Shown piece by piece: positions 1 through 64,000 of a stretch of 64,000 nt of DNA; position 1 is the stretch's first letter, and each line of letters starts with the position of its first letter. Origin of the DNA: Flavobacterium gelidilacus DSM 15343 (GTDB taxonomy: Bacteria; Bacteroidota; Bacteroidia; Flavobacteriales; Flavobacteriaceae); contig NZ_KE383903.1 of NCBI RefSeq assembly GCF_000422685.1, forward strand, positions 263,402-327,401, given 5' to 3'. The notes under the pieces were generated by a model that worked only from the letters and a program-made list of their open reading frames with translations, did not search any database and was not told the origin of the DNA. The translations under genes were made by a program, and so were the position numbers.

Positions 1-25
1 ACTTATATTTTACTTATTATTCTTA

Positions 26-64
26 GTGTTCGTTTTTGAACACCTTATGTACGAAACCGAACAC
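26..64. promoter_or_regulatory. inverted-repeat operator candidate upstream of the sigma-54 regulator
   Basis: GTGTTC at 26-31 is mirrored by GAACAC at 38-43. The longer form GTGTTCG at 26-32 is mirrored again by CGAACAC at 58-64, directly before the ATG at 66. This gives three half-sites in 39 bases. A regulator binding here could control its own gene or a promoter beyond the window edge. The binding protein is inferred, not shown. Confidence 0.45.
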
Positions 65-65
65 C

Positions 66-1415
66 ATGAAAAAAACACAAGCTTCTATTTTAATAATTGA
101 TGACCAAGAAGATATTCTTTTTAGTGCAAAAATGTTATTAAAAAAGCACTTTGAAACAATTTATACCATAAGTAACCCCAAAAATGTTATTCAACTTTTG
201 GCAGAAAACGATATTGATTTGGTTCTTTTAGATATGAATTATCGCATTGGTTTTGAAGATGGAAAAGAAGGTTTATATTTATTAAAAGAGATTAAGAAGT
301 TAGCTCCAAATACAGTTGTAATTTTAATGACAGCTTTTGGAAAAGTAGAAACAGCTGTTGAAGGTTTAAAATCAGGTGCCTTTGATTATGTTTTGAAACC
401 ATGGGATAACGAAAAAATGCTTGAAACTATTAAAAAAGGCATTCAAGAACGAAGAAAAACTGTTTCTAAAGTGGTAAAAAACGAAAATGATACTTCTTAT
501 TTTATTGGAGAATCTAAAACGATTATAAAAGCTTATTCATTAGCTGAAAAAGTAGCTAAAACGGATGCTAATGTACTTGTTTTGGGTGAAAACGGAACTG
601 GAAAATTCGTAATGGCTCGTTACATTCATCAACATTCGGATCGAAAAAATGAAATTTTTATACCTGTTGATTTAGGTTCCTTAAATGAAAGTATATTTGA
701 AAGTGAATTATTTGGCTATGCTAAAGGTGCTTTCACGGATGCGAAAAATGATACTGTCGGAAAATTTGAAGCTGCTCAAAATGGTACTCTTTTTCTAGAC
801 GAAATAGGTAATGTTCCCATTCATTTACAATCTAAATTATTACAAGTCATTCAGACTAAAATGGTAACCCGTTTAGGAGAAACCAAGCAAAGACCTTTAA
901 ACATGAGGATAATCACAGCCACAAATTTAAATCTTAAGGAAGAAATTCAGCAAAAAAACTTTAGAGAAGATTTGTATTATCGCATCAATACAATGGAAAT
1001 TACTTTACCTGCTTTGCGTGAACGAAAAGAAGATAAAATTCCATTAGCTCAATTTTTATTGGATAAGTTGACCACTAAGTATGAACGAAATTCTATTGTT
1101 TTCAATGAAAAAGCTTTAGAACAAATAGATAAACATGCCTGGAATGGAAATATCAGAGAAATGGAAAACCGAATTGAACGAGCAGTAATATTATGTGAAA
1201 ACAACACCATTACTGCAGTTGATTTAGATTTAGAAATTGCCACTACTTTTGATGAAAACAGTGATGACATTCAACTTTCTGATATTGAAAAATTGGCCAT
1301 CGAAAAAGTTTTGGTAAAAAACGAATACAATATTAGTAAATCAGCTGAAGAGTTAGGTTTATCAAGAGCTTCATTGTACAGAAGAATGGAGAAATATGGT
1401 ATAGAAAATAATTAA
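66..1415 (+). CDS. sigma-54-dependent response regulator (NtrC family)
   Basis: A 449-residue enhancer-binding response regulator that should activate sigma-54 promoters when phosphorylated. It has a receiver domain (about residues 5-125; phospho-acceptor Asp56 in LVLLDMN), an AAA+ domain (Walker A GENGTGK, Walker B GTLFLDEIG) and a C-terminal Fis-type helix-turn-helix (SAEELGLSRASLYRRM). The sigma-54-contacting GAFTGA loop reads GAFTDA. I chose the ATG at 66. An upstream TTG at 36 would place the operator-like inverted repeats inside the gene. Four bases separate it from the histidine kinase, so the two form a two-component operon. rpoN is in the same window at 50464. The target genes are not visible and may lie upstream of base 1. 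Confidence 0.93.
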   Translation: MKKTQASILIIDDQEDILFSAKMLLKKHFETIYTISNPKNVIQLLAENDIDLVLLDMNYRIGFEDGKEGLYLLKEIKKLAPNTVVILMTAFGKVETAVEGLKSGAFDYVLKPWDNEKMLETIKKGIQERRKTVSKVVKNENDTSYFIGESKTIIKAYSLAEKVAKTDANVLVLGENGTGKFVMARYIHQHSDRKNEIFIPVDLGSLNESIFESELFGYAKGAFTDAKNDTVGKFEAAQNGTLFLDEIGNVPIHLQSKLLQVIQTKMVTRLGETKQRPLNMRIITATNLNLKEEIQQKNFREDLYYRINTMEITLPALRERKEDKIPLAQFLLDKLTTKYERNSIVFNEKALEQIDKHAWNGNIREMENRIERAVILCENNTITAVDLDLEIATTFDENSDDIQLSDIEKLAIEKVLVKNEYNISKSAEELGLSRASLYRRMEKYGIENN

Positions 1416-1419
1416 TATA

Positions 1420-2748
1420 ATGAAGAATTTTAAAATTTACAACCAACTTTTCATTAGAATTTTAATTCTTTTAATGGCATTTGGCATAACCTTTTATATT
1501 TATCAGGAAGGATTAGTTTACACTGCTGTTTTTGGTATTTTTATCTTGTTTTTGGCTATTATTGAAATGTATTTATTCATAAAAAACGCTTTCCTTTTAT
1601 ATGACAGAACTATTGCTTCCATTTTAGAAAGTGATTTTTCATCTGATTTTTCTAAGCATAAATCTTTCGATAATTACAAAAGTCTATTCAGGTTATATGC
1701 TGTTTTGAAAAGCAAACAAAACGAACAAATTTCAAAAGATATTATTTATCAATCTATTTTGAATAATATTGAAACGGGAATTTTAATCCTTCAGAAACAA
1801 AATGAGAATTGGACTGTTTTTTTAATGAATGATTACTTTTCAAGTCATTTTAATGTGCCTAAAGTTTCTAAGTGGAAATATCTTAAAAATCAATTTCCAG
1901 CATTATGTGATTTGATAGAAGCTAAAAATTTTGAAGAAATAAAAACAACCCTTCAGATTAGAGTTAATGGTGAAGATTCGCAGACTTTTGTAATGCAAAC
2001 TTCAAAAAGCAAGACCTTTAATCAAGAATATTATGTGGTTTTATTAGATTCAATTCAGAAAGTAATTGAGAAAAAAGAGAAAGAAGCTTGGATTAATTTA
2101 ATGAAAGTGATTTCTCATGAGTTATTAAATTCATTGACTCCAATTCGTTCCTTATCCCAAAATTTACATGAACTTGTGCAACAAGAAACTTTTTCGGCAG
2201 AAGATTTAGACGACATGAAACAAAGCGTCGTTACTATGTTAAACCGTAGTGATCATTTGCAGCAATTTGTTGAAAGCTATAGAAAGTTAGCCATGCTTCC
2301 AACGCCACAAAAAGAAAAAGTTGAAATTAGTGAACTAATTCAGCAATGTATTGAGTTGATGAATCCTTTGTTTAAGCAAAATAACATTGAATTTATAAAC
2401 GAAATCAACCAGAAACGTTGGCTTTCTATAGATGCTTATCAAATGGAACAAGTATTTATTAATTTGTTTACTAATAGTATTTTTGCTCTAGAAAATCATG
2501 ATAAAAAACAAATAATTGTTTCAGCAGAAGCCAAAGAAAAACGCTTTTTTATAAAAATTACCGATTCTGGAAATGGAATTGATGCTGAAATTGAAGATAA
2601 AATATTTTTACCTTTTTTCACTACTAGAAAAGAAGGTGCAGGAATTGGTTTAACCTTGTCTAAAAATATTTTAGAAGCTCATGGTGGTTATTTAGCTTAT
2701 CAGAACAATGACAATCATACTACATTTATGATTTGTTTGTTAGAATGA
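1420..2748 (+). CDS. sensor histidine kinase partner of the sigma-54 regulator
   Basis: A 442-residue membrane histidine kinase. Two hydrophobic segments at residues 10-57 anchor it. A PAS-like region follows at about 105-215, then the HisKA box with His233 in VISHELLNSLTP, and an HATPase domain with an N box (NLFTNSIFAL), G1 (DSGNGID), F (FLPFFTTR) and G2 (GAGIGLTLSK). The HELLNSLTP form resembles NtrY-type kinases, which fits the NtrC-type partner directly upstream. There is almost no periplasmic loop between the two membrane segments, so it probably senses a membrane or cytoplasmic cue. The stimulus cannot be read from the sequence. Confidence 0.92.
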   Translation: MKNFKIYNQLFIRILILLMAFGITFYIYQEGLVYTAVFGIFILFLAIIEMYLFIKNAFLLYDRTIASILESDFSSDFSKHKSFDNYKSLFRLYAVLKSKQNEQISKDIIYQSILNNIETGILILQKQNENWTVFLMNDYFSSHFNVPKVSKWKYLKNQFPALCDLIEAKNFEEIKTTLQIRVNGEDSQTFVMQTSKSKTFNQEYYVVLLDSIQKVIEKKEKEAWINLMKVISHELLNSLTPIRSLSQNLHELVQQETFSAEDLDDMKQSVVTMLNRSDHLQQFVESYRKLAMLPTPQKEKVEISELIQQCIELMNPLFKQNNIEFINEINQKRWLSIDAYQMEQVFINLFTNSIFALENHDKKQIIVSAEAKEKRFFIKITDSGNGIDAEIEDKIFLPFFTTRKEGAGIGLTLSKNILEAHGGYLAYQNNDNHTTFMICLLE

Positions 2749-2749
2749 T

Positions 2750-3085
2750 TTAAAAATCTGGTTCCCAAAAATGCTTTTCAAAATCTATAATTTGATTATC
2801 TATTACTTCAATTCCTTCAGATTCTAGTAATTGTTGCATTAGGTTTGTTCCGTCAAAATGATGTTTTCCTGAAAGTAAACCCACACGATTTACAACTCTG
2901 TGTGCAGGAACATCTTCCATGTTATGTGAAGCATTCATTGCCCAACCAACCATTCGTGCTGAGCGAGCTGCTCCAAGCGCTTTGGCAATTGCACCATAAG
3001 AAGTCACTTTACCATAAGGAATTTGTCGAGCGACTTCATAAACTCGTTCAAAGAAATTCTCGTTATTTGGCTTTTCTTTTAGCAA
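2750..3085 (-). CDS. alkyltransferase-like protein (MGMT family, no catalytic Cys)
   Basis: A 111-residue protein equivalent to the C-terminal DNA-binding domain of O6-alkylguanine-DNA alkyltransferase. It has the conserved start PYGKVTSYGAIAKALG, the helix-turn-helix and arginine-finger region (ARSARMVGWAM) and the active-site block. That block reads PAHRVV (Ala61) where true methyltransferases have PCHRV. Alkyltransferase-like (ATL) proteins lacking this Cys bind O6-alkylguanine lesions and pass them to nucleotide excision repair; that role is inferred here from the family. Its start lies four bases from the stop of the upstream LysE-type gene, so the two are probably co-transcribed. Confidence 0.9.
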   Translation of the reverse strand: MLKEKPNNENFFERVYEVARQIPYGKVTSYGAIAKALGAARSARMVGWAMNASHNMEDVPAHRVVNRVGLLSGKHHFDGTNLMQQLLESEGIEVIDNQIIDFEKHFWEPDF

Positions 3086-3089
3086 ATGA

Positions 3090-3716
3090 TTAAGTTGAAA
3101 ACATTTTATACAAAGATGAAATTGCTACAATTCCAGTAACTGCAGCAATTAAAAAATTGATGTTATTGGTAATAAAACCTACTTTATGTTCTACTTTTTT
3201 GAATAAAATCGCATATAAGTAGAAAATAAAATAAGTTCCTAAAGCAGCTGCAATGGAAAAAATTATAATTGACAACAAAGAAAAATCAAACACATTTTTA
3301 GACGCCAGTGTTAAACTAACAAATGCGTAATATGGAATTGCAAACATGTTTAAGGACGACAATGTGATTCCGTAAATAAGTCTGTTTTTCTTGTCTTTTA
3401 TTTCTACTTCAACTTGAGGTTTTTTAGCTTTTAATCCAGCATAAAGAAATGCTATGGTCAAAATAATAAAAATAACGACTCCAAATTTCTTTAAATTCTC
3501 ACTAATCACTGGGTGACTGTCTAAAAATTTTGCGAAATAAAGTCCCGTAAAACATTGAATTAAAACTACCAAAACAGCTCCATAGGCGAATAGTAAAGCT
3601 TGTTTTTTATTTTCGGTTATGCTTAATTTTGCTATGGTCATGTTTAACATTCCTGGTGCTATGATTCCAACTGCAGCAATTAAAAAACCTAAAAGAAAGG
3701 GTAGAATTATACTCAT
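3090..3716 (-). CDS. LysE/RhtB-family exporter
   Basis: A 208-residue inner-membrane protein with about six hydrophobic segments. Its N-terminus (FLIAAVGIIAPGMLNMTIAK) matches the LysE/RhtB-type pattern of a first transmembrane helix ending in a PG motif. These proteins export amino acids or related small molecules by proton exchange; the substrate here is unknown. It lies directly upstream of the alkyltransferase-like gene and about 9 bases after the stop of trmB on the same strand. The order trmB, this gene, ATL suggests one minus-strand unit. Confidence 0.8.
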   Translation of the reverse strand: MSIILPFLLGFLIAAVGIIAPGMLNMTIAKLSITENKKQALLFAYGAVLVVLIQCFTGLYFAKFLDSHPVISENLKKFGVVIFIILTIAFLYAGLKAKKPQVEVEIKDKKNRLIYGITLSSLNMFAIPYYAFVSLTLASKNVFDFSLLSIIIFSIAAALGTYFIFYLYAILFKKVEHKVGFITNNINFLIAAVTGIVAISSLYKMFST

Positions 3717-3725
3717 ATTTGTTTT

Positions 3726-4400
3726 CTATTTAATTCTGAATTTAATATATGTAATCGCTTTATTTTTCTCTAAATATTGATTTTCATAAAACGTTTGAAT
3801 ACTTGTAACTTCTGAAGGAGAACCTTCGTTAACATAGATATCATGATTGGCATAAATTACTTCATGACCTTCACCATGCAATAAACCTAGCGTGTAACCG
3901 TGCATGAATTCACTGTCAGTTTTTAGATTCATTATTCCATTATCTTTTAAAATTCTTTTATAGCGTTGTAAAAACTCAGTGTTTGTCATTCTGTGTTTAG
4001 TACGCTTGTATTTTATTTGTGGATCTGGAAAAGTAATCCAAATTTCATCTACTTCATTTTCAGCAAAACAATTTTCTATTAACTCTATTTGAGTTCTTAA
4101 AAAGGCTACGTTTTTCATTCCTTCATCGACTGCTGTTTTTGCTCCTCTCCAAAATCTTGCTCCTTTAATATCAATACCAATAAAGTTTTTATCTGGACTA
4201 TGCTTTGCTAAACCTACGGAATATTCTCCTTTTCCGCAACCTAATTCCAAAACTAATGGATTATCATTTTTGAAAAACTCACTATTCCATTTCCCTTTTA
4301 AAGGAAAACTTCCTGATGTTACTTCTTCTCTCGTTGGTTGAAAAACATTTTCAAATGATTCGTTTTCCTTAAAGCGCTTTAATTTATTCTTACTTCCCAC
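3726..4400 (-). CDS. trmB: tRNA (guanine-N7-)-methyltransferase
   Basis: A 224-residue SAM-dependent enzyme that methylates G46 of tRNA to m7G. It shows the SAM-binding motif LELGCGKGEYS and FIGIDIKGARFWRGAK. The TrmB signature IWITFPDPQIKYKRTKHR includes the Asp-Pro-Gln and basic tRNA contacts. A longer reading frame runs back to 4568, but I chose the GTG at 4400 because the protein then begins VGSKNKLKRF, as flavobacterial TrmB proteins do. The extension would also overlap the divergent phosphoesterase and looks non-conserved. GTG is an uncommon start in this window. Confidence 0.92.
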   Translation of the reverse strand: MGSKNKLKRFKENESFENVFQPTREEVTSGSFPLKGKWNSEFFKNDNPLVLELGCGKGEYSVGLAKHSPDKNFIGIDIKGARFWRGAKTAVDEGMKNVAFLRTQIELIENCFAENEVDEIWITFPDPQIKYKRTKHRMTNTEFLQRYKRILKDNGIMNLKTDSEFMHGYTLGLLHGEGHEVIYANHDIYVNEGSPSEVTSIQTFYENQYLEKNKAITYIKFRIK

Positions 4401-4502
4401 TACAATTAAATTTTTGGTAAAATTACTAAAAATAAAGTTTTGATAATCTTTATATAACTTTATTCCCTTCAAAAAGCTCTTATTTTGTAAAAATATTTTA
4501 TT

Positions 4503-5321
4503 TTGAAGAAAAGAAAAGTAGAATTGGTCGTTATTTCGGATGTACATCTTGGAACTTATGGATGTCACGCAAAAGAATTATTAGCTTATTTATCATCTAT
4601 TAAACCCAAAACATTAATTCTTAACGGAGATATCATTGATATTTGGCAATTTAGAAAATCTTATTTTCCTCAAAATCACCTAAAAGTAATTAAAAAAATA
4701 ATTTCTTTAAGTTCAAAAGGAACAAAAGTGTATTACTTGACAGGGAATCATGATGAGTTTTTGAGAAAATTTACAGATTTACATTTAGGAAATTTAAGCC
4801 TTCTGAATAAATTAGTTTTAGATTTAGACGGAAAGAAAGCCTGGATTTTTCATGGTGATGTTTTTGATTCATCGATTACTCATGCTAAATGGCTGGCAAA
4901 ATTAGGGGGTTGGGGTTATGACATGTTAATTTTAATCAATCGCTTTATCAATTGGGTTTTAGCTAAAATGAATAAAGAACCTTATTCGCTTTCTAAAAAG
5001 ATTAAAAACAATGTGAAATCTGCCGTTAAATTCATTACTAATTTTGAAAGTGTCTGTACAGAATTAGCCATTGAAAACAAGTATGATTTTGTAATTTGTG
5101 GACACATTCACGAACCAAAAATGGAAAAAATAAAAACAGAAAAAGGTGAAACGATGTATTTAAATTCGGGCGATTGGATTGAAAATTTAACCGCTTTAGA
5201 ATACAACAATAAAAAGTGGAAAATGTACAAACACGATATTCATAATGTAGTTGTTGAAGAAGAGAGTTTTGAATATGAAAATAAACTAGCCGAACAATTT
5301 ATTTCAGTCTTAAAAAATTAA
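4503..5321 (+). CDS. UDP-2,3-diacylglucosamine-diphosphatase-like metallophosphoesterase
   Basis: A 272-residue calcineurin-like phosphoesterase. The metal-binding motifs occur in order: SDVHLG, GDIIDIW, GNHDE, FHGD and CGHIHEP. The arrangement fits the LpxH/LpxH2-like group, which cleaves UDP-2,3-diacylglucosamine in lipid A synthesis, but the exact substrate is inferred. The start is the TTG at 4503: an in-frame TAA ends at 4490, no ATG follows before the first motif, and homologues start MKKRK. It is divergent from trmB and 21 bases from the glycosyltransferase, with which it probably forms an operon. Confidence 0.85.
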   Translation: MKKRKVELVVISDVHLGTYGCHAKELLAYLSSIKPKTLILNGDIIDIWQFRKSYFPQNHLKVIKKIISLSSKGTKVYYLTGNHDEFLRKFTDLHLGNLSLLNKLVLDLDGKKAWIFHGDVFDSSITHAKWLAKLGGWGYDMLILINRFINWVLAKMNKEPYSLSKKIKNNVKSAVKFITNFESVCTELAIENKYDFVICGHIHEPKMEKIKTEKGETMYLNSGDWIENLTALEYNNKKWKMYKHDIHNVVVEEESFEYENKLAEQFISVLKN

Positions 5322-5342
5322 ATTTGTAAAGAATTCTTTTAA

Positions 5343-6386
5343 ATGAAAAAAATAATAGTTGCACCACTAAATTGGGGATTAGGTCATGCTACAAGATGTA
5401 TTCCAATAATTCAAGGGTTATTGGATAATGGGTTTGAACCCGTTATTGCTAGTGATGGAGTTGCCTTAGAATTATTAAAAAAAGAATTTCCTAAACTTAT
5501 TTCTTTTGAATTGCCTTCTTATGACATTCAATACGCTGTAAAAGGAAAGAACTTTAAATGGAAAATGATTGCGCAATTGCCAAAAATCATTTCAACTATA
5601 AAAAAAGAAAGGAATAAAATCAATAAAATTCTAGAAGCCTATAATTTTGATGGCATAATTTCAGATAATAGATTAGGTGTTTACTCTAAAGATGTGCCTT
5701 CGGTTTTTATTACCCATCAATTAAATGTTTTGACGGGAAACACTTCTTGGTTTACTACAAAATTGCATAAAAAATACATCCAAAAATTCAATGAATGTTG
5801 GGTTCCTGATGTTGAAAATGGTCAAAATTTATCTGGTAAATTAGGTCATCCAACAGAGTTAATTGGAAATGTAAAATATATTGGCCCCTTAAGTAGGTTG
5901 TGTAAAAAACCGATGCCTATAAAATATGATTTGATGGTTTTACTTTCTGGACCAGAACCTCAACGTACTATACTGGAGCAGAAAATTATTGCTGAATTAG
6001 AAAAATATACTAAAAAAGTAGTTTTTATCAAGGGTATTATTGAAAAAAGTCAAACTAAAATAGAAAAAGGAAATGTTACCTATTTTAATTTTATGAATAG
6101 TATCGAACTTGAAACTACATTTAATGAAAGCAATCATATTCTTTGTCGTTCTGGTTATACAACTGTTATGGATTTAGCTAAATTGAATAAAAAAGCTTTT
6201 TTCATTCCAACTCCAGGTCAGTATGAACAAGAATATTTAGCGAAAAAATTTGATAGAGAAGGAATCATTCCAACCTGTAAGCAAGAAAAATTTACAATTC
6301 AAAAATTAGATAAAATTGCTTTTTATAAAGGATTTACCAATTATAGCAAAAAAATAACTTGGAAAGAATTATTTGACCTTTTCTAG
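5343..6386 (+). CDS. glycosyltransferase family 28-like (MurG-like fold)
   Basis: A 347-residue predicted glycosyltransferase. The N-terminal Rossmann domain begins KKIIVAPLNWGLGHATRC, the glycine-rich acceptor loop seen in MurG-like enzymes. The C-terminal half carries CRSGYTTVMDLAKLNKKAFFIPTPGQYEQEYLA, the nucleotide-sugar-binding segment (Ser-Gly-x-Thr, then Pro-x-Pro-x-Gln-x-Glu-Q). The donor and acceptor sugars are unknown. It follows the LpxH-like gene closely, which hints at envelope glycolipid or polysaccharide work. Its 3' end overlaps the convergent histidine kinase gene by 18 bases. Confidence 0.8.
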   Translation: MKKIIVAPLNWGLGHATRCIPIIQGLLDNGFEPVIASDGVALELLKKEFPKLISFELPSYDIQYAVKGKNFKWKMIAQLPKIISTIKKERNKINKILEAYNFDGIISDNRLGVYSKDVPSVFITHQLNVLTGNTSWFTTKLHKKYIQKFNECWVPDVENGQNLSGKLGHPTELIGNVKYIGPLSRLCKKPMPIKYDLMVLLSGPEPQRTILEQKIIAELEKYTKKVVFIKGIIEKSQTKIEKGNVTYFNFMNSIELETTFNESNHILCRSGYTTVMDLAKLNKKAFFIPTPGQYEQEYLAKKFDREGIIPTCKQEKFTIQKLDKIAFYKGFTNYSKKITWKELFDLF

Positions 6387-7412
6387 AGTAAAAGAGAACT
6401 CAGAACCAACACCATATTCGCTTTCAATATAGATTTTTTCGTCATGACCTTCTACAATGTGTTTCACAATAGCTAAGCCTAAACCTGAACCACCTTCGCT
6501 ACGAGCACCACTTTTATCAACTCGATAAAACCGTTCAAATAAGCGTGATATATGTTTCTTTTCGATTCCTTCCCCGTTGTCAGTAATTCTCACAATTATT
6601 TTATTGTTGACTAAATCCTCAATACTTACTTCTGTTGTACCGTTTTCTTTTCCATATTTAATAGAATTCATCACTAAATTAGTAACGACTTGTTGAATTT
6701 TCTCTTGATCCGCAAAAACAAGAATTTTTGAATTGTATTTTGTATCAAAAGTTAACGTAATATTCTTCTTAGAAGCACGCATTTCGAGTAAATCAAATAC
6801 ATTTTGAACAACTTCTACAATATTAAATTCTGATAATTCTAAATTAATATCACCCGTTTCAAGCTTAGTAATCATATCTAAATCTTTTACAATATAAATA
6901 AGACGTTCGACTCCTTTTTCAGCACGTTGTAAATATTTTTTTCGGATGTTTTTGTCATCCATTGCTCCGTCAAGTAATGTTAACAAATAACCTTGAACTG
7001 TAAAAAGTGGTGTTTTTAATTCATGTGAAACGTTGCCTAAAAATTCGCGTCTGTATTCTTCACGAATTTTTAAGGTTTCTATTTCTAATTTTTTGTCTTT
7101 AGCAAACTTCTGAACTTCTCTTGTCAAAGTTGCCATATCTGTAGTTATAGGTTGATTTCTAAAAGAGCTTGTTTCTAATAAAGAAACATCGTCATATATC
7201 TTTTTAACTCGTTGATAAATGAATTTTTCAACTCTATATTGCAAAACAAAAAAAGAAAAAAGAAATGTAGAAACAACTACAATTATAATATTAACAAAGG
7301 ATATTTCAATAATCGTAAATTGTAGTAAAAGCAATAAAGCAAACAAGAATAAACTAATATAAATAGAAGATATTGTTGCAAATTTATATGATTTTTTGAA
7401 ATTAAATTTCAT
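6369..7412 (-). CDS. phoR: PhoR-like sensor histidine kinase
   Basis: A 347-residue kinase with two membrane helices (about residues 13-32 and 38-57) and almost no periplasmic domain. HisKA has His130 in FLGNVSHELKTPL. The HATPase domain shows NLVMNSIKYG, DNGEGI, LFERFYRVD and GGSGLGLAIVKHI. In PhoR-type systems the phosphate transporter, rather than a sensor domain, often sets kinase activity, which fits the small N-terminus. It overlaps the stop of the upstream response regulator gene by 11 bases, so translation is likely coupled. The PhoR assignment rests on the partner, the divergent receptor gene and the 11-bp repeat arrays. Confidence 0.82.
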   Translation of the reverse strand: MKFNFKKSYKFATISSIYISLFLFALLLLLQFTIIEISFVNIIIVVVSTFLFSFFVLQYRVEKFIYQRVKKIYDDVSLLETSSFRNQPITTDMATLTREVQKFAKDKKLEIETLKIREEYRREFLGNVSHELKTPLFTVQGYLLTLLDGAMDDKNIRKKYLQRAEKGVERLIYIVKDLDMITKLETGDINLELSEFNIVEVVQNVFDLLEMRASKKNITLTFDTKYNSKILVFADQEKIQQVVTNLVMNSIKYGKENGTTEVSIEDLVNNKIIVRITDNGEGIEKKHISRLFERFYRVDKSGARSEGGSGLGLAIVKHIVEGHDEKIYIESEYGVGSEFSFTLEKVK

Positions 7413-8094
7413 TAAATTCTATTTTATAACCTACACCTTTAATAGTTTTGAAAAAATCGTCTCCAATTTTTTCTCTTAATTTTCTAATATGAACATCGAT
7501 TGTTCTTCCTCCTACAATCACTTCATTACCCCAAACTTTATCTAAAATTTCATCTCTTTTAAAAACTTTACCGGGTTTTGATGCTAAAAGATAAAAAAGT
7601 TCAAACTCTTTTCTTGGTAAAATTATTTCTTGTCCTTCTTTAACAATTTTATATTCTTCACGATTAATTTCAATGCCATTAACATTTAAAACATCTACTT
7701 TTTCTTCTTTTTCTTTTAATCTTCTTAAAAGTGCTTTTACTTTACTGACAAGAATCTTTGGCTTTATAGGTTTTGCTATATAGTCGTCTGCACCAGCATC
7801 AAAACCAGCTAATTGAGAATAATCTTCTGAACGCGCTGTTAAAAATGTGATGATAGTATTCTCTAATTCAGGTATTTTTCTGATGTTCTCACAGGCTTCA
7901 ATACCATCCATTTCTGGCATCATAACATCTAAAATAATTAAATTTGGAAGTTCTTTTTTTGCCTTCGCGACTGCTTCCCTACCATTAGTTGCTGTAATTA
8001 CTTGATAGCCTTCTTGAGCTAAATTATATCCAACAATTTCTAGGATATCTTGCTCATCATCAACCAATAAGATCTTAATTTCTTTTTTTTTCAT
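7402..8094 (-). CDS. phoB: PhoB-like winged-helix response regulator
   Basis: A 230-residue OmpR/PhoB-family regulator: receiver domain with acidic pair DDE near residue 12, phospho-acceptor Asp56 (LIILDVMMPEMDG) and the conserved Lys in IAKPIKPK, then a DNA-binding winged helix (residues about 130-230; VIVGGRTIDVHIRKLREKIG). I start it at the ATG at 8094; the frame runs back to 8163 but those residues look non-conserved. Family members bind direct repeats spaced 11 bp, and such repeats lie in the adjacent divergent promoter region (8177-8235) and again at 11116-11141. Confidence 0.87.
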   Translation of the reverse strand: MKKKEIKILLVDDEQDILEIVGYNLAQEGYQVITATNGREAVAKAKKELPNLIILDVMMPEMDGIEACENIRKIPELENTIITFLTARSEDYSQLAGFDAGADDYIAKPIKPKILVSKVKALLRRLKEKEEKVDVLNVNGIEINREEYKIVKEGQEIILPRKEFELFYLLASKPGKVFKRDEILDKVWGNEVIVGGRTIDVHIRKLREKIGDDFFKTIKGVGYKIEFNEI

Positions 8095-8172
8095 TATAGT
8101 AAGAAAGTTGTGTTTTGAATTGTAAAGGTAAAGATAAAATAAAATTTTCAATCCTCTTAACAATTATTTAAT

Positions 8173-8238
8173 CTGTTAACCATAACATAACACTTACTGA
8201 GTCTATTCATAACAAAGAAGTAACACAAAAGTAATTTT
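8173..8238 (+). promoter_or_regulatory. 11-bp-phased TAAC repeat array (putative PhoB box)
   Basis: TAAC occurs at 8177, 8188, 8210 and 8221, and TAAT at 8232. All are separated by 11 bases or multiples of 11; the 8199 position is degenerate. The last three sit 36, 25 and 14 bases upstream of the -7 element at 8246. The E. coli Pho box also repeats every 11 bp. Binding by the adjacent regulator is inferred. Confidence 0.6.
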
Positions 8239-8245
8239 ATGACAC

Positions 8246-8253
8246 GTTCTTTG
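8246..8253 (+). promoter_or_regulatory. weak -7 element of the TonB-receptor promoter
   Basis: GTTCTTTG matches only the TTTG half of the Bacteroidetes TANNTTTG element and has no good TTG box at -33. The phased repeats occupy that position, as expected for an activator-dependent promoter. The ATG follows at 8275. Confidence 0.45.
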
Positions 8254-8274
8254 CACAAAATATAAAACAACAAA

Positions 8275-11043
8275 ATGAAACTAAAATTTTTATTATTTAC
8301 CTTACTGTTATCATCTTTCTGTTTTGCACAAAAAGCAACCGTTTCTGGTCTTATACTAGATAAAGAATATGACAACGAACCACTAGCATTTGCTAATGTT
8401 ATGTTGAAAGGTACTTCACAAGGTACTTCAACAGACGAAAATGGAAAATATAGTTTAAGCGTTTCTGCTGGAAATTATACTTTAGTTGTTGGTTTTTTAG
8501 GGTATAAAACTGTTGAAATTCCTTTTACAGTTAAAGCAAATGAAAAAAAAGTAATTAATTACACTTTAGAAACTGAAGGTGTAATGCTAGAAGATATAGT
8601 TTTAACCGCTACAGTAACTCAAGAAAGTGTTAAAGCTTTATTGCAAGAACAACAAAAATCTGTAGAAATCAAACAATCTATTGGTGCTGAAGAAATCTCA
8701 AATAAAGGAATTAGTGATGTTGCAGCTGCCGTAACAAAAACAACTGGTATTACTAAGCAAGAAGGTTCTGGAAGTATATATGTTAGAGGATTGGGTGATA
8801 GATATAATTCAACAACAATGAATGGTTTGCCGTTACCTTCAAACAATCCTTCTAGAAAAAATATCAATTTAGAAATTTTCTCTACTGATATTGTAGAATA
8901 TATTGGAATCGACAAAACATATAACTACAAAAACTACGGTGATTTTGCTGGAGCTAATATTGATATTGTATCTAAAAATTATAAAGGTGATGGTTCTTTA
9001 GAAGTTGGAACAGGAATGGGTGCAAATTCAAATGCAGTTCAACAAAATAAATTCTTCTTACAAGATGGACCTAGTTTTCTTGGATTTAGTAATGAGCCAA
9101 TACCTAATGATCCTTTATCTGGATATAATTTTTCTACAAGTTGGGATAAACAAGCATCTACACCCGTAAACAGTTCTTTTTACATTAGAGGTGGAGATTC
9201 TTATTCATTTGGAGATTACAGTAAAATAAGTTTCTTTTTAAATGCTTCTTTTGATAATGGATATACTTATAAAGAAGGAGTAAGAAGAGGAAGTGTAAAC
9301 GTTCAAGGGCTTGCTATTAAAAACTTGAACAGAAAAGCTTATGAATATCAAACTAATTCTAATGCGATGGCAAACATTAATTACAGAATTAACGAAAATC
9401 ATAATATTCGTATCAATTCAATGTTAATTAATTCAGCTACACAAAAACATGAAGAATTTAACGGAATTATAGATGCAAATGGTTCGGCTCAAAATGGTGG
9501 TGGTTTTATTCGTCGTTCTACATTTGACAAAACTTATTTATTAGTTAATCAACTTTTAGGAGATCACAAGTTTGGAGAAAGAACTAAATTTGATTGGGGA
9601 TTATCATACAACACACTTACTAATGTGATTCCAGATCGTATGCAAAATACAATTGTCCCTTTTTTATATGATGATCCAAGTTCTCGTTTAGTAGCATCTG
9701 ATGTAAATCCATCGGATAACCAAAGATATTACCAAGAAATGACTGATGATGAAATTGCAGGTAACTTTAATTTATCTTATAAGTTTGGGAAAAGCGAAAA
9801 TGGTGATTATAAGGGAAAATTAATTGCAGGTTACAGTGCACGTTATAAAGAAATTAATTTTGATGCGACACAAATCAATTTAGCAGTTACAAGAAGTAAT
9901 TTTGCCTCTCAACCAACAGTTGATTTAAACAACCTAGACGGCTATTTTAATCAAGCAAATCTTGATGCTAACTTCTTTTCATTAAAAACATTTAGAGGAG
10001 ATATTACAAATGCTAATGCTTTAACGCCACAAAACTTTAATGGACAACAAATTATTTCAGCCGGTTTTGGTGCAATTGAATATCAATTTACTCCAAAATT
10101 ATATGTAATTGGTGCATTCCGTTCAGAATTTATCATTCAAGATATTGATTATGACACTTCTTTAAAACAAGGAAAAAATAAATTTGACACTATGGAGTAC
10201 TTACCTTCATTATCGGCAAAATATGAATTAAACGAAAAACAAAATTTAAAATTAGCAGCGAGTAAAACCTATACTTTACCACAATTTAAAGAAAGAGCTC
10301 CTTTCTTATATGAAGAAGTTGGACAATCCTATTTCGGAAATCCATTTTTATACAATTCAACCGATTATAATTTTGATTTGAAATGGGAATATTTCCCTAA
10401 AGGTGGAGAAGTAATTTCGTTAACAGGTTTTGGAAAATATATTCAAAATCCAATTAATGAAGTAACAGTAGCTTCTGCTACAAATGATATCTCTTGGGTA
10501 AATTCTGGTGAAAAAGCAGTTGGAATTGGAGCAGAATTAGAAATAAGAAAAGATATATTTAGTTTTGAAGGATCAAATGACAAAAAAACAAATATATCAT
10601 CTGGTTTAAATGTTTCTTACTTACATACAAATCAAGATTTGGATTCAGAAAAGGTAAAAAAAGAAACTAACGGATTAGGAGTTGCGTTTACAAATAGTAA
10701 TTCAAGATTAACAGGTGCATCTGATTTATTAGTTAATGCTGATGTTAGTTTAAACAAAAGCTTCTCTGCTGATCAGTCTTTAACAGCAACTTTATCTGGA
10801 GCCTATTTCTCTGATAGAATTTATGCATTAGGTGTAACAGGAAAAGGTGACCTTGTAGATAGTGATGTTATTGCCTTAGATTTTATTCTAAAATTTAGGT
10901 TAAATAAAAATCTTGGTTTTGGTCTTAGTGCAAAAAATCTAACAGATCCAACAATTGAAAGAAAACAAAATATTCAAAATGTAGTTGTTGACTCTTATAA
11001 AAAAGGTAGAAACTTTAGTTTTTCAATGAAATACTCATTCTAA
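8275..11043 (+). CDS. TonB-dependent outer-membrane receptor with carboxypeptidase-regulatory-like N-domain
   Basis: A 922-residue receptor. Signal peptide to about residue 19 (SSFCFAQ), a carboxypeptidase-D-regulatory-like beta-sandwich at about 22-108 (GTSTDENGKYSL), a plug domain (SIYVRGLGDRYNSTTMNG) and a 22-strand-type beta-barrel to the C-terminal aromatic ending FSFSMKYSF. It takes up a ligand across the outer membrane with TonB/ExbB/ExbD energy. There is no SusD gene beside it; the next gene encodes a surface-type lipoprotein. It is divergent from phoB and carries phased repeats in its promoter, so I infer phosphate-starvation control and a phosphorus-containing substrate. The ligand itself is unknown. 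Confidence 0.9.
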   Translation: MKLKFLLFTLLLSSFCFAQKATVSGLILDKEYDNEPLAFANVMLKGTSQGTSTDENGKYSLSVSAGNYTLVVGFLGYKTVEIPFTVKANEKKVINYTLETEGVMLEDIVLTATVTQESVKALLQEQQKSVEIKQSIGAEEISNKGISDVAAAVTKTTGITKQEGSGSIYVRGLGDRYNSTTMNGLPLPSNNPSRKNINLEIFSTDIVEYIGIDKTYNYKNYGDFAGANIDIVSKNYKGDGSLEVGTGMGANSNAVQQNKFFLQDGPSFLGFSNEPIPNDPLSGYNFSTSWDKQASTPVNSSFYIRGGDSYSFGDYSKISFFLNASFDNGYTYKEGVRRGSVNVQGLAIKNLNRKAYEYQTNSNAMANINYRINENHNIRINSMLINSATQKHEEFNGIIDANGSAQNGGGFIRRSTFDKTYLLVNQLLGDHKFGERTKFDWGLSYNTLTNVIPDRMQNTIVPFLYDDPSSRLVASDVNPSDNQRYYQEMTDDEIAGNFNLSYKFGKSENGDYKGKLIAGYSARYKEINFDATQINLAVTRSNFASQPTVDLNNLDGYFNQANLDANFFSLKTFRGDITNANALTPQNFNGQQIISAGFGAIEYQFTPKLYVIGAFRSEFIIQDIDYDTSLKQGKNKFDTMEYLPSLSAKYELNEKQNLKLAASKTYTLPQFKERAPFLYEEVGQSYFGNPFLYNSTDYNFDLKWEYFPKGGEVISLTGFGKYIQNPINEVTVASATNDISWVNSGEKAVGIGAELEIRKDIFSFEGSNDKKTNISSGLNVSYLHTNQDLDSEKVKKETNGLGVAFTNSNSRLTGASDLLVNADVSLNKSFSADQSLTATLSGAYFSDRIYALGVTGKGDLVDSDVIALDFILKFRLNKNLGFGLSAKNLTDPTIERKQNIQNVVVDSYKKGRNFSFSMKYSF

Positions 11044-11069
11044 ACAATTAGTTAACATAAAAGAAATAT

Positions 11070-11107
11070 TAGGGATGCTTTTTAAAAGCATCCCTACTTA
11101 TTTTTAA
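11070..11107 (+). terminator. rho-independent terminator after the TonB receptor
   Basis: TAGGGATGCTTTT at 11070-11082 pairs perfectly with 11084-11096 (13 bp), followed by a T-rich tract ending near 11107. It separates the receptor from the lipoprotein gene, which has its own promoter. Confidence 0.8.
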
Positions 11108-11111
11108 TAAA

Positions 11112-11144
11112 CTCATAACATTCAGATAAATTTCAGTTAGCATG
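11112..11144 (+). promoter_or_regulatory. second 11-bp-phased repeat array (putative PhoB box)
   Basis: TAAC at 11116, TAAA at 11127 and TAGC at 11138 recur every 11 bases. They lie 36, 25 and 14 bases upstream of the -7 element TACATTTG at 11152. These offsets are the same as in the receptor promoter at 8210-8235. The distal repeat also shares TCATAACA with that site. Confidence 0.58.
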
Positions 11145-11151
11145 CTAATCC

Positions 11152-11159
11152 TACATTTG
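11152..11159 (+). promoter_or_regulatory. -7 element of the lipoprotein promoter
   Basis: TACATTTG fits the Bacteroidetes TANNTTTG consensus exactly. No TTG box lies at the usual distance; the phased repeats take its place. The start codon follows at 11193. Confidence 0.5.
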
Positions 11160-11192
11160 CCTTAACAAATTAAAAAACACAAAACACACACA

Positions 11193-12338
11193 ATGAAAAA
11201 ACTTATTTTATCTACGTTAGCAATTGCTGCCTTAGCATTTACATCTTGTTCAAGAGATGATAATTCAACAGAAACACCAAGTGGTGTAGTTAACATTGAT
11301 GCTAATGATTTTAAAGGGACTTTAACAAGTGGACAGACAACAACTTTAGATCCTTCTAAAACTTACAAATTAACAGGTTCATTTGTTGTTGAAGCTGGTG
11401 CTTCATTAACTATTCCTGCTGGAACTAGAATTGAAGCTGTCGGTGGAACATCTTCATACATAGCTGTTGCACAAGACGGTTTAATCTATATTACTGGAAC
11501 TGCTACAAACCCTGTGGTTATGACAAGTGGAAAAACAGTTAAAGCAACAGGAGACTGGGGTGGATTAGTTATCTGTGGAAGAGCTACAACAAACAAAGGA
11601 GGTTCTAACGGAGAAACTGCTACTGCAGAGGTTTCTGATTTAACTTATGGTGGTACTGAAAACAATGATAGCTCTGGAGTTATCAAATATTTAAGAGTAG
11701 AATATACAGGTGCAGCATTTAATGCAGATAAAGAATTTAATGGTATCTCATTATTTGGTGTTGGTTCTGGTACTACATTTGAATATATTCAAGCTTATAA
11801 AAGTGGTGATGACGGAATCGAATTCTTCGGTGGAGCGGTTAATGCTAAATATTTAGTAGCTTTACATAGTGAAGATGATGCATTAGACTTTGCTGATGGT
11901 TTCACTGGTTCTATTGAATATGCTTATGTAAAAGATGTTGCTAAAGCTGGTATTGAAGGATCAAACAATGGAGATAATGGTGCTGCTTTACCAAGTACAA
12001 ACGTTACTTTAAAAAATATTTCACTTGTAAAAGGTGCTTTAGCTGGTCAAGAGCACGGAATGTACATCAAAGAAGGTGGTGGAAAATGGGCTGGTCAAAA
12101 TATTTACATACAAGACTTTACAAAAGGAATTAAAATTAACTCTTCAGATATTCCTGCTAATGCAAGTGTAACTAATGGTTTTGTAACATTTAGTCCTATT
12201 CAGTTTTCTAATATCTCTGGAGATTTTTCTGAATATACAGGTCCTAATACGACTTACATGACTCAAGGTACTGCAACTGGTGCTGGAAACAATGGAGATA
12301 CTCCAATTTGGGCTGCAGGATGGACAACAGGTTTGTAA
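11193..12338 (+). CDS. surface lipoprotein, beta-helix-like, paired with the TonB receptor
   Basis: A 381-residue lipoprotein: signal sequence with lipobox ending FTSC (Cys19), then a Ser/Asp/Asn/Thr-rich tether. The remainder is rich in Gly, Thr and Asn, with repeated short strands (for example GLIYITGTATNPVVMTSGKT and DDGIEFFGG/DDALDF), which suggests a right-handed parallel beta-helix. I do not recognise an enzymatic motif. Its own terminator-isolated promoter carries the same phased repeats as the receptor, so the two are probably co-regulated, and the protein may bind or process the ligand at the cell surface. It could also be an adhesin-like or carbohydrate-binding protein. Confidence 0.75.
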   Translation: MKKLILSTLAIAALAFTSCSRDDNSTETPSGVVNIDANDFKGTLTSGQTTTLDPSKTYKLTGSFVVEAGASLTIPAGTRIEAVGGTSSYIAVAQDGLIYITGTATNPVVMTSGKTVKATGDWGGLVICGRATTNKGGSNGETATAEVSDLTYGGTENNDSSGVIKYLRVEYTGAAFNADKEFNGISLFGVGSGTTFEYIQAYKSGDDGIEFFGGAVNAKYLVALHSEDDALDFADGFTGSIEYAYVKDVAKAGIEGSNNGDNGAALPSTNVTLKNISLVKGALAGQEHGMYIKEGGGKWAGQNIYIQDFTKGIKINSSDIPANASVTNGFVTFSPIQFSNISGDFSEYTGPNTTYMTQGTATGAGNNGDTPIWAAGWTTGL

Positions 12339-12360
12339 TTCAATCTATATAATGACAATT

Positions 12361-12386
12361 AATCCCTCTTCGGAGGGATTTTTTTT
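12361..12386 (+). terminator. rho-independent terminator with TTCG loop
   Basis: AATCCCTC at 12361-12368 and GAGGGATT at 12373-12380 form an 8-bp stem closed by the stable TTCG tetraloop, followed by a T run to 12386. It ends the lipoprotein transcript. Confidence 0.9.
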
Positions 12387-12445
12387 GTGGTATACTTATT
12401 GTATTATAATTTTTGTATATTTACAATAACAAAATTCATCCCCAA

Positions 12446-12784
12446 ATGAAAAAAAACTACATTTTAACTTTAATTATGGCATTTTGCTTCTTTACTTTCG
12501 ATGGTTATTCGCAAGAAAGCAAGTCTGCCATGGGTAATTCTCAAGAACCTACTATTGAAGGATTATCAATCTACCCGAACCCCGTTTCTAACGGAAAATT
12601 GTACATTACATCAAAATTAGGATCAGAAAAGACAATCGAAATTTTTGATGTACTAGGTAAAAAAGTATTTGATACTACCACAGGTGTAAAAGAAATTAAT
12701 ATTTCTAACTTAAATGCTGGTGTTTATATCATCAAAATTAGAGAAAAAGACGCTACAGCTACAAGAAAACTAATTATCAAGTAG
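12446..12784 (+). CDS. minimal secreted protein with type IX sorting domain
   Basis: A 112-residue protein made almost only of a signal peptide (to about residue 23, FDGYSQ), a 15-20-residue linker and a type A T9SS C-terminal sorting domain. The hallmarks are LSIYPNPVSNGKL, FDVLGKKVF, INISNLNAGVYIIKI and the C-terminal TRKLIIK. I start it at the ATG at 12446; the frame opens at 12413 but the extra residues would precede the signal peptide. With no passenger domain the mature product would be a short peptide once the sorting domain is cleaved, which is odd. It may be a relic of a larger cargo gene or a genuine small secreted factor. Confidence 0.82.
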   Translation: MKKNYILTLIMAFCFFTFDGYSQESKSAMGNSQEPTIEGLSIYPNPVSNGKLYITSKLGSEKTIEIFDVLGKKVFDTTTGVKEINISNLNAGVYIIKIREKDATATRKLIIK

Positions 12785-12857
12785 TTAGACTCTTTTTTAT
12801 ATTATTAATCCTATATTATTTTTTTGTTAACTCCTTTTTTGTTAGCCAAAAAACCAT

Positions 12858-12865
12858 TACTTTTG
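12858..12865 (+). promoter_or_regulatory. -7 element for the lamin-tail T9SS protein
   Basis: TACTTTTG matches TANNTTTG. A TTG at 12839-12841 within a T-run stands 16 bases upstream as a possible -33 box. No 11-bp-phased array is present here. Confidence 0.45.
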
Positions 12866-12889
12866 CCTTATAATTTAAAATCAAAAAAA

Positions 12890-13702
12890 ATGAAAAAACT
12901 TTACTTTTTATCTTTATTATTAGGTTCTGCAATTGGTTTTGCTCAAACTAATGTTGGAATTACTGGAAATGTTGGTGGTGTTTACATTAATGAAATTCAT
13001 TATGATAATGCTTCAACAGATGTTGGTGAATTTATTGAAGTTGCTGGTCCTGCTGGAACAGATTTATCAACTTATACTTTAACCCTTTACAACGGTTCAA
13101 ACAACACTTCTTATGCTACAATTGCTTTAACAGGTTCAATTCCAAATGAAGCTAATGGTGTAGGCGCAGTTTCTTTTGACGCAACTGGAATACAAAACGG
13201 AGCTCCTGATGCAATTGCTTTATCTAAAACAGGAACAGGTTCTACGAATGTGCAATATTTAAGTTACGAAGGAGTTATGACTGCTCCTGCAGTAGATGGT
13301 CCAGCAATGGGTTTAAACTCAGTAGATATTATTGCAATGGAAACTAGTACTACTCCTATTGGTTATTCTTTAGAGTATGATGAAACTTCTATGGCATGGA
13401 TTGTAATAACTGATGATACTCCAGGCTTATTTGCTCAAGGCCCTGTTTTATCAACTAAAACATTTGATGCAATAGCTGGTTTATCTTTATATCCAAATCC
13501 AGTTACTGGAAATGTGTTAAACATTACTTCTGCTGCAAATTTAGATATGAATGTTGCTGTCTTTGATATTGTTGGAAAACAAGTTATCAATACAAAAGTA
13601 ATCAACAACACTTTAAACGTTTCTAGCTTAAACGCTGGTGTTTATATCGTTAAAGTTACTGAAGACGGAAAAACTGCTACTAGAAAATTAGTAGTTAGAT
13701 AA
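12890..13702 (+). CDS. T9SS cargo protein with lamin-tail-like domain
   Basis: A 270-residue secreted protein. Signal peptide MKKLYFLSLLLGSAIGFAQ, then a domain at about residues 28-185 opening VYINEIHYDNASTDVGEFIEV, the typical start of a lamin-tail domain (LTD), a beta-sandwich fold often found on secreted nucleases and phosphatases. A type A T9SS sorting domain ends the protein (LSLYPNPVTGN, NVSSLNAGVYIVKV, TRKLVVR). The ATG at 12890 precedes the signal peptide; the frame extends to 12824 without support. It probably sits on or leaves the cell surface. No catalytic domain accompanies the LTD, so its role is unknown. The two genes before it suggest a surface-uptake locus. Confidence 0.83.
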   Translation: MKKLYFLSLLLGSAIGFAQTNVGITGNVGGVYINEIHYDNASTDVGEFIEVAGPAGTDLSTYTLTLYNGSNNTSYATIALTGSIPNEANGVGAVSFDATGIQNGAPDAIALSKTGTGSTNVQYLSYEGVMTAPAVDGPAMGLNSVDIIAMETSTTPIGYSLEYDETSMAWIVITDDTPGLFAQGPVLSTKTFDAIAGLSLYPNPVTGNVLNITSAANLDMNVAVFDIVGKQVINTKVINNTLNVSSLNAGVYIVKVTEDGKTATRKLVVR

Positions 13703-13718
13703 TATTTTATTTAGATCC

Positions 13719-13741
13719 TGGATCAAGTTCAGGATGACAAA
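13719..13741. repeat. short palindromic intergenic repeat
   Basis: The stretch after the T9SS gene contains CCTGGATCAAGTTCAGG followed by ATGACA. This is an imperfect palindrome of the CCTGAA...TTCAGGATGACA type that recurs between flavobacterial genes. Related copies lie at 13799-13821, 14810-14832 and 16245-16268. Confidence 0.5.
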
Positions 13742-13747
13742 AACTTT

Positions 13748-13778
13748 AAAAGCATCAACAATACGTTGGTGCTTTTTT
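13748..13778 (+). terminator. rho-independent terminator
   Basis: AAAAGCATCAAC at 13748-13759 pairs with GTTGGTGCTTTT at 13765-13776 (12 bp with one wobble), with a five-base loop and T run. Confidence 0.8.
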
Positions 13779-13784
13779 ATTTTA

Positions 13785-13792
13785 TACTTTTG
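13785..13792 (+). promoter_or_regulatory. -7 element for the LuxE-like gene
   Basis: TACTTTTG matches TANNTTTG. Transcription would start at about 13798, which supports the ATG at 13828 over an upstream GTG at 13798. Confidence 0.5.
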
Positions 13793-13798
13793 CACTTG

Positions 13799-13821
13799 TG
13801 TTGAACTTTATTCAGCATCTC
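13799..13821. repeat. short palindromic repeat in the 5' leader
   Basis: Imperfect palindrome TGTTGAACTTTATTCAGCA followed by TCT, of the GCTGAA...TTCAGC type. If translated it reads MLNFIQHL, a spurious start commonly produced by this repeat family. Confidence 0.5.
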
Positions 13822-13827
13822 AACAAT

Positions 13828-14808
13828 ATGATTAATTCGAACGATATATTTACCATTTCATCCAAAAAGGAATTTGAGAAAATCGCTCTAAAGGTTTTCC
13901 GATTTCAATTTGATAACAATTTGGTATATCAAGAATTTTGTACGCTTTTGAAGAAGAATAAAGAAAATGTAAAATCCCTAATTGAAATTCCTTTTTTACC
14001 TATTCAATTTTTTAAAAGTCATGAGGTAATAAGTTCAACTGAACCTATTCAGGCTACTTTTACGAGTAGTGGTACAACTGGAATGCAAACCAGCAAACAT
14101 TTAGTCACAGATATCACTTTATACGAAGAAAGCTATCGAAATGCGTTTTCTGAATTTTATGGAAATATTGAAGATTATTGCGTTTTGGCTTTACTTCCAT
14201 CCTATTTAGAACGTGAAGGTTCTTCCTTAATTCACATGGTGGATGATTTGATTCATAGTAGTAAACATGAAGACAGTGGTTTTTATTTAAACAATTATGA
14301 TGAGCTTATCGCGAAGTTAATTGAATTAGATAATTCAGGTCAAAATGTGATTTTAATTGGTGTAACCTATGCTTTATTGGATTTGATTGAACTACATAAG
14401 TTTCAATTGAAAAACACAATCATCATGGAAACTGGTGGCATGAAAGGCAAAAGAAAAGAAATGATTCGTGAAGAATTACACGATATTCTTTGTCAAGGTT
14501 TTGGTGTTCCTGTAATTCATTCTGAATATGGAATGACTGAATTATTATCACAAGCTTATTCTTTAGGTAACGGAATTTTTGAATGTCCAAATTGGATGCA
14601 AATCCTAATCAGAGATGCTGAAGATGCTTTATCTTATGTTAACGAAGGAAAAACTGGTGGAATAAATGTAATTGATTTAGCCAACATCAATTCTTGTTCG
14701 TTTATTGCTACGCAAGATTTAGGCAAAAAATATCCCAACCATTCTTTCGAAGTGCTGGGACGTTTTGACAATTCTGATATTCGTGGTTGCAATTTGATGG
14801 TTATTTAG
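13828..14808 (+). CDS. LuxE-like acyl-protein synthetase family protein
   Basis: A 326-residue member of the LuxE/acyl-adenylate-forming superfamily. It has the P-loop-like TFTSSGTTGMQTSKH near residue 80, PSYLEREGSSLIHMVDDLI, an ETGGMKGKRKE segment and the HSEYGMTELLSQAYS motif that in adenylate-forming enzymes contacts the acyl-AMP. The C-terminal part GRFDNSDIRGCNLMV closes the domain. LuxE activates fatty acids by ATP and passes the acyl group to a protein Cys, but no LuxC or LuxD gene is nearby. In flavobacteria these proteins stand alone and the substrate is unknown. The ATG at 13828 is preferred to GTG at 13798, which lies inside a palindromic repeat. Confidence 0.8.
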   Translation: MINSNDIFTISSKKEFEKIALKVFRFQFDNNLVYQEFCTLLKKNKENVKSLIEIPFLPIQFFKSHEVISSTEPIQATFTSSGTTGMQTSKHLVTDITLYEESYRNAFSEFYGNIEDYCVLALLPSYLEREGSSLIHMVDDLIHSSKHEDSGFYLNNYDELIAKLIELDNSGQNVILIGVTYALLDLIELHKFQLKNTIIMETGGMKGKRKEMIREELHDILCQGFGVPVIHSEYGMTELLSQAYSLGNGIFECPNWMQILIRDAEDALSYVNEGKTGGINVIDLANINSCSFIATQDLGKKYPNHSFEVLGRFDNSDIRGCNLMVI

Positions 14809-14809
14809 T

Positions 14810-14832
14810 ACTTCGACAAGCTCAGTTTGACA
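14810..14832. repeat. short intergenic repeat (TTCGACAAGCTCAG type)
   Basis: ACTTCGACAAGCTCAGTTTGACA directly follows the LuxE-like stop codon. The TTCGACAAGCTCAG core is a familiar interspersed motif between genes of flavobacteria. Copy number in this genome cannot be seen here. Confidence 0.45.
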
Positions 14833-14933
14833 ATAAATTATCAATTGACTAAGCGTAAATTTAGAAATTATTCTTAATCATCAACTTAATAACTATCTAA
14901 ATACAAGATGTCAGTCTTGCTTGTAGAAGATAT

Positions 14934-16241
14934 TTAAACAAACTTCACCAAAAAATAATTTTTCTTTCCTCTTTGTAATAAAACAAATTTATTACTTACT
15001 AAATCATTTGAAGACAGGTTGAATTCTTCTGTGACTTTTTCTTTATTTACCGAAATTGAATTCTCTTTTAAAGCTCTTCTTGCTTCTCCATTTGAAGCTA
15101 AAAATCCTGATTTTTCATTTAATAAAGTAACGATATCAATTCCTTCACTTAAATCTGACATTAAAACTTCAGCTTGTGGAATTCCTTCGAAAATTTCAGT
15201 CAATTGACTTTCGTTTAATGTTTTTAAATCTGACATATCTTTACTAAAGAAAGCTCCAGAAGCAAAAATAGCACTGTCTAAATCTTCTTTTGAATGAACT
15301 AATAACATCAATTCTTCCGCTAAACGTTTTTGCAATACTCTTACATGTGGTGCTTCGTTATGTTCAGCAATTATTGCATCAATAGTTTCTTTGTCTAAAA
15401 ATGTGAAAATCTTAATGTATTTTTCAGCATCAACATCTGAAGTGTTTAACCAAAATTGGTAGAATTTATATGGTGAAGTTTTATTCGCAGTCAACCAAAC
15501 ATTTCCACCTTCAGATTTTCCGAATTTTGAACCATCTGCTTTTGTAATTAACGGACAAGTCATTGCGTAAGCTTTAGATCTTTCGTCGTTATCAACATTC
15601 ATTCTACGAACTAATTCAGTTCCTGTTGTGATGTTTCCCCATTGATCGCTTCCTCCCATTTGTAGCAAACAGTTGTATTCTTTATTCAAATGGTAAAAAT
15701 CGTATCCTTGAATTAATTGGTAAGTAAACTCCGTAAAACTCATTCCTTCTCCACCTTCATCACCAGACAAACGTTTCTTTACAGAATCTTTTGCCATCAT
15801 GTAATTTACTGTGATTCTTTTACCAACATCACGTGCAAAATTGATGAATGAGAAATCTTTCATCCAATCATAATTATTGACTAAAATTGGAGCGTTTTCA
15901 TCTGTTGCTTCAAAATCTAAAAAGTTAGAAAGTACATTTTTAATTCCGTTTACATTGTGATTTAAAGTCGCTTCGTCTAACAAATTCCTTTCATCTGATT
16001 TTCCTGATGGATCACCAATCATTCCTGTTGCGCCACCAACTAAAGCAATTGGCCTATGTCCAAAATTGCGTAAATGTTTCAACAAAATAATCGGAACTAA
16101 ACTTCCAATATGTAATGAATCTGAAGTTGGATCAAATCCTATATAAACTGTAGTAGCTTCTTTTAATAATTGTTCTTCTGTTCCTGGCATCATATCGTGC
16201 ACCAAGCCTCTCCATTGTAATTCTTCTACTAAATTTTTCAT
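14934..16241 (-). CDS. tyrS: tyrosyl-tRNA synthetase
   Basis: A 435-residue class I aminoacyl-tRNA synthetase, close to the usual bacterial TyrRS length. The HIGH motif appears as LHIGSL, the tyrosine pocket as [24 protein letters not shown] (residues around 175-198), and the KMSKS loop as KFGKS in [14 protein letters not shown]. The C-terminal S4-like RNA-binding domain begins near residue 365 ([27 protein letters not shown]). It charges tRNA-Tyr. A TATATTTG -7 element lies at 16305-16312 on the minus strand, giving a leader of roughly 55 bases. Confidence 0.97.
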
Positions 16242-16244
16242 CTT

Positions 16245-16283
16245 ATGCTGAATTCATTTCAGTATCTTTTAGTTTTACTGAAA
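16245..16283 (-). promoter_or_regulatory. tyrS leader stem-loop and palindromic repeat
   Basis: TTTCAGTA at 16257-16264 is complementary to TACTGAAA at 16276-16283 (8 bp). The inner half, CTGAATTCATTTCAG at 16249-16263, is a further palindrome of the same family as the copy at 13799. It lies in the predicted tyrS leader, but nothing else suggests a T-box or attenuator. Confidence 0.4.
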
Positions 16284-16304
16284 TTTTGTTATTGTTAATT
16301 TATG

Positions 16305-16312
16305 CAAATATA
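16305..16312 (-). promoter_or_regulatory. -7 element for tyrS
   Basis: On the minus strand this reads TATATTTG (then C), an exact TANNTTTG match about 65 bases before the tyrS start. Confidence 0.5.
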
Positions 16313-16327
16313 TCAATTTTAAAAACC

Positions 16328-16360
16328 AAACTTCAAATTCCAAATTCCAAATTTTGTGTT
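16328..16360. repeat. heptamer repeat tract (CAAATTC)
   Basis: The units CAAACTT, CAAATTC, CAAATTC and CAAATTT follow each other at exactly 7-bp period between tyrS and the epimerase gene. Confidence 0.6.
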
Positions 16361-16423
16361 ATTTTAAAAAATATTCTGAAAATCTATAATCTTAAAATCA
16401 AAGAATCTATTTATCTTTACAAT

Positions 16424-17419
16424 ATGATATTAGTTACAGGAGCAACAGGTTTAGTCGGTTCACATTTATTGATTTCTTTATTAGAGCAAAATGATACTGT
16501 GAAGGCTTTATATCGTTCTAAAAAAAACATCGAAAAAGTTAAACAAGTTTTTAGTTATAAAAACCAACTTTCTTTGTTTGATAAAATTAATTGGGTTGAA
16601 GGTGATATAACCGATATTCCTTCTTTAAACAAAGCTTTTGAAAGCATTACACTAGTTTATCATTGTGCCGCTTTAATTTCTTTTGAACCGAAAGACGAAG
16701 AAAAATTACGAAAAGTCAATATAGAAGGAACAGCAAATATTGTAAATTGTTGTATCGATTTTGGAATTAAAAAACTTTGTCATGTAAGTTCGATTGCTGC
16801 TTTAGGAGACACTAAAGAAGGCGAAACAAATATCACCGAAGAAACAGAATGGAATCCTGAAAAAAATCATGGCGATTATGCAATAACTAAGTATGGTGCC
16901 GAAATGGAAGTTTGGAGAGGTTTTCAAGAAGGTTTGGAAGTTGTAATTGTAAATCCAGGTGTAATTTTTGGCTATGGCTTTCCGGAACAAGGCAGTAGTT
17001 TGATTTTTAAATCCTTAAAAAAAGGTCTTTCATTTTACACCAAAGGCAAAACTGGAATTATTGCAGTAGAAGATGTTGTAAACTGTATGGTTCTTTTAAT
17101 GCATAAAAACATAAGTGGCCAACAATATACTTTAGTTGCAGAAAATTCAACTTTGGACACTATTCTTTTTACAATTGCTGATGGCTTAAAAATTAAAAGA
17201 CCATCCATTTATGCCAATAGAACTTTAACAAGTATTGCTTGGCGATTGGATTGGTTTTTGTCTAAAATAATTGGCAAAAGAAGAAGTTTTACAAGAGCAA
17301 CTGCAACATCTTCACATTCTATAGATATTTATGATAATTCTAAAGTTAAAGCTGAATTAAATTATACTTTTAAAAACATGACTTCTTACTTAACTATCTT
17401 ATCTGAGGTGTATAAGTAG
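16424..17419 (+). CDS. NAD-dependent epimerase/dehydratase family protein
   Basis: A 331-residue extended short-chain dehydrogenase. It opens with the Rossmann motif MILVTGATGLVGSHLL, has the serine strand CHVSSIAALG and the catalytic YxxxK in YAITKYGAEMEVWRG. This resembles dihydroflavonol-reductase-like or 3-beta-hydroxysteroid-dehydrogenase-like members; the substrate is unknown. The ATG at 16424 immediately precedes the nucleotide-binding strand. The frame runs back to 16286, but that includes the heptamer repeat tract. Its 3' end overlaps the convergent DUF4296 gene by 26 bases. Confidence 0.85.
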   Translation: MILVTGATGLVGSHLLISLLEQNDTVKALYRSKKNIEKVKQVFSYKNQLSLFDKINWVEGDITDIPSLNKAFESITLVYHCAALISFEPKDEEKLRKVNIEGTANIVNCCIDFGIKKLCHVSSIAALGDTKEGETNITEETEWNPEKNHGDYAITKYGAEMEVWRGFQEGLEVVIVNPGVIFGYGFPEQGSSLIFKSLKKGLSFYTKGKTGIIAVEDVVNCMVLLMHKNISGQQYTLVAENSTLDTILFTIADGLKIKRPSIYANRTLTSIAWRLDWFLSKIIGKRRSFTRATATSSHSIDIYDNSKVKAELNYTFKNMTSYLTILSEVYK

Positions 17420-17789
17420 GCACATCTTCTAGAATTTCAATTTTCTTTTCTTTTAGCAAGGTATCTATTTCGTTTTTTTGATTTATAATTCGCTCATTTA
17501 CGCGACTATATAGTTTTTTGAATGCCTTAACATCTGAAGCATAATATTTATAATTTTGAAAATAAGTTGTACTATCTAAATTGTACTTTTTATAAACATA
17601 TTGCTTGATTTTTATATTACTATCAGTAAGAGTTTGTGGTTTATAAGTTTCGGCTGCTTGTAAAATTGCAAGTTCATAAATAATGTCTTCCATTGTTTCC
17701 TTACTCAACAAATTGTCAGGTTTAGCAACAGGTTTATCACTACAAGAGAGTAATAAAGCTGAGACGAATATGAATAGTATTTTTTTCAT
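17394..17789 (-). CDS. DUF4296 family lipoprotein
   Basis: A 131-residue lipoprotein with signal sequence and lipobox LLLSC (Cys16), followed by the DUF4296 pattern: LLSKETMEDIIYELAILQAAE, KKYNLDSTTYFQNYKYYASD, and a helical end. The function of the family is unknown; it occurs mainly in Bacteroidetes. It is six bases downstream of dihydroorotase and probably in the same transcript as that gene and the GT2 gene. Confidence 0.85.
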   Translation of the reverse strand: MKKILFIFVSALLLSCSDKPVAKPDNLLSKETMEDIIYELAILQAAETYKPQTLTDSNIKIKQYVYKKYNLDSTTYFQNYKYYASDVKAFKKLYSRVNERIINQKNEIDTLLKEKKIEILEDVPTYTPQIR

Positions 17790-17795
17790 AGTAAA

Positions 17796-19139
17796 CTATT
17801 TTCTATCAAAAAGTAAACGTTGACCGTGGTGTCCTTTTACTACTTTACCATTTGAATAAACTATTTTACCATTGACCAATGTATGCATTACTCGTGATTT
17901 AAAATTTGTTCCTTCAAAAGGTGACCAACCACATTTAGCTAAAATATTTTCTTTTTGTACATTCCAAGGTGAGTGAGAATTAACAATAGTTAAATCGGCA
18001 AAATATCCTTCTTTAATGTAACCTCTATTTTTTATTTTAAAAATTTTTGCAGGATTATGACACATTTTTTCAACTATCTTTTCAATCGAAATCATTCCTT
18101 TTAAATGCTTTTCAAACATAGCTACTAAAGCATGTTGTACTAATGGTCCACCAGAAGGAGCTTTTAAATAGGTGTTTTTCTTTTCTTCTAAAGTATGAGG
18201 CGCATGATCGGTTGCAATTACATCAATTCTATCATCTAAAAGAGCTTCCCATAAAGCATCTTTATCTTTCTGAGTTTTAACCGCTGGATTCCATTTGATT
18301 AATGATCCTTTTGTTTCATAATCTTCATCTGTAAACCACAAATGATGAATACAAACTTCAGCAGTAATCATTTTTTCTTCTAAGGGAATTTTATTGGTAA
18401 ACAAGCTCATTTCTTTTGCTGTAGACAAGTGAAAAACGTGTAATCTTGCTCCAGTTTTTTTAGCTAATTCAATGGCTTTTGATGAAGACAAATAACAAGC
18501 TTCTTCACTTCGAATTAAAGGATGGTATTTCATTGGAATATCTTCTCCAAATTCAGCAATATATTTTTCAGTATTAGCTTTTATAGTTGCTTCATCTTCA
18601 CAATGAACTGCAATTAGCATTTTTGTGGATGAAAATATTTTTTCTAAAACTTCTGGATTATCTACCAACATGTTTCCTGTTGAAGAACCTAAAAATAATT
18701 TTATTCCAGCAACATTTTCAGGATTTGTTTTTAAAATTTCTTCTAAGTTGTCATTTGTTCCACCCATCATAAACGAATAATTCGCGTAAGATGTTTTGGC
18801 TGCAATTTGATATTTATCTTCTAATAATTCTTGAGTAACTGCATTTGGAACTGTATTAGGCTGCTCAATGAATGAGGTTATACCACCTGCAACTGCTGCT
18901 CTACTTTCTGACTCTATATTTCCTTTGTGTGTTAATCCTGGCTCTCTAAAATGAACTTGATCATCAATGACACCTGGTAATAGATAATTGCCTTCAGCAT
19001 CAATAATAACTGTTTCTGATGATTTCGAACTTATTTGTGATGCGATTTCAACAATAAATTCATTTTCTATCAAAACATCTCCTTCAAAAATCTGCCCTTC
19101 GTTAACTATTCTAGCGTTTTTTATTAAAATTGAACTCAT
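17796..19139 (-). CDS. pyrC: dihydroorotase (type I-like)
   Basis: A 447-residue amidohydrolase of the cyclic amidohydrolase family, assigned to the pyrimidine step that interconverts carbamoyl-aspartate and dihydroorotate. The N-terminal metal motif reads VIDDQVHFREPGLTHKG. The usual first ligand of the HxH pair is Gln61 here, with His63 kept. Later metal ligands appear as AVHCED, LHVFHLSTA and the C-terminal catalytic IATDHAPHT. The substituted ligand seems typical of a Bacteroidetes subgroup, from memory. It overlaps the GT2 gene by one base (stop and start share 19139), so translation is probably coupled. Confidence 0.82.
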   Translation of the reverse strand: MSSILIKNARIVNEGQIFEGDVLIENEFIVEIASQISSKSSETVIIDAEGNYLLPGVIDDQVHFREPGLTHKGNIESESRAAVAGGITSFIEQPNTVPNAVTQELLEDKYQIAAKTSYANYSFMMGGTNDNLEEILKTNPENVAGIKLFLGSSTGNMLVDNPEVLEKIFSSTKMLIAVHCEDEATIKANTEKYIAEFGEDIPMKYHPLIRSEEACYLSSSKAIELAKKTGARLHVFHLSTAKEMSLFTNKIPLEEKMITAEVCIHHLWFTDEDYETKGSLIKWNPAVKTQKDKDALWEALLDDRIDVIATDHAPHTLEEKKNTYLKAPSGGPLVQHALVAMFEKHLKGMISIEKIVEKMCHNPAKIFKIKNRGYIKEGYFADLTIVNSHSPWNVQKENILAKCGWSPFEGTNFKSRVMHTLVNGKIVYSNGKVVKGHHGQRLLFDRK

Positions 19140-19861
19140 TATAATGTATTAAATATTTTTTTTATTCTAAGTAATATGACTCCAAAAACGGCTTCTTTTA
19201 TAATACTTCCGCTCATTTTTGATTGTCCTTTTGTTCTGTCAGTAAAAATAATTGGCACTTCAACTATATTGACTTTTTTAACAAATGCTCTATATTTCAT
19301 TTCGATTTGAAAAGCATATCCAATAAATTTTACTCTGTCAAGATTTATAACTTCCAAAACATTTCTTTTATAACATACAAAACCAGCTGTTGCATCAGCA
19401 ATTTTCATGCCCGTAATTAATCGCACATAAACTGACGCAAAATAAGAAAGCAAAACCCTGCTCAAGGGCCAATTTACCACATTAACTCCTTTAGAATACC
19501 TTGAGCCAATTGACATATCTGCTCCGTCAACACAAGCTTGGTATAAATGCACAAGATCTTTTGGATTATGTGAAAAATCAGCATCCATTTCAAAAATATA
19601 ATCATACTTATTAGCTAATGCCCATTTAAAACCATGCACATAAGCAGTTCCTAGTCCTGATTTTTTTTCTCTTACCTCAATAAAAAGGCTATCTGAAAAT
19701 TGAGCTTGTAATTCTATAACCTTATTTGCTGTTCCGTCTGGAGAATTGTCATCAACTATAAGCACATCAAACGTTTTTTTAAGAAGAAACACTGCATTTA
19801 TAATGCTTTCTATGTTCTCTATTTCGTTATATGTTGGAATTATGACAATCCTTTTGTCCAT
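19139..19861 (-). CDS. polyprenol-phosphate mannosyltransferase-like GT2
   Basis: A 240-residue family 2 glycosyltransferase of the dolichol/polyprenol-phosphate mannose synthase type. It begins RIVIIPTYNEIENI, has the nucleotide-sugar Asp pair in VLIVDDNSPDGT and the catalytic EMDADFSHNP, then GSRYSKG and ADATAGFVCYKR. A basic end with one hydrophobic stretch may contact the membrane. It would charge a lipid carrier with a sugar for envelope or secreted-protein glycosylation. It is the first gene of the unit with pyrC and the DUF4296 lipoprotein. Confidence 0.87.
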   Translation of the reverse strand: MDKRIVIIPTYNEIENIESIINAVFLLKKTFDVLIVDDNSPDGTANKVIELQAQFSDSLFIEVREKKSGLGTAYVHGFKWALANKYDYIFEMDADFSHNPKDLVHLYQACVDGADMSIGSRYSKGVNVVNWPLSRVLLSYFASVYVRLITGMKIADATAGFVCYKRNVLEVINLDRVKFIGYAFQIEMKYRAFVKKVNIVEVPIIFTDRTKGQSKMSGSIIKEAVFGVILLRIKKIFNTL

Positions 19862-19940
19862 TTTATCTACAAATTTCTACAAAAGTAAACCTTTTTAAAT
19901 ATATTATTTATTAATAAAATTATAATAATTCAAATCAAGT

Positions 19941-19948
19941 TAATTTTG
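19941..19948 (+). promoter_or_regulatory. -7 element for the DUF4271-hemD unit
   Basis: TAATTTTG fits TANNTTTG and lies 17 bases before the ATG at 19965. Confidence 0.35.
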
Positions 19949-19964
19949 TAATTTTACACTCGAT

Positions 19965-20630
19965 ATGATAGTACTGCAATTACAACAACGAATAATTGAA
20001 AATAAAGACTGGGCAACACTCCTGTTTTTGCTTTGCTTTGTTGTTATTGCGATTATAAAGTATCTTTTTGAAATTCAATTTAATGAATTTTTGAGACTGC
20101 CTTTTTCTAAAAAATACACCTCAACCTACAAAGACACTTCAAATTTATATAGTGCTTTTACTATATCAATGTTTTTTGTGCAATTAATTTCGTTTTCATT
20201 TTTGATTCAGATTATACTGAGTTATTTCGATTATACAACTAAAGCCAATTGGATAACTTTTATTCAAATATTTACAACTTTATTTGTGGCTATTTTAATA
20301 AAATTTTACGTAGAAAAAATAGTGGCAACAATTTTTGATATTGAAGATTTTTTAGAGATTTTTAATCTTAAAAAAGTAACATATCGAACATATATTGGGC
20401 TTATTTTTCTTCCAATTGTAATTTTATTATATTATAATAATTTTTTGAGCGTAGGAATAATCTCAATATTCCTAGCAATCATAGGGGTTGGTATGATTTA
20501 CTTTTATTTTTTATCCATAATCACATATCAAAAACAGATTCTAAGCAAAATATTTTATTTTATTTTGTATCTTTGCACCCTTGAAATAGGACCTTATTAT
20601 TTACTATATCATTGGTTTACAAAAAAATAG
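19965..20630 (+). CDS. DUF4271 membrane protein
   Basis: A 221-residue integral membrane protein with about six hydrophobic helices and few charged residues. Features such as YTSTYKDTSNLYSAF and an early LRLPF loop fit the DUF4271 family, found in Bacteroidetes and often next to a uroporphyrinogen-III synthase-like gene, as here (12 bases downstream). No enzymatic motif is visible and the function is unknown. Confidence 0.78.
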   Translation: MIVLQLQQRIIENKDWATLLFLLCFVVIAIIKYLFEIQFNEFLRLPFSKKYTSTYKDTSNLYSAFTISMFFVQLISFSFLIQIILSYFDYTTKANWITFIQIFTTLFVAILIKFYVEKIVATIFDIEDFLEIFNLKKVTYRTYIGLIFLPIVILLYYNNFLSVGIISIFLAIIGVGMIYFYFLSIITYQKQILSKIFYFILYLCTLEIGPYYLLYHWFTKK

Positions 20631-20642
20631 ATAAGATTGAAT

Positions 20643-21401
20643 ATGTCAAACTTAAAAGTTAAAACGATTTTAGTTTCTCAACCAGAACCTAAAGTAGAAA
20701 ATTCACCATATTTTGACCTTCAACAAAAGTTGAAAGTCAAAATAGATTTTAGAACATTTATTCACGTTGAAAGTGTATCTGCTAAAGATGTAAGACAACA
20801 GAAAATAGATTTAAACAACTATACTGCAATTATTTTAACGAGTAGAAATGCAATTGATCATTTTTTCAGAATAGCTGACGAAATGCGTTACAAAGTGCCC
20901 GAAGACTTAAAATACGTTTGTCAATCTGAAGCAATAGCTGTTTATTTACAAAAATATGTGGTTTACAGGAAGCGTAAAATTTATGTTGGTCAAAAAGATT
21001 TTTCGGACTTGACTCCAATATTTAAAAAATACAAAGACGAAAAGTTTTTGTTACCTGCTCCAGACAATTTGAATGAAGATGTGCCTCAGTTTTTAGATAA
21101 TATGAAGCTAGATTGGACACTTGGTGTTTTTTACAAAACAGTAATGAGTGATTTATCTGACTTAAAAGATGTTTATTATGATATTTTAGCATTTTTTAGT
21201 CCAATCGGAATTCAATCTTTACTTAAGAACTTCCCTGACTTCAAACAAAATGACACCCGTATTGCTGTTTTTGGAGCAACAACTAAGAAAGAAGCTATTG
21301 ATAGTGGCTTGCGTGTAGATATCTTTGCACCATCACCAGAAACGCCTTCTATGACAGGTGCTCTTGACAAATATATTACAGAAGTAAATAAAGGAAAATA
21401 A
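20643..21401 (+). CDS. hemD: uroporphyrinogen-III synthase family protein
   Basis: A 252-residue HemD-fold protein, two lobes without strong catalytic signatures, as is normal for this family. Supporting segments are TILVSQPEPK at the N-terminus, TAIILTSRNAIDHFFR, YDILAFFSPIGIQSLLKNFP and IAVFGATTKKEAIDSGLRVDIFA near the end. HemD cyclises hydroxymethylbilane in haem and sirohaem synthesis. Because no other hem gene is adjacent, assignment is by fold pattern. I use the ATG at 20643 rather than the TTG at 20637. It is probably cotranscribed with DUF4271. Confidence 0.78.
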   Translation: MSNLKVKTILVSQPEPKVENSPYFDLQQKLKVKIDFRTFIHVESVSAKDVRQQKIDLNNYTAIILTSRNAIDHFFRIADEMRYKVPEDLKYVCQSEAIAVYLQKYVVYRKRKIYVGQKDFSDLTPIFKKYKDEKFLLPAPDNLNEDVPQFLDNMKLDWTLGVFYKTVMSDLSDLKDVYYDILAFFSPIGIQSLLKNFPDFKQNDTRIAVFGATTKKEAIDSGLRVDIFAPSPETPSMTGALDKYITEVNKGK

Positions 21402-21418
21402 TCTTTATTTAATACCAT

Positions 21419-21449
21419 AAAAAAAGCCTTTCAATAGAAAGGCTTTTTT
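21419..21449. terminator. bidirectional terminator between hemD and pckA
   Basis: AAAAAAAGCCTTTC and GAAAGGCTTTTTTG form a perfect stem around an AATA loop, with A and T runs on both sides. It can end both the plus-strand hemD transcript and the convergent pckA transcript. Confidence 0.88.
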
Positions 21450-21478
21450 GTTTTATATATTCTATTCTATTTTATCAA

Positions 21479-23104
21479 CTAAACTTTTGGACCAGCATTT
21501 ACAAGGTTTTTACCTTCTTCGTTGTCTGTGTATTGTTCAAAATTAGCAATAAAACGTTTTGCTAAATCTGTTGCTTTGTTTGTCCAAACAGTTGCTTCTT
21601 CATAAGTGTCTCTTGGATCTAAAATTGAATCATCAACATTGTTTAAAGATGTTGGAACTTCAAAATTAAGTATTGGAATCATTTTAGTTTCTGCTTTTTC
21701 GATTGAACCGTCTAATATAGCATCAATAATTGCTCTAGTATCTTTTATTGAAATACGTTTTCCTGTTCCATTCCAACCTGTGTTAACCATATAAGCTGTA
21801 GCATTATTTTGCTCCATTTTCTTAACTAATTCTTCTCCATATTTTGTTGGGTGAAGCGACAAGAAGGCTTTACCAAAACAAGCTGAAAAAGTTGGTTGTG
21901 GTTCTGTTACACCTCTTTCTGTTCCTGCTAATTTAGCCGTAAATCCAGATAAGAAATAATATTTTGTTTGTTCTGGTGTTAATTTTGAAACTGGTGGCAT
22001 TACTCCAAAAGCATCTGCTGTTAAGAAAATTACTTTTGTAGCATGTCCAGCTTTTGAAACTGGCTTAACAATATTTTGAATATGATTAATAGGATACGAA
22101 ACTCTAGTGTTTTGTGTTACAGAACCATCGCTAAAATCAATTTTACCATTAGCATCAACCGTAACATTTTCTAATAACGCATCTCGTTTAATAGCACCAT
22201 AAATATCAGGCTCGTTTTCTTTACTCAAATCAATTGTTTTTGCATAACAACCTCCTTCAAAGTTAAAAACTCCTTCATTATCCCATCCGTGTTCGTCATC
22301 TCCAATTAATTCACGTTTCGGATCTGTTGATAAGGTTGTTTTTCCTGTTCCAGATAAGCCAAAGAAAACAGCTACATCACCATCTTTACCTTTATTGGCA
22401 GAACAGTGCATCGAAGCAATTCCTTGTAAGGGTAAGTAATAGTTCATCATTGAGAACAATCCTTTTTTCATTTCACCACCGTACCAAGTTCCTCCAATTA
22501 ATTGAATTTTTTCGGTAAGGTTAAAAGCTACATATACTTCTGAATTTAATCCGTGAGCTGCATAGTCTTTAAATGAAGTTTTTGAACCATTCATTACAAC
22601 GAAGTCTGGTTCACCATAGTTTTCTAATTCCGCATCAGTCGGTCTGATAAACATATTTTTTACAAAATGCGCTTGCCATGCTACTTCCATGATGAAACGA
22701 ACTTTTAATCTTGTATTTTCATTTGCTCCACAAAAAGCATCAACTACATATAATTTCTTTCCCGATAATTGTTTTGCTGTATTTTCTTTTAATGCATTCC
22801 AAGTATCTTGAGAAATACCTTTGTTGTCATTTGTTGCCTTGTCTGATGTCCACCAAATTGTGTCTTTAGTAACATTGTCTTTTACAATATACTTGTCTTT
22901 TGGGGAACGACCAGTGAATTCACCAGTCATTACATTAACAGCTCCGAGTTCAGTTAGCTGTCCCTTTTCAAATCCTTTTAAGTTGGTATTTAATTCATCA
23001 TTATACAATTGCTCATATGATGGATTATAAACTATTTCATCTACATTATTAATACCGTATTTTTCTAACGAAATCGTTTTCGTAAATTGAGTGTTTGAAT
23101 TCAT
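21479..23104 (-). CDS. pckA: phosphoenolpyruvate carboxykinase (ATP)
   Basis: A 541-residue enzyme that converts oxaloacetate and ATP to phosphoenolpyruvate and CO2 in gluconeogenesis, of normal length for the ATP-dependent form. It shows the substrate motif [12 protein letters not shown], the [14 protein letters not shown] segment, the kinase-1a loop [11 protein letters not shown], the metal motif LIGDDEHGW and the adenine-binding region with the [11 protein letters not shown] segment. It is monocistronic and faces the shared terminator. Confidence 0.97.
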
Positions 23105-23177
23105 AAAAATTTAGTTATGTTGCTTCTAGTTGAGAATGCAAAATTAAAAATATTATTTTATATATCGTGTTTTAAAA

Positions 23178-23561
23178 CTATTTTTTAGCAATAATGCAAT
23201 AAAACAGGTAAATCCATGAAGATATTAACAGCAAACCTCCTATCGGAGTTAAAGGTCCAATAAATTTTGCTTTAATATTTGTAATAGTCGAAGTGGCTAA
23301 TAAATAAATTGAACCACTAAATAGCACTATTCCAATCAATGTCAACAAGAAAACAATCATTTTCTGCTTATCTGTGATGAAATTTGCTTGAGCAACAAAT
23401 AACAAAAATAAAGCATGATACATTTGATATCGAACTCCAACTTCAAAAGAATTTAACTGATCTATGACTAAAAACTTTTTTAATCCATGAGCTCCAAATG
23501 CTCCTAAAACTATAGCCAAAGCTCCTAAAATCAAAGCCGTAAGCATTATCTTTTGCGACAT
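23178..23561 (-). CDS. DUF423 family membrane protein
   Basis: A 127-residue protein with four hydrophobic helices. The conserved DUF423 pattern is clear: LGAFGAHGLKKF near the start, SFEVGVRYQMYHALFLL, FSGSIYLLA and LTPIGGLLLISSW. E. coli YgdD belongs to the same family; the function is unknown. It ends about 70 bases upstream of the start of pckA, on the same strand. Confidence 0.88.
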   Translation of the reverse strand: MSQKIMLTALILGALAIVLGAFGAHGLKKFLVIDQLNSFEVGVRYQMYHALFLLFVAQANFITDKQKMIVFLLTLIGIVLFSGSIYLLATSTITNIKAKFIGPLTPIGGLLLISSWIYLFYCIIAKK

Positions 23562-23606
23562 ATGTTATTTTGTTTTCACAAAGATATAAAATCAAAGCCG
23601 AGCCAA

Positions 23607-23682
23607 GTGTGATATAAATCATAAATTTCTTTTAAAAAGTATAACATTTATGTAGTTTTGTGTGATAATTATAACAATCACA
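23607..23682. promoter_or_regulatory. promoter with repeated GTGTGATA motifs
   Basis: The -7 element TAGTTTTG is at 23653-23660. GTGTGATA occurs at 23607-23614 and 23660-23667. The second copy continues into the inverted repeat TGTGAT-N10-ATCACA at 23661-23682, ending one base before the ATG at 23683. It may bind a regulator such as the Lrp protein encoded downstream; this is a guess. Confidence 0.35.
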
Positions 23683-25053
23683 ATGAGAAACATATTACTT
23701 TTTGGTGCTGGAAAATCAGCATCTTCCTTAATAAAGTACCTTTTAGACAAATCAGAAACTGAAAATTTACATTTAACAATTGCTGATTTAAACATTGATT
23801 TGGCTAAAAAAAAGACTAATAATCACAAAAACGCAACACCAATTGCAATTGATATATTTAATGAAACAGACAGAAAAAATGCTATTAAAAAAGCAGATAT
23901 CGTTATTTCTATGTTGCCTGCTCATTTGCATATTGAGATAGCTAAAGATTGTATTTCTCATAAAAAACACCTGGTTACAGCTTCTTATATTAGTCCTGAA
24001 ATGCAAGAATTGGATGAAGAAGCAAAGAAAAACAACTTGGTTTTCATGAACGAAATTGGTCTTGATCCTGGAATCGACCACATGAGTGCCATGAAAGTTT
24101 TAGACGAGATTAGAGCAAAAGGCGGAAAAATTATTTTGTTTGAATCGTTTTGTGGTGGCTTAGTCGCTCCTGAATCTGACACCAATTTATGGAACTATAA
24201 ATTCACTTGGAATCCTAGAAATGTAGTTTTAGCCGGACAAGGTGGTGTAGCTAAATTTATTCAAGAAGGTACTTACAAATACATTCCTTACAACAAATTA
24301 TTTAGAAGAACAGAGTTTTTAGAAGTTGAAGGTTTTGGAAGATTTGAAGCTTATGCCAACAGAGATTCTCTAAAATACAGAAGCGTTTATGGTTTAGACA
24401 ATGCTTTAACTGTTTATAGAGGAACAATGCGCAGAGTTGGTTATTCTCGTGCCTGGGATATTTTAGTTCAACTTGGAATGACTGATGATTCTTATACAAT
24501 TGAAAATTCGGAAAACATGAGTTATAGAGATTTTACTAATTCATTTTTACCTTACCATCCAACAGATACAGTTGAAATTAAACTACGTTACATTCAAAAA
24601 ATTGAACAAGATGATATCATTTGGGATAAATTAGTTGAATTAGATATTTTTAATGGTAAGAAAAAAGTTGGACTTAAAAATGCAACTCCAGCTCAAATTC
24701 TAGAAAAAATACTGACCGAACAATGGACTTTAGAACCTGAAGACAAAGACATGATTGTAATGTATCATAAATTTGGTTACGAATTAAATGGTGAAAAACA
24801 TCAGATAGACGCAACAATGGTTTGTCTTGGCGATGATCAAACCTATACTTCTATGGCAAAAACTGTGGGATTACCTGTTGCAATTGCGACTTTAAAAATT
24901 CTGAACAAAGAAATTACTACTTACGGTGTACAAATTCCAATCACTAAAGAAATTTATTTACCAATTTTAAAAGAACTTGAAGATTATGGTGTAAATTTCA
25001 AAGAAATGGAAGTCCCTTATTTAGGCTATAATCCTTTAAACATTATGACATAA
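23683..25053 (+). CDS. saccharopine dehydrogenase family protein
   Basis: A 456-residue saccharopine-dehydrogenase-like oxidoreductase. It starts with the NAD(P) motif ILLFGAGKSASSLIKYL and continues ADIVISMLPAHLHIEIAKDC, NEIGLDPGIDHMSAMKVLDEI and CGGLVAPESDTNLWNYKFTWNPRNVV. These follow the glutamate-forming Lys9-type domain order. It probably acts in lysine degradation. An upstream GTG at 23662 was rejected because it coincides with the -7 and operator region. A strong terminator and an Lrp/AsnC regulator follow. Confidence 0.88.
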   Translation: MRNILLFGAGKSASSLIKYLLDKSETENLHLTIADLNIDLAKKKTNNHKNATPIAIDIFNETDRKNAIKKADIVISMLPAHLHIEIAKDCISHKKHLVTASYISPEMQELDEEAKKNNLVFMNEIGLDPGIDHMSAMKVLDEIRAKGGKIILFESFCGGLVAPESDTNLWNYKFTWNPRNVVLAGQGGVAKFIQEGTYKYIPYNKLFRRTEFLEVEGFGRFEAYANRDSLKYRSVYGLDNALTVYRGTMRRVGYSRAWDILVQLGMTDDSYTIENSENMSYRDFTNSFLPYHPTDTVEIKLRYIQKIEQDDIIWDKLVELDIFNGKKKVGLKNATPAQILEKILTEQWTLEPEDKDMIVMYHKFGYELNGEKHQIDATMVCLGDDQTYTSMAKTVGLPVAIATLKILNKEITTYGVQIPITKEIYLPILKELEDYGVNFKEMEVPYLGYNPLNIMT

Positions 25054-25071
25054 AGACAATTTACTTAATAT

Positions 25072-25106
25072 AAAAACCATCCAATTAAATAATTGGGTGG
25101 TTTTTT
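25072..25106 (+). terminator. rho-independent terminator
   Basis: AAAAACCATCCAATT at 25072-25086 and AATTGGGTGGTTTTT at 25091-25105 form a 15-bp stem with one wobble pair and an AAAT loop, then Ts. Confidence 0.9.
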
Positions 25107-25154
25107 AGTTTTATTTCAACCAAGTCCGTATTTTTACTTTATAATTAAAAGCTT

Positions 25155-25625
25155 ATGAAGGTAAATCACTTACAAATTGAAATAGACGGAATCGATAAAG
25201 AAATCCTTCGTGATTTGATGGAAGATGCTAGAAAACCGATTCTTCAAATTGCCAAAAAAGTTGGAATTTCTGGCGCAGCCATTCATCAACGTTTGAAGAA
25301 ACTTGAACAAGCTGGTGTAATCGTTGGTTCAAAGTTCATTGTCAACAACAAAGTTTTGGGTTATACAACTGTTGCTTTTGTCGGCATTTATCTTGAAAAA
25401 GCCGCAAATAATGGTGATGCAGTTCGTGAATTAAAAAAAATACCAGAAGTATTAGAATGTCATTACACCACAGGAAACTGGAGTGTTCTTATTAAAATTA
25501 TTTGTAGAGATAATGAACATTTGATGCAAATGCTAAATAAAAAAATTCAAACTATTGAAGGTGTTTCTAGAACAGAAACATTTATTTCCTTAGACCAACA
25601 AATTGAGAGACAGATTCAATTATGA
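25155..25625 (+). CDS. Lrp/AsnC family transcriptional regulator
   Basis: A 156-residue regulator with an N-terminal helix-turn-helix (IDKEILRDLMEDARKPILQIAKKVGISGAAIHQRLKKLEQAGVI, residues about 13-57) and a RAM/AsnC ligand-sensing domain (VLECHYTTGNWSVLIKIICRD; TETFISLDQQIER). Such proteins sense amino acids. Its position 102 bases after a saccharopine dehydrogenase suggests lysine-related control, though the terminator between them means separate transcription. Confidence 0.92.
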   Translation: MKVNHLQIEIDGIDKEILRDLMEDARKPILQIAKKVGISGAAIHQRLKKLEQAGVIVGSKFIVNNKVLGYTTVAFVGIYLEKAANNGDAVRELKKIPEVLECHYTTGNWSVLIKIICRDNEHLMQMLNKKIQTIEGVSRTETFISLDQQIERQIQL

Positions 25626-25639
25626 GTTAAAAAATATTT

Positions 25640-25676
25640 AAAAACCGTCAAGTTAATTAAAACAAGACGGTTTTTT
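25640..25676 (+). terminator. rho-independent terminator after the Lrp gene
   Basis: AAAAACCGTC at 25640-25649 pairs with GACGGTTTTT at 25666-25675, with a 16-base loop and T run. Confidence 0.82.
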
Positions 25677-25719
25677 ATTTAATAATCTGTATCTATTATT
25701 TAGGACTATTTCCCTAGAA

Positions 25720-26412
25720 TTAATCTCTTCTGCCTAAAACTTGAAAAGCCCAATATAACAAAGACGCTAATGCACCTAAAGCAGCAACTAAATATGTTCT
25801 AGCAGCCCATTTTAAAGCGTCTTCTGCACCAACATATTCTTGTTGAGTCAACATATTTTTGTTTTTCAGCCAAGCTAACGCTCTATTACTTGCATCATAT
25901 TCTACTGGCAAAGTCACAAAACTAAAGGCTGTTGCAATAGCCATTAAAACCAAACCAGCAGTCGCTACATAAATTCCGAAACTGTTAACAGCCATTAAAA
26001 TTAAACCCCCAATAACTACCCATTGTGATAGTTTAGAAGAAATACTTACCAATGGAACCATTTTAGATCGCATAGTCAACCAACTGTAAGCTTGAGCATG
26101 TTGCACTGCATGACCACATTCGTGAGCAGCAACAGCTGCAGCTGCAGCATTTCTTTGATTATAAACAGCTTCAGACAAGTTAACAGTTTTATCAGATGGG
26201 TTATAATGATCTGTAAGTCTTCCAGCAACAGATATAACTTTCACATCTCTTATTCCATTATCAGCTAACATTTTTTCAGCTATTTCTTTACCAGACATTC
26301 CATTTCTTAATTGCACTTTTGAATAAAATTCAAATTTACTTTTAAGCTTTGAACTCACTAACCAACTGAAAAGCGAAATTATTCCAATTAATATTAAATA
26401 TCCAAAATTCAT
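25720..26412 (-). CDS. zinc metallopeptidase (YugP family)
   Basis: A 230-residue membrane metalloprotease. An N-terminal helix anchors it; the zinc motif is HECGH (His97, Glu98, His101) in AAHECGHAVQHAQAY. Hydrophobic helices follow, with a likely third ligand region FVTLPVEYDASNRALAWL. The family (DUF/YugP) is widespread; its substrates are unknown, and a membrane quality-control role is commonly assumed. Confidence 0.9.
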   Translation of the reverse strand: MNFGYLILIGIISLFSWLVSSKLKSKFEFYSKVQLRNGMSGKEIAEKMLADNGIRDVKVISVAGRLTDHYNPSDKTVNLSEAVYNQRNAAAAAVAAHECGHAVQHAQAYSWLTMRSKMVPLVSISSKLSQWVVIGGLILMAVNSFGIYVATAGLVLMAIATAFSFVTLPVEYDASNRALAWLKNKNMLTQQEYVGAEDALKWAARTYLVAALGALASLLYWAFQVLGRRD

Positions 26413-26512
26413 ATCTTACTTATTTTAAAAATTAAAGTTACAAATTAAATATCAAATTGTATTCCAATTTTTATAAATGACATTTTGACTTAAAATTATT
26501 ATACGTGCAAAT

Positions 26513-26543
26513 AAAAAAGCCCAAACTCATTTAAATTTGGACT
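26513..26543 (-). terminator. rho-independent terminator of ald
   Basis: On the minus strand AGTCCAAA pairs with TTTGGGCT (8 bp, one wobble), followed by TTTTTTA. It lies downstream of the ald stop codon. Confidence 0.75.
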
Positions 26544-26574
26544 TAAAACTATAATTCTTATGTAGCGTTTATAA

Positions 26575-27681
26575 TTATTTAGCTTTAACTTTATCTTTCC
26601 ATTCAAAAGCTTCAATAATTTCGTCATAATAACATTTACCGTTTACAATATTCAATCCTTTAGCTAACGAAGGAGATTTTTCGCAAGCTTCTTCCCATCC
26701 AAATTTTGCCAACATTAATATATAAGGAAGTGTCACGTTTGTTAAAGCTATAGTTGAAGTATAAGGAACAGCTCCAGGCATATTGGCTACACAATAATGT
26801 ACAACATCATCAATTATATAAGTAGGGTTTTCATGTGTTGTAGGTTTTGATGTTTCAAAACAACCTCCTTGATCTACGGCAACATCAACTAATACAGTTC
26901 CTGGACGCATTTCTTTAAGCATTTCTCTTGTAATTAATTTTGGTGCTTTTGCTCCTTTTATTAGAACACCACCAATAATCAAGTCATGATCTTTAATGTG
27001 TTTTCTAATATTATATTCACTAGAAAATTCGGTTATAACATGAGGTGGCATAACATCATTTACATAACGCAATCTTTTCATATTGGTGTCTAAAATCGTT
27101 ACATGTGCCCCTAAGCCTGCTGCCATTTTTGCCGCTTGAACTCCGACAACTCCTGCTCCTAATATCAAAACTTTACCTGGAGCAACACCTGGAACGCCTC
27201 CTAACAAAACACCTCTACCTTTAATTGGTTTTTCTAAATATTTAGCTCCTTGCTGAATAGCCATTCTTCCGGCCACTTCTGACATTGGAGTTAGCAAAGG
27301 TAAGCTTCCGTCTGAATCTTCTACGGTTTCATAAGCAATGCAAACAGCATCACTTTTTAACATAGCAAAAGTTAAAGGTTCACTTGAAGCAAAATGAAAA
27401 TAAGCAAATATGATTTGATTAGGCTGAATGAGGTTATATTCCTCTTCAATAGGTTCTTTTACTTTTACAATCATTTCACTAATATGATAAACCTCATCAA
27501 TAGTTTTGAGGATTATTCCTCCCACTTTACTATAGTCTTCATCGAAAAAACCACTTCCTTCACCTGCCTTTGATTGAATAAATACAATGTGACCGTTTTT
27601 GGTTAACTCATAAACACCAGCAGGAGTCATTCCAACTCTGCTTTCATTATTTTTAATTTCCTTTGGAACTCCGATTTTCAT
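26575..27681 (-). CDS. ald: alanine dehydrogenase
   Basis: A 368-residue NAD-dependent enzyme that interconverts L-alanine and pyruvate plus ammonia. It starts MKIGVPKEIKNNESRVGMTP (substrate-binding Arg and Lys region), has the NAD motif VLILGAGVVGVQAAKMAAGLGAHVTILD and the conserved VDVAVDQGGCFETSKPTTH and CVANMPGAVPYTST segments. Length matches the family. It is monocistronic with its own terminator. Confidence 0.95.
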   Translation of the reverse strand: MKIGVPKEIKNNESRVGMTPAGVYELTKNGHIVFIQSKAGEGSGFFDEDYSKVGGIILKTIDEVYHISEMIVKVKEPIEEEYNLIQPNQIIFAYFHFASSEPLTFAMLKSDAVCIAYETVEDSDGSLPLLTPMSEVAGRMAIQQGAKYLEKPIKGRGVLLGGVPGVAPGKVLILGAGVVGVQAAKMAAGLGAHVTILDTNMKRLRYVNDVMPPHVITEFSSEYNIRKHIKDHDLIIGGVLIKGAKAPKLITREMLKEMRPGTVLVDVAVDQGGCFETSKPTTHENPTYIIDDVVHYCVANMPGAVPYTSTIALTNVTLPYILMLAKFGWEEACEKSPSLAKGLNIVNGKCYYDEIIEAFEWKDKVKAK

Positions 27682-27770
27682 GATTTTAAGATTTTGTGTT
27701 TCAAAAATCGTTATTTTAAATAAACTATATCAAAAAATTAAGAGCAAGATGTTTATTTTTATTAAATAAC

Positions 27771-27800
27771 AAAAAAAGACCCCTAAAAAATTAGGGGTCA
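27771..27800 (-). terminator. rho-independent terminator of the barrel-protein gene
   Basis: On the minus strand GACCCCTAA and TTAGGGGTC form a 9-bp stem followed by TTTTTTTG. It lies just past the stop of the gene at 27834. Confidence 0.88.
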
Positions 27801-27833
27801 ATATTATAAAGTATAAAATTTACGAATTATTTT

Positions 27834-28502
27834 TTACAGAAAACTTATTCCAAAAACAAATCTGTTATTTCCATTTTCTTTAACTGTATTTTCAACTGAG
27901 GCAAAATCTGATTTCCATTTTCCATTTGTGAACGCAAATTCATATCCTAGGTTAGCTCTAATTTTGGTTGATTTGTTTTTAAATAAGTATAATGAAACAG
28001 ATGGGCCAACAAAAAAGACTTGATTTTTTAATGAAACATGACCACTATTATTCAAAGGTTCTAAATCATTTAAATCAATAACGTTATTCTTGTTGTAAAT
28101 ATCCACTTCAGAAGCTGTTGATGAAACATTTAAACCTCCAGTAAAAGCCATTTTTTCTTTGTTTATGAAGTTGTAATGCACTCTTAATCTCGAGGTAACT
28201 CCAATGTTTTGATTTTCCGAATCTCCTTTATCATTTTTTGATAAGAAAAAACCAAATTCTGCATCACCAGAGATTTTATTGCCAAAAACATTCATACCTA
28301 CTTGAAGTTCTGGTATTGTTTGTTTTAATTCTGGTAAATTAGCTGCTTTTAGTTTGTCGTTTAAATCATATTTAATTTGAATTTGAGCGCCAATTCCGAA
28401 ATAAAAATCAACATCAACTTTTTTACCTTGTGTATCTTCAGAAGACTGAGCGATAATAAGACTACTTGAAACTAAAAATAAAAACACAATTGCTTTTTTC
28501 AT
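27834..28502 (-). CDS. outer-membrane beta-barrel protein, unknown role
   Basis: A 222-residue protein with signal peptide (MKKAIVFLFLVSSSLIIAQ) and alternating-residue beta-strands, ending FVFGISFL in outer-membrane-protein style. It resembles small eight-strand porin-family barrels of Bacteroidetes. No ligand motif is visible. It has its own terminator and stands alone. Confidence 0.7.
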   Translation of the reverse strand: MKKAIVFLFLVSSSLIIAQSSEDTQGKKVDVDFYFGIGAQIQIKYDLNDKLKAANLPELKQTIPELQVGMNVFGNKISGDAEFGFFLSKNDKGDSENQNIGVTSRLRVHYNFINKEKMAFTGGLNVSSTASEVDIYNKNNVIDLNDLEPLNNSGHVSLKNQVFFVGPSVSLYLFKNKSTKIRANLGYEFAFTNGKWKSDFASVENTVKENGNNRFVFGISFL

Positions 28503-28596
28503 ATAAATATATTTTATGATTATATCCTTTAATGAGAATTTAATAGTATAAATATAATAGTAAAATTAATAAGTTCACTACTCTTGTTTTTAAAAG

Positions 28597-29196
28597 TCAA
28601 GATACATTTTTAAGATCTTTCATTTTTTTTACCTCATCGAAAAGCTGTCTCCTCAAATTTTGTTCACGTTCAACACAAGCTCCTCTGTAAGATTGATATT
28701 CCTCTTCTAATTCTGCTAATGCTGTTTTGGAGCTTTTAGTAACTTTATTAGCTTTCTTAAAACTTAAAAATAAAATTACAGCTATTGCTAAAGTTATTAA
28801 GAACAAAGTCCACATAATAGCAGAATAATTTGATTTATTTACCGGAAATCCTAAAAAGCCAATAGTAGCTTTCTCACTCACTAATTGTTCATTTGCTGTT
28901 TTAAAAGTTTTCATTTCTTTTCCCAAAGCCTTTATGACTTCTTCATTAGCTTTTATTTCATTTTCAAGATTCATTTGAATGCTTTGTTCTTGTTTAATAT
29001 AACTATTTAACGAAGCCTGAAAATTAGTAATAGTTGCTTTTTTGACAACTTTATATTCCTTAAAATCATTTGAATTATCAATTAAAGTACTTAAATCGTT
29101 CGTTAATTTTTTACTTTTTTCTTGCGCTTTTAGTGTTCCTAAATTGACTAAAAAAACAAAGAGTATAAGAATTGTTTTTTGGGTTAATTTTATCAT
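28597..29196 (-). CDS. coiled-coil membrane protein, unknown role
   Basis: A 199-residue protein. Cleavable-looking signal peptide (ending LKAQ, residue about 25), a coiled-coil region (about 60-115, many Lys, Glu and Gln), one membrane helix (about 128-145; WTLFLITLAIAVILFL) and a cytoplasmic coiled coil (EELEEEYQSYRGACVEREQNLRRQL pattern within 160-185). It could sense or scaffold across the inner membrane. I do not recognise a family with a known function. Confidence 0.7.
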   Translation of the reverse strand: MIKLTQKTILILFVFLVNLGTLKAQEKSKKLTNDLSTLIDNSNDFKEYKVVKKATITNFQASLNSYIKQEQSIQMNLENEIKANEEVIKALGKEMKTFKTANEQLVSEKATIGFLGFPVNKSNYSAIMWTLFLITLAIAVILFLSFKKANKVTKSSKTALAELEEEYQSYRGACVEREQNLRRQLFDEVKKMKDLKNVS

Positions 29197-29325
29197 GATT
29201 TTTAGATTTGTGATTAGTAAGTTTTAGTGAAATTAGAAATAAGAATTCAAATTTCAATTTGGCCTATAAGTACTAAAGCAAAAAACATGATTTTATTGTG
29301 TAAAATTCAAATTTTTATCACTTTA

Positions 29326-29354
29326 AAGTAATTTTAGTATTTAAAAATTACTTT
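29326..29354. repeat. AT-rich hairpin
   Basis: AAAGTAATTTT at 29326-29336 is complementary to AAAATTACTTT at 29344-29354 (11 bp). It lies in the 258-base gap between leuS and the coiled-coil gene. Without a clear T tract I do not call it a terminator. Confidence 0.4.
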
Positions 29355-29390
29355 TAACGAGTAAAATCAAAGAATTAATCAAAAACATAA

Positions 29391-29428
29391 AAAATCCCAA
29401 ACACTTTTTTTAACAGCATTTGGGATTT
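29391..29428 (-). terminator. rho-independent terminator of leuS
   Basis: On the minus strand AAATCCCAAA pairs with TTTGGGATTT across an 18-base loop and runs into TTTTTTATG. Confidence 0.78.
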
Positions 29429-29454
29429 AATATTTTAATATTGGATTTAAAAAA

Positions 29455-32400
29455 CTATCCAACCAAATTAATAATTTTTCCTGGAATAATAATCACTTTC
29501 TTAGGAGTATTTCCTGCTAATTGAGCAATGGTTCTTTCATCAGCCATAACAATTTCTTCAATTTGTTTTGGACTTAAATCTAAAGGCAATTTCATTGTGA
29601 AACGCATTTTTCCATTGAAAGAAACTGGATATTCTTTTTCAGATTCTATTAAATATTTAGGATCAAATATAGGAAATGGTTGTTCTGAAATCCCTTTATA
29701 ATCTTTCAATCCTTCAATTTTTGAATCTTTTAATCTTAACCATAATTCTTCTGCAATATGTGGTGCATAAGGTGACATTACAATAGCTAATGGTTCTAAA
29801 ATGGCTCTATGATGACATTTTAAGGTTGCCAACTCATTCACACAAATCATAAATTGTGAAACTGAAGTATTGAAAGAGAAATTCTCGATATCTTCTGTTA
29901 CTTTTTTGATGGTTTTGTGTAACGATTTGTACATTTCAGCTGTTGGTTCGTCATTGGTTACGATTGAACCGTTATCATCAAAATACAATCTCCATAATTT
30001 TTTTAGGAAACCGAAAACACCTGTAATTCCTGCTGTGTTCCAAGGTTTTGCTTGTTCTAATGGACCCAAAAACATTTCATACAAACGCAAAGTATCTGCT
30101 CCATATTCATTACAAATCTCATCTGGATTTACTACGTTGTATTTTGATTTAGACATTTTTTCTACTTCGCGACCAACGATGTATTTACCATCTTCTAAAA
30201 TGAATTCTGCATCTTTATAATCAACATATAAAGGATGATTTTTGAACTTTTCAATATCTAATTCATTTGTAATATCATTGATACACAATAAATCTACATG
30301 GATTGCATTTGTAACTAAATCAAAGGTGACATCTTTTTTTGTTAACTCTTCTTTAAGCAATAAGAATTGACTTCCTAATTCGTTATCAACTTCGACATTT
30401 TTACCTTGAACTTGTAAGTCTACAATATTTTTAAATTTCATAAGAACGTCAGAATGATTTTTTGATAAAAAAACATTTCTTGACTTACTTTTATCACTTA
30501 TACTTACAGATGGTAATCTATAAACAAAAGCACTCATTCCCAAAATCATTCCTTGGTTAATTAACTTTTTGAAAGGTTCTTCAGTTGGTGCAAAACCTCT
30601 GTCTTTTAAGAACTTATTCCAAAAACGAGCATATAATAAATGTCCGGTTGCGTGTTCGCTTCCTCCAATATATAAATCTACATTTTGCCAATAATCTAAT
30701 GCTTCTTTGCTTGCAAAATCTTCTTCATTATGTGCATCCATATAACGCATCCAATACCAAGAAGAACCAGCCCAACCAGGCATTGTGTTTAATTCTAATG
30801 GAAAAATTGTTTTGTTATCTATTAACTGATTACTAACTACTGAACACTGAACACTATCCCACGCCCAAATAGTTGCATTTCCTAAAGGTGGTTGTCCGTC
30901 TTCTGTTGGTAAATACTTTTCTACTTCTGGTAAGGCAATTGGCAAGTGTTTTTTGTCAATCATTTGTGGTAAACCGTTTACATAATATACAGGAAAGGGT
31001 TCACCCCAATATCTTTGTCTCGAAAAAACAGCATCACGCAGACGGTAATTTGTTTTTCCTTTTCCTTGATTTATTTTTTCTAAAGCTTCAATCGCTTTTT
31101 TTGTTCCTTCTTTATAACCTAAACCGTTTAAGAAATCAGAATCCACTAATTTGAAACCTTCTTTAGCTCCAAAAGCTTCTTCCGAAATATCTTGGTCAAA
31201 AATATTTTTGATTTCAGGCATTCCGTTTGTTCCTTTGAAGAAATTCGCGAAAGCATAATCACGTTCATCACCACAAGGAACTGCCATAACTGCACCTGTT
31301 CCGTAACCTGCTAAAACGTAATCTCCAATCCAAACCGGAATTTGTTCTTTCGTAAAAGGATGTTCAGCATAAGCTCCTGTGAAAACTCCAGAAATGGTTT
31401 TTACATCAGCCATTCTTTCTCTTTCCGAACGTTTTGCAGTTGCATGAACATAAGATTCAATAGCTTCTTTTTGTTCTGCAGTTGTGATTTTAGCTACCAA
31501 ATCGTGTTCTGGTGCTAAAGTCATAAAGGTTACTCCGAAAATTGTATCAGGACGAGTTGTGAAAACATCAATAACTTCATCGTGATTTTTCACATTGAAA
31601 GAAACCATTGCTCCAACCGATTTTCCAATCCAGTTTCTTTGTGATTCTTTTAAAGATTCTGTCCAATCAATATCGTTTAAACCTTGTAACAAACGTTCTG
31701 CATAAGCTGAAATTCGCATTGACCATTGTGTCATTTTTTTACGAATAACAGGATGGCCACCACGTTCTGAAACTCCGTTTACGATTTCGTCATTGGCTAA
31801 AACAGTTCCTAATCCTGGACACCAGTTTACTTCTGTTTCGGCTAAATAAGTTAATCTATAGTGCAATAATATTTTTTGTTGTTCATCTGATGAAAAGGCA
31901 TTCCAATCGCTTGACGAAAAAGAAACAATATTATCATCACAAACTGCATTTACATTGGTATTTCCGTTTTTTTCAAATTCTTGAATTAAAGTGCAAATAC
32001 TTTCTGCTTTGTTGGAATTATTATTGTACCAAGATTCAAATAATTGAATGAAAATCCATTGTGTATGTTTGTAATAATCAGCGTTTGAAGTACGAACTTC
32101 TCGGCTCCAATCAAATGAAAATCCGATTTTATCTAATTGTTCTCTATAACGAGAAATGTTTTCTTTAGTCGTTTTATCTGGATGTTGTCCTGTTTGAATT
32201 GCGTATTGTTCAGCAGGCAAACCAAATGAATCGTAACCTTGTGGATGCAATACATTAAATCCTTTGTGACGTTTGTAACGAGCCACAATATCGGAAGCAA
32301 TATAACCTAGTGGATGACCAACGTGTAATCCTGCTCCAGAAGGATAAGGAAACATGTCAAGGACATAATATTTAGGTTTTTCTGAGTTATTTGTTGCTGC

Positions 32401-32466
32401 AAATGTTTGGTTTTCTGACCAATATTGTTGCCAATTGGCTTCGATTTCGTTTGGATTGTATTTCAT
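29455..32466 (-). CDS. leuS: leucyl-tRNA synthetase
   Basis: A 1003-residue class I synthetase. HIGH appears as HVGHPLGY (residue about 48), the CP1 editing domain includes the Thr-rich TTRPDTIFG and GTGAVMAVPCGDERD, and the KMSKS loop reads KMSKSKYN. The length exceeds typical bacterial LeuRS because of an inserted segment of about 90 residues before KMSKS (roughly 670-755), a known variable place in the family, and a second near 150-200. A 7-bp-periodic tract at 30827-30861 encodes SVQCSVVSNQLID in frame, just before the conserved FPLELNTMPGWAGSS. Confidence 0.96.
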   Translation of the reverse strand: MKYNPNEIEANWQQYWSENQTFAATNNSEKPKYYVLDMFPYPSGAGLHVGHPLGYIASDIVARYKRHKGFNVLHPQGYDSFGLPAEQYAIQTGQHPDKTTKENISRYREQLDKIGFSFDWSREVRTSNADYYKHTQWIFIQLFESWYNNNSNKAESICTLIQEFEKNGNTNVNAVCDDNIVSFSSSDWNAFSSDEQQKILLHYRLTYLAETEVNWCPGLGTVLANDEIVNGVSERGGHPVIRKKMTQWSMRISAYAERLLQGLNDIDWTESLKESQRNWIGKSVGAMVSFNVKNHDEVIDVFTTRPDTIFGVTFMTLAPEHDLVAKITTAEQKEAIESYVHATAKRSERERMADVKTISGVFTGAYAEHPFTKEQIPVWIGDYVLAGYGTGAVMAVPCGDERDYAFANFFKGTNGMPEIKNIFDQDISEEAFGAKEGFKLVDSDFLNGLGYKEGTKKAIEALEKINQGKGKTNYRLRDAVFSRQRYWGEPFPVYYVNGLPQMIDKKHLPIALPEVEKYLPTEDGQPPLGNATIWAWDSVQCSVVSNQLIDNKTIFPLELNTMPGWAGSSWYWMRYMDAHNEEDFASKEALDYWQNVDLYIGGSEHATGHLLYARFWNKFLKDRGFAPTEEPFKKLINQGMILGMSAFVYRLPSVSISDKSKSRNVFLSKNHSDVLMKFKNIVDLQVQGKNVEVDNELGSQFLLLKEELTKKDVTFDLVTNAIHVDLLCINDITNELDIEKFKNHPLYVDYKDAEFILEDGKYIVGREVEKMSKSKYNVVNPDEICNEYGADTLRLYEMFLGPLEQAKPWNTAGITGVFGFLKKLWRLYFDDNGSIVTNDEPTAEMYKSLHKTIKKVTEDIENFSFNTSVSQFMICVNELATLKCHHRAILEPLAIVMSPYAPHIAEELWLRLKDSKIEGLKDYKGISEQPFPIFDPKYLIESEKEYPVSFNGKMRFTMKLPLDLSPKQIEEIVMADERTIAQLAGNTPKKVIIIPGKIINLVG
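30827..30861 (-). repeat. in-frame heptamer-periodic tract inside leuS
   Basis: On the coding strand five 7-mers follow in register: GTGTTCA, GTGTTCA, GTAGTTA, GTAATCA, GTTAATA. This matches the style of the intergenic heptamer tract at 33899-33967. It is a multiple of 7 but the frame is kept across the gene. Confidence 0.55.
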
Positions 32467-32696
32467 TTATTCTGAATTTATTTACTTCACTAGTAAATAT
32501 TGTTATTTGTGTTCAGTGAACTTTGTTTCAGAATCTTTTAATTAAGATTCGATTATTTATTGATTATTTACAGATTACTTCTAGAAAAAATCAGTTGCAA
32601 ATTTACATTTTATAATACTAAAGTTAAAACTTTGTTGTTATATTCTATATAAACCAATTTTCTTTTTTATTTTTACAACTTAATTTAACATGTACT

Positions 32697-33572
32697 ATGG
32701 CTTCATCATTTGAAAAGTATAATAAAAGAAGACTAATTTCATCGTATTTTTCAGTAATTTTAAGTATATTCTTGGTGCTTTTTCTTTTAGGAGCATTGGG
32801 ATTATTTGTGATTAATTCTAAAAAACTGACGAATGATTTTAAAGAAAACATTCCTATGACTGTGTTTTTTAAAAATGATGCAAAAGATAGTTTGTTGAGT
32901 GCCTTTGACGTAGACTTGAAAAATTCAATATTTATTAAAGAGTACGCTTTCATTCATAAAGACAGTGCTGCCAAAAATAATGTTGATATTGTTGGCGAAG
33001 ATTTTATGGAGTTTTTAGGAGTTAATCCATTACAAAATTCTTTTGATATTAATCTAAAAGGGGATTACGTTCAAGCAGATAGCATCAAAAAAATTGAAAC
33101 TGAAATCAAGAAAAACGAAATGGTTTCTGAAATCATTTATGACAAACAATTAGTAGATTTAGTTAATGACAATATCAAAAAAATAAGTCTTTGGATGTTA
33201 ATTATTAGTGGTGTATTGGCTTTGGTAGCTATGCTTTTAATTAATAGTTCTCTTAGATTATCTGTTTATTCGCATCGATTTACAATCAAGACAATGCAAA
33301 TGGTTGGTGCTACAAAATCATTCATTAGAAAACCATTTATTTGGAGAAGTATTAAACTTGGGTTAATTGGTTCAACTTTAGCAGTTGTCGGATTATTAGC
33401 TTTAGTATATTATGCCGATTCAAAATTACCAGATTTAGGAATTTCAAAAGATTATCTTTCATTAGGAATTGTAATTGGAAGTGTTTTCCTCGTTGGAATT
33501 GTAATCACTTGGATAAGTACGTATTTTGCAACACAACGATTCTTGAATTTAAAAACGGATGATTTGTATTAG
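32697..33572 (+). CDS. ftsX: cell division protein FtsX
   Basis: A 291-residue FtsX permease-like subunit: a cytoplasmic N-terminus, a first membrane helix (about 18-40; LSIFLVLFLLGALGLFVI), a periplasmic domain (about 45-165) and three further helices with the FtsX-type MVGATKSFIRKPFIWRSI loop. With FtsE it controls cell-wall hydrolases at division. No ftsE is in the window, which is usual for this group. It heads a run of plus-strand genes (DUF3098, uppP, truB). Confidence 0.9.
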   Translation: MASSFEKYNKRRLISSYFSVILSIFLVLFLLGALGLFVINSKKLTNDFKENIPMTVFFKNDAKDSLLSAFDVDLKNSIFIKEYAFIHKDSAAKNNVDIVGEDFMEFLGVNPLQNSFDINLKGDYVQADSIKKIETEIKKNEMVSEIIYDKQLVDLVNDNIKKISLWMLIISGVLALVAMLLINSSLRLSVYSHRFTIKTMQMVGATKSFIRKPFIWRSIKLGLIGSTLAVVGLLALVYYADSKLPDLGISKDYLSLGIVIGSVFLVGIVITWISTYFATQRFLNLKTDDLY

Positions 33573-33612
33573 ATTACAGATATTCAGATTTTGGATTTTC
33601 AGATTAAAAAAA
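33573..33612. repeat. short periodic tract after ftsX
   Basis: The gap contains AGATTACAGA, TTCAGATTTTGG and TTTTCAGATT, repeating a CAGATT motif at 7-16-base spacing. It resembles the other periodic intergenic tracts but is weaker. Confidence 0.35.
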
Positions 33613-33646
33613 ATATTAATTAAAAAGATTTCCGTTTTCACGGAAA

Positions 33647-33898
33647 ATGAATATGAAAAACGAAGAAAACAAACCTGCTTTTTTATTTGAAAAAGTAAAC
33701 TATAAGATTTTATTCATTGGAGTTGCTATTATTGCCTTAGGATTTATTTTAATGACAGGTGGCGGAACTGATGATCCAAACACATTTGACGAAGAAGCGT
33801 TATTTAGTTTTAGACGAATTAGATTAGCACCAACATTAGTTTTAGCTGGTTTTGGTGTTACTATTTATGCGATAATGAAAAATCCTTTTAAAAAATAG
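33647..33898 (+). CDS. DUF3098 membrane protein
   Basis: An 83-residue protein with two hydrophobic helices (about 19-37 and 60-76) separated by a short acidic loop ending in FSFRRIRLAPTLVLAGFG, which is the DUF3098 signature. The family sits next to ftsX and uppP across Bacteroidetes, suggesting a role in envelope growth; the function is unknown. Either ATG (33647 or 33653) could start it. Confidence 0.85.
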   Translation: MNMKNEENKPAFLFEKVNYKILFIGVAIIALGFILMTGGGTDDPNTFDEEALFSFRRIRLAPTLVLAGFGVTIYAIMKNPFKK

Positions 33899-33967
33899 TG
33901 TTTAGTGATCAGTATTAAGTAGACAGATTTCTACTAATTACAAATCGCTAATCATTAATCACTAAAG
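33899..33967. repeat. intergenic heptamer tract in inverted halves
   Basis: Nearly the whole 69-base gap is made of 7-bp units. The left half reads GTGTTTA, GTGATCA, GTATTAA, GTAGACA. The right half reads ACTAATT, ACAAATC, GCTAATC, ATTAATC, ACTAAAG, close to the reverse complement of the left type. Confidence 0.6.
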
Positions 33968-34765
33968 ATGAATACACTACAAGCCATAATTCTTGCCATA
34001 ATTGAAGGATTAACCGAATTTCTACCTGTTTCTTCAACAGGTCATATGATCATCGCATCTTCTTTTTTTGGTATTGCTCAAGATGATTTTACCAAACTTT
34101 TTACCATTGTAATTCAACTAGGAACTATACTTTCTGTGGTAGTTTTGTATTTCAAGAGATTTTTTCAATCGGTAGATTTTTACTTTAAATTATTTGTTGC
34201 TTTTATTCCTGCAGTTGTTTTGGGGTTATTATTGAGTGATTTTATTGATTCACTTTTAGAAAACCCAATTACGGTTGCCATATCATTGGTTATTGGTGGA
34301 GTTTTACTTTTAAAAGTGGATGATTGGTTTGGAAATACTCCAAAAGAAGAAGTTCCAGAAGAAATTAGTTATCCAACGGCTTTTAAAATTGGCCTTTTTC
34401 AATGTTTAGCTATGATTCCTGGAGTTTCACGAAGTGGTGCAAGTATTGTTGGAGGTATGACTCAAAAATTATCACGAACAACAGCAGCAGAATTCTCGTT
34501 TTTCTTGGCTATTCCTACAATGTTTGGAGCAACAGTTAAAAAATCTTATGACTTTTATAAGGCTGGTTTTGTCTTAACAGATGAACAAATAAACTTATTA
34601 ATTATAGGAAATGTTGTTGGTTTTGTTGTGGCTTTAATTGCTATAAAATCATTTATTGGTTATTTGAGTAAACATGGTTTTAAAATATTTGGTTATTATA
34701 GAATTATTGCCGGAATTGCTGTTTTGTTAATTCACTTTTTTGTTCAAAAATTAACTGTAATTTAA
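33968..34765 (+). CDS. uppP: undecaprenyl-diphosphatase
   Basis: A 265-residue membrane phosphatase (BacA family) that recycles undecaprenyl pyrophosphate for cell-wall and glycan synthesis. The two active-site motifs are intact: [14 protein letters not shown] near residue 14 and [15 protein letters not shown] near residue 155. Seven to eight hydrophobic helices. Its stop overlaps the truB start (TAATG), so the two are translationally coupled. Confidence 0.96.
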
Positions 34766-35451
34766 TGACAAAAGAAGATATCTTAAACGGACAAGTACTT
34801 TTGATTGACAAACCTATAAAATGGTCATCATTTCAAGCGGTTAATAAATTGAAATATGCTTTAAAAAATCATTTCGATTTACCTAAAAAATTCAAAATAG
34901 GTCATGCCGGAACTTTAGACCCATTAGCAACTGGTTTATTGATTATTTGTACAGGAAAATTCACGAAAACTATTTCAGAAATTCAGGCTCAAACTAAAGA
35001 ATATACTGGAACTATTTCAGTTGGATCCACAACTCCTTCTTACGATTTAGAAACAGAAATTGATGCTACTTTTCCAACAGAACATATTACTGAAGCATTA
35101 ATTCTAGAAACTACAAAACAATTTTTAGGAGAAATTGATCAAAAACCACCTGTTTATTCAGCTATTAAAAAAGACGGAAAACGTTTATATGAACATGCAA
35201 GAGCTGGTGAAGAAGTTGAAATTCAATCTAGAAAAACAACGATTTACGAATTTGAAATAACAAGAATAGCTTTGCCAGAAATCGACTTTAGAGTACAATG
35301 TAGCAAAGGAACTTACATTCGTTCTTTAGCTTATGATTTCGGATTAGCTTTAAATTCTGGTGGACATTTATCTGCTTTACGAAGAACAAAAATTGGCAAT
35401 TATAGTGTTGAAAATGGTGTTTTACCTGATGATTTTGTAAAAAATTTATAA
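34765..35451 (+). CDS. truB: tRNA pseudouridine(55) synthase
   Basis: A 228-residue enzyme that makes pseudouridine 55 in the T loop of tRNA. The catalytic Asp is in GHAGTLDPLATGLL; other family features are KPPVYSAIKKDGKRLYEHAR and CSKGTYIRSLAYDFG. The C-terminal PUA domain present in E. coli TruB is missing, which is common in this phylum. It shares one base with uppP. Confidence 0.95.
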   Translation: MTKEDILNGQVLLIDKPIKWSSFQAVNKLKYALKNHFDLPKKFKIGHAGTLDPLATGLLIICTGKFTKTISEIQAQTKEYTGTISVGSTTPSYDLETEIDATFPTEHITEALILETTKQFLGEIDQKPPVYSAIKKDGKRLYEHARAGEEVEIQSRKTTIYEFEITRIALPEIDFRVQCSKGTYIRSLAYDFGLALNSGGHLSALRRTKIGNYSVENGVLPDDFVKNL

Positions 35452-35453
35452 GA

Positions 35454-35993
35454 ATGAAGCAGCTAATAGTCCTTTTTTTGCTATGCATTACTACTTTAGG
35501 TTTTTCACAAGAAGAAGAAAAACCCTTATCATTTGGTGATTATACACAATTTGAAATCTCAATTCCTTTACAAGGAAATAAAAATCGAGGGGAAGTTTTT
35601 CCTGATGGAAGCACAAATAATAATTGGTTTCTTCCAGATGGAATAAATGCTAATTTTGGTTATGGATTTCATTTTAATAAGTGGATTGGTGTTTCTGCAA
35701 ATTCAGGAATTGCAATGATGATTTCCGAGAAATTAATTATGTCTCCTGTTTTTTCAAATTTAAGAATTATGCCTAAAATTAGTTCTGATTCTCGTTTGGG
35801 AATTGATATTGGTTTAGGAAAAACATTTGCAATTGGTCGTGGTGATTTAACGGGTGATTTTAAACGAATAAAGTTAATTTACGAAAATAGTGACTATCAA
35901 TATTTTATTGAAGTTGTTAATTACGGAATTGACATTCATAATAAAAGCAATTTAGGAAGCATCAGTTTTGGAATTGCACTAATCAATTTTTAA
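35454..35993 (+). CDS. predicted outer-membrane protein, unknown role
   Basis: A 179-residue protein with signal peptide (to residue about 18, TTLGFSQ) and beta-rich sequence with a GYGFHFNKWIGVSANSG strand pair, typical of small outer-membrane barrels. It starts two bases after truB and its stop overlaps the start of the next gene (TAATG), so it belongs to the uppP-truB transcript. The function is unknown. Confidence 0.7.
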   Translation: MKQLIVLFLLCITTLGFSQEEEKPLSFGDYTQFEISIPLQGNKNRGEVFPDGSTNNNWFLPDGINANFGYGFHFNKWIGVSANSGIAMMISEKLIMSPVFSNLRIMPKISSDSRLGIDIGLGKTFAIGRGDLTGDFKRIKLIYENSDYQYFIEVVNYGIDIHNKSNLGSISFGIALINF

Positions 35994-36604
35994 TGAAGAA
36001 AATCATACTATTATTACTTATCTCTTTTTCTGTATTTGCTCAAAAAAAAGCAACACTAAAAGAAGGAGATATTATTTTTCAATCTATGAATTGTGATTTA
36101 TGCAAAGCTATAAATGCAGTTACAGAAGGGTTTGATGGAAAGGACTTCAGTCATTTGGGATTGATTTACATTCAAAATGATTCCATTTATGTAATTGAAG
36201 CTGCTGGAAAAGAAGTCAAATTAACACCTTTAGAGATTTTTAAAACTTACACGACTGAAACCATGTATGTAGGAAGATTAAAAAGAAAATATCGAAAACA
36301 CATTCCAAAGGCAATAGAATTTTCAATGTCTCAAATGGGTGTTCCTTATGATGAGGCTTATTTATATGACAACGGAAGTTATTATTGTTCGGAATTAATT
36401 TACGATGCTTTTTTATCAGCTTATGAAAAACCGTTTTTCGAATTAACGCCAATGACTTTTAAGGAACCAAATTCAAATCAATATTTTAAGGTTTGGATTG
36501 ATTATTACGAAAACCTAAAAATCGAAATTCCAGAAGGAAAACTAGGTTGTAATCCTGGTGGAATTTCGACTTCTGATAAGTTAAAAATTATAGGTGTGAT
36601 TTAA
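35993..36604 (+). CDS. YiiX/YebB-like permuted NlpC/P60 cysteine hydrolase
   Basis: A 203-residue secreted enzyme with signal peptide (to residue 16, FSVFAQ). The permuted papain-like order is seen: His54 in GKDFSHLGLIYI comes before Cys132 in GSYYCSELIYDAF. LKEGDIIFQSMNCDLCKAI matches the YiiX start. Relatives hydrolyse peptide or lipid amide bonds; the substrate is unknown. It is coupled to the preceding barrel gene by a one-base overlap. Confidence 0.83.
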   Translation: MKKIILLLLISFSVFAQKKATLKEGDIIFQSMNCDLCKAINAVTEGFDGKDFSHLGLIYIQNDSIYVIEAAGKEVKLTPLEIFKTYTTETMYVGRLKRKYRKHIPKAIEFSMSQMGVPYDEAYLYDNGSYYCSELIYDAFLSAYEKPFFELTPMTFKEPNSNQYFKVWIDYYENLKIEIPEGKLGCNPGGISTSDKLKIIGVI

Positions 36605-36611
36605 CTTTTTT

Positions 36612-36643
36612 CCGAAAATCCAACTTCCGAAAATCCGAAAATC
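36612..36643. repeat. short tandem repeat CCGAAAATC
   Basis: CCGAAAATC occurs at 36612-36620, 36627-36635 and 36635-36643 between convergent genes. Confidence 0.6.
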
Positions 36644-36647
36644 ACTT

Positions 36648-37253
36648 TTAAACCAATTCCTTACTTTTCATTAATTGCATGATTTCGTTTTGAGTAGAAA
36701 CTCCTTTATCATGTAAATACCATTTTTGTAATTCTACTTTTATAGGTTCGTCAACTACACCATTTGCAGCTTTATAATCAGCAATAAGTTTTCTTGCAGG
36801 TTCTGGTCTTGGTCCAAAATCACCTATTACATTATTATCTTCATCAATAATGATTAATTTCGGAATTGCCATTCCACCATTAGTCAAAAAATCATTCATT
36901 AAAGATTCATTCTCATCTCTAAGAACAATTTTTAAATCAATGTTTTCAGACAAATCAGCCATTTTATTAATAATAGGTAAAATCTGTGCAGCATCACCAC
37001 ACCAACCTTCTGCAATTACTAACCAAGTATATTTTTTGTCTAATTGATTAATTTGTGTTTGAACTTCATCTGTAATTTTAATAGTTTTTTCTAAACGATT
37101 CATTCTAGTTTCATTCAATTCAGAATAATGCAATAAATCTTCAGACTGAGTATTTCCTGTAGATTTTCCTTGATTTATTAAATTAGAAACCTTTTCTCTG
37201 TAAGCGTTGTATGTATAACTTTTTGCTAAAGCTTTTACTATATTTGTGTTCAT
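36648..37253 (-). CDS. thioredoxin-family protein with single active-site Cys
   Basis: A 201-residue thioredoxin-fold protein. The redox site reads AEGWCGDAAQILP with Cys85 only; the second Cys of CxxC is replaced by Ala. The cis-proline loop is GGMAIPKLIII. No signal peptide is present, so it is cytosolic. Without the second Cys it cannot work as a classical dithiol oxidoreductase; a glutathione-independent monothiol or bacillithiol-like partner, or a peroxide-sensing role, are possible. Confidence 0.82.
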   Translation of the reverse strand: MNTNIVKALAKSYTYNAYREKVSNLINQGKSTGNTQSEDLLHYSELNETRMNRLEKTIKITDEVQTQINQLDKKYTWLVIAEGWCGDAAQILPIINKMADLSENIDLKIVLRDENESLMNDFLTNGGMAIPKLIIIDEDNNVIGDFGPRPEPARKLIADYKAANGVVDEPIKVELQKWYLHDKGVSTQNEIMQLMKSKELV

Positions 37254-37335
37254 GATAATTTAATTATTTATTACACAAAATTACCACTAAATTTGACACC
37301 TGAAAGTAAGCTATGTTACATAACAATCAATTAAA

Positions 37336-38115
37336 ATGGATTTTTCTTCAAAATCAATAGGTTTAGTATTATCTGGTGGTGGTTCCAAAGGAATTGCTCA
37401 AGCTGGAGCTTTAAAATTTTTAGAAGAACAAAACATAAAACCTTCTCATATTGCAGGCACGAGTGCTGGTGCAATTATTGCTGCTTTGTATGCTTATGGT
37501 AAAAAACCTGAGGAAATATTAGAGTTTTTTAAATCCATTTACTTTTTTCATTGGAAACATTTTACTTTCAAAAAAGCAGGAATTGTAGATTCTGATTCTT
37601 TTAAAAGTTATTTCAATACCATCTTTAAAGACACAACAATTGGAGAGTTAGCTATGCCAACATTCATAACTGCAACCGACTTGGTAAAAGGAAAACTAAA
37701 AGTTTTTAGACCTGAAACAAAAATAACAGATGCTGTTTTGGCTTCATCTTCATTTCCTGGTATGCTTTCTCCTTATGAGTTAAACGGCAAATTATATAGC
37801 GATGGTGGGATTTTAAATCATTTCCCATCCGATTTATTACAAGGGAGATGTGATTATATTATAGGTGTTTATGTAAGTCCAATTCAAACTATTGAAGCAA
37901 AAGATTTGAGATCTATAAAATCAGTAACTACAAGAGCTTTTGACTTATTATCTGCTCAAGGAAATTATCAAAAATTTAATTTGTGTGATTGGGTGATAGA
38001 ACCTAAAGAATTAGCCAATTTTAGTACTTTTGAAACCAATAAGCTAAAAATGGATAAGATTTTTGATATTGGTTATCAAGCTGCAAAAGCTTCATTTGAA
38101 AATTTGAATCTATAA
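37336..38115 (+). CDS. patatin-like phospholipase
   Basis: A 259-residue patatin-family lipid acyl hydrolase. It has the oxyanion loop LSGGGSKGIAQAGALKFLEE, the nucleophile Ser43 in GTSAGAI and the catalytic Asp in LYSDGGILNHFPSD. There is no signal peptide or outer-membrane barrel, so it likely acts inside the cell on membrane lipids. Confidence 0.92.
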   Translation: MDFSSKSIGLVLSGGGSKGIAQAGALKFLEEQNIKPSHIAGTSAGAIIAALYAYGKKPEEILEFFKSIYFFHWKHFTFKKAGIVDSDSFKSYFNTIFKDTTIGELAMPTFITATDLVKGKLKVFRPETKITDAVLASSSFPGMLSPYELNGKLYSDGGILNHFPSDLLQGRCDYIIGVYVSPIQTIEAKDLRSIKSVTTRAFDLLSAQGNYQKFNLCDWVIEPKELANFSTFETNKLKMDKIFDIGYQAAKASFENLNL

Positions 38116-38150
38116 TTATAAACTAGATTTTTTTTAATTTAGATAATAAC

Positions 38151-38158
38151 TATATTTG
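38151..38158 (+). promoter_or_regulatory. -7 element for pyrH-frr
   Basis: TATATTTG fits TANNTTTG, 52 bases before the pyrH ATG. Confidence 0.5.
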
Positions 38159-38209
38159 CATCACAATTTTGAATCTTAATTACAAGATTTTGAACTAAAT
38201 TCAGAATAA

Positions 38210-38917
38210 ATGAAATACAAAAGAATTCTTCTAAAGTTAAGTGGCGAAGCCTTGATGGGCGACAGAGCTTACGGAATTGACCCAAAACGTTTAGCTGAAT
38301 ATGCTGCTGAAATCAAAAAAATTCACGAAAAAGGCATAGAAATTGCTATTGTAATTGGTGGAGGAAATATCTTTAGAGGTGTTGCTGGTGCAAGTAATGG
38401 AATGGATAGAGTTCAAGGTGATTACATGGGAATGCTTGCAACTGTTATTAACGGAATGGCTCTACAAGGTGCTCTAGAAGAAGCTGGAATGCAAACAAGA
38501 CTACAAACAGCCTTAAAAATTGAAGCTATTGCTGAACCGTACATCAAAAGAAAAGCTACTCGTCATTTAGAAAAAGGTAGAGTTGTGATTTTTGGTGCTG
38601 GAACAGGAAATCCTTATTTTACAACAGATACAGCTGCAGTTTTAAGAGGTGTAGAAGTAAGTGCTGATGTAATTTTAAAAGGAACTCGTGTTGATGGTGT
38701 TTACACATCTGATCCAGAGAAAAATAAAGACGCTACAAAATTTGATTCTATTACATTTGAAGATGTAATTGCTAAAGGATTAAATGTGATGGATTCAACA
38801 GCTTTTACATTGAGTCAAGAAAATAAATTACCAATCATTATTTTTGATATGAATATTGAAGGAAATTTATTAAAAGTATGTGAAGGTCAAACAATAGGAA
38901 CAACAGTTACAATTTAA
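38210..38917 (+). CDS. pyrH: UMP kinase
   Basis: A 235-residue UMP kinase of the amino-acid kinase fold that phosphorylates UMP to UDP with ATP. Motifs: [13 protein letters not shown] at the start, [17 protein letters not shown], the uridine-binding [15 protein letters not shown] and [19 protein letters not shown]. The frr gene follows after 45 bases, the order kept in most bacteria. Confidence 0.97.
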
Positions 38918-38962
38918 TTTAGAATTCAGAAAAAAGAATTTAGAAATATAAAAATAAGAAAA

Positions 38963-39526
38963 ATGACTGAAGAAATTAACTTTATTATAGAAACAGCAAC
39001 AGAATCTATGAATGGTTCAATCGCTCATTTAGAAAAAGAATTTTTAAATATTAGAGCTGGAAAAGCTTCACCTCAAATGTTAGGTGGTGTTTTTGTAGAT
39101 TATTATGGCTCACTAACACCATTGTCTCAAATAGCTAATGTTAATGCTGCTGATGCAAGAACTTTAACCGTTACACCTTGGGAAAAAGCAATGATGCAAC
39201 CTATTGAAAAGGCAATTCAAATTGCTAATTTAGGATTAAATCCTATGAACAATGGTGAAAACATCATTATCAATGTTCCAGCTTTAACGGAAGAACGAAG
39301 AAGAGATTTAGTAAAGCAAGCTAAAGCTGAAGCTGAAGATGCTAAAATCGGAATCAGAAATGCTCGTAAAGATGCTAATAACGATATTAAAAAAGAAGAG
39401 AAAAATGGTTTAGCTGAAGATATTGCTAAATCAGCTGAAGATGATATTCAAAAATTAACAGATACTTACATCAAGAAAATAGATGAGCATTTAGTTCATA
39501 AAGAAGCTGAAATAATGAAAGTATAA
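38963..39526 (+). CDS. frr: ribosome recycling factor
   Basis: A 187-residue protein of standard length that splits post-termination ribosomes with EF-G. It has the three-helix domain ends (ESMNGSIAHLEKEFLNIRAGKASPQML; ERRRDLVKQAKAEAEDAKIGIRNARKDA) and the central small domain. A perfect terminator follows immediately. Confidence 0.97.
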   Translation: MTEEINFIIETATESMNGSIAHLEKEFLNIRAGKASPQMLGGVFVDYYGSLTPLSQIANVNAADARTLTVTPWEKAMMQPIEKAIQIANLGLNPMNNGENIIINVPALTEERRRDLVKQAKAEAEDAKIGIRNARKDANNDIKKEEKNGLAEDIAKSAEDDIQKLTDTYIKKIDEHLVHKEAEIMKV

Positions 39527-39531
39527 ATTTT

Positions 39532-39563
39532 AAGTCCTGATTAACATCAGGACTTTCTTTTTT
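39532..39563 (+). terminator. rho-independent terminator of pyrH-frr
   Basis: AAGTCCTGA at 39532-39540 and TCAGGACTT at 39547-39555 form a perfect 9-bp stem with a six-base loop and a T run. Confidence 0.92.
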
Positions 39564-39566
39564 AAA

Positions 39567-39574
39567 TATCTTTG
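39567..39574 (+). promoter_or_regulatory. -7 element for the DUF5686 gene
   Basis: TATCTTTG fits TANNTTTG, 21 bases before the ATG at 39596. Confidence 0.5.
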
Positions 39575-39595
39575 TATTCAATCGAAACTTTTTAA

Positions 39596-42079
39596 ATGCG
39601 ATATTCATATCTCTTATTTTTACTACTACTTACAAACTTTATTTTTGGTCAAACAAAAATCAAAGGGCAAGTTATCGATTTTGATACTACAATTCCAATT
39701 GCTTTCGCAAAAATAACTTACGACAAAACAACTGTTTTTGCTGATTGGGAAGGTAAATTTTCATTAGAAATTACGGATTTCAAAACACCTTTATACATAC
39801 GCTACAAAGGCTATTATGAAAAACCTGCTTATGCTTTAAATGATGGAAAATTATTCATCATTAAATTAACACAAGACATCAATAAAATAAAAAACGAATA
39901 TTATTCGCTTAATAAAGTAAATCATATCGTTAAAAAAGTAATCGAAAACAAAAAAAATACGCAACCAGAAAAAGCGCTAGATTCTTACGAATATAAAAAT
40001 TACGAATACATTCAAGTAACTGCAAATCCTGATAGTATTTCTGGAGAAATCGATAAAATTTACAAAAGAAATCTTTTTGGCAAACAAATTTTAAAACTTG
40101 ATTCTACAAACTACAAATTCAAAAAATTAGTTGAAGAAAGTCATATTTATCAAACTGAAAAAGTCAATTTAATTCAACATAATCAAAACACTTCAAAAGA
40201 AACAGTTTTGGCTACTCGTATGGCTGGTTTTAAAGAACCTTTGTACGAATTTTTAGGCTTAAAACTAATTTCTTATTCCGTTTATGATAATCCTTTTGAA
40301 CTTTTAGAAATACCTCTTCAGAATCCAATTTCCAATTATGGTAGAAAATTATATACATATCATTTATTAGATTCAACCGAAATTCAAAGTCGAAAAGTAT
40401 ATCGCATTTATTTTGAACCAAAAAAACTAAGAGCCAATAGATTAAGAGGTTTATTGTATGTTGATGCAGAGAATTTTTCGATTGCAAAAGCCTATTATCG
40501 AATTTATGGAATTGTGAATGTAAACGCGACTTATACCTTCAATTATCTTAAAAAAGAAAACATTTGGTTCCCAGAAAAACGAAAAATTATTTTAAGTAAA
40601 GGAAGTAATTCAGAAGATTTAAACATTCTTGGTGGTACGATGAAATTTAGATCTAGTTTAGAACAAGGATTAGACAACAATGCATCAGACAGAACTGTGT
40701 TAATAATAGAATCAACTCCTTTTGACATAAAAATAAACGAACCCGTAAAGCTCAACTTTGACGGAATTAAAGTATATGTTCCTGAAAGTAGTTTAAAAAA
40801 ATCGGAAAAATACTGGAATTCAATTGCAAAAGACACTGTTGATATTCGAAAAATGAAAACCTATACTTCATTAGACAGTTTGTCTCAATCGAGTAATATT
40901 GAGCGTAAAATATTTTTAGGAAAAAAAATAATTAATGGTTATTTGCCTATAAGTTATGTTGATTTGGATTTGAGAAGTATTTTAAAATACAACAATTATG
41001 AAGGTTTTAGAGTAGGATTTGGAGCTGTTACAAATAATAAAGTTTCAGAAGAATACAAAGTTGCTTTTTATGGTGCGTATGGCTTTAAAGATGAAGGTAT
41101 TAAATATGGCATTACTCCATCATATCTGCTAAATAAACTAGATGAAACATGGCTTAGTCTTTCATTTATTGATGATGTTAGCGAAATTGGTCAAACTACT
41201 TTTGCTACAGATTCAAGGAGATTTCGTGTTTATGATCCAAGACCTTTTAATATTTCTACTTTTTATAACAATAGAATTTCTTCTGCTTTTATTGAAAGTA
41301 AAATTCTACCTAAAACAGCTGCTTATTTCTCCATTTCTCAAAGCGAAATAACTCCATTATTTGATTATACTTTTCTCAACAACGGGCAAAGTTTTTCTAA
41401 TTATAATTTAACATCTGCTCAATTTGCTATTCAATGGAATCCTTTTAGTAGTTATATGCAAACACCTTTGGGTAAAATTGAAATCGAAAAAAGACATCCT
41501 AAATTCTCTTTACAAATAACACAAACTATCCCAGAAATATTGGGAAATAATTTTGACTTTACTAAAATTGATTTTAAAACTTTTTATGAAATTCAGTTTT
41601 TATCTGGTCAAAAAAGTTCCTTTCTCTTTCAAACAGGTATAGCTTTTGGCGATATTCCTCTGACACAATTATATGCAATTGCACCAAATAATTTAAATAA
41701 AGATGCTATTTTAAAACGAATAACTTTTGCAGGTAAAAACAGTTTTGAAACCATGTATTACAATGAGTTTTTCTCTGATAAATATGTTTCAATGCAACTA
41801 AAACATACATTTAATAGAGTTAATATTGGCTATAAACTAAATCCTGAATTTACAGTTGTAACACGAATGGCTTTTGGAACCATAAATAATCCTGAAAACC
41901 ATATTGGCTTACCCTTTAAATCTTTAGAAAAAGGCTTTTTTGAAAGTGGCATTGAATGCAATAAACTGTTTAAAGGATTTGGCTTGGTTGCCTTTTATCG
42001 CTATGGAAATTATCAATTAGCTAACTTTGACGATAACATTGCTATTAAGATTTCTTATAATCTTGATTTAGGGCTTTAA
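39596..42079 (+). CDS. DUF5686/carboxypeptidase-regulatory-like outer-membrane protein
   Basis: An 827-residue outer-membrane protein: signal peptide (to residue about 18, NFIFGQ), a carboxypeptidase-regulatory-like beta-sandwich (about 20-90; FADWEGKFSLEI), a DUF5686 middle region and a C-terminal barrel ending AIKISYNLDLGL. Its role is unknown. The last 28 codons and stop are duplicated 4304 bases downstream (46297-46384), on the far side of an AT-rich insert. The stop codon overlaps that of the convergent insert gene by four bases (TTTAAA). Confidence 0.87.
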   Translation: MRYSYLLFLLLLTNFIFGQTKIKGQVIDFDTTIPIAFAKITYDKTTVFADWEGKFSLEITDFKTPLYIRYKGYYEKPAYALNDGKLFIIKLTQDINKIKNEYYSLNKVNHIVKKVIENKKNTQPEKALDSYEYKNYEYIQVTANPDSISGEIDKIYKRNLFGKQILKLDSTNYKFKKLVEESHIYQTEKVNLIQHNQNTSKETVLATRMAGFKEPLYEFLGLKLISYSVYDNPFELLEIPLQNPISNYGRKLYTYHLLDSTEIQSRKVYRIYFEPKKLRANRLRGLLYVDAENFSIAKAYYRIYGIVNVNATYTFNYLKKENIWFPEKRKIILSKGSNSEDLNILGGTMKFRSSLEQGLDNNASDRTVLIIESTPFDIKINEPVKLNFDGIKVYVPESSLKKSEKYWNSIAKDTVDIRKMKTYTSLDSLSQSSNIERKIFLGKKIINGYLPISYVDLDLRSILKYNNYEGFRVGFGAVTNNKVSEEYKVAFYGAYGFKDEGIKYGITPSYLLNKLDETWLSLSFIDDVSEIGQTTFATDSRRFRVYDPRPFNISTFYNNRISSAFIESKILPKTAAYFSISQSEITPLFDYTFLNNGQSFSNYNLTSAQFAIQWNPFSSYMQTPLGKIEIEKRHPKFSLQITQTIPEILGNNFDFTKIDFKTFYEIQFLSGQKSSFLFQTGIAFGDIPLTQLYAIAPNNLNKDAILKRITFAGKNSFETMYYNEFFSDKYVSMQLKHTFNRVNIGYKLNPEFTVVTRMAFGTINNPENHIGLPFKSLEKGFFESGIECNKLFKGFGLVAFYRYGNYQLANFDDNIAIKISYNLDLGL

Positions 42080-42080
42080 A
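41993..42080 (+). repeat. 88-bp direct repeat, left copy (putative attachment site)
   Basis: This is the 3' end of the DUF5686 gene, from TTTTATCGCTATGG to the TTTAAA at its stop. It matches 46297-46384 in 87 of 88 positions. The single difference is T at 42064 against C at 46368, synonymous (CTT/CTC Leu). Flanking bases differ on both sides. Confidence 0.95.
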
Positions 42081-42933
42081 AATCTCCTAGAGTATTACTA
42101 TAAAAACCAGCTTCTTTTTCAAAAAAATTATCATAATATTTTTCTTTTTGATATTCAATTAAATATAAACTATTAATAATTGGTGATTGAAAGTCATAAT
42201 AAAAGAGCTTGTCATTACTGAAAAAGCTTGAATCAGAAAACAATTTTTTAATTGGTTTATGCATAAACGAATTTACAAAATTATAATCATAATATTGATA
42301 AACATGAATAATCTCATGCGAAAAAGTATCTTTTGCATTAATGTTATTTTTATTTAAAACAATTGATGTGCCAAATGTGTAACCATTATATTCATTCTTG
42401 AAAATTTTATTATTATCACTTGAAAAAATAAATTCTCCAGAAGCTATTGATTTTTTAAATTCAAAATCATTAGTAAGTGCTATATAAGAGGTAAATAAAA
42501 ATGAAACAGGCATAATTTTGTATTTGACTCTAAACTGCTCTTTTGGATACAATTCTATTCTATTAAAACCTATATTGATATGGAGTTTAGAAAACATTTT
42601 CTTATTTAAAGAAGCATTTTCTATAATAGAAGTACCTATCGAATTATTTAATTTTGCTAACCAACTATACTCATATTTTTCTTTTATAGCAATTTCGCCA
42701 ATACTTAATTTACTCAAATGCACAAAACCACCACCTATTGAACCTTTTAAAAATCCATTTGCAAATACCTTTAAAGGTTTTTCATTTTTAGAATTATTAA
42801 TTAACGCTCCTATTCCACCTACAAAACCCCCAAGACCTACATTGTAAGCCCCGAATTCAATCTTATTTTGCTGTGAATAGCTGTTTGAAAGAAAAGCTAA
42901 TACAAGTATTGTTATTTTATGTTTTATATTCAT
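42076..42933 (-). CDS. exported HExxH protein, putative metallopeptidase (insert gene)
   Basis: A 285-residue protein with a signal peptide (to residue about 20, SNSYSQ). A glycine-rich start (GLGGFVGGIGALINN) precedes beta-rich sequence. SHEIIHVYQYYDY carries an HExxH motif (His206, Glu207, His210). The C-terminal EKEAGFYSN offers a Glu as possible third zinc ligand, as in gluzincin-like and DUF4157-type proteins. Sequence similarity beyond the motif is not recognised. Its stop codon lies inside the left direct repeat, so its C-terminus is set at the insert boundary and might be truncated. It overlaps the upstream acyltransferase gene by 17 bases. Confidence 0.65.
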   Translation of the reverse strand: MNIKHKITILVLAFLSNSYSQQNKIEFGAYNVGLGGFVGGIGALINNSKNEKPLKVFANGFLKGSIGGGFVHLSKLSIGEIAIKEKYEYSWLAKLNNSIGTSIIENASLNKKMFSKLHINIGFNRIELYPKEQFRVKYKIMPVSFLFTSYIALTNDFEFKKSIASGEFIFSSDNNKIFKNEYNGYTFGTSIVLNKNNINAKDTFSHEIIHVYQYYDYNFVNSFMHKPIKKLFSDSSFFSNDKLFYYDFQSPIINSLYLIEYQKEKYYDNFFEKEAGFYSNTLGDF

Positions 42934-44419
42934 TTTTAATTAAAATTAAGATTAGTAAAGTTAATAATTGTAAAACTGGAATGAAAAAATATTTTGAAAC
43001 AAAACTGGAATATAAACTTTTGTCTAAATATCCGTTTTTTTTAACATTAATCTCAAATAAAGTTAATTCCCTATTGCTTTGTTTGATTATAACACCATGT
43101 TTATCCATAAAGTAGCTCAAACCAGTGTTTGAAGCCTTTATTATTGGTTTTCTACATTCAATAGCCCTTAGTTTTATAATGTTATCATATTGCTTTTCCC
43201 CAAAAAAAGAATTGTTAAAAAATTTTTCACTAGTTAAAAGACATATCAAATTAATATTATCTATGTTTTTTGAAACATAGTTAGAAGAAATTATCTCATA
43301 GCAAATGACAGGCAATTCTTTTGATAAAACCTTAATAGTCTTTAAATCATCATTATCTATATAATCATAAGATATTCTTTTAGGAAATAGTTTTCTCATA
43401 AAATTTGGAATGTATTCTGAAAATGGCACAAGTTTATCTTTTGTTTTAATTAACATTTGTCTTTCGTTAAATAAAACAACAATATTTGAAATTTTACCTT
43501 TTTCTAATACTCCCGTACTACCAAAATAAATTTCTGTGTTGTTTTTTTTGCAAATAGCTTTTAAATAATCATAAACTAAAGTGTTTTCGAAATTTTTATA
43601 ACTTATTGATCTAAAAGCCTGTTCTGGCAACAAAATTTTATCTACGTTAAAATAATCTACTTTTTTCTTTAAATAAAAAGCAAGTTCTTCATTGTCAATA
43701 TATTTATTTATTTTGTAGAATTTTTCAGGATCAAAAATTAAATAATTTAATTTTATGGTAGTTGAATTATCTACTTTTCCGAAAACGCTATAAATACCAA
43801 AAATATACAATCCACTTATAAAAAGTGTTGAATATAAAATTTTTGCTTTAAAATTTTTGCTTTTATAAAGAAAATAGGATAAAATTAATAATATAAAACT
43901 ACCTCCAACACTACCTATTAACTCATAAATTTGAGGTAAAAATTTGGAATTTGAAAGACAATTGCCAATAATCAACCACGGAAAAGTAAAGTCTAAATAG
44001 TCTAAAAAAAATTCAAATAAAATCCAAATAGGAATAAAAGCAAATAAACATTTCTTCAAATACTTATTTATAAAATAATATAATGTGAAAGGGGAAAAAT
44101 AATAAATAAAACTTAAAAAAAAAGCGTATATCCCTTCTTCTATATTAAACATCCAAAATAAAACACCAAGATGCCAGATAAAAATGTATAATAAAGAAAT
44201 TGAGAAAAAAGTTTTAAAACTTGAATTCCTATATTTATCTATATCTTTGAATAATCGAAATAAAAAATAGATAAATAAAATTCCAATATAATTCCATGAT
44301 AAAAATACTGTTAGAAAAAGAAGAGAAAAATCAAAAAAGAGAGAGGGTAATTTACGCTTATTAGTGTAATTACCCTCTTTTCTTTCTGCATAAATAAGAT
44401 TACTTTTCCAAAACAACAT
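42917..44419 (-). CDS. divergent apolipoprotein N-acyltransferase (insert gene)
   Basis: A 500-residue Lnt-like protein with N-terminal hydrophobic helices (about 28-215) and a nitrilase-fold domain. The catalytic triad seems kept: Glu266 (LLPEQAFR), Lys327 (KTKDKLVPFSEYIP, like KxHLVPFGEY) and Cys373 (PVICYEI). The later ECRKPIIKASNTGLS matches the ELGRPLLRATNNG region. Lnt adds the third acyl chain to lipoproteins. The sequence is very AT-rich and diverges strongly. It overlaps the upstream lipoprotein gene by 20 bases. Codons 14-26 contain a terminator-like hairpin, but there is no in-frame start after it before the first membrane helix. Confidence 0.78.
   Translation of the reverse strand: MLFWKSNLIYAERKEGNYTNKRKLPSLFFDFSLLFLTVFLSWNYIGILFIYFLFRLFKDIDKYRNSSFKTFFSISLLYIFIWHLGVLFWMFNIEEGIYAFFLSFIYYFSPFTLYYFINKYLKKCLFAFIPIWILFEFFLDYLDFTFPWLIIGNCLSNSKFLPQIYELIGSVGGSFILLILSYFLYKSKNFKAKILYSTLFISGLYIFGIYSVFGKVDNSTTIKLNYLIFDPEKFYKINKYIDNEELAFYLKKKVDYFNVDKILLPEQAFRSISYKNFENTLVYDYLKAICKKNNTEIYFGSTGVLEKGKISNIVVLFNERQMLIKTKDKLVPFSEYIPNFMRKLFPKRISYDYIDNDDLKTIKVLSKELPVICYEIISSNYVSKNIDNINLICLLTSEKFFNNSFFGEKQYDNIIKLRAIECRKPIIKASNTGLSYFMDKHGVIIKQSNRELTLFEINVKKNGYLDKSLYSSFVSKYFFIPVLQLLTLLILILIKNEYKT
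44333..44378 (-). terminator. terminator-like hairpin within the 5' end of the Lnt-like gene
   Basis: AGAGGGTAATT at 44342-44352 and AATTACCCTCT at 44368-44378 form an 11-bp perfect stem with a 15-base loop. On the minus strand it runs into CTCTTTTTTGA. It sits between the lipoprotein stop and the Lnt body, and may attenuate transcription of the two distal genes. Confidence 0.55.
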
Positions 44420-45122
44420 TTTTGCTTACTTTACTAAAGACAATTAATGAAGGTTTTTCAATTTCATTAATTATATAATTACCTCTTAATATATTTAAAC
44501 TCAAACTTGCTCCTTTTGGAAATCTTTCTAAATCATCTTCTGTAAAAGTATATGAACCATTGTCTAAAGTTGCAAGACCATCTGAAATGAACTTATTGTT
44601 GTCAAGCATCATTTCCAAATCTGTTTGTCCAATTGGCGAATATGTTAAAAACACAATTACACCCTTTTTGTTTTTTTGATCTATATTCCAATTAATGGTA
44701 GAACCAACTTGTAAATTTTTTTCATTGTAATTTAATTGTATTAATTTAGGAAAGTATATTTCAGTAATTTGATTTTCAATTTGATATTTCAAATTTGAAC
44801 CAAATAAATTTTTCTTTAATTCTAAACTATTATTACACTCTTGAATATTAATGATTTGGTTATTATTATTAAATAATTTTAATCCTCCTTCATTTCCTTG
44901 TCTTTCAGATATATTAATGTTAACAGGGTTTTTCTGAGTAGTCTCAAACTCATTGCTTTGTAACAAAACAGTACCTTTTCCCTTTAGTTGTGCCATATCT
45001 ATTAAATATTGCCTAAAATTAATTTCTGATTCTTTTAAATCAGATGTATCATATTCGCCATAACAAGATATTATTAAAAATAAGCTTGCGAAAATTGTTA
45101 AAAATTTTAATGTGTTTTTCAT
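44400..45122 (-). CDS. lipoprotein of unknown function (insert gene)
   Basis: A 240-residue lipoprotein: signal sequence with lipobox LFLIISC (Cys20), then a mostly beta-predicted sequence with many Asn and Lys. I recognise no domain. Being next to, and overlapping, an Lnt-like acyltransferase gene suggests it may be the acyltransferase's dedicated substrate; this is inference. It is eight bases downstream of the exported protein gene. Confidence 0.65.
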   Translation of the reverse strand: MKNTLKFLTIFASLFLIISCYGEYDTSDLKESEINFRQYLIDMAQLKGKGTVLLQSNEFETTQKNPVNINISERQGNEGGLKLFNNNNQIINIQECNNSLELKKNLFGSNLKYQIENQITEIYFPKLIQLNYNEKNLQVGSTINWNIDQKNKKGVIVFLTYSPIGQTDLEMMLDNNKFISDGLATLDNGSYTFTEDDLERFPKGASLSLNILRGNYIINEIEKPSLIVFSKVSKNVVLEK

Positions 45123-45130
45123 AATTTTTT

Positions 45131-45835
45131 TTAAGGATTAAAATCAAAATTAAAATCAATATAAGCGTTTAAACCACTCATGTCTCCTAATGTGGTTTTA
45201 CCTGAATTCATTTCAAGCATACCCGAAGAATCTATAGTATAACCTTGATTATATGAAGGATTTAAATATATTGGTTGACTAACATTTCCACTTACCCATC
45301 CTTGAAAAGTTTGTTCAAATTCATAAACAACCCTTGAATAAGGCATAACACCACCTGGTTGATAATTACCAATAGGGCTGGGTACCGGTTTATTAAAATC
45401 TGTTGTGGCAGAATTTTCACCTCTCTCATAATAAGTTATTTTTATAACAGCTTCAAAATTTTCTGGTGGCAATTTTATGTCCATGTTATTAGTTCCTGAA
45501 CTATTCTCTAACGACCTCACCCAATTAAAACTTGGGCAACTAGGTGAAGTAACTTGTACTTCACATAAATATTTAGTTGGATCAAACATATTTTGCCCAG
45601 GTACGTTGCCGAATCTTAAGTCTGGGTTTGGAATATAACTCACATTATTAGCGTTTCTATAAGGGTTGACTGTAGACCCATTAAACAAAATAGTGATTTT
45701 TCCATCTCTTTGCTCAGAAATTTGACAATTTGGATATGCTTCTGGTGGCTGTTTAAAAAAACTTGATAAAAAAAATATTCCTACAATAGCAATAGGAAAT
45801 ACAATTATCAAATTAAGGCTTTTGAATTTTCTCAT
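45131..45835 (-). CDS. exported or membrane-anchored protein, unknown (insert gene)
   Basis: A 234-residue protein with an N-terminal hydrophobic segment (residues 8-27; IIVFPIAIVGIFFLSSFF) that is either a signal peptide or an anchor. The rest is Pro-, Asn- and Gly-rich, with three Cys (including PNCQIS and SPSCPSFNW) that could form disulfides and a C-terminal beta pattern (NAYIDFNFDFNP). I do not recognise a family. It is the first gene of the minus-strand unit and is divergent from the Xre regulator across 100 bases. Confidence 0.62.
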   Translation of the reverse strand: MRKFKSLNLIIVFPIAIVGIFFLSSFFKQPPEAYPNCQISEQRDGKITILFNGSTVNPYRNANNVSYIPNPDLRFGNVPGQNMFDPTKYLCEVQVTSPSCPSFNWVRSLENSSGTNNMDIKLPPENFEAVIKITYYERGENSATTDFNKPVPSPIGNYQPGGVMPYSRVVYEFEQTFQGWVSGNVSQPIYLNPSYNQGYTIDSSGMLEMNSGKTTLGDMSGLNAYIDFNFDFNP

Positions 45836-45860
45836 GTGTTTTTTTTTAAATTTACAAATT

Positions 45861-45868
45861 CAAACTTA
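45861..45868 (-). promoter_or_regulatory. -7 element of the insert operon
   Basis: On the minus strand TAAGTTTG fits TANNTTTG, about 26 bases before the ATG of the exported protein. No clear -33 TTG is seen. Confidence 0.4.
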
Positions 45869-45898
45869 ATTAATCATTTTTTTTATTATCTTAGCTTT

Positions 45899-45927
45899 AC
45901 CTATAATTTTTATCATCACACCTATAA
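45899..45927. promoter_or_regulatory. ACCTATAA direct repeat, putative Xre operator
   Basis: ACCTATAA occurs at 45899-45906 and 45920-45927, exactly 21 bases (two helical turns) apart, between the divergent starts of the regulator and the insert operon. The regulator beside it is the likely binder (inference). Confidence 0.4.
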
Positions 45928-45935
45928 CTTAAAAA

Positions 45936-46271
45936 ATGAGTATTGGAAAAACATTAATAAAAGAGAGATTAAAAAGAAAGTTATCTCAATCCGAAGTTGC
46001 TAACTTGTTAAGTGTTTCACAAAGTTCTTATAGTGAATGGGAAAGTGATATAGCTATACCAAAAACAGAAAATCTTGTAAAAATATCTGAATTTTTTAAT
46101 GTTGAATTAAAAGAATTATTGTCTTTCATTCCAAATATTTATATTGGCAATAACAACATTAATGTAATTACTGGTTCAAATGTAAAAGTTGATTCAACAG
46201 AAGCAATAATAAAGTTAGCTGAAGGCTTAGAAAAACTTACCAATTTAGTTGAAAAATTGATTTCAAGATAA
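45936..46271 (+). CDS. Xre-family transcriptional regulator (insert gene)
   Basis: A 111-residue regulator with an N-terminal HTH_3 domain (LIKERLKRKLSQSEVANLLSVSQSSYSEWESDIAIPKTENLVKI pattern within residues 7-52). A linker with repeated Asn-Ile follows, then a C-terminal amphipathic helix (KLAEGLEKLTNLVEKL, residues about 92-108) that may oligomerise. It is divergent from the four-gene unit and lies just inside the right direct repeat. It probably controls the insert genes and possibly itself. Confidence 0.85.
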   Translation: MSIGKTLIKERLKRKLSQSEVANLLSVSQSSYSEWESDIAIPKTENLVKISEFFNVELKELLSFIPNIYIGNNNINVITGSNVKVDSTEAIIKLAEGLEKLTNLVEKLISR

Positions 46272-46296
46272 TTGAAAAGATTAGCTTTTTTGAATG

Positions 46297-46384
46297 TTTT
46301 ATCGCTATGGAAATTATCAATTAGCTAACTTTGACGATAACATTGCTATTAAGATTTCTTATAATCTCGATTTAGGGCTTTAAA
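46297..46384 (+). repeat. 88-bp direct repeat, right copy (putative attachment site)
   Basis: A second copy of the DUF5686 gene's last 28 codons and stop, matching 41993-42080 at 87 of 88 positions. It is not preceded by the rest of the gene. It is directly followed by the promoter of the MMPL transporter, so it probably marks the original 3' end of the ancestral locus. Confidence 0.95.
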
Positions 46385-46432
46385 TTATTGTAATTCTTTG
46401 GTTTGAAAACGAACTATTTAATCAATAATACG

Positions 46433-46440
46433 TAACTTTG
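46433..46440 (+). promoter_or_regulatory. -7 element for the MMPL transporter
   Basis: TAACTTTG fits TANNTTTG and lies 19 bases before the ATG, just outside the right direct repeat. Confidence 0.45.
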
Positions 46441-46458
46441 CAGACTAAATTTTAGAAA

Positions 46459-48876
46459 ATGTTTAAATGGCTAAATAGTCGTTTTTGGAATTATATTGCA
46501 GGACGAATTTTACGTAATAGAGTTGCGCTACTAATATTAGTTGGGCTTTTCACCGTTTTTATGGGTTTTCAATGGAAAAACATGCGTTTTACCTTTACAG
46601 AAGCCAACTTACTTCCAGACAATCATGAAGTAAACCAACAATACCAATCATTTTTAGATAAGTTTGGGGAAGAAGGAAATTTAATCGTAGTAGGATTTAA
46701 AGATTCAACCTTTTTTACAGCTAAAAATCTTAAGATTTGGGACGATTTTGTAGATGAAATAAAAACTGATAAAGCGGTTGACTTAACACTTTCCATTGAA
46801 GATTTACAAGTTCTTTCAAAAGACACTATTGCTCAAAAATTTAATCTCGTTCCTTTTGTAAACAAAAAGTCAATTACTGATGCTTATGTTAGGCAAAAAG
46901 AAAAAGAACTTTTTAATGATTTACCTTTTTACGAAGGCATGTTATTTAATAAAAAAACTGGAGCTGTTCGTTTTGCCATTTATATCGATAAAAAAATAGT
47001 AAATACTTCAGCTCGTAAAGATTTTGTTTTCAAACATTTCAGTCAAGAAAAAATTGATGCTTTCGAAAAAGAAACTGGTATTGACATGCACGTTTCTGGA
47101 ATGCCTTACATTAGAACTTTAAATGCACAAAGCATAATTGATGAAATTGGATTGTTCGTAGGTGCAGCTTTATTAATTACATCATTGCTATTTTTCTTCT
47201 TCTTTAGAAGTTTTAGAGCCACATTAATTTCTATGTGTGTTGTTATTATTGGTGTAATGTGGTCTTTTGGAACATTAGGCTTATTGCATTACGAAATTAC
47301 CGTTTTAACAGCAATTATTCCACCTTTAATCATTGTAATTGGAATTCCGAACTGTATATTTCTAATAAATAAATACCAACAAGAAATAAAACTGCACGGT
47401 AACAAAGCAAAATCTTTGCAACGTGTAATTTCAAAAGTAGGAAATGCTACTTTAATGACTAACCTAACTACAGCAGCTGGTTTTGCTACTTTCATGTTTA
47501 CGGATAGTAAATTATTGACTGAATTTGGTATCGTTGCGTCATTAAACATTGTTTTCTTATTTATACTTTGTTTAATTATTATTCCAATTATATATAGTTA
47601 TATGCCTTTACCAAAGGACAAACACCTGGAACATTTAGGTAAAAACTACATGAATTCATTCATTAAATGGATTGAAAACGTAATAAAAAACTACAGAATT
47701 GCTGTATTTGCAACTGCCATAATTGTTCTGGTTTTAGGTATTATTGGAATAAATCAAATAAAAGTTTCGGGAAGTATTATTGAAGATATGCCTAAAAAAG
47801 CACCTTTCTTTAAAGATATTTTATTCTTCGAAAATGAATTTGATGGTGTAATGCCACTAGAAATCATGATTGACACCAAAAAACCAAAAGGCGCCATGAA
47901 ATCGGCTACTTTGAAACGAATTAATAAACTTCAAGAAGAAATTGAAGAGATTCCCGAATTATCAAAACCCGTTTCTATTGTTAATTTGGTTAAATATGCC
48001 AAACAAGCTTACTATAACGGTAATCCTGACTATTACGAATTGCCAACTAGCAAATTAGAAGAAGGTTTTGTATTGACTTATGTTAAAAATTCAACGCAAG
48101 AAAACAGTGAAAATCTTTTAAAAAGTTATGTTGATAGTACCGGACAATATGCTCGTGTAACAACTTTCATGAAAGATATTGGAACCGATAAAATGGCTAA
48201 GATTGAAGAAAGACTTCAAGAAAAAATTGATAAAATATTTCCGAAAGAACGATACGAAGTCACTTTAACAGGAAAAGCATTTGTCTTTGAAAAAGGAACA
48301 CATTATTTGGTTCACAATTTAGTTTTATCATTAGTATTTGCCATCATTTTGATTTCACTTTTAATGGCTTATTTATTTCGCTCCTTTAAAATGATAATTG
48401 TCTCTTTATTGCCAAATATATTGCCCTTAATTATGACAGCTGGTTTGATGGGCTTTTTAGGAATTCCGATTAAACCTTCTACAATTTTAGTATTTAGTAT
48501 TGCTTTCGGAATTTCCGTTGATGATACGATTCACTTTTTAGCAAAATACCGTCAAGAATTAAAACAAAACAATTGGCGCATAAAAAAATCAGTTTACAAT
48601 TCCATCAAAGAAGCTGGTGTGAGTATGTTTTATACTTCTGTAGTATTATTCTTTGGCTTTTCAGTGTTTACACTATCTAGTTTTGGAGGAACAATTGCTT
48701 TAGGAAGTTTAGTTGCTCTAACGTTATTATTTGCCATGATTTCTAATTTAGTATTATTACCAGCTTTATTATTATCTTTAGAAAAAACAATTGCCAACAA
48801 AGAAGAATTTATAGAACCAACAATAGATATTTTATCAGAAAATCATGAAGATGATGAAATAATAAATCAAGATTAA
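46459..48876 (+). CDS. MMPL/RND-family transporter
   Basis: An 805-residue RND-superfamily membrane protein with two repeats, each a large periplasmic loop and a six-helix bundle. Key stretches are TANLTTAAGFATFMFT (as MTNLTTAAGFATF) and FSIAFGISVDDTIHFLAKYRQEL, the second with the Asp pair of the proton relay. The family moves lipids, hopanoids or drugs; the cargo is unknown. An acidic tail (ENHEDDEIINQD) ends it. asnS follows after 30 bases. Confidence 0.88.
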   Translation: MFKWLNSRFWNYIAGRILRNRVALLILVGLFTVFMGFQWKNMRFTFTEANLLPDNHEVNQQYQSFLDKFGEEGNLIVVGFKDSTFFTAKNLKIWDDFVDEIKTDKAVDLTLSIEDLQVLSKDTIAQKFNLVPFVNKKSITDAYVRQKEKELFNDLPFYEGMLFNKKTGAVRFAIYIDKKIVNTSARKDFVFKHFSQEKIDAFEKETGIDMHVSGMPYIRTLNAQSIIDEIGLFVGAALLITSLLFFFFFRSFRATLISMCVVIIGVMWSFGTLGLLHYEITVLTAIIPPLIIVIGIPNCIFLINKYQQEIKLHGNKAKSLQRVISKVGNATLMTNLTTAAGFATFMFTDSKLLTEFGIVASLNIVFLFILCLIIIPIIYSYMPLPKDKHLEHLGKNYMNSFIKWIENVIKNYRIAVFATAIIVLVLGIIGINQIKVSGSIIEDMPKKAPFFKDILFFENEFDGVMPLEIMIDTKKPKGAMKSATLKRINKLQEEIEEIPELSKPVSIVNLVKYAKQAYYNGNPDYYELPTSKLEEGFVLTYVKNSTQENSENLLKSYVDSTGQYARVTTFMKDIGTDKMAKIEERLQEKIDKIFPKERYEVTLTGKAFVFEKGTHYLVHNLVLSLVFAIILISLLMAYLFRSFKMIIVSLLPNILPLIMTAGLMGFLGIPIKPSTILVFSIAFGISVDDTIHFLAKYRQELKQNNWRIKKSVYNSIKEAGVSMFYTSVVLFFGFSVFTLSSFGGTIALGSLVALTLLFAMISNLVLLPALLLSLEKTIANKEEFIEPTIDILSENHEDDEIINQD

Positions 48877-48906
48877 TTTTTACAGTTATAATTAAATTAG
48901 AAAAGA

Positions 48907-50352
48907 ATGAAACATACTAAAGTTATCGACCTTTTAAACAGCACAAAAACACTACACGAAGTAACAGCTAAAGGTTGGGTTAGAACATTTAGAAACAATC
49001 AATTTATAGCGTTGAATGACGGTTCAACGATCAATAATATTCAATGTGTTGTCGATTTTGAAAACACACCAGAAGAAACATTAAAAAGAATTACAACTGG
49101 TGCTGCTGTTTCAGTAACTGGAATTTTACAAGAAAGTCAAGGAAAAGGACAAAGCGTAGAAATTCAGGTTACTAAAATCAAAATATTAGGTGATTCAAAT
49201 CCAGAAGAATATCCTATTCAACCCAAAAAACACTCTCTTGAATTTTTAAGAGAAAATGCCCATTTACGTGTAAGAACAAATGCTTTTGGTGCTATTATGA
49301 GAGTTCGTTCTGTACTATCTTTTGCAGTACACAACTACTTTCAAGAAAAAGGATTCGTTTATGTAAACACACCAATTATTACAGGAAGTGATGCTGAAGG
49401 TGCTGGTGAAATGTTTAAAGTAACTGCTTTGCCTTTCGATAAAACTCCAAGAACAGAAGAAGGAAACGTAAATTATAAAGAAGATTTCTTTGGAAAAGAA
49501 ACAAACTTAACGGTTTCTGGCCAATTAGAAGCTGAAACATATGCAATGGCTTTAGGTCAAGTTTATACTTTTGGACCAACTTTTAGAGCAGAAAACTCAA
49601 ATACTTCGCGACATTTAGCAGAATTTTGGATGATTGAACCAGAAGTAGCTTTTAATGACTTAGATGCAAACATGGATTTGGCGGAAGATTTTATTCAAAA
49701 TGTAATCAAATATACCATTGATAAATGTGGTGATGATTTAGCTTTCCTTGAACAACGTTTATTGGATGAAGAAAAATCAAAACCTCAAGCTGATCGAAGT
49801 GAAATGAGTTTGTTGCAAAAATTAAACTTCGTTTTAGAAAACAACTTCAAACGTGTTTCTTATACTGAAGCGATTGATATTTTAAGAAATTCGACACCAA
49901 ACAAAAAAGGTAAATTCAATTATATCATTAAAGAATGGGGAGCAGATTTACAAAGTGAACACGAACGTTATTTAGTGGAAAAACACTTTAAATGTCCAGT
50001 AATTTTGTTTGATTATCCTGCAAATATCAAAGCATTCTACATGAGATTAAACGATAATACTGAACCAGGGAAAGAAACTGTTCGAGCAATGGACATTTTA
50101 TTTCCAGGAATTGGTGAAATTGTTGGTGGTTCACAAAGAGAAGAGCGTTATGATGTTTTAGTGAAAAAAATGCACGCTTTAGGAATTGAAGAAGAAGAAT
50201 TATGGTGGTATTTAGATACTAGAAAATTTGGAAGTGCAGTTCATTCAGGTTTTGGATTAGGATTTGAACGTTTAGTTCTTTTCGTAACTGGAATGTCGAA
50301 TATTAGAGATGTAATTCCTTTCCCAAGAACGCCACAAAACGCAGAATTTTAA
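48907..50352 (+). CDS. asnS: asparaginyl-tRNA synthetase
   Basis: A 481-residue class II synthetase. An N-terminal OB-fold anticodon domain (about 15-105) leads into the catalytic core with motif 2 [25 protein letters not shown] and motif 3 [15 protein letters not shown]. The length and motifs match AsnRS, not AspRS. It is followed by an inverted-repeat intergenic element and rpoN. Confidence 0.97.
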
Positions 50353-50356
50353 TATT

Positions 50357-50450
50357 AGTAACTAAGTCGCAAAGTTAGAAAGTATTAAAAAAATGATTAA
50401 ATTTAATCCATAAACACGAGAAAACTTAGCCACTTTGTTGCTTAGTTACT
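50357..50450. repeat. inverted-repeat intergenic element between asnS and rpoN
   Basis: AGTAACTAAG at 50357-50366 is exactly complementary to CTTAGTTACT at 50441-50450. Beyond it CAAAGT (left, at 50370) matches CACTTTG (right) at the same offset, 16 of 19 positions in all. The loop is about 55 bases. It could form a long hairpin in the read-through mRNA. Confidence 0.55.
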
Positions 50451-50463
50451 CCGTAACTATAAA

Positions 50464-51921
50464 ATGCTTAAACACAGTTTACAATTTAAATTATCACAGA
50501 AATTATCTCCACAACAAATTCAGTTGATGAAGTTAATTCAATTGCCTACGCAAGCTTTTGAACAACGTTTAGAAGAAGAATTAGTTGAAAATCCGGCTTT
50601 AGAAAATGGAAAAGATGAAGTAGAAGATTATGATGATGATTTCAATGATTCTTCTGACGATTATGATGATGATAACGAAAGAATTGAAACTGACATCAAT
50701 ATTGATGAATATTTAAGCAATGACGAAACACCTGATTATAAATATCAGGCAAATAATTATAGTGATGATGATGAAGATAAAAGCAGACCAATCGCTGCTG
50801 GAATTAGTTTTCATCAAGATTTAATCAACCAATTGAATACGTTTATCCTTAATGATGAAGAACGAAATATTGCCGAATTTCTTGTAGGAAGTATTGATGA
50901 TATGGGTTATATCAGAAGGACTATTCAAGATATGGTTGATGATATGGCATTTACACAAGGTGTTTACACTGATGAAAAAACGGTTGAACGCATTCTGCTT
51001 ATAGTGCAAGAATTAGAACCTTCAGGTGTCGCAGCTCGCGATTTGCAAGAATGTTTATTGCTTCAATTGAAACACAAAACACCAAACGAATCTATCGATT
51101 TAGCTACTCATATTATTGAAGATCAATTTGATGCTTTTTCTAAAAAACATTACGAAAAATTACTTCAAAAATTTGATGTTTCTAAAGACCAATTGCGAAA
51201 AGCTATTGATGAAATTGAACGATTAAATCCAAAACCAGGTGGTTCGTATGGTGGAAATCTTAAAATGACAGAACATGTTGTGCCAGATTTTACTATTAGA
51301 ATTATCGAAGGTGAATTAGATTTAACTTTAAACGGAAGAAACGCACCAGAACTTCATGTGTCTAAGGATTATCAAGACATGTTGAAGACTTATAAAGATA
51401 CAAGCGAAAAATCAAATTCTCAGAAAGATGCTGTTCAGTTTATCAAACAAAAATTAGATTCAGCTAAATGGTTTATTGATGCTATAAAACAACGTAGTGA
51501 AACTCTATTTGTGACTATGAATGCAATTATGCATTATCAGGAAGAATTCTTTTTAGATGGTGATGAAACAAAACTTCGTCCAATGATTTTGAAAGACATT
51601 GCTGATTTAGTTGGATTGGATATTTCTACGGTTTCTCGTGTTGCAAATAGTAAATATGTTGATACACCTTACGGGACAAAACTTATTAAAGATTATTTTA
51701 GTGAATCTATGACTAATGATCAAGGAGAAGAAGTTTCAACAATTGAAATTAAAAACATCTTACAACAAGTTATTGAAAACGAAGACAAAAAGAAACCTTA
51801 TCCTGACGATAAATTAGCTGAATTGTTATTAGAAAAAGGATACCCAATTGCTAGAAGAACTATTGCAAAATATAGAGAATTATTAGATATTCCCGTTGCT
51901 CGTTTGCGTAAGAAGATATAA
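50464..51921 (+). CDS. rpoN: RNA polymerase sigma-54 factor
   Basis: A 485-residue sigma-54. Region I is Gln/Leu-rich (LKHSLQFKLSQKLSPQQIQLMKLIQLP), followed by an acidic stretch (DDDFNDSSDDYDDDNE). The core-binding region and the C-terminal HTH and RpoN box (ARRTIAKYRELL) are present. It serves enhancer-binding proteins such as the regulator at 66-1415. Confidence 0.97.
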   Translation: MLKHSLQFKLSQKLSPQQIQLMKLIQLPTQAFEQRLEEELVENPALENGKDEVEDYDDDFNDSSDDYDDDNERIETDINIDEYLSNDETPDYKYQANNYSDDDEDKSRPIAAGISFHQDLINQLNTFILNDEERNIAEFLVGSIDDMGYIRRTIQDMVDDMAFTQGVYTDEKTVERILLIVQELEPSGVAARDLQECLLLQLKHKTPNESIDLATHIIEDQFDAFSKKHYEKLLQKFDVSKDQLRKAIDEIERLNPKPGGSYGGNLKMTEHVVPDFTIRIIEGELDLTLNGRNAPELHVSKDYQDMLKTYKDTSEKSNSQKDAVQFIKQKLDSAKWFIDAIKQRSETLFVTMNAIMHYQEEFFLDGDETKLRPMILKDIADLVGLDISTVSRVANSKYVDTPYGTKLIKDYFSESMTNDQGEEVSTIEIKNILQQVIENEDKKKPYPDDKLAELLLEKGYPIARRTIAKYRELLDIPVARLRKKI

Positions 51922-51929
51922 CTCCAACT

Positions 51930-52538
51930 ATGGATTTAAAAAAAATACTCCCTTTATTTTCTTATATATTTCATCCCATATTTATTACATTTTATGGGGT
52001 TATACTTTATATATGGTTATCTGATTTAGGACTTAATTCTTTGTCCTTAGTATTATTAATTCAAGTTATAATATTGACTATGTTGTTGCCTTTATCCATT
52101 TATTATTTACTAAAGGCAACTGGTTACATAAAGTCATTTACAGAAGCAACAATCAATGAAAGGAAGTTTCCCATATTGCTTCAAGCACTATTTTTATTTA
52201 TTTTATTAAAATTTAGTGGTTTTATAGAAGATTTACCAGCAATATACTATTTCATGATAGGTGGATTAATATCATCAACAATAGCTTTTATGCTAACTTT
52301 TATAAACTTTAAAGTAAGTTTACATATGATTGGAGTTTGTTCTTTGTTAGCCTTTACAGTAAGCTTATATGTGTATTTGAATGTTGCAATCCTTCCGTTA
52401 ATCGCTTTGTTCTTATTATTTGTTGGATCCGTAGCTTCATCAAGATTATATATGAAGTCTCATGATTATATAGAACTTTTTACTGGTTCTATGATAGGAA
52501 TACTCTCTCAAATAATTTTGTGGCAATTTTATTTATAA
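51930..52538 (+). CDS. PAP2-like membrane protein, degenerate active site
   Basis: A 202-residue protein with about six hydrophobic helices. The end carries VSLHMIG (like PSGH) and SSRLYMKSHDYIELFTGSMIG, which fits the SRx5Hx3D motif of PAP2 phosphatases but with Glu in place of the last Asp. The first PAP2 motif (KX6RP) is only weakly seen in NERKFP. It may be an inactive or divergent lipid phosphatase. It is eight bases after rpoN and overlaps the convergent PorT-like gene by six bases. Confidence 0.65.
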   Translation: MDLKKILPLFSYIFHPIFITFYGVILYIWLSDLGLNSLSLVLLIQVIILTMLLPLSIYYLLKATGYIKSFTEATINERKFPILLQALFLFILLKFSGFIEDLPAIYYFMIGGLISSTIAFMLTFINFKVSLHMIGVCSLLAFTVSLYVYLNVAILPLIALFLLFVGSVASSRLYMKSHDYIELFTGSMIGILSQIILWQFYL

Positions 52539-53207
52539 AATATAGAAAACAAATCCAATATTTAAAGAGCTAAGTTCTAATTTTTTATTGTTCAACTGAA
52601 CATCTTTAAAAATTGGGGAAAGCGAATATTGTACATAAATATTTCCCGTATTATTTCCTACAGACAAATAAGTTGCATATTTAATTTTAGATAAATCATT
52701 GTTGTTTCTGACGGTTATGTCTTCAGTTGATGATTTAAAAACCGATTTGTCAGCAAATAAATAAGAAATTTTAAAGCCACCATATATTCTCCAAAATTTA
52801 TGACTTTCAAAAGTTGAGTTCCTCCAACGAATTTCTATTGGTAAATCCAATTGATGCAGAACTAATTTATTTTTATCGAAAGTATTATCTATTGTATAAT
52901 TTAAAGTATTACTTGAATTATCAATTTTAATATTATTCTTTAAATTATTATATGAATACCCTAAACCAGCAGCAATTGCCCAAGTTCTCTTTTTATTAAA
53001 AGGCATGTCACGTAGAAAACCAACGGATAATCCAGAAGATAACGAGTGCTTACTAAAACCAGCAGGTCTATTCTGCACAAGATTCAACGAAAAAGTTGCA
53101 TACATTTGATCTTCTCTATACAAAGAATCAACGTCTATGTTTATATCTTCTTGAGAAAATACTACACTAGTAAAGAGAATAAAAAAAGATAACAATAAGT
53201 TTTTCAC
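52533..53207 (-). CDS. PorT-like outer-membrane beta-barrel protein
   Basis: A 224-residue outer-membrane protein: signal peptide (to residue 18, SVVFSQ), then strands such as LSSGLSVGFLRDMP, WAIAAGLGYSYNN, LVLHQLDLPIEIRWR and FWRIYGGFKISYLF, the PorT-like OMP_b-brl_2 layout with a GGFK turn. It probably belongs to the downstream end of the ExbB/ExbD region but is separated by a terminator. The T9SS PorT itself cannot be told from related barrels by sequence alone. Confidence 0.72.
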   Translation of the reverse strand: MKNLLLSFFILFTSVVFSQEDINIDVDSLYREDQMYATFSLNLVQNRPAGFSKHSLSSGLSVGFLRDMPFNKKRTWAIAAGLGYSYNNLKNNIKIDNSSNTLNYTIDNTFDKNKLVLHQLDLPIEIRWRNSTFESHKFWRIYGGFKISYLFADKSVFKSSTEDITVRNNNDLSKIKYATYLSVGNNTGNIYVQYSLSPIFKDVQLNNKKLELSSLNIGFVFYIL

Positions 53208-53231
53208 GTTCTAATTTTTTATAAAAATAAT

Positions 53232-53258
53232 AAAAAAAGGCATCCAAATGGACACCTT
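53232..53258 (-). terminator. rho-independent terminator of the exb operon
   Basis: On the minus strand AAGGTGTCCA and TGGATGCCTT form a 10-bp stem with two wobble pairs, then TTTTTTTA. Confidence 0.75.
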
Positions 53259-53282
53259 TTAATTTTTATTACAGCAAAAATA

Positions 53283-53759
53283 TTATTTAGTAGTAACACT
53301 ACCTTGCGTAGTTGTGTAATTAACTTTTAATTGTTCTGCTTTTCTTAATTCTTGTTTGATATCTGTTACTAAACCCATTTTTACATCTTTATCAATTTTT
53401 AATGAAGCGGTTAAATATGGTTCTGCATCAGAGTTTCTAGCTGCTCTTTCTGATGTAACAAAACTTTGAATGTCATTAGCATTAGATAATCTGTCATTTA
53501 GTTGTATTCTGGCATTGCTACCATAAGTACTTTGATATCTTTCGCTAGGCTTACCAGCATAAATATACATTACATACTCTTTTTTAAACAATTTAGATGT
53601 CTGATCAGCTTTTGGCAATTTATTCTCTATCATTAAATCACTATCTTTCATAGTAGTAGCAACCATAAAGAAAAACAATAGCATAAATACAATATCTGGT
53701 AAAGATGCTGTTGAAATTGCTGGCATGTCGCCCGATTTTTTCTTGTTAAATTTAGACAT
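53283..53759 (-). CDS. exbD: ExbD/TolR-like biopolymer transport protein
   Basis: A 158-residue protein: cytosolic N-terminus, one membrane helix with the conserved Asp (IPAISTASLPDIVFMLLFFFMVATTM type, Asp at residue about 22) and a periplasmic domain. With ExbB it turns proton flow into energy for TonB. It follows a second ExbD after 13 bases. Confidence 0.9.
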   Translation of the reverse strand: MSKFNKKKSGDMPAISTASLPDIVFMLLFFFMVATTMKDSDLMIENKLPKADQTSKLFKKEYVMYIYAGKPSERYQSTYGSNARIQLNDRLSNANDIQSFVTSERAARNSDAEPYLTASLKIDKDVKMGLVTDIKQELRKAEQLKVNYTTTQGSVTTK

Positions 53760-53772
53760 TTTCTAAAATTTA

Positions 53773-54393
53773 TTAGTTACGTTTTGGTTCTGCTTCTGAA
53801 AGTCTTTGAGGAAATAATTCTTGAATATATTTAACTTTTTCCCCAACCTTTTCTAGTTCTTTGTCTGAATAATCCCCTTTTGATGCTGGATCACTGTATA
53901 TGTATTCTAACTCTGAGAAAGTAATACCATATTTCTTAACACTTTCTCTGTTTCTTAAAATATTATAAGCTGCAACTAATTCATTTTGCACAGCAATATA
54001 AGTTTCATAAGTAGTTTCTGCATCATTAGATAATGAAATAACAGCTTTTGTTGGATTATCTGATGAAGACCCGTCTTTTGTTCCTTCACAATAAGAACAA
54101 GTTCCATCACCATTATTTTCCAAAAAACTAACAGCTTTTTCTCTTAAATCCTTTAGATCCATCAGTTCTTCGTTAACTAACAACTGATTGTTCATGTTAA
54201 CTAAAACCGTTAAAATGTTACGTTGATTAATTGGCGGAACATCTGGTTCGTCTTGCATTGGTGGCAATTTTCTATTGATCCCTTGATCTACTCCAATAGT
54301 TGTAGTAACCAGAAAGAAGATAAGCAATAAGAAGGCAATATCTGCCATAGAGCCTGCATTTACTTCTGGTGGCGTACCTCTTTTCTTTGCCAT
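53773..54393 (-). CDS. exbD: ExbD/TolR-like biopolymer transport protein (second)
   Basis: A 206-residue ExbD paralogue with the same layout: GSMADIAFLLLIFFLVTTTIG has the conserved Asp in its single membrane helix, and a longer periplasmic domain follows that contains one Cys pair (CSYCEG). I use the ATG at 54393; the frame runs on to 54453 into the upstream gene. Two different ExbDs beside one ExbB may form a mixed stator. Confidence 0.9.
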   Translation of the reverse strand: MAKKRGTPPEVNAGSMADIAFLLLIFFLVTTTIGVDQGINRKLPPMQDEPDVPPINQRNILTVLVNMNNQLLVNEELMDLKDLREKAVSFLENNGDGTCSYCEGTKDGSSSDNPTKAVISLSNDAETTYETYIAVQNELVAAYNILRNRESVKKYGITFSELEYIYSDPASKGDYSDKELEKVGEKVKYIQELFPQRLSEAEPKRN

Positions 54394-54397
54394 ACTA

Positions 54398-54823
54398 TTA
54401 TTTTTTTGCGTTTTTAAACATGAAGAAGAATAAAGATCCAACAGAAACTGCACCTAAAATATAAGTCATAGTTAAACCTGTACTTACTAATTTTGAGGCA
54501 CTTCCTGAAACCAATAATTCTTTTTTTACATTGTACACATCTGAACCATCTGCAAAAATATAAGACAATACTAAAACTACAGCAAAAATTGCTAAAGTTA
54601 TCATTGCTCTTTTTAATGCTTCTTTGTGTGTAAATAAATTCTTAAATACATATATTAAAACTACTGCAACACATGCAAATAGAATTACATAAGATAAATA
54701 TATAAGGGGTGAAATCCAACTGCTGTTAACCGCATCACTACTAGCCATTATTAGTGCTAAAAACACTAAACTTAGTACTGCTATAACAAGAGCTGCTATT
54801 TTGATTACTTTATGTAAATTCAT
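54398..54823 (-). CDS. four-helix membrane protein in the exb operon
   Basis: A 141-residue protein with four hydrophobic helices (about 8-25, 38-60, 72-92 and 115-135) and no recognised domain. Its place between exbB and the exbD pair, with a 26-base and a 4-base gap, suggests it is part of the same complex. Its function is unknown. Confidence 0.75.
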   Translation of the reverse strand: MNLHKVIKIAALVIAVLSLVFLALIMASSDAVNSSWISPLIYLSYVILFACVAVVLIYVFKNLFTHKEALKRAMITLAIFAVVLVLSYIFADGSDVYNVKKELLVSGSASKLVSTGLTMTYILGAVSVGSLFFFMFKNAKK

Positions 54824-54849
54824 AACAGTTATATATTATTTATAGGTTA

Positions 54850-55659
54850 TTATTTTTTATAGTCTGATAACATATCGATTAAACTGATAGAAGCATCTTC
54901 CATGTCGTTTACGATTGAATCAATTTTTGCAGTAATGTAGTTATAAAATACTTGAAGTATCATTGCAACAACAAGACCAAATACTGTAGTTAATAAGGCA
55001 ACTTTAATACCTCCAGCAACTAAAGATGGCTCCATAGAACCCGCAGATTCAATGTTATCAAAAGCTTCAATCATACCAATTACAGTTCCCATGAAACCCA
55101 ACATTGGTGCTAAAGCGATAAATAATGAAATCCAAGAAACGTTTTTCTCTAATTGTCCCATTTGAACTCCACCGTAAGCTACAACAGCTTTTTCAGCAGA
55201 ATCAACTCCATGCTCATATCTGTCTAAACCTTGATAATAAATAGACGCAACTGGACCAGCAGTATTTCTACATACTTCTTTTGCAGCGTTAACTCCACCA
55301 GATTTTAAAGCATCTTCTACATCAGCAACTAATTTTTTAGTGTTTGTAGTAGATAAATTTAAGTAAATAATTCTTTCGATAGCAATTGCTAAACCTAAAA
55401 TTAAACATAATAATACGATTCCCATAAATCCAGGTCCACCTTCAACAAAACGTTGTTTTAATTTTTGGGTAAACGAAACTTCTGCAACTGGTGCATCTTC
55501 TTCAACTGTAGTTGCTACCGCATTTGCTTCGTCTGCTTGAGCTGCAACATCTTCAACTTGTGTTTGTGCTGCTCCTGTAGAATCTGTAGCCTCTTGTGCT
55601 TGTACGCTTCCGAAAGCCATAATCCCTGTGATTGCTAAAATAGAAAATAATCTTTTCAT
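54850..55659 (-). CDS. exbB: ExbB/TolQ/MotA-type proton channel
   Basis: A 269-residue protein of the MotA/TolQ/ExbB family. An N-terminal signal peptide (residues 1-21, GSVQAQ) and a low-complexity Ala/Glu linker are unusual additions; three membrane helices follow (about 72-95, 178-200 and 215-240) with SLFIALAPMLGFMGTVIGMIEAF, the conserved channel segment. It powers TonB-dependent uptake, so it may energise the receptor at 8275. Confidence 0.9.
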   Translation of the reverse strand: MKRLFSILAITGIMAFGSVQAQEATDSTGAAQTQVEDVAAQADEANAVATTVEEDAPVAEVSFTQKLKQRFVEGGPGFMGIVLLCLILGLAIAIERIIYLNLSTTNTKKLVADVEDALKSGGVNAAKEVCRNTAGPVASIYYQGLDRYEHGVDSAEKAVVAYGGVQMGQLEKNVSWISLFIALAPMLGFMGTVIGMIEAFDNIESAGSMEPSLVAGGIKVALLTTVFGLVVAMILQVFYNYITAKIDSIVNDMEDASISLIDMLSDYKK

Positions 55660-55735
55660 TGCTCTTGTTCTTAAAATTTAATTAGTTAATTTGGTTAAAA
55701 GTATAAAATATTTATTAATTTACAAATTGTTTGTG

Positions 55736-55823
55736 CGGAGAGGAAGGGATTCGAACCCTCGATACCCTTTTGGAGTATACATACTTTCCAGGCATGCTCC
55801 TTCGACCACTCGGACACCTCTCC
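55736..55823 (-). tRNA. tRNA-Ser (anticodon GGA)
   Basis: On the minus strand the acceptor stem GGAGAGG/CCTCTCC, discriminator G, anticodon stem CATGC/GTATG with loop CTGGAAA (anticodon GGA), a long variable arm typical of serine tRNA, and GGTTCGAATCC T-loop are all present. The CCA end is not encoded. Confidence 0.95.
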
Positions 55824-55894
55824 AATGGAGAACTGAATTTGAAGTTGCTAAATAACATAAAAAATTTCACGTGAGAAAATTTTGTTCATTATTT

Positions 55895-56926
55895 TTATGT
55901 CATTTCTCCTCTTAACGGTGTTTCAAAAATGGTTTTGAACACTTTAGGCGTCACTTTTTGACCTAATAAGTACATTAATTTTGTTATAGCAGCTTCGGAA
56001 GTAATGTCTTTTCCTGAGACTATTCCTATGTTTTTTAATTGTGTACTAGTTTCATATTGCCCCATGTTAACACTTCCCCCACTACATTGCGTGACATTGA
56101 TAACGCAAATATTATTTTTTATTGCATTTTCTAACTCAGAAATAAACCATTCTGATGTAGGAGCGTTTCCAGAACCATAAGTTTCTAAGATTATTCCTTT
56201 TAGATTTGGCGTTTTTAATACTGATGATAAAACATTTTTACTAATTCCAGGGAAAAGCTTTAAAACAGTAACATTATCATCAAATGATTTATTTACTTTT
56301 AACTTTTTATTGCCCTTATTTTTTAAAAGTATCTCTCTATTTACTTTTAAATGTACACCCGATTCAGCTAATTCAGGAAAATTTGGTGAAGCAAACGCAT
56401 TAAAATGTTCTGCACTTATTTTTGTAGTACGATTTCCTCTGTATAATTTATATTCGAAATATAAACAAACTTCATTAAAAACCGGCTTTCCTTTGTCTTG
56501 TAGTGATGCTGTCTGAATAGCTGTAATCAGATTTTCTTTTGCATCCGTTCTTAAATCTCCAATTGGTAATTGTGAACCCGTAAAAACAACAGGTTTTGCT
56601 AAATTTTCGAGCATAAAACTCAAAGCTGACGCACTATAAGACATCGTATCAGAACCATGTAAAACAACAAATCCGTCAAAAGACTCATACTTATCTTCTA
56701 TAATTGAAGCTATATTCTGCCAATCTTGTATACTGATATTTGATGAGTCCAAAGGCTCTTCAAATGAAATTGTATCAATTTCACAATCTAACAATTGCAA
56801 TTCTGGAATTCTTTTTAATAATTTTTTAAAATCAAATGCTTTTAAGGCTCCTGTTTCATAGTCTTTAATCATACCAATAGTACCACCAGTATAAATAAGT
56901 AAAATTTTAGGTTTAGACTGCGGCAT
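55895..56926 (-). CDS. ansA: type I L-asparaginase
   Basis: A 343-residue asparaginase. Active-site motifs: LLIYTGGTIGM (first Thr) and VVLHGSDTMSYSASALSFML (second Thr/Asp pair, with Lys in DAKENLITAI). No signal peptide is present, so it is the cytosolic type I enzyme. Its start lies within the end of the upstream acyltransferase gene (14-base overlap), so they are probably coupled. Confidence 0.93.
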   Translation of the reverse strand: MPQSKPKILLIYTGGTIGMIKDYETGALKAFDFKKLLKRIPELQLLDCEIDTISFEEPLDSSNISIQDWQNIASIIEDKYESFDGFVVLHGSDTMSYSASALSFMLENLAKPVVFTGSQLPIGDLRTDAKENLITAIQTASLQDKGKPVFNEVCLYFEYKLYRGNRTTKISAEHFNAFASPNFPELAESGVHLKVNREILLKNKGNKKLKVNKSFDDNVTVLKLFPGISKNVLSSVLKTPNLKGIILETYGSGNAPTSEWFISELENAIKNNICVINVTQCSGGSVNMGQYETSTQLKNIGIVSGKDITSEAAITKLMYLLGQKVTPKVFKTIFETPLRGEMT

Positions 56927-58052
56927 TATTGTATTTCAATTTGTTTACAACTGGATTAGCATACATAGCTAAAAATCCTTCTTTTAATACAGCCGAATTG
57001 TCATCTATTCGCAATTCTAATCTTCTTTGAAACAATTGTTTTTCTTCAATAGTATAGTTTTTTTCAAACTGAGTTGAATTATGAAGAATATCATAAGCTA
57101 TATAATTTGTTGGCCACAATTTATAGGATTGCAATATTGAATCATCAATTTCTTGAGCTAACAATTGTATTTGTTTATTTGGATTTTGTTCTATTGCTGT
57201 AATTTTATCAATTTCTGAATCTAAAATATCCCCAATATGAATATGAATTCTTTTCTTTTGTCCGATAATTCCACTTAATAAAGTAATAAAGTCTTCATTT
57301 TTTTCCTTAATGTATATTTCTTGTTTTGCTTCTGCTAAAAGTTGAGGCATTTTTAGTGCATCAGTTGGGTCATATTCATATGATAAAGAAACAGGAACAA
57401 CTTTAATTTTCTTAAAATAGGTCATGATGTCTTTTTCATCTGAACCCATTGAAAGCATTTTTAAAACTCCAGTATTAGTCATGTCATTTCCATCTTTTGT
57501 TCTTCCCTCACGCTGAGCAATCCAAACCGATCGATTTTCATGCAATAATAATTGAGCGATATACTCTGAAAGATTTTTAGAACTTCCTAATAACTCTCTT
57601 GGTGAAAGACCTCTTTGTACTACAAAATTTCTATTTAATTTTGAAAGAGTAAGTAAAAATGCTTTTTTGACTAAATTATCTCCAATAGCTGAAGCTGTCA
57701 TTGTTAAGCCATGTTCAAATAAGGCTACATTTAATAAAGAGGTATCTAAAATTATATCTCTATGGTTAGAAATAAAAAGATATGAGGTATTAGGCTCAAG
57801 TTTTTCAAATCCTGAAGTAGATAATCCATCTGAACTTTTTTCTAAAACTTTTTGTACAGATTTATAGATAAAATTACATTGAAAGTCTCTAATGGAATGT
57901 GTTTCAATCAATTTAGCCTTCCAAACTTCATCCTCTAAATCTGGAAACGTAAAATCCATTAACGCTTTCATCATAGGATGATTTAATGAAGATTTTAAAG
58001 CATTATTTACTTCACTATCATAAAAAGGTCGAATAGCATCAAACTTTGACAT
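56913..58052 (-). CDS. glycerol-phosphate acyltransferase family protein
   Basis: A 379-residue PlsC/PlsB-like acyltransferase without membrane-anchor repeats. The acyl motif reads LFISNHRDIILDTSLLN, with His-x5-Asp where His-x4-Asp is usual. Later motifs are VVQRG, QREGRTKDGNDMTNTGVLKM (as in EGxR) and VVPVSLSYEYDPTDALKMP. It probably acylates glycerol-phosphate or lyso-phosphatidate in phospholipid synthesis. It is upstream of, and overlaps, ansA. Confidence 0.83.
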   Translation of the reverse strand: MSKFDAIRPFYDSEVNNALKSSLNHPMMKALMDFTFPDLEDEVWKAKLIETHSIRDFQCNFIYKSVQKVLEKSSDGLSTSGFEKLEPNTSYLFISNHRDIILDTSLLNVALFEHGLTMTASAIGDNLVKKAFLLTLSKLNRNFVVQRGLSPRELLGSSKNLSEYIAQLLLHENRSVWIAQREGRTKDGNDMTNTGVLKMLSMGSDEKDIMTYFKKIKVVPVSLSYEYDPTDALKMPQLLAEAKQEIYIKEKNEDFITLLSGIIGQKKRIHIHIGDILDSEIDKITAIEQNPNKQIQLLAQEIDDSILQSYKLWPTNYIAYDILHNSTQFEKNYTIEEKQLFQRRLELRIDDNSAVLKEGFLAMYANPVVNKLKYNNAAV

Positions 58053-58117
58053 GTATTAATTTTAATTTTAAGAAAACAAAAGAACAAAAAATTTATGAAT
58101 TTAAAGGCAATTTTAAC

Positions 58118-58885
58118 TTAAATCCCAAAAACAGCTTTTGAATTTTCGGTTGTAATTTTTGCAATTTCTTCAACAGAAACGTTATAAATTTCAGCTAATT
58201 TTTGAGCTACTAACAAGGTATAGCTACTTTCATTTCTTTTTCCACGAAAAGGAACTGGTGCTAAATAAGGTGAATCTGTTTCTAAAACAATATGTTGTAA
58301 ATCTATTTGATTTAAGAATTGATCTATTTTTCCGTTTTTAAATGTTGAAACACCACCAATTCCTAATTTCATTCCAAGTGAAATAGCTTGATTTGCTTGT
58401 TCTAAATTACCAGTAAAACAATGAAAAATTCCAAATAACTTTTCGTCTTTTTCAGATTCTAAAACTTCAAATGTTTCATCAAAAGCATCACGACAATGAA
58501 TGTTAATTCCTAAATTGTATTTTTTAGCTAGTTGAATTTGTTGTTTAAAAGCATGTTGTTGTTGCTTTAAAAAAGTTTTATCCCAAAATAAATCAATTCC
58601 GATTTCTCCGATAGCATAGAATTTTCTTTTTTCCAATTCAGCTTCAACGTGAGCTAATTCGTCTAAATAATTTTCTTTTACATAAGTAGGATGCAATCCC
58701 ATCATTAAAAAAATATTTTCAGGAAATTGGCTTTCCAAATCATACATTTTTGATGTATAACTAGAATCAATAGACGGAATAAAAAATCGTGAAACTCCAG
58801 CGTCAATAGCTTTTTGAATTACTTGATGTCTATCTTGGTCAAATTCTTCTGAATATAAATGAGTGTGAGTATCTGTTAATATCAT
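58118..58885 (-). CDS. tatD: TatD family hydrolase
   Basis: A 255-residue TIM-barrel metal-dependent hydrolase. Metal ligands occur as TDTHTHLYSEEF, AIGEIGIDLFW, GINIHCRDAFDE, GIFHCFTGNLEQA and the final VLETDSPYLAP. TatD proteins are nucleases with a role in DNA repair or turnover. It is a single gene, 65 bases downstream of the acyltransferase start on the same strand. Confidence 0.93.
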   Translation of the reverse strand: MILTDTHTHLYSEEFDQDRHQVIQKAIDAGVSRFFIPSIDSSYTSKMYDLESQFPENIFLMMGLHPTYVKENYLDELAHVEAELEKRKFYAIGEIGIDLFWDKTFLKQQQHAFKQQIQLAKKYNLGINIHCRDAFDETFEVLESEKDEKLFGIFHCFTGNLEQANQAISLGMKLGIGGVSTFKNGKIDQFLNQIDLQHIVLETDSPYLAPVPFRGKRNESSYTLLVAQKLAEIYNVSVEEIAKITTENSKAVFGI

Positions 58886-58925
58886 TATAATTGGCTTATT
58901 ACTTTTTCAAGTGGCAAAAATACAA

Positions 58926-59654
58926 TTAATCTAACTCATTTAATAATTCTTGAGCTTTTTCAAAATCTTCTGAATCTGAAGAGATTTCTTTTAAATATGT
59001 TTTACAAGCTTCAAAATCTTCTACTTTTAATTTAGTTAAGGCCAAATACCAAGTAGCTTTTTGATTATAAACCGATTTTCCGTCTTTTAAGTTGTTGAAA
59101 ACTACTTCTGCTTGGGCTGTCTTATTAACTTCTAATAATGAAATTCCGTAATAGAATTCGATTTCTGGTCTTTTATATTCTTCAAGAACTTTTTCAAACA
59201 AAGGAATTGCTTTTTCATAATTTTTATCATTAAATGCTTCTTGAGCTGCTTTTAAATCTTTAATAACAGAACCTCTTTCTGTAAAATTAGCATTTTCATG
59301 CTGATTGAAATCTGAATAAGTCGGATTTCCACCACTATTCATAAACCAAACTCCAACAAAAACGACCAACGTAGCTGCAATTGCAAACCATTTTGATTGT
59401 AATGAAATAACTTTTGATTTCTTTTTATTCGTATCTGAAAAATGATCTTTCGAAATCGACTTTAAATTTTCTTTAAAATCAATAGTATCATTTGAAAACT
59501 TGACTTCTAAAAACTGTGTTGTTTCTTTATATAATTCAAATTGTTTTTTAAAAGATTCCTGGTTTTGAAGTTTATTTTCAAAATCGACTTTTTCTTCTGA
59601 AGTCATTTCATTATTGAGGTAATTTTCAAATGCTATGTATAATTCTTCTTGCAT
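58926..59654 (-). CDS. TPR membrane protein, putative anti-sigma partner
   Basis: A 242-residue protein: an acidic cytosolic N-terminus (residues 1-85), one membrane helix (about 89-106; WFAIAATLVVFVGVWFM), then TPR-like helices outside (KAAQEAFNDKNYEKAIPLFEKVLEEYKRP; AEVVFNNLKDG). It starts four bases from the stop of the ECF sigma factor gene, the usual place of an anti-sigma factor in this group. That function is inferred; the N-terminus does not show a clear zinc-binding ZAS motif. Confidence 0.72.
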   Translation of the reverse strand: MQEELYIAFENYLNNEMTSEEKVDFENKLQNQESFKKQFELYKETTQFLEVKFSNDTIDFKENLKSISKDHFSDTNKKKSKVISLQSKWFAIAATLVVFVGVWFMNSGGNPTYSDFNQHENANFTERGSVIKDLKAAQEAFNDKNYEKAIPLFEKVLEEYKRPEIEFYYGISLLEVNKTAQAEVVFNNLKDGKSVYNQKATWYLALTKLKVEDFEACKTYLKEISSDSEDFEKAQELLNELD

Positions 59655-59658
59655 TACT

Positions 59659-60240
59659 TTAGTATTTTATAGATTGGTATCGATTAGATTGTTGTATTAA
59701 CTCTGTTAATTGACCTGTACAAATGGATTTTTTCTTTCTCACATAAGCATAAGTCACGTTCATTTTACTAGCAACTTCTTCCATAGTTTTGGTTACAAAA
59801 CTCAATTTCAAAACTTCTTGGCATTTTTCTCCTAATTTTTGAAACATTTCATCAAATAAGGATTGTTTTTCGTCTTGTTCTTCGGTTTCGATGGCTAATT
59901 TTTCAACGTCTTTGTCTATAGATACATTTTCATCTTTAATTGTTACCTCTTTATTGTAAGATTTTTTTAATTCGTTTAGCCATTTTCTTTTACATAATAA
60001 AAAAAAGTAGGCATCAAACGGACACGTTAATTCTAAACCTTTTGTTTTTGCTTGATTGTATATAGTAATTATAACTTCCTGGATTACATCTTGCGCTTCA
60101 TCTGCACTTCCAGAATTCATCTTTATATAATAAGTGACTTTTGGTGCAAACTTTTTATATATAGATTCAATGATTGAGGAATTATTATTAAGTAACCCAT
60201 CTATATACATTTGGTCGTGATGCAGAATTTTTGAAGTCAT
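59659..60240 (-). CDS. ECF-type RNA polymerase sigma factor
   Basis: A 193-residue sigma-70-family factor. Region 2 (about 10-85; SIYKKFAPKVTYYIKMNSGSADEAQDVIQEV) and region 4 (about 130-180; KLGEKCQEVLKLSFVTKTMEEVASKMNVTYAYVRKKKSICTGQL) are present and region 3 is missing, as in ECF sigma factors. Its probable target is the divergent surface-protein unit starting at 60486, but that is inference. It is co-transcribed with the TPR protein. Confidence 0.9.
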   Translation of the reverse strand: MTSKILHHDQMYIDGLLNNNSSIIESIYKKFAPKVTYYIKMNSGSADEAQDVIQEVIITIYNQAKTKGLELTCPFDAYFFLLCKRKWLNELKKSYNKEVTIKDENVSIDKDVEKLAIETEEQDEKQSLFDEMFQKLGEKCQEVLKLSFVTKTMEEVASKMNVTYAYVRKKKSICTGQLTELIQQSNRYQSIKY

Positions 60241-60388
60241 AAAATCTTTATTTATCAGCTAATATAAAAAGAAATAAAAAAGTATATGATTTAATGGGTA
60301 ACAATTTTCAAAGCTACTTTATATATAGGTGTAATCGTTCATCAAAATCTTGTTTTTAAAATGTTTCCAAAAAGAAATAAAAAAAAGA

Positions 60389-60407
60389 TTCTGAAATAAA
60401 TTCAGAA
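60389..60407 (-). promoter_or_regulatory. hairpin in the sigma-factor leader region
   Basis: TTCTGAA at 60389-60395 and TTCAGAA at 60401-60407 form a 7-bp stem. On the minus strand it runs into TTTTTTTT, as a terminator or attenuator upstream of the sigma gene would. The rest of the 245-base gap shows no clear gene. Confidence 0.4.
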
Positions 60408-60485
60408 CAGAGGTAACAAATTAAAACTTGAATTGATATAACAATAGAAAACAACAATTAACAATAACATTAAAATTTAGAAATC

Positions 60486-60929
60486 ATGAGAAAATCAATC
60501 TTTACAATCGCAATTTTAGCTTTATCCTTTTTAAACGTAAACGCTACAGAAGTAACAAAAACTTCAAATAATTTAGAAATCAAAACTTCAATTTCAAGAG
60601 ATAACATAGTAGAAGTTTATGATTGGAGTGTAAAAACAAACAACGGAACTTATGCAGGAACTACAAGTTCTTTAGAAGAAGCTCAAAACATGATTCAACT
60701 TGTATCTGCAGGAGAAATTATTTTAGACAAAAAAATTGAAACATTCTTTCAATTAAAAAATGAAGTTTCAAACAGCTCTTTAAGATTATTTTACTGGGAA
60801 GTTGAAACTAAAAACGGAAAAGCTAAAGGTTTTTCAAGTTCAGAAAATCAAGCAAAAAAAATGATTGAACTTTTAAGTACAGGAGATATTTTAAATTCCA
60901 AAATAGTAATTGCAGCTGACTTTAAATAA
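60486..60929 (+). CDS. small secreted protein with internal duplication
   Basis: A 147-residue protein: signal peptide (to residue 20, SFLNVNA), then two related segments of about 45 residues. The first (44-87) runs VYDWSVKTNNGTYAGTTSSLEEAQNMIQLVSAGEI in order, and the second (101-144) LFYWEVETKNGKAKGFSSSENQAKKMIELLSTGDI. Both keep the W-x-V-x-T-x-N-G start and the A-x-x-MI-x-L-x-S-x-G-x-I end. I recognise no known domain. It is divergent from the ECF sigma factor. Confidence 0.8.
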   Translation: MRKSIFTIAILALSFLNVNATEVTKTSNNLEIKTSISRDNIVEVYDWSVKTNNGTYAGTTSSLEEAQNMIQLVSAGEIILDKKIETFFQLKNEVSNSSLRLFYWEVETKNGKAKGFSSSENQAKKMIELLSTGDILNSKIVIAADFK

Positions 60930-60937
60930 AAAAAAAC

Positions 60938-60970
60938 ATTCAACTGAGTAAACTGCTTACTCAGTTGAAT
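60938..60970. terminator. perfect 14-bp hairpin between two surface-protein genes
   Basis: 60938-60951 is exactly complementary to 60957-60970, around a five-base loop. The flanking T-run lies on the minus strand (A-run at 60927-60936), so by rule it terminates minus-strand transcription, though both neighbouring genes are on the plus strand. Confidence 0.55.
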
Positions 60971-61005
60971 TATTAAATAAATTAAATCTTTAAATTTTAG
61001 AAATT

Positions 61006-62013
61006 ATGAAAACACTTAAAACAAAAAACCAATTATTAGCAAATAGATTTCTTATAATACTTTTTGCCTTTGCAACAATTTTTACAAGTTGTAATCCCGA
61101 TGACGAAACAACTACTCAAGTTAATGTACCTTCTTCAACAGCATTTAATTCAATTAGACAAATTGCATTAGACAATATTTCGCAAAGCTTTCAAATTGAT
61201 GTTGCAGATGGTGTAACTACTTTAACTTCTGCAAATGGTGTAGAAATTGACATTAACGCTAACTGTCTTACCTTAAATGGAAATGCAATAACTGGACAAG
61301 TTGATATAGAATATGTTGAAGTTTTTGATGGTGGACACATGTTAGTTACAAATAAAACAACCATGGGAAAATTACCAAATGGAGATATGGCAATGCTTAT
61401 TTCTGGTGGTGAATTTTTCATCAATGCTACTCAAAATGGACAACAATTAGCTTTAGGCTGTGCAATGAATTTAAGAATCCCAGCAAATTTAACAGCTCCA
61501 GATAACGATATGACATTATGGAATGGTGTGGTTGATAATGAAGGGAATGTTGATTGGGAAGAAGAAGATGTGACTGTCGTTCAAGGTGGTGTTTTTTTAG
61601 AACAAAACGCAGTTGGTGGACAGAGTTATTATGCCTCTTTTAATAATTTTGGATGGACCAATGTTGATAAGTTTGCATCATATAGTGGTCCAAAAACTCA
61701 AATATTAGCAGCTGTGCCAACTGGTTATAGCAATCAAAATAGTGCTGTATTTTTACATTATGATGGGGAAGGAAATGCATTAGCAAAACTTGATACTTAT
61801 GATGGTAATTCAGGATTATTTTCTGAACATTATGGTCAAATTCCTGTTGGATTAGCTTGTCACATCATTTTTGCAACTGAAGAAAATGGACAATGGAGAT
61901 ATGCTATAAAACCTGTTACAATTACCGAAAATGCTGTTTATACATTTACTTTAGCTGAAACAACTGTTGGATCTGAAGCTCAACTTGTAGCTGCCATAAA
62001 TGCCCTACCCTAA
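61006..62013 (+). CDS. surface-type lipoprotein, unknown role
   Basis: A 335-residue lipoprotein: signal sequence with lipobox FTSC (Cys29) and an acidic tether NPDDETTT, which in Bacteroidetes resembles the lipoprotein export signal for surface display (short Asp/Glu run after Cys). The rest is beta-rich and Asn/Gly-rich with no recognised enzymatic motif. It follows the duplicated-domain protein and a strong hairpin. Confidence 0.75.
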   Translation: MKTLKTKNQLLANRFLIILFAFATIFTSCNPDDETTTQVNVPSSTAFNSIRQIALDNISQSFQIDVADGVTTLTSANGVEIDINANCLTLNGNAITGQVDIEYVEVFDGGHMLVTNKTTMGKLPNGDMAMLISGGEFFINATQNGQQLALGCAMNLRIPANLTAPDNDMTLWNGVVDNEGNVDWEEEDVTVVQGGVFLEQNAVGGQSYYASFNNFGWTNVDKFASYSGPKTQILAAVPTGYSNQNSAVFLHYDGEGNALAKLDTYDGNSGLFSEHYGQIPVGLACHIIFATEENGQWRYAIKPVTITENAVYTFTLAETTVGSEAQLVAAINALP

Positions 62014-62035
62014 ATTTAGTTCTGTTTTGTTTTTT

Positions 62036-62076
62036 GGAGAAAGTGATGATTTACTCATCGCTTTTTCCTATTTTTA
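62036..62076 (+). terminator. rho-independent terminator-like hairpin
   Basis: GGAGAAAGTGATGA at 62036-62049 pairs with TCATCGCTTTTTCC at 62055-62068 (14 bp, two wobbles), followed by TATTTTTA. Confidence 0.65.
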
Positions 62077-62096
62077 TAACTTAAAAGCTAGACACC

Positions 62097-64000
62097 ATGT
62101 TGAAAATTAGTACATTATTTTTATTTCTTGTTTCTCTATTGGGTTTTTCTCAAACCAAACCTATTGATACAGTAGCTAGAAAAGCGACAATAATTCCTGT
62201 ACAAAATAAGAACTCTTTTTCCTTTAAATCTGAAAAACCATTGTTAAATCAAATTGCTGGTGCTCCAAAAGCATTTTATAGTCACTATTGGGAATTTGGA
62301 GATGGAAATTTTTCAACAAAAGAAGAACCAAATCACACTTACAAAGAAGCTGGTGAATATGAAGTAAAACTTTGGGCAACTAACAATTACGATTCAGGAA
62401 AAACACCTTCAACTCGTCCACAAAAAGTAAAAACAAACGACAAAGCAAATGCTTCTCAAAATGAAATTCTACCTATGGATGACAATATCGTTTTAAGAAG
62501 AAATCGAGAACCTTTACCTGATGAAGAATTTATAGTGATTTTAAGTTATAAAAACGAAAAAGACTACGTTACTAATGGCAAAATCTATTTTTATTACAAC
62601 GAAAAAGAATTTAAAAACGACAATTTTGAACTAGTCGAAATAAGAAATTATTACAATGAAAATATAGAAGAAATATCAAGTGACTTAGTTTATAATGAAG
62701 ATTTTGATACAAACAACTTAGCTTATGCTTCCCTTGAAAATTTAATTTATTCAACTACTAAATTTCAAGATACTAAAATAAGAAAAAATCTTCCTTTATC
62801 CTTAGAAGAATCCAAACAAAAATTTAAAAAAGGAAAAACCATTACGTTTAATAACATGAATCCAAACGAACAGCGTAATATATTTTTCACTTTAAAAACA
62901 ACTCCAGAAATGATAAAAGATACAAGTGCTATTTTAAAAGTGCGAAGTATTTATGTTCCAGATTCAAACTATGAAAACCATAAAATAAAAGATATGGAAA
63001 TGGAAATTGTGACATCACATGATCCAAATAAAATGTCTACAAACGGAATGTTCATTAATTATAGACTAGTCCGTTTTAAACGAGTGAAATTCAAAACTCG
63101 TTTTCAAAATAATGGTGAAGGACCAGCAACAACCATTCGTTTAGAAACTGATGTTCCTGATATGTATGACAAATCCACTCTTCAAATTGAAGGTATGTAC
63201 CCTGAATGTCCAATTTGCCCAAAAAATCAAGAAGTTCGTTATAGTTGTTTGGATACAATTGTGGCTCAAAAACAAATTATTTTCACATTCAAAAACATTT
63301 ATTTACCAGGAAGTGAACAAAAAAATGTGATTGAAAAAGATTCAACTAAAGGGTTTGTAAAATACAGTTTAAAATTCGGAAAAGATTTTCATAAAGTAAA
63401 AACCAAAAGTAAAACAGCTATTATCTTTGATAAGAATGACCCAATTATTACTAATTATTCCGTTACAAGATTTAACCCAGGAATTTCAATTGGTGCTAAA
63501 ACAGGGTATAATTATTTCCCTAAATTAGAAAATGCTAAAAGTTATTTTGTAGGAGCAACTATTTCTCCTTATAAATCCTATCGTTGGTATTGGCAATCTG
63601 AATTACTTTTTAATAAATTAGATTTTGATGATGCTACTTTAACTTCAGATTTAAGTCAAGTAAATTTTAATCCACCCATTCAAAATCCAAATGGAACAGT
63701 TTCAGATGTTGGTTTTGAAAAAAAAATTACATCGAGTCAAACCAATAGAATAGTTACTGATATTGTTCCTGTCTCAATCAGATATAATGTAAATAATTAT
63801 GTTGGAATTGGTTTTGGACCACAATTTTCAACTATACTTTCGTCGACTAAAGAAACAAGTGAAACCTTTCAATATTATGAAGCAACACAAAATACAGTTG
63901 GAGGTTTTGATGTAGGTGAAGAAATTCCACAACTGAAAAGAGAAACAAATACATCATTAAAAGAAAAAACTGAAATTCAAACGCAATTATTTGCTGATGT
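62097..64000 (+). CDS. PKD-domain secreted or surface protein (3' end outside window)
   Basis: An open reading frame without a stop to the window edge (about 634 codons visible). Signal peptide (to residue about 19, LLGFSQ), a PKD domain at about residues 60-105 (WEFGDGNFST, HTYKEAGEYEVKLWATN), a long beta-rich middle with repeated NNGEGPATTIRLETDVP-like strands, and a C-terminal region that looks barrel-like (GISIGAKTGYNYFP, FVGATISPYKSYRWYW, YNVNNYVGIGFGPQFS). This combination suggests an outer-membrane protein with an exposed PKD domain. It is in line with the two preceding surface genes. Confidence 0.78.
   Translation, partial: MLKISTLFLFLVSLLGFSQTKPIDTVARKATIIPVQNKNSFSFKSEKPLLNQIAGAPKAFYSHYWEFGDGNFSTKEEPNHTYKEAGEYEVKLWATNNYDSGKTPSTRPQKVKTNDKANASQNEILPMDDNIVLRRNREPLPDEEFIVILSYKNEKDYVTNGKIYFYYNEKEFKNDNFELVEIRNYYNENIEEISSDLVYNEDFDTNNLAYASLENLIYSTTKFQDTKIRKNLPLSLEESKQKFKKGKTITFNNMNPNEQRNIFFTLKTTPEMIKDTSAILKVRSIYVPDSNYENHKIKDMEMEIVTSHDPNKMSTNGMFINYRLVRFKRVKFKTRFQNNGEGPATTIRLETDVPDMYDKSTLQIEGMYPECPICPKNQEVRYSCLDTIVAQKQIIFTFKNIYLPGSEQKNVIEKDSTKGFVKYSLKFGKDFHKVKTKSKTAIIFDKNDPIITNYSVTRFNPGISIGAKTGYNYFPKLENAKSYFVGATISPYKSYRWYWQSELLFNKLDFDDATLTSDLSQVNFNPPIQNPNGTVSDVGFEKKITSSQTNRIVTDIVPVSIRYNVNNYVGIGFGPQFSTILSSTKETSETFQYYEATQNTVGGFDVGEEIPQLKRETNTSLKEKTEIQTQLFAD

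Follow-up and report, generated by a model that had tools for sequence, protein, structure and literature searches.

Do the promoters of a TonB-dependent receptor gene and of the lipoprotein gene behind it, next to a regulator gene of PhoB type, carry a common site for phosphate control? In Bacteroidota, phosphate shortage brings on receptors and lipoproteins with no assigned substrate, frequently in the absence of Pst, and no defined DNA switch site for these genes was found in the literature searched. The DNA analysed, called the window, is a stretch of 64 kb from Flavobacterium gelidilacus DSM 15343. The original prediction had proposed that TAAC motifs in 11-bp steps, set at equal distances from the -7 element of both promoters, form a candidate Pho box for flavobacteria.

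The locus and its two promoters

The features of the locus are listed in Table 1. The regulator scored 214.9 bits with the NCBIfam model TIGR02154 (PhoB), under the cut-off of 296.2, and 208 with NF053854 (cut-off 270); it falls outside the PhoB equivalog at these values, and these two models are still its two best. It is 84% identical to the neighbouring regulator of F. johnsoniae. The predicted adjacent PhoB-type gene was found as a PhoB-like one below the curated cut-offs. Position and 51% identity mark the receptor as the orthologue of Fjoh_0545, and the glycosyltransferase shares 62% identity, family and neighbourhood with Fjoh_0541. No Pfam domain was detected in the lipoprotein, a match to which lies downstream of the receptor in all 40 relatives fetched; the receptor itself was found at E <= 1e-100 in 114 of 199 genomes of the family. 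The F. johnsoniae PUSIV/phoBR cluster shows the same order of glycosyltransferase, PhoR, PhoB, receptor and lipoprotein and is induced by phosphate depletion, but it contains oprP, which the window cluster lacks (PMC8115612).

Table 1. Genes and promoter elements of the locus, in window coordinates
Feature	Position	Strand	Evidence or remarks
Weak candidate box upstream of the plcP-like gene	4433..4487	+	TAAA 4433 (-47), TAAT 4444 (-36), TAAC 4455 (-25), TTTG 4484
Metallophosphatase, plcP-like (lipid remodelling)	4503..5321	+	Metallophos_2 PF12850; TTG start
Glycosyltransferase	5343..6386	+	Glyco_tran_28_C PF04101
PhoR/PnpS-like histidine kinase	6369..7412	-	NCBIfam PnpS 241.8 bits, PhoR 235.7 bits, both below cut-off
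PhoB-like response regulator	7402..8097	-	Response_reg and Trans_reg_C; divergent from receptor
Additional half-site pair TTAACAATTATTTAAT	8157..8172	.	11-bp step; at -89, out of array phase
Receptor half-site array before TonB receptor	8177..8235	+	six 11-bp steps; sequence, profile, alignment
Receptor promoter -7 element GTTCTTTG	8246..8253	+	sequence; family consensus TTTCTTTG
TonB-dependent receptor	8275..11043	+	Plug, CarbopepD_reg_2
Lipoprotein half-sites	11105..11141	+	TAAT 11105 (-47), TAAC 11116 (-36), TAAA 11127 (-25), TAGC 11138 (-14)
Lipoprotein promoter -7 element TACATTTG	11152..11159	+	sequence; full TAnnTTTG present
FI/FII/FIII-family lipoprotein	11193..12338	+	position and 46-50% identity mark it as the Fjoh_0546 orthologue

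Direct reading of the receptor promoter bore out the predicted motifs at -36, -25 and -14 and the two further upstream ones in phase with them: TAAC starts at 8177 (-69), 8188 (-58), 8210 (-36) and 8221 (-25), the half-site at 8232 (-14) reads TAAT, and the step at 8199 (-47) is degenerate (GAGT). The Bacteroidota -7 consensus is TAnnTTTG, of which the element at 8246 matches the TTTG half alone. The claim that both promoters share TAAC at identical offsets held for the offsets -36, -25 and -14 and not for the letters, the lipoprotein set being TAAC/TAAA/TAGC rather than three TAAC. The TAAT at -47 of the lipoprotein promoter was absent from the original list of motifs. The lipoprotein site lies 41 bp upstream of the lipoprotein ATG, and it is this location together with conservation, not score alone, that makes it credible.

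The pair at -89 occurs in 8 of 10 relatives with divergent phoBR, against 3 of the 30 that lack this arrangement (Fisher p = 8.1e-5), and is a candidate site of phoB autoregulation. The box before the plcP-like gene is one of five exact pattern matches in 3.44 Mb, where the reversed-pattern control gives four, and it was not among the top sites of the full-length profile in the 64-kb window; it is a weak candidate, for which the evidence is much weaker than for the receptor and lipoprotein boxes.

Scores against chance and conservation in relatives

The rule drawn from the original prediction (at least three of the four TAAC letters at each of -36, -25 and -14 before TTTG) is satisfied at exactly two places on both strands of the 64 kb, 8246 and 11152. 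Of 200 Markov windows, however, 20 contained at least two such places (mean 0.53), and the rule by itself therefore does not beat chance. A full-length profile trained on the receptor promoters of 38 relatives, with the window excluded, ranked 8246 first (36.9) and 11152 second (4.6) in the 64 kb, the third best site scoring -0.9; among 200 Markov windows the first score was reached by none and the second by five, giving the lipoprotein site p ~ 0.025 per 64 kb on score alone. With the local-mode model R1, the receptor site came first in its own genome (E = 2.1e-6); the lipoprotein site ranked 15th among 24 genomic loci (E = 2.06) and, in the window, came third, with 28171-28207 ahead of it. 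When these 24 loci were rescored at full length, only the receptor and lipoprotein sites were above zero. R1 was rejected as a genome-wide regulon finder, its significance in this genome being confined to the receptor site. One R1 match in the genome, at 47.8 kb of contig C3, has three perfect TAAC but no gene to drive. The pattern of three TAAH plus TTTG was likewise discarded as a specific search, being unspecific alone because the reversed control yielded nearly as many matches (8 versus 10 in two genomes). Rfam gave no match within 7900-11400. The significance of the two sites thus rests on conservation, not on the two sites alone.

The alignment started from 40 relatives (the 39 best-scoring plus genome G061), four of which (L034, L036, L047 and L053) were dropped beforehand for a register that was weak or shifted by one base. 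In the remaining 36 of the 40, the receptor promoter aligned across 84 bp with no gap and in the form of six half-sites, with rows picked by a rule that demanded TTTG and favoured TAAC at six offsets; TTTG was present in 36/36 aligned relatives, though it had been required when rows were chosen. The conserved half-site is TTAACAT with an 11-bp step, so that the consensus first put forward, YTCATAACANN, gives way to TTAACATNNNN; 11-bp direct repeats with about 7 conserved and 4 loose bases, the general form of a Pho box, are found here.

In named relatives, for which the -7 element was chosen independently of the repeats, 151 of 174 receptor motifs and 101 of 120 lipoprotein motifs (from 58 promoters) fell in one phase of eleven. 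Receptor promoters of named relatives scored above 10 in 78 of 79 cases, shuffled ones in 0 of 395. From one promoter to another, the number of half-sites varies more freely than their phase relative to the -7 element. An R1 match at E <= 0.01 was present in 185 of 200 genomes of the genus; 13 of the 15 genomes without one had a receptor match, and among the 12 of these with upstream sequence, six scored 9.8 to 22.0, one 2.2 and five below zero. Class-wide, 49 of 296 genomes had a match at E <= 0.001, and a TonB receptor, an FI/FII/FIII lipoprotein or a pst-type porin followed at 25 of the 27 loci examined and at 18 of 20 outside the training family.

Phosphate-related genes behind the box

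The original prediction expected further matches at pst, pho and alkaline phosphatase genes. The expectation was borne out for pst: a phase-locked box precedes the gene leading into pstS, a high-affinity phosphate transport gene, in 18 of 20 Flavobacterium loci for which pstS was the sole criterion of choice. The score limit of 15 used here was our own choice; with the same score, it is passed by 4 of 297 ORFs of F. johnsoniae. It also precedes the pst leader in 3/3 loci (L129, L130 and L133) that were fetched for profile matches and are counted apart. In F. gelidilacus itself, no pstS above the family cut-off was detected. The expectation failed for the phosphatase PhoA1 (Fjoh_3249), which has no 11-bp chain upstream; a search for PhoX by PF05787 gave 0/2 genomes.

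Phosphate depletion of F. johnsoniae induces the orthologues of the receptor (log2 8.02) and the lipoprotein (log2 9.91), phoB (log2 3.06) and the glycosyltransferase Fjoh_0541 (log2FC 5.42) (PMC8115612). The main text of that study gives expression, and the terms "promoter", "motif" and "binding site" have no occurrence in it. With R1, the F. johnsoniae receptor promoter was matched at E = 1.3e-12 and oprP (Fjoh_0542) weakly at E = 0.28, while 13 of the other 24 matches fall within ORFs of our own list. The oprP gene has a strong box yet is uninduced (-1.3, p 0.25; PMC8115612).

Of the 25 top-ranked 11-bp chains among 297 F. johnsoniae ORFs, 9 precede induced genes. Box enrichment was p = 0.0013 for all 23 located induced genes, p = 0.039 for the 18 outside the phoBR locus, and p = 0.15 for the 15 that remain without that locus and two regions found through box matches. 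These regions, L200 and L201, had been fetched on account of their matches, so Fjoh_3414, 4721 and 4723 are not independent. For presumed leaders, a list made after the ranks were seen, p was 6.5e-6 with 12 genes and 5.4e-5 with the 9 outside L200/L201. The induced genes Fjoh_3859, 3249-3251 and 4723 have low box ranks, and Fjoh_1367, 2225, 2477, 2478, 3187, 4168-4173 and 4577 of Table 1 in that study were not located. Box support at induced genes outside the phoBR locus is weak. The pst loci and the induced F. johnsoniae orthologues together support the proposed flavobacterial Pho box.

Proposed mechanism, alternatives and meaning

We regard it as quite probable, from conservation and gene context, that the two promoters carry a Pho box of Bacteroidota type, at which PhoB dimers replace the -33 element. 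As relatives keep the box before phosphate-related genes, it is most likely a switch site for phosphate scavenging. Under phosphate shortage, the PhoR-like kinase would phosphorylate the neighbouring PhoB-like regulator, which would bind the TTAACATNNNN direct repeats head to tail in 11-bp steps, one half-site per subunit and two per dimer, so that the receptor promoter, with up to six steps, could hold three dimers. The last half-site ends about 10 bp before the -7 element TTTCTTTG. In the E. coli Pho box, the distance to the -10 element is 10 bp. Since the half-sites occupy the expected -33 position, the most likely role of the regulator is to substitute for the -33 element, and it may touch sigma and act as a class II activator.

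Known systems bear on this reading. Pho boxes are defined by 11-bp direct repeats whose letters vary between species (PMC4415409). The E. coli box, like the present one, is built of direct repeats at an 11-bp step, each with 7 conserved bases and 4 loose ones, and E. coli PhoB binds over the position of the upstream sigma element (PMC3348028, PMC4415409, PMC3465305). The half-site here is TTAACAT and not CTGTCAT, and its up to six steps in fixed register go together with TTTG, the -7 element of Bacteroidota. In Bacteroides fragilis, of the same phylum, PhoB binds the pstC promoter directly; a 512-bp fragment is given, and "motif" and "consensus" are absent from the available part of that source (PMC3547664).

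A broader proposal can be offered tentatively, with chances a little short of even: a Pho box used throughout Bacteroidia, in which three PhoB dimers would form a continuous helix-phased row replacing the -33 element, register being stricter than number, plus a separate dimer site at -89, mainly with divergent phoB, allowing independent control of uptake and phoB.

Another OmpR-family regulator, ArcA-like or redox, might bind the array, the phosphate link being secondary; direct repeats of 10-11 bp are a frequent target of this regulator family. Riemerella belongs to the same order as Flavobacterium. The DAP-seq motif of Riemerella anatipestifer PhoP, TTTAACA, has the half-site letters found here, and a TonB receptor promoter was bound in EMSA, both in favour of the Pho box reading (PMC9603813). 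The same study likened the motif to that of ArcA and gave many targets with no relation to phosphate; Bat and cytochrome genes are among its targets (PMC9603813). This PhoP may not be the orthologue of the window regulator. Its binding is unaltered by phosphorylation, and "direct repeat" and "11-bp" are absent from the text (PMC9603813); pstS rises 8-fold on phoPR deletion (PMC5399024). The weak enrichment outside the locus and the rarity of adjacent phoBR at family level (10 of 40 relatives) also favour such a regulator. Against it, the box precedes pst leaders and two genes strongly induced by phosphate depletion, and in 72 of 80 named loci it lies beside phoBR, a PhoB relative (60-87% identity) being divergent together with PhoR; we consider this alternative unlikely. 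Phased A/T-rich bends or a UP-like RNA polymerase element, with no regulator site, would fit the A/T-rich repeats on one helix face; bending does not demand the C of TAAC, the best-conserved upstream base (2.36 bits each for -66 and -22), nor would it explain why class-wide matches cluster before few outer-membrane and pst-type genes, which leaves this explanation very improbable. Least probable of all is chance or a recent promoter duplication, a likeness without function, which the Markov counts (20/200 for the rule, 5/200 for the weak lipoprotein score) would allow but which seems hard to hold against a phase kept across many species (151/174 and 101/120 motifs) and a receptor array that spans genera of the family.

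If the Pho box reading is true, a register-locked box would make the regulon predictable from sequence across many genomes of a large group, and orphan receptors and FI/FII/FIII lipoproteins would gain a phosphate label. The Riemerella PhoP motif that was likened to ArcA would also gain another interpretation, and the box would provide a clean test of activator action at the unusual Bacteroidota promoter.

The repeat array at the two window promoters

Upstream of a -7 element (TTTG), TAAC-like half-sites (consensus TTAACAT) recur in 11-bp phase before the TonB receptor gene (-7 element at 8246; motifs at -69, -58, -36, -25 and -14, with a degenerate one at -47) and before the lipoprotein gene (-7 element at 11152; motifs at -47, -36, -25 and -14). 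The repeat positions of the original prediction were borne out by direct reading of the sequence. A rule requiring, at each of three offsets upstream of TTTG, at least three of the four letters of TAAC was satisfied in the 64 kb only at 8246 and 11152; as it was satisfied two or more times in 20 of 200 Markov windows, the pair alone would be unremarkable. A position profile trained on relatives' receptor promoters, none of them from the window, ranked the receptor site first (36.9) and the lipoprotein site second (4.6; next best -0.9), and 36.9 was reached by none and 4.6 by five of 200 Markov windows. When the box was scored in local mode (profile R1), the lipoprotein site was only third in the window. 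A partial array at 28171-28207 (TAAT, TAAT and TAAC at 11-bp steps; 11.7 bits with R1) scored above the lipoprotein site. Elsewhere in the genome (G000:C3:47747-47801), three perfect TAAC motifs at 11-bp steps are phased with a TTTG; they lie in a gap without a gene start downstream.

Further candidate sites in the window
Feature	Position	Relation to array	Basis
Half-site pair TTAAC-N7-TAAT, -89	8157-8172	out of phase	sequence and relatives
Weak box before plcP-like gene	4433-4487	same phase	exact pattern match

Where relatives carry phoBR divergently from the receptor gene, 8 of 10 have the -89 pair, compared with 3 of 30 of the other relatives (p = 8.1e-5); the pair is a candidate site controlling phoB itself (autoregulation). 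The pattern behind the plcP box matched exactly at five places in the genome, and its reversed control at four; that this one locus holds two of the five is no more than suggestive. The plcP-glycosyltransferase pair is likely a lipid-remodelling operon.

Conservation among relatives

Conservation is the strongest evidence. A receptor match at E <= 1e-100 was present in 114 of 199 family genomes. Besides the F. gelidilacus genome itself these leave 113, of which the top 39 and a further one were taken; all 40 carried a lipoprotein match downstream of the receptor, and 10 had PhoB and PhoR divergent from it. The promoter register was picked by a rule demanding TTTG and favouring TAAC at six offsets, so that the constancy of TTTG in the alignment is built in by construction. 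After four promoters with a weak or shifted register were left out, the receptor promoters of 36 relatives aligned without gaps over 84 columns, of which 18 were invariant, including half-site letters at -69, -58, -36 and -25. The aligned sequence reads TAACATT-N4-TAAC at 11-bp steps, with a final TTTACA 9 bp before TTTCTTTG. A -33 TTTG is the expected consensus element of such a promoter, and a half-site occupies its position here. In three Flavobacterium receptor promoters (L328, L329 and L330) the array lies one step nearer the start with the 11-bp phase kept (read by eye, TAAT at -3 and TAAC at -14 and -25).

A further set, 80 named loci picked for their similarity to the receptor of F. 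johnsoniae, yielded 79 receptor promoters and 60 separate promoters of the lipoprotein gene; in 72 loci a PhoB relative (60-87 % identity) was divergent from the receptor, together with PhoR. The receptor promoters scored >10 in 78/79 and >20 in 72/79 cases (lowest, -25.8), compared with >10 in 0/395 shuffled sequences. When the -7 element was picked by its own letters, blind to the repeats, in 78 receptor and 58 lipoprotein promoters, one common phase of the eleven possible held 151 of 174 motifs before the receptor and 101 of 120 before the lipoprotein; shared ancestry makes these counts non-independent, and a few species also occur in the training set. Matches to two small proteins bearing type 9 secretion tails, encoded after the lipoprotein gene at 12446-13702, occurred in 62 and 61 of the 80 loci.

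The box at pst genes and across the class

The original prediction had proposed pst and phosphatase genes as a check, and at pst genes the box was found. Twenty loci were taken by pstS position alone from the 27 genomes whose PstS matches were best, and in 18 of them a box in the same phase with a score >15 stands before the gene that leads into pstS (L169 and L178 failed). Three more loci, picked because of profile hits, also exceeded 15, a score exceeded in F. johnsoniae by 4 of 297 ORFs (receptor, oprP, lipoprotein and FIII). In two loci that were compared, the leading gene was porin-like (25 % identical to the PF07396 porin of F. johnsoniae); that of L161 gave no match.

A scan of the class gave a match at E <= 0.001 in 49 of 296 genomes (chance expectation, about 0.3). 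In 25 of 27 class loci examined, the box preceded a TonB-receptor-domain gene (18, of which 7 were recognized by similarity and 11, including a short CarboxypepD protein, by Pfam), an FI/FII/FIII-family lipoprotein gene (6) or a pst-type porin gene (1); at the remaining two, no gene lay at a suitable distance. Seven loci came from the family on which the profile was trained; of the 20 from outside it, 18 fit (12 receptors, 5 lipoproteins and 1 porin). As the profile was trained on receptor promoters only, the lipoprotein and porin matches are independent of gene type.

Relation to the phosphate response

In the F. gelidilacus genome (3.44 Mb, 46 contigs), the plcP-like phosphatase and glycosyltransferase genes are followed by the PhoR-like kinase and PhoB-like regulator genes on the opposite strand, then by the receptor and lipoprotein genes. 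F. johnsoniae UW101 (presumed identity, 6.1-Mb genome) has the same order plus oprP, with identities of 84 % (PhoB), 51 % (receptor) and 46 % (lipoprotein). The F. gelidilacus genome retains phoBR and the phosphate-type receptor despite having no pstS above the Pfam family cut-off; its single PF12849 match is a LysR-type gene. Phosphate uptake presumably takes another route.

Upon phosphate depletion in F. johnsoniae, the receptor gene (Fjoh_0545) changed by log2 8.02, the lipoprotein gene (Fjoh_0546) by 9.91, phoB by 3.06 and the glycosyltransferase gene (Fjoh_0541) by 5.42, and the phosphate-responsive loci of unknown function are said to be under tight repression when N and Fe are limiting (PMC8115612); the words promoter, motif and binding site do not occur in its main text. 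Of the induced genes in its Table 1, 23 were placed by order and domain in about 0.41 Mb of the presumed F. johnsoniae genome (20 regions plus region L126), and the 297 ORFs there were ranked by the best upstream 11-bp chain, with no -7 element required. Induced genes held ranks 2, 3, 4, 7, 9, 13, 16, 20 and 21 (versus the rest, p = 0.0013 for all 23 and p = 0.039 for the 18 outside the phoBR locus). Without two regions fetched because of box hits, p was 0.007 (20 genes) and 0.15 (15 outside the phoBR locus), so support from this genome beyond that locus is weak. Rank 1 was oprP (L126:5547-6839), which has a strong box but reportedly is not induced when phosphate is depleted; Fjoh_3859, Fjoh_3249-3251 and Fjoh_4723 ranked low despite induction. 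A sigma-factor gene without a clear box (L198:13941-14516) heads the strongly induced FI cluster, and phosphate control of this cluster may be indirect.

Pho boxes are defined as two 11-nucleotide direct repeats whose letters vary by species, and are not always coupled to phosphate control (PMC4415409); in E. coli, whose consensus is given in PMC3465305, PhoB sites overlap the -35 element (PMC3348028). No description of a Pho box of Flavobacterium or other Bacteroidota was found among the matches listed by a search of mainly open-access literature. In B. fragilis, PhoB binds to a 512-bp fragment of the pstC promoter (PMC3547664). In Riemerella anatipestifer, DAP-seq of PhoP gave a motif with TTTAACA as its most conserved letters, which was likened there to that of E. 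coli ArcA, and the promoter of a TonB receptor was bound in EMSA (PMC9603813); the motif agrees with our half-site, and the 11-bp step goes unmentioned in the paper's text. The 8-fold rise of pstS in a Riemerella phoPR mutant (PMC5399024) is at odds with simple activation. The repeat array is real and conserved, and is best explained as a predicted Pho box of Bacteroidota type.
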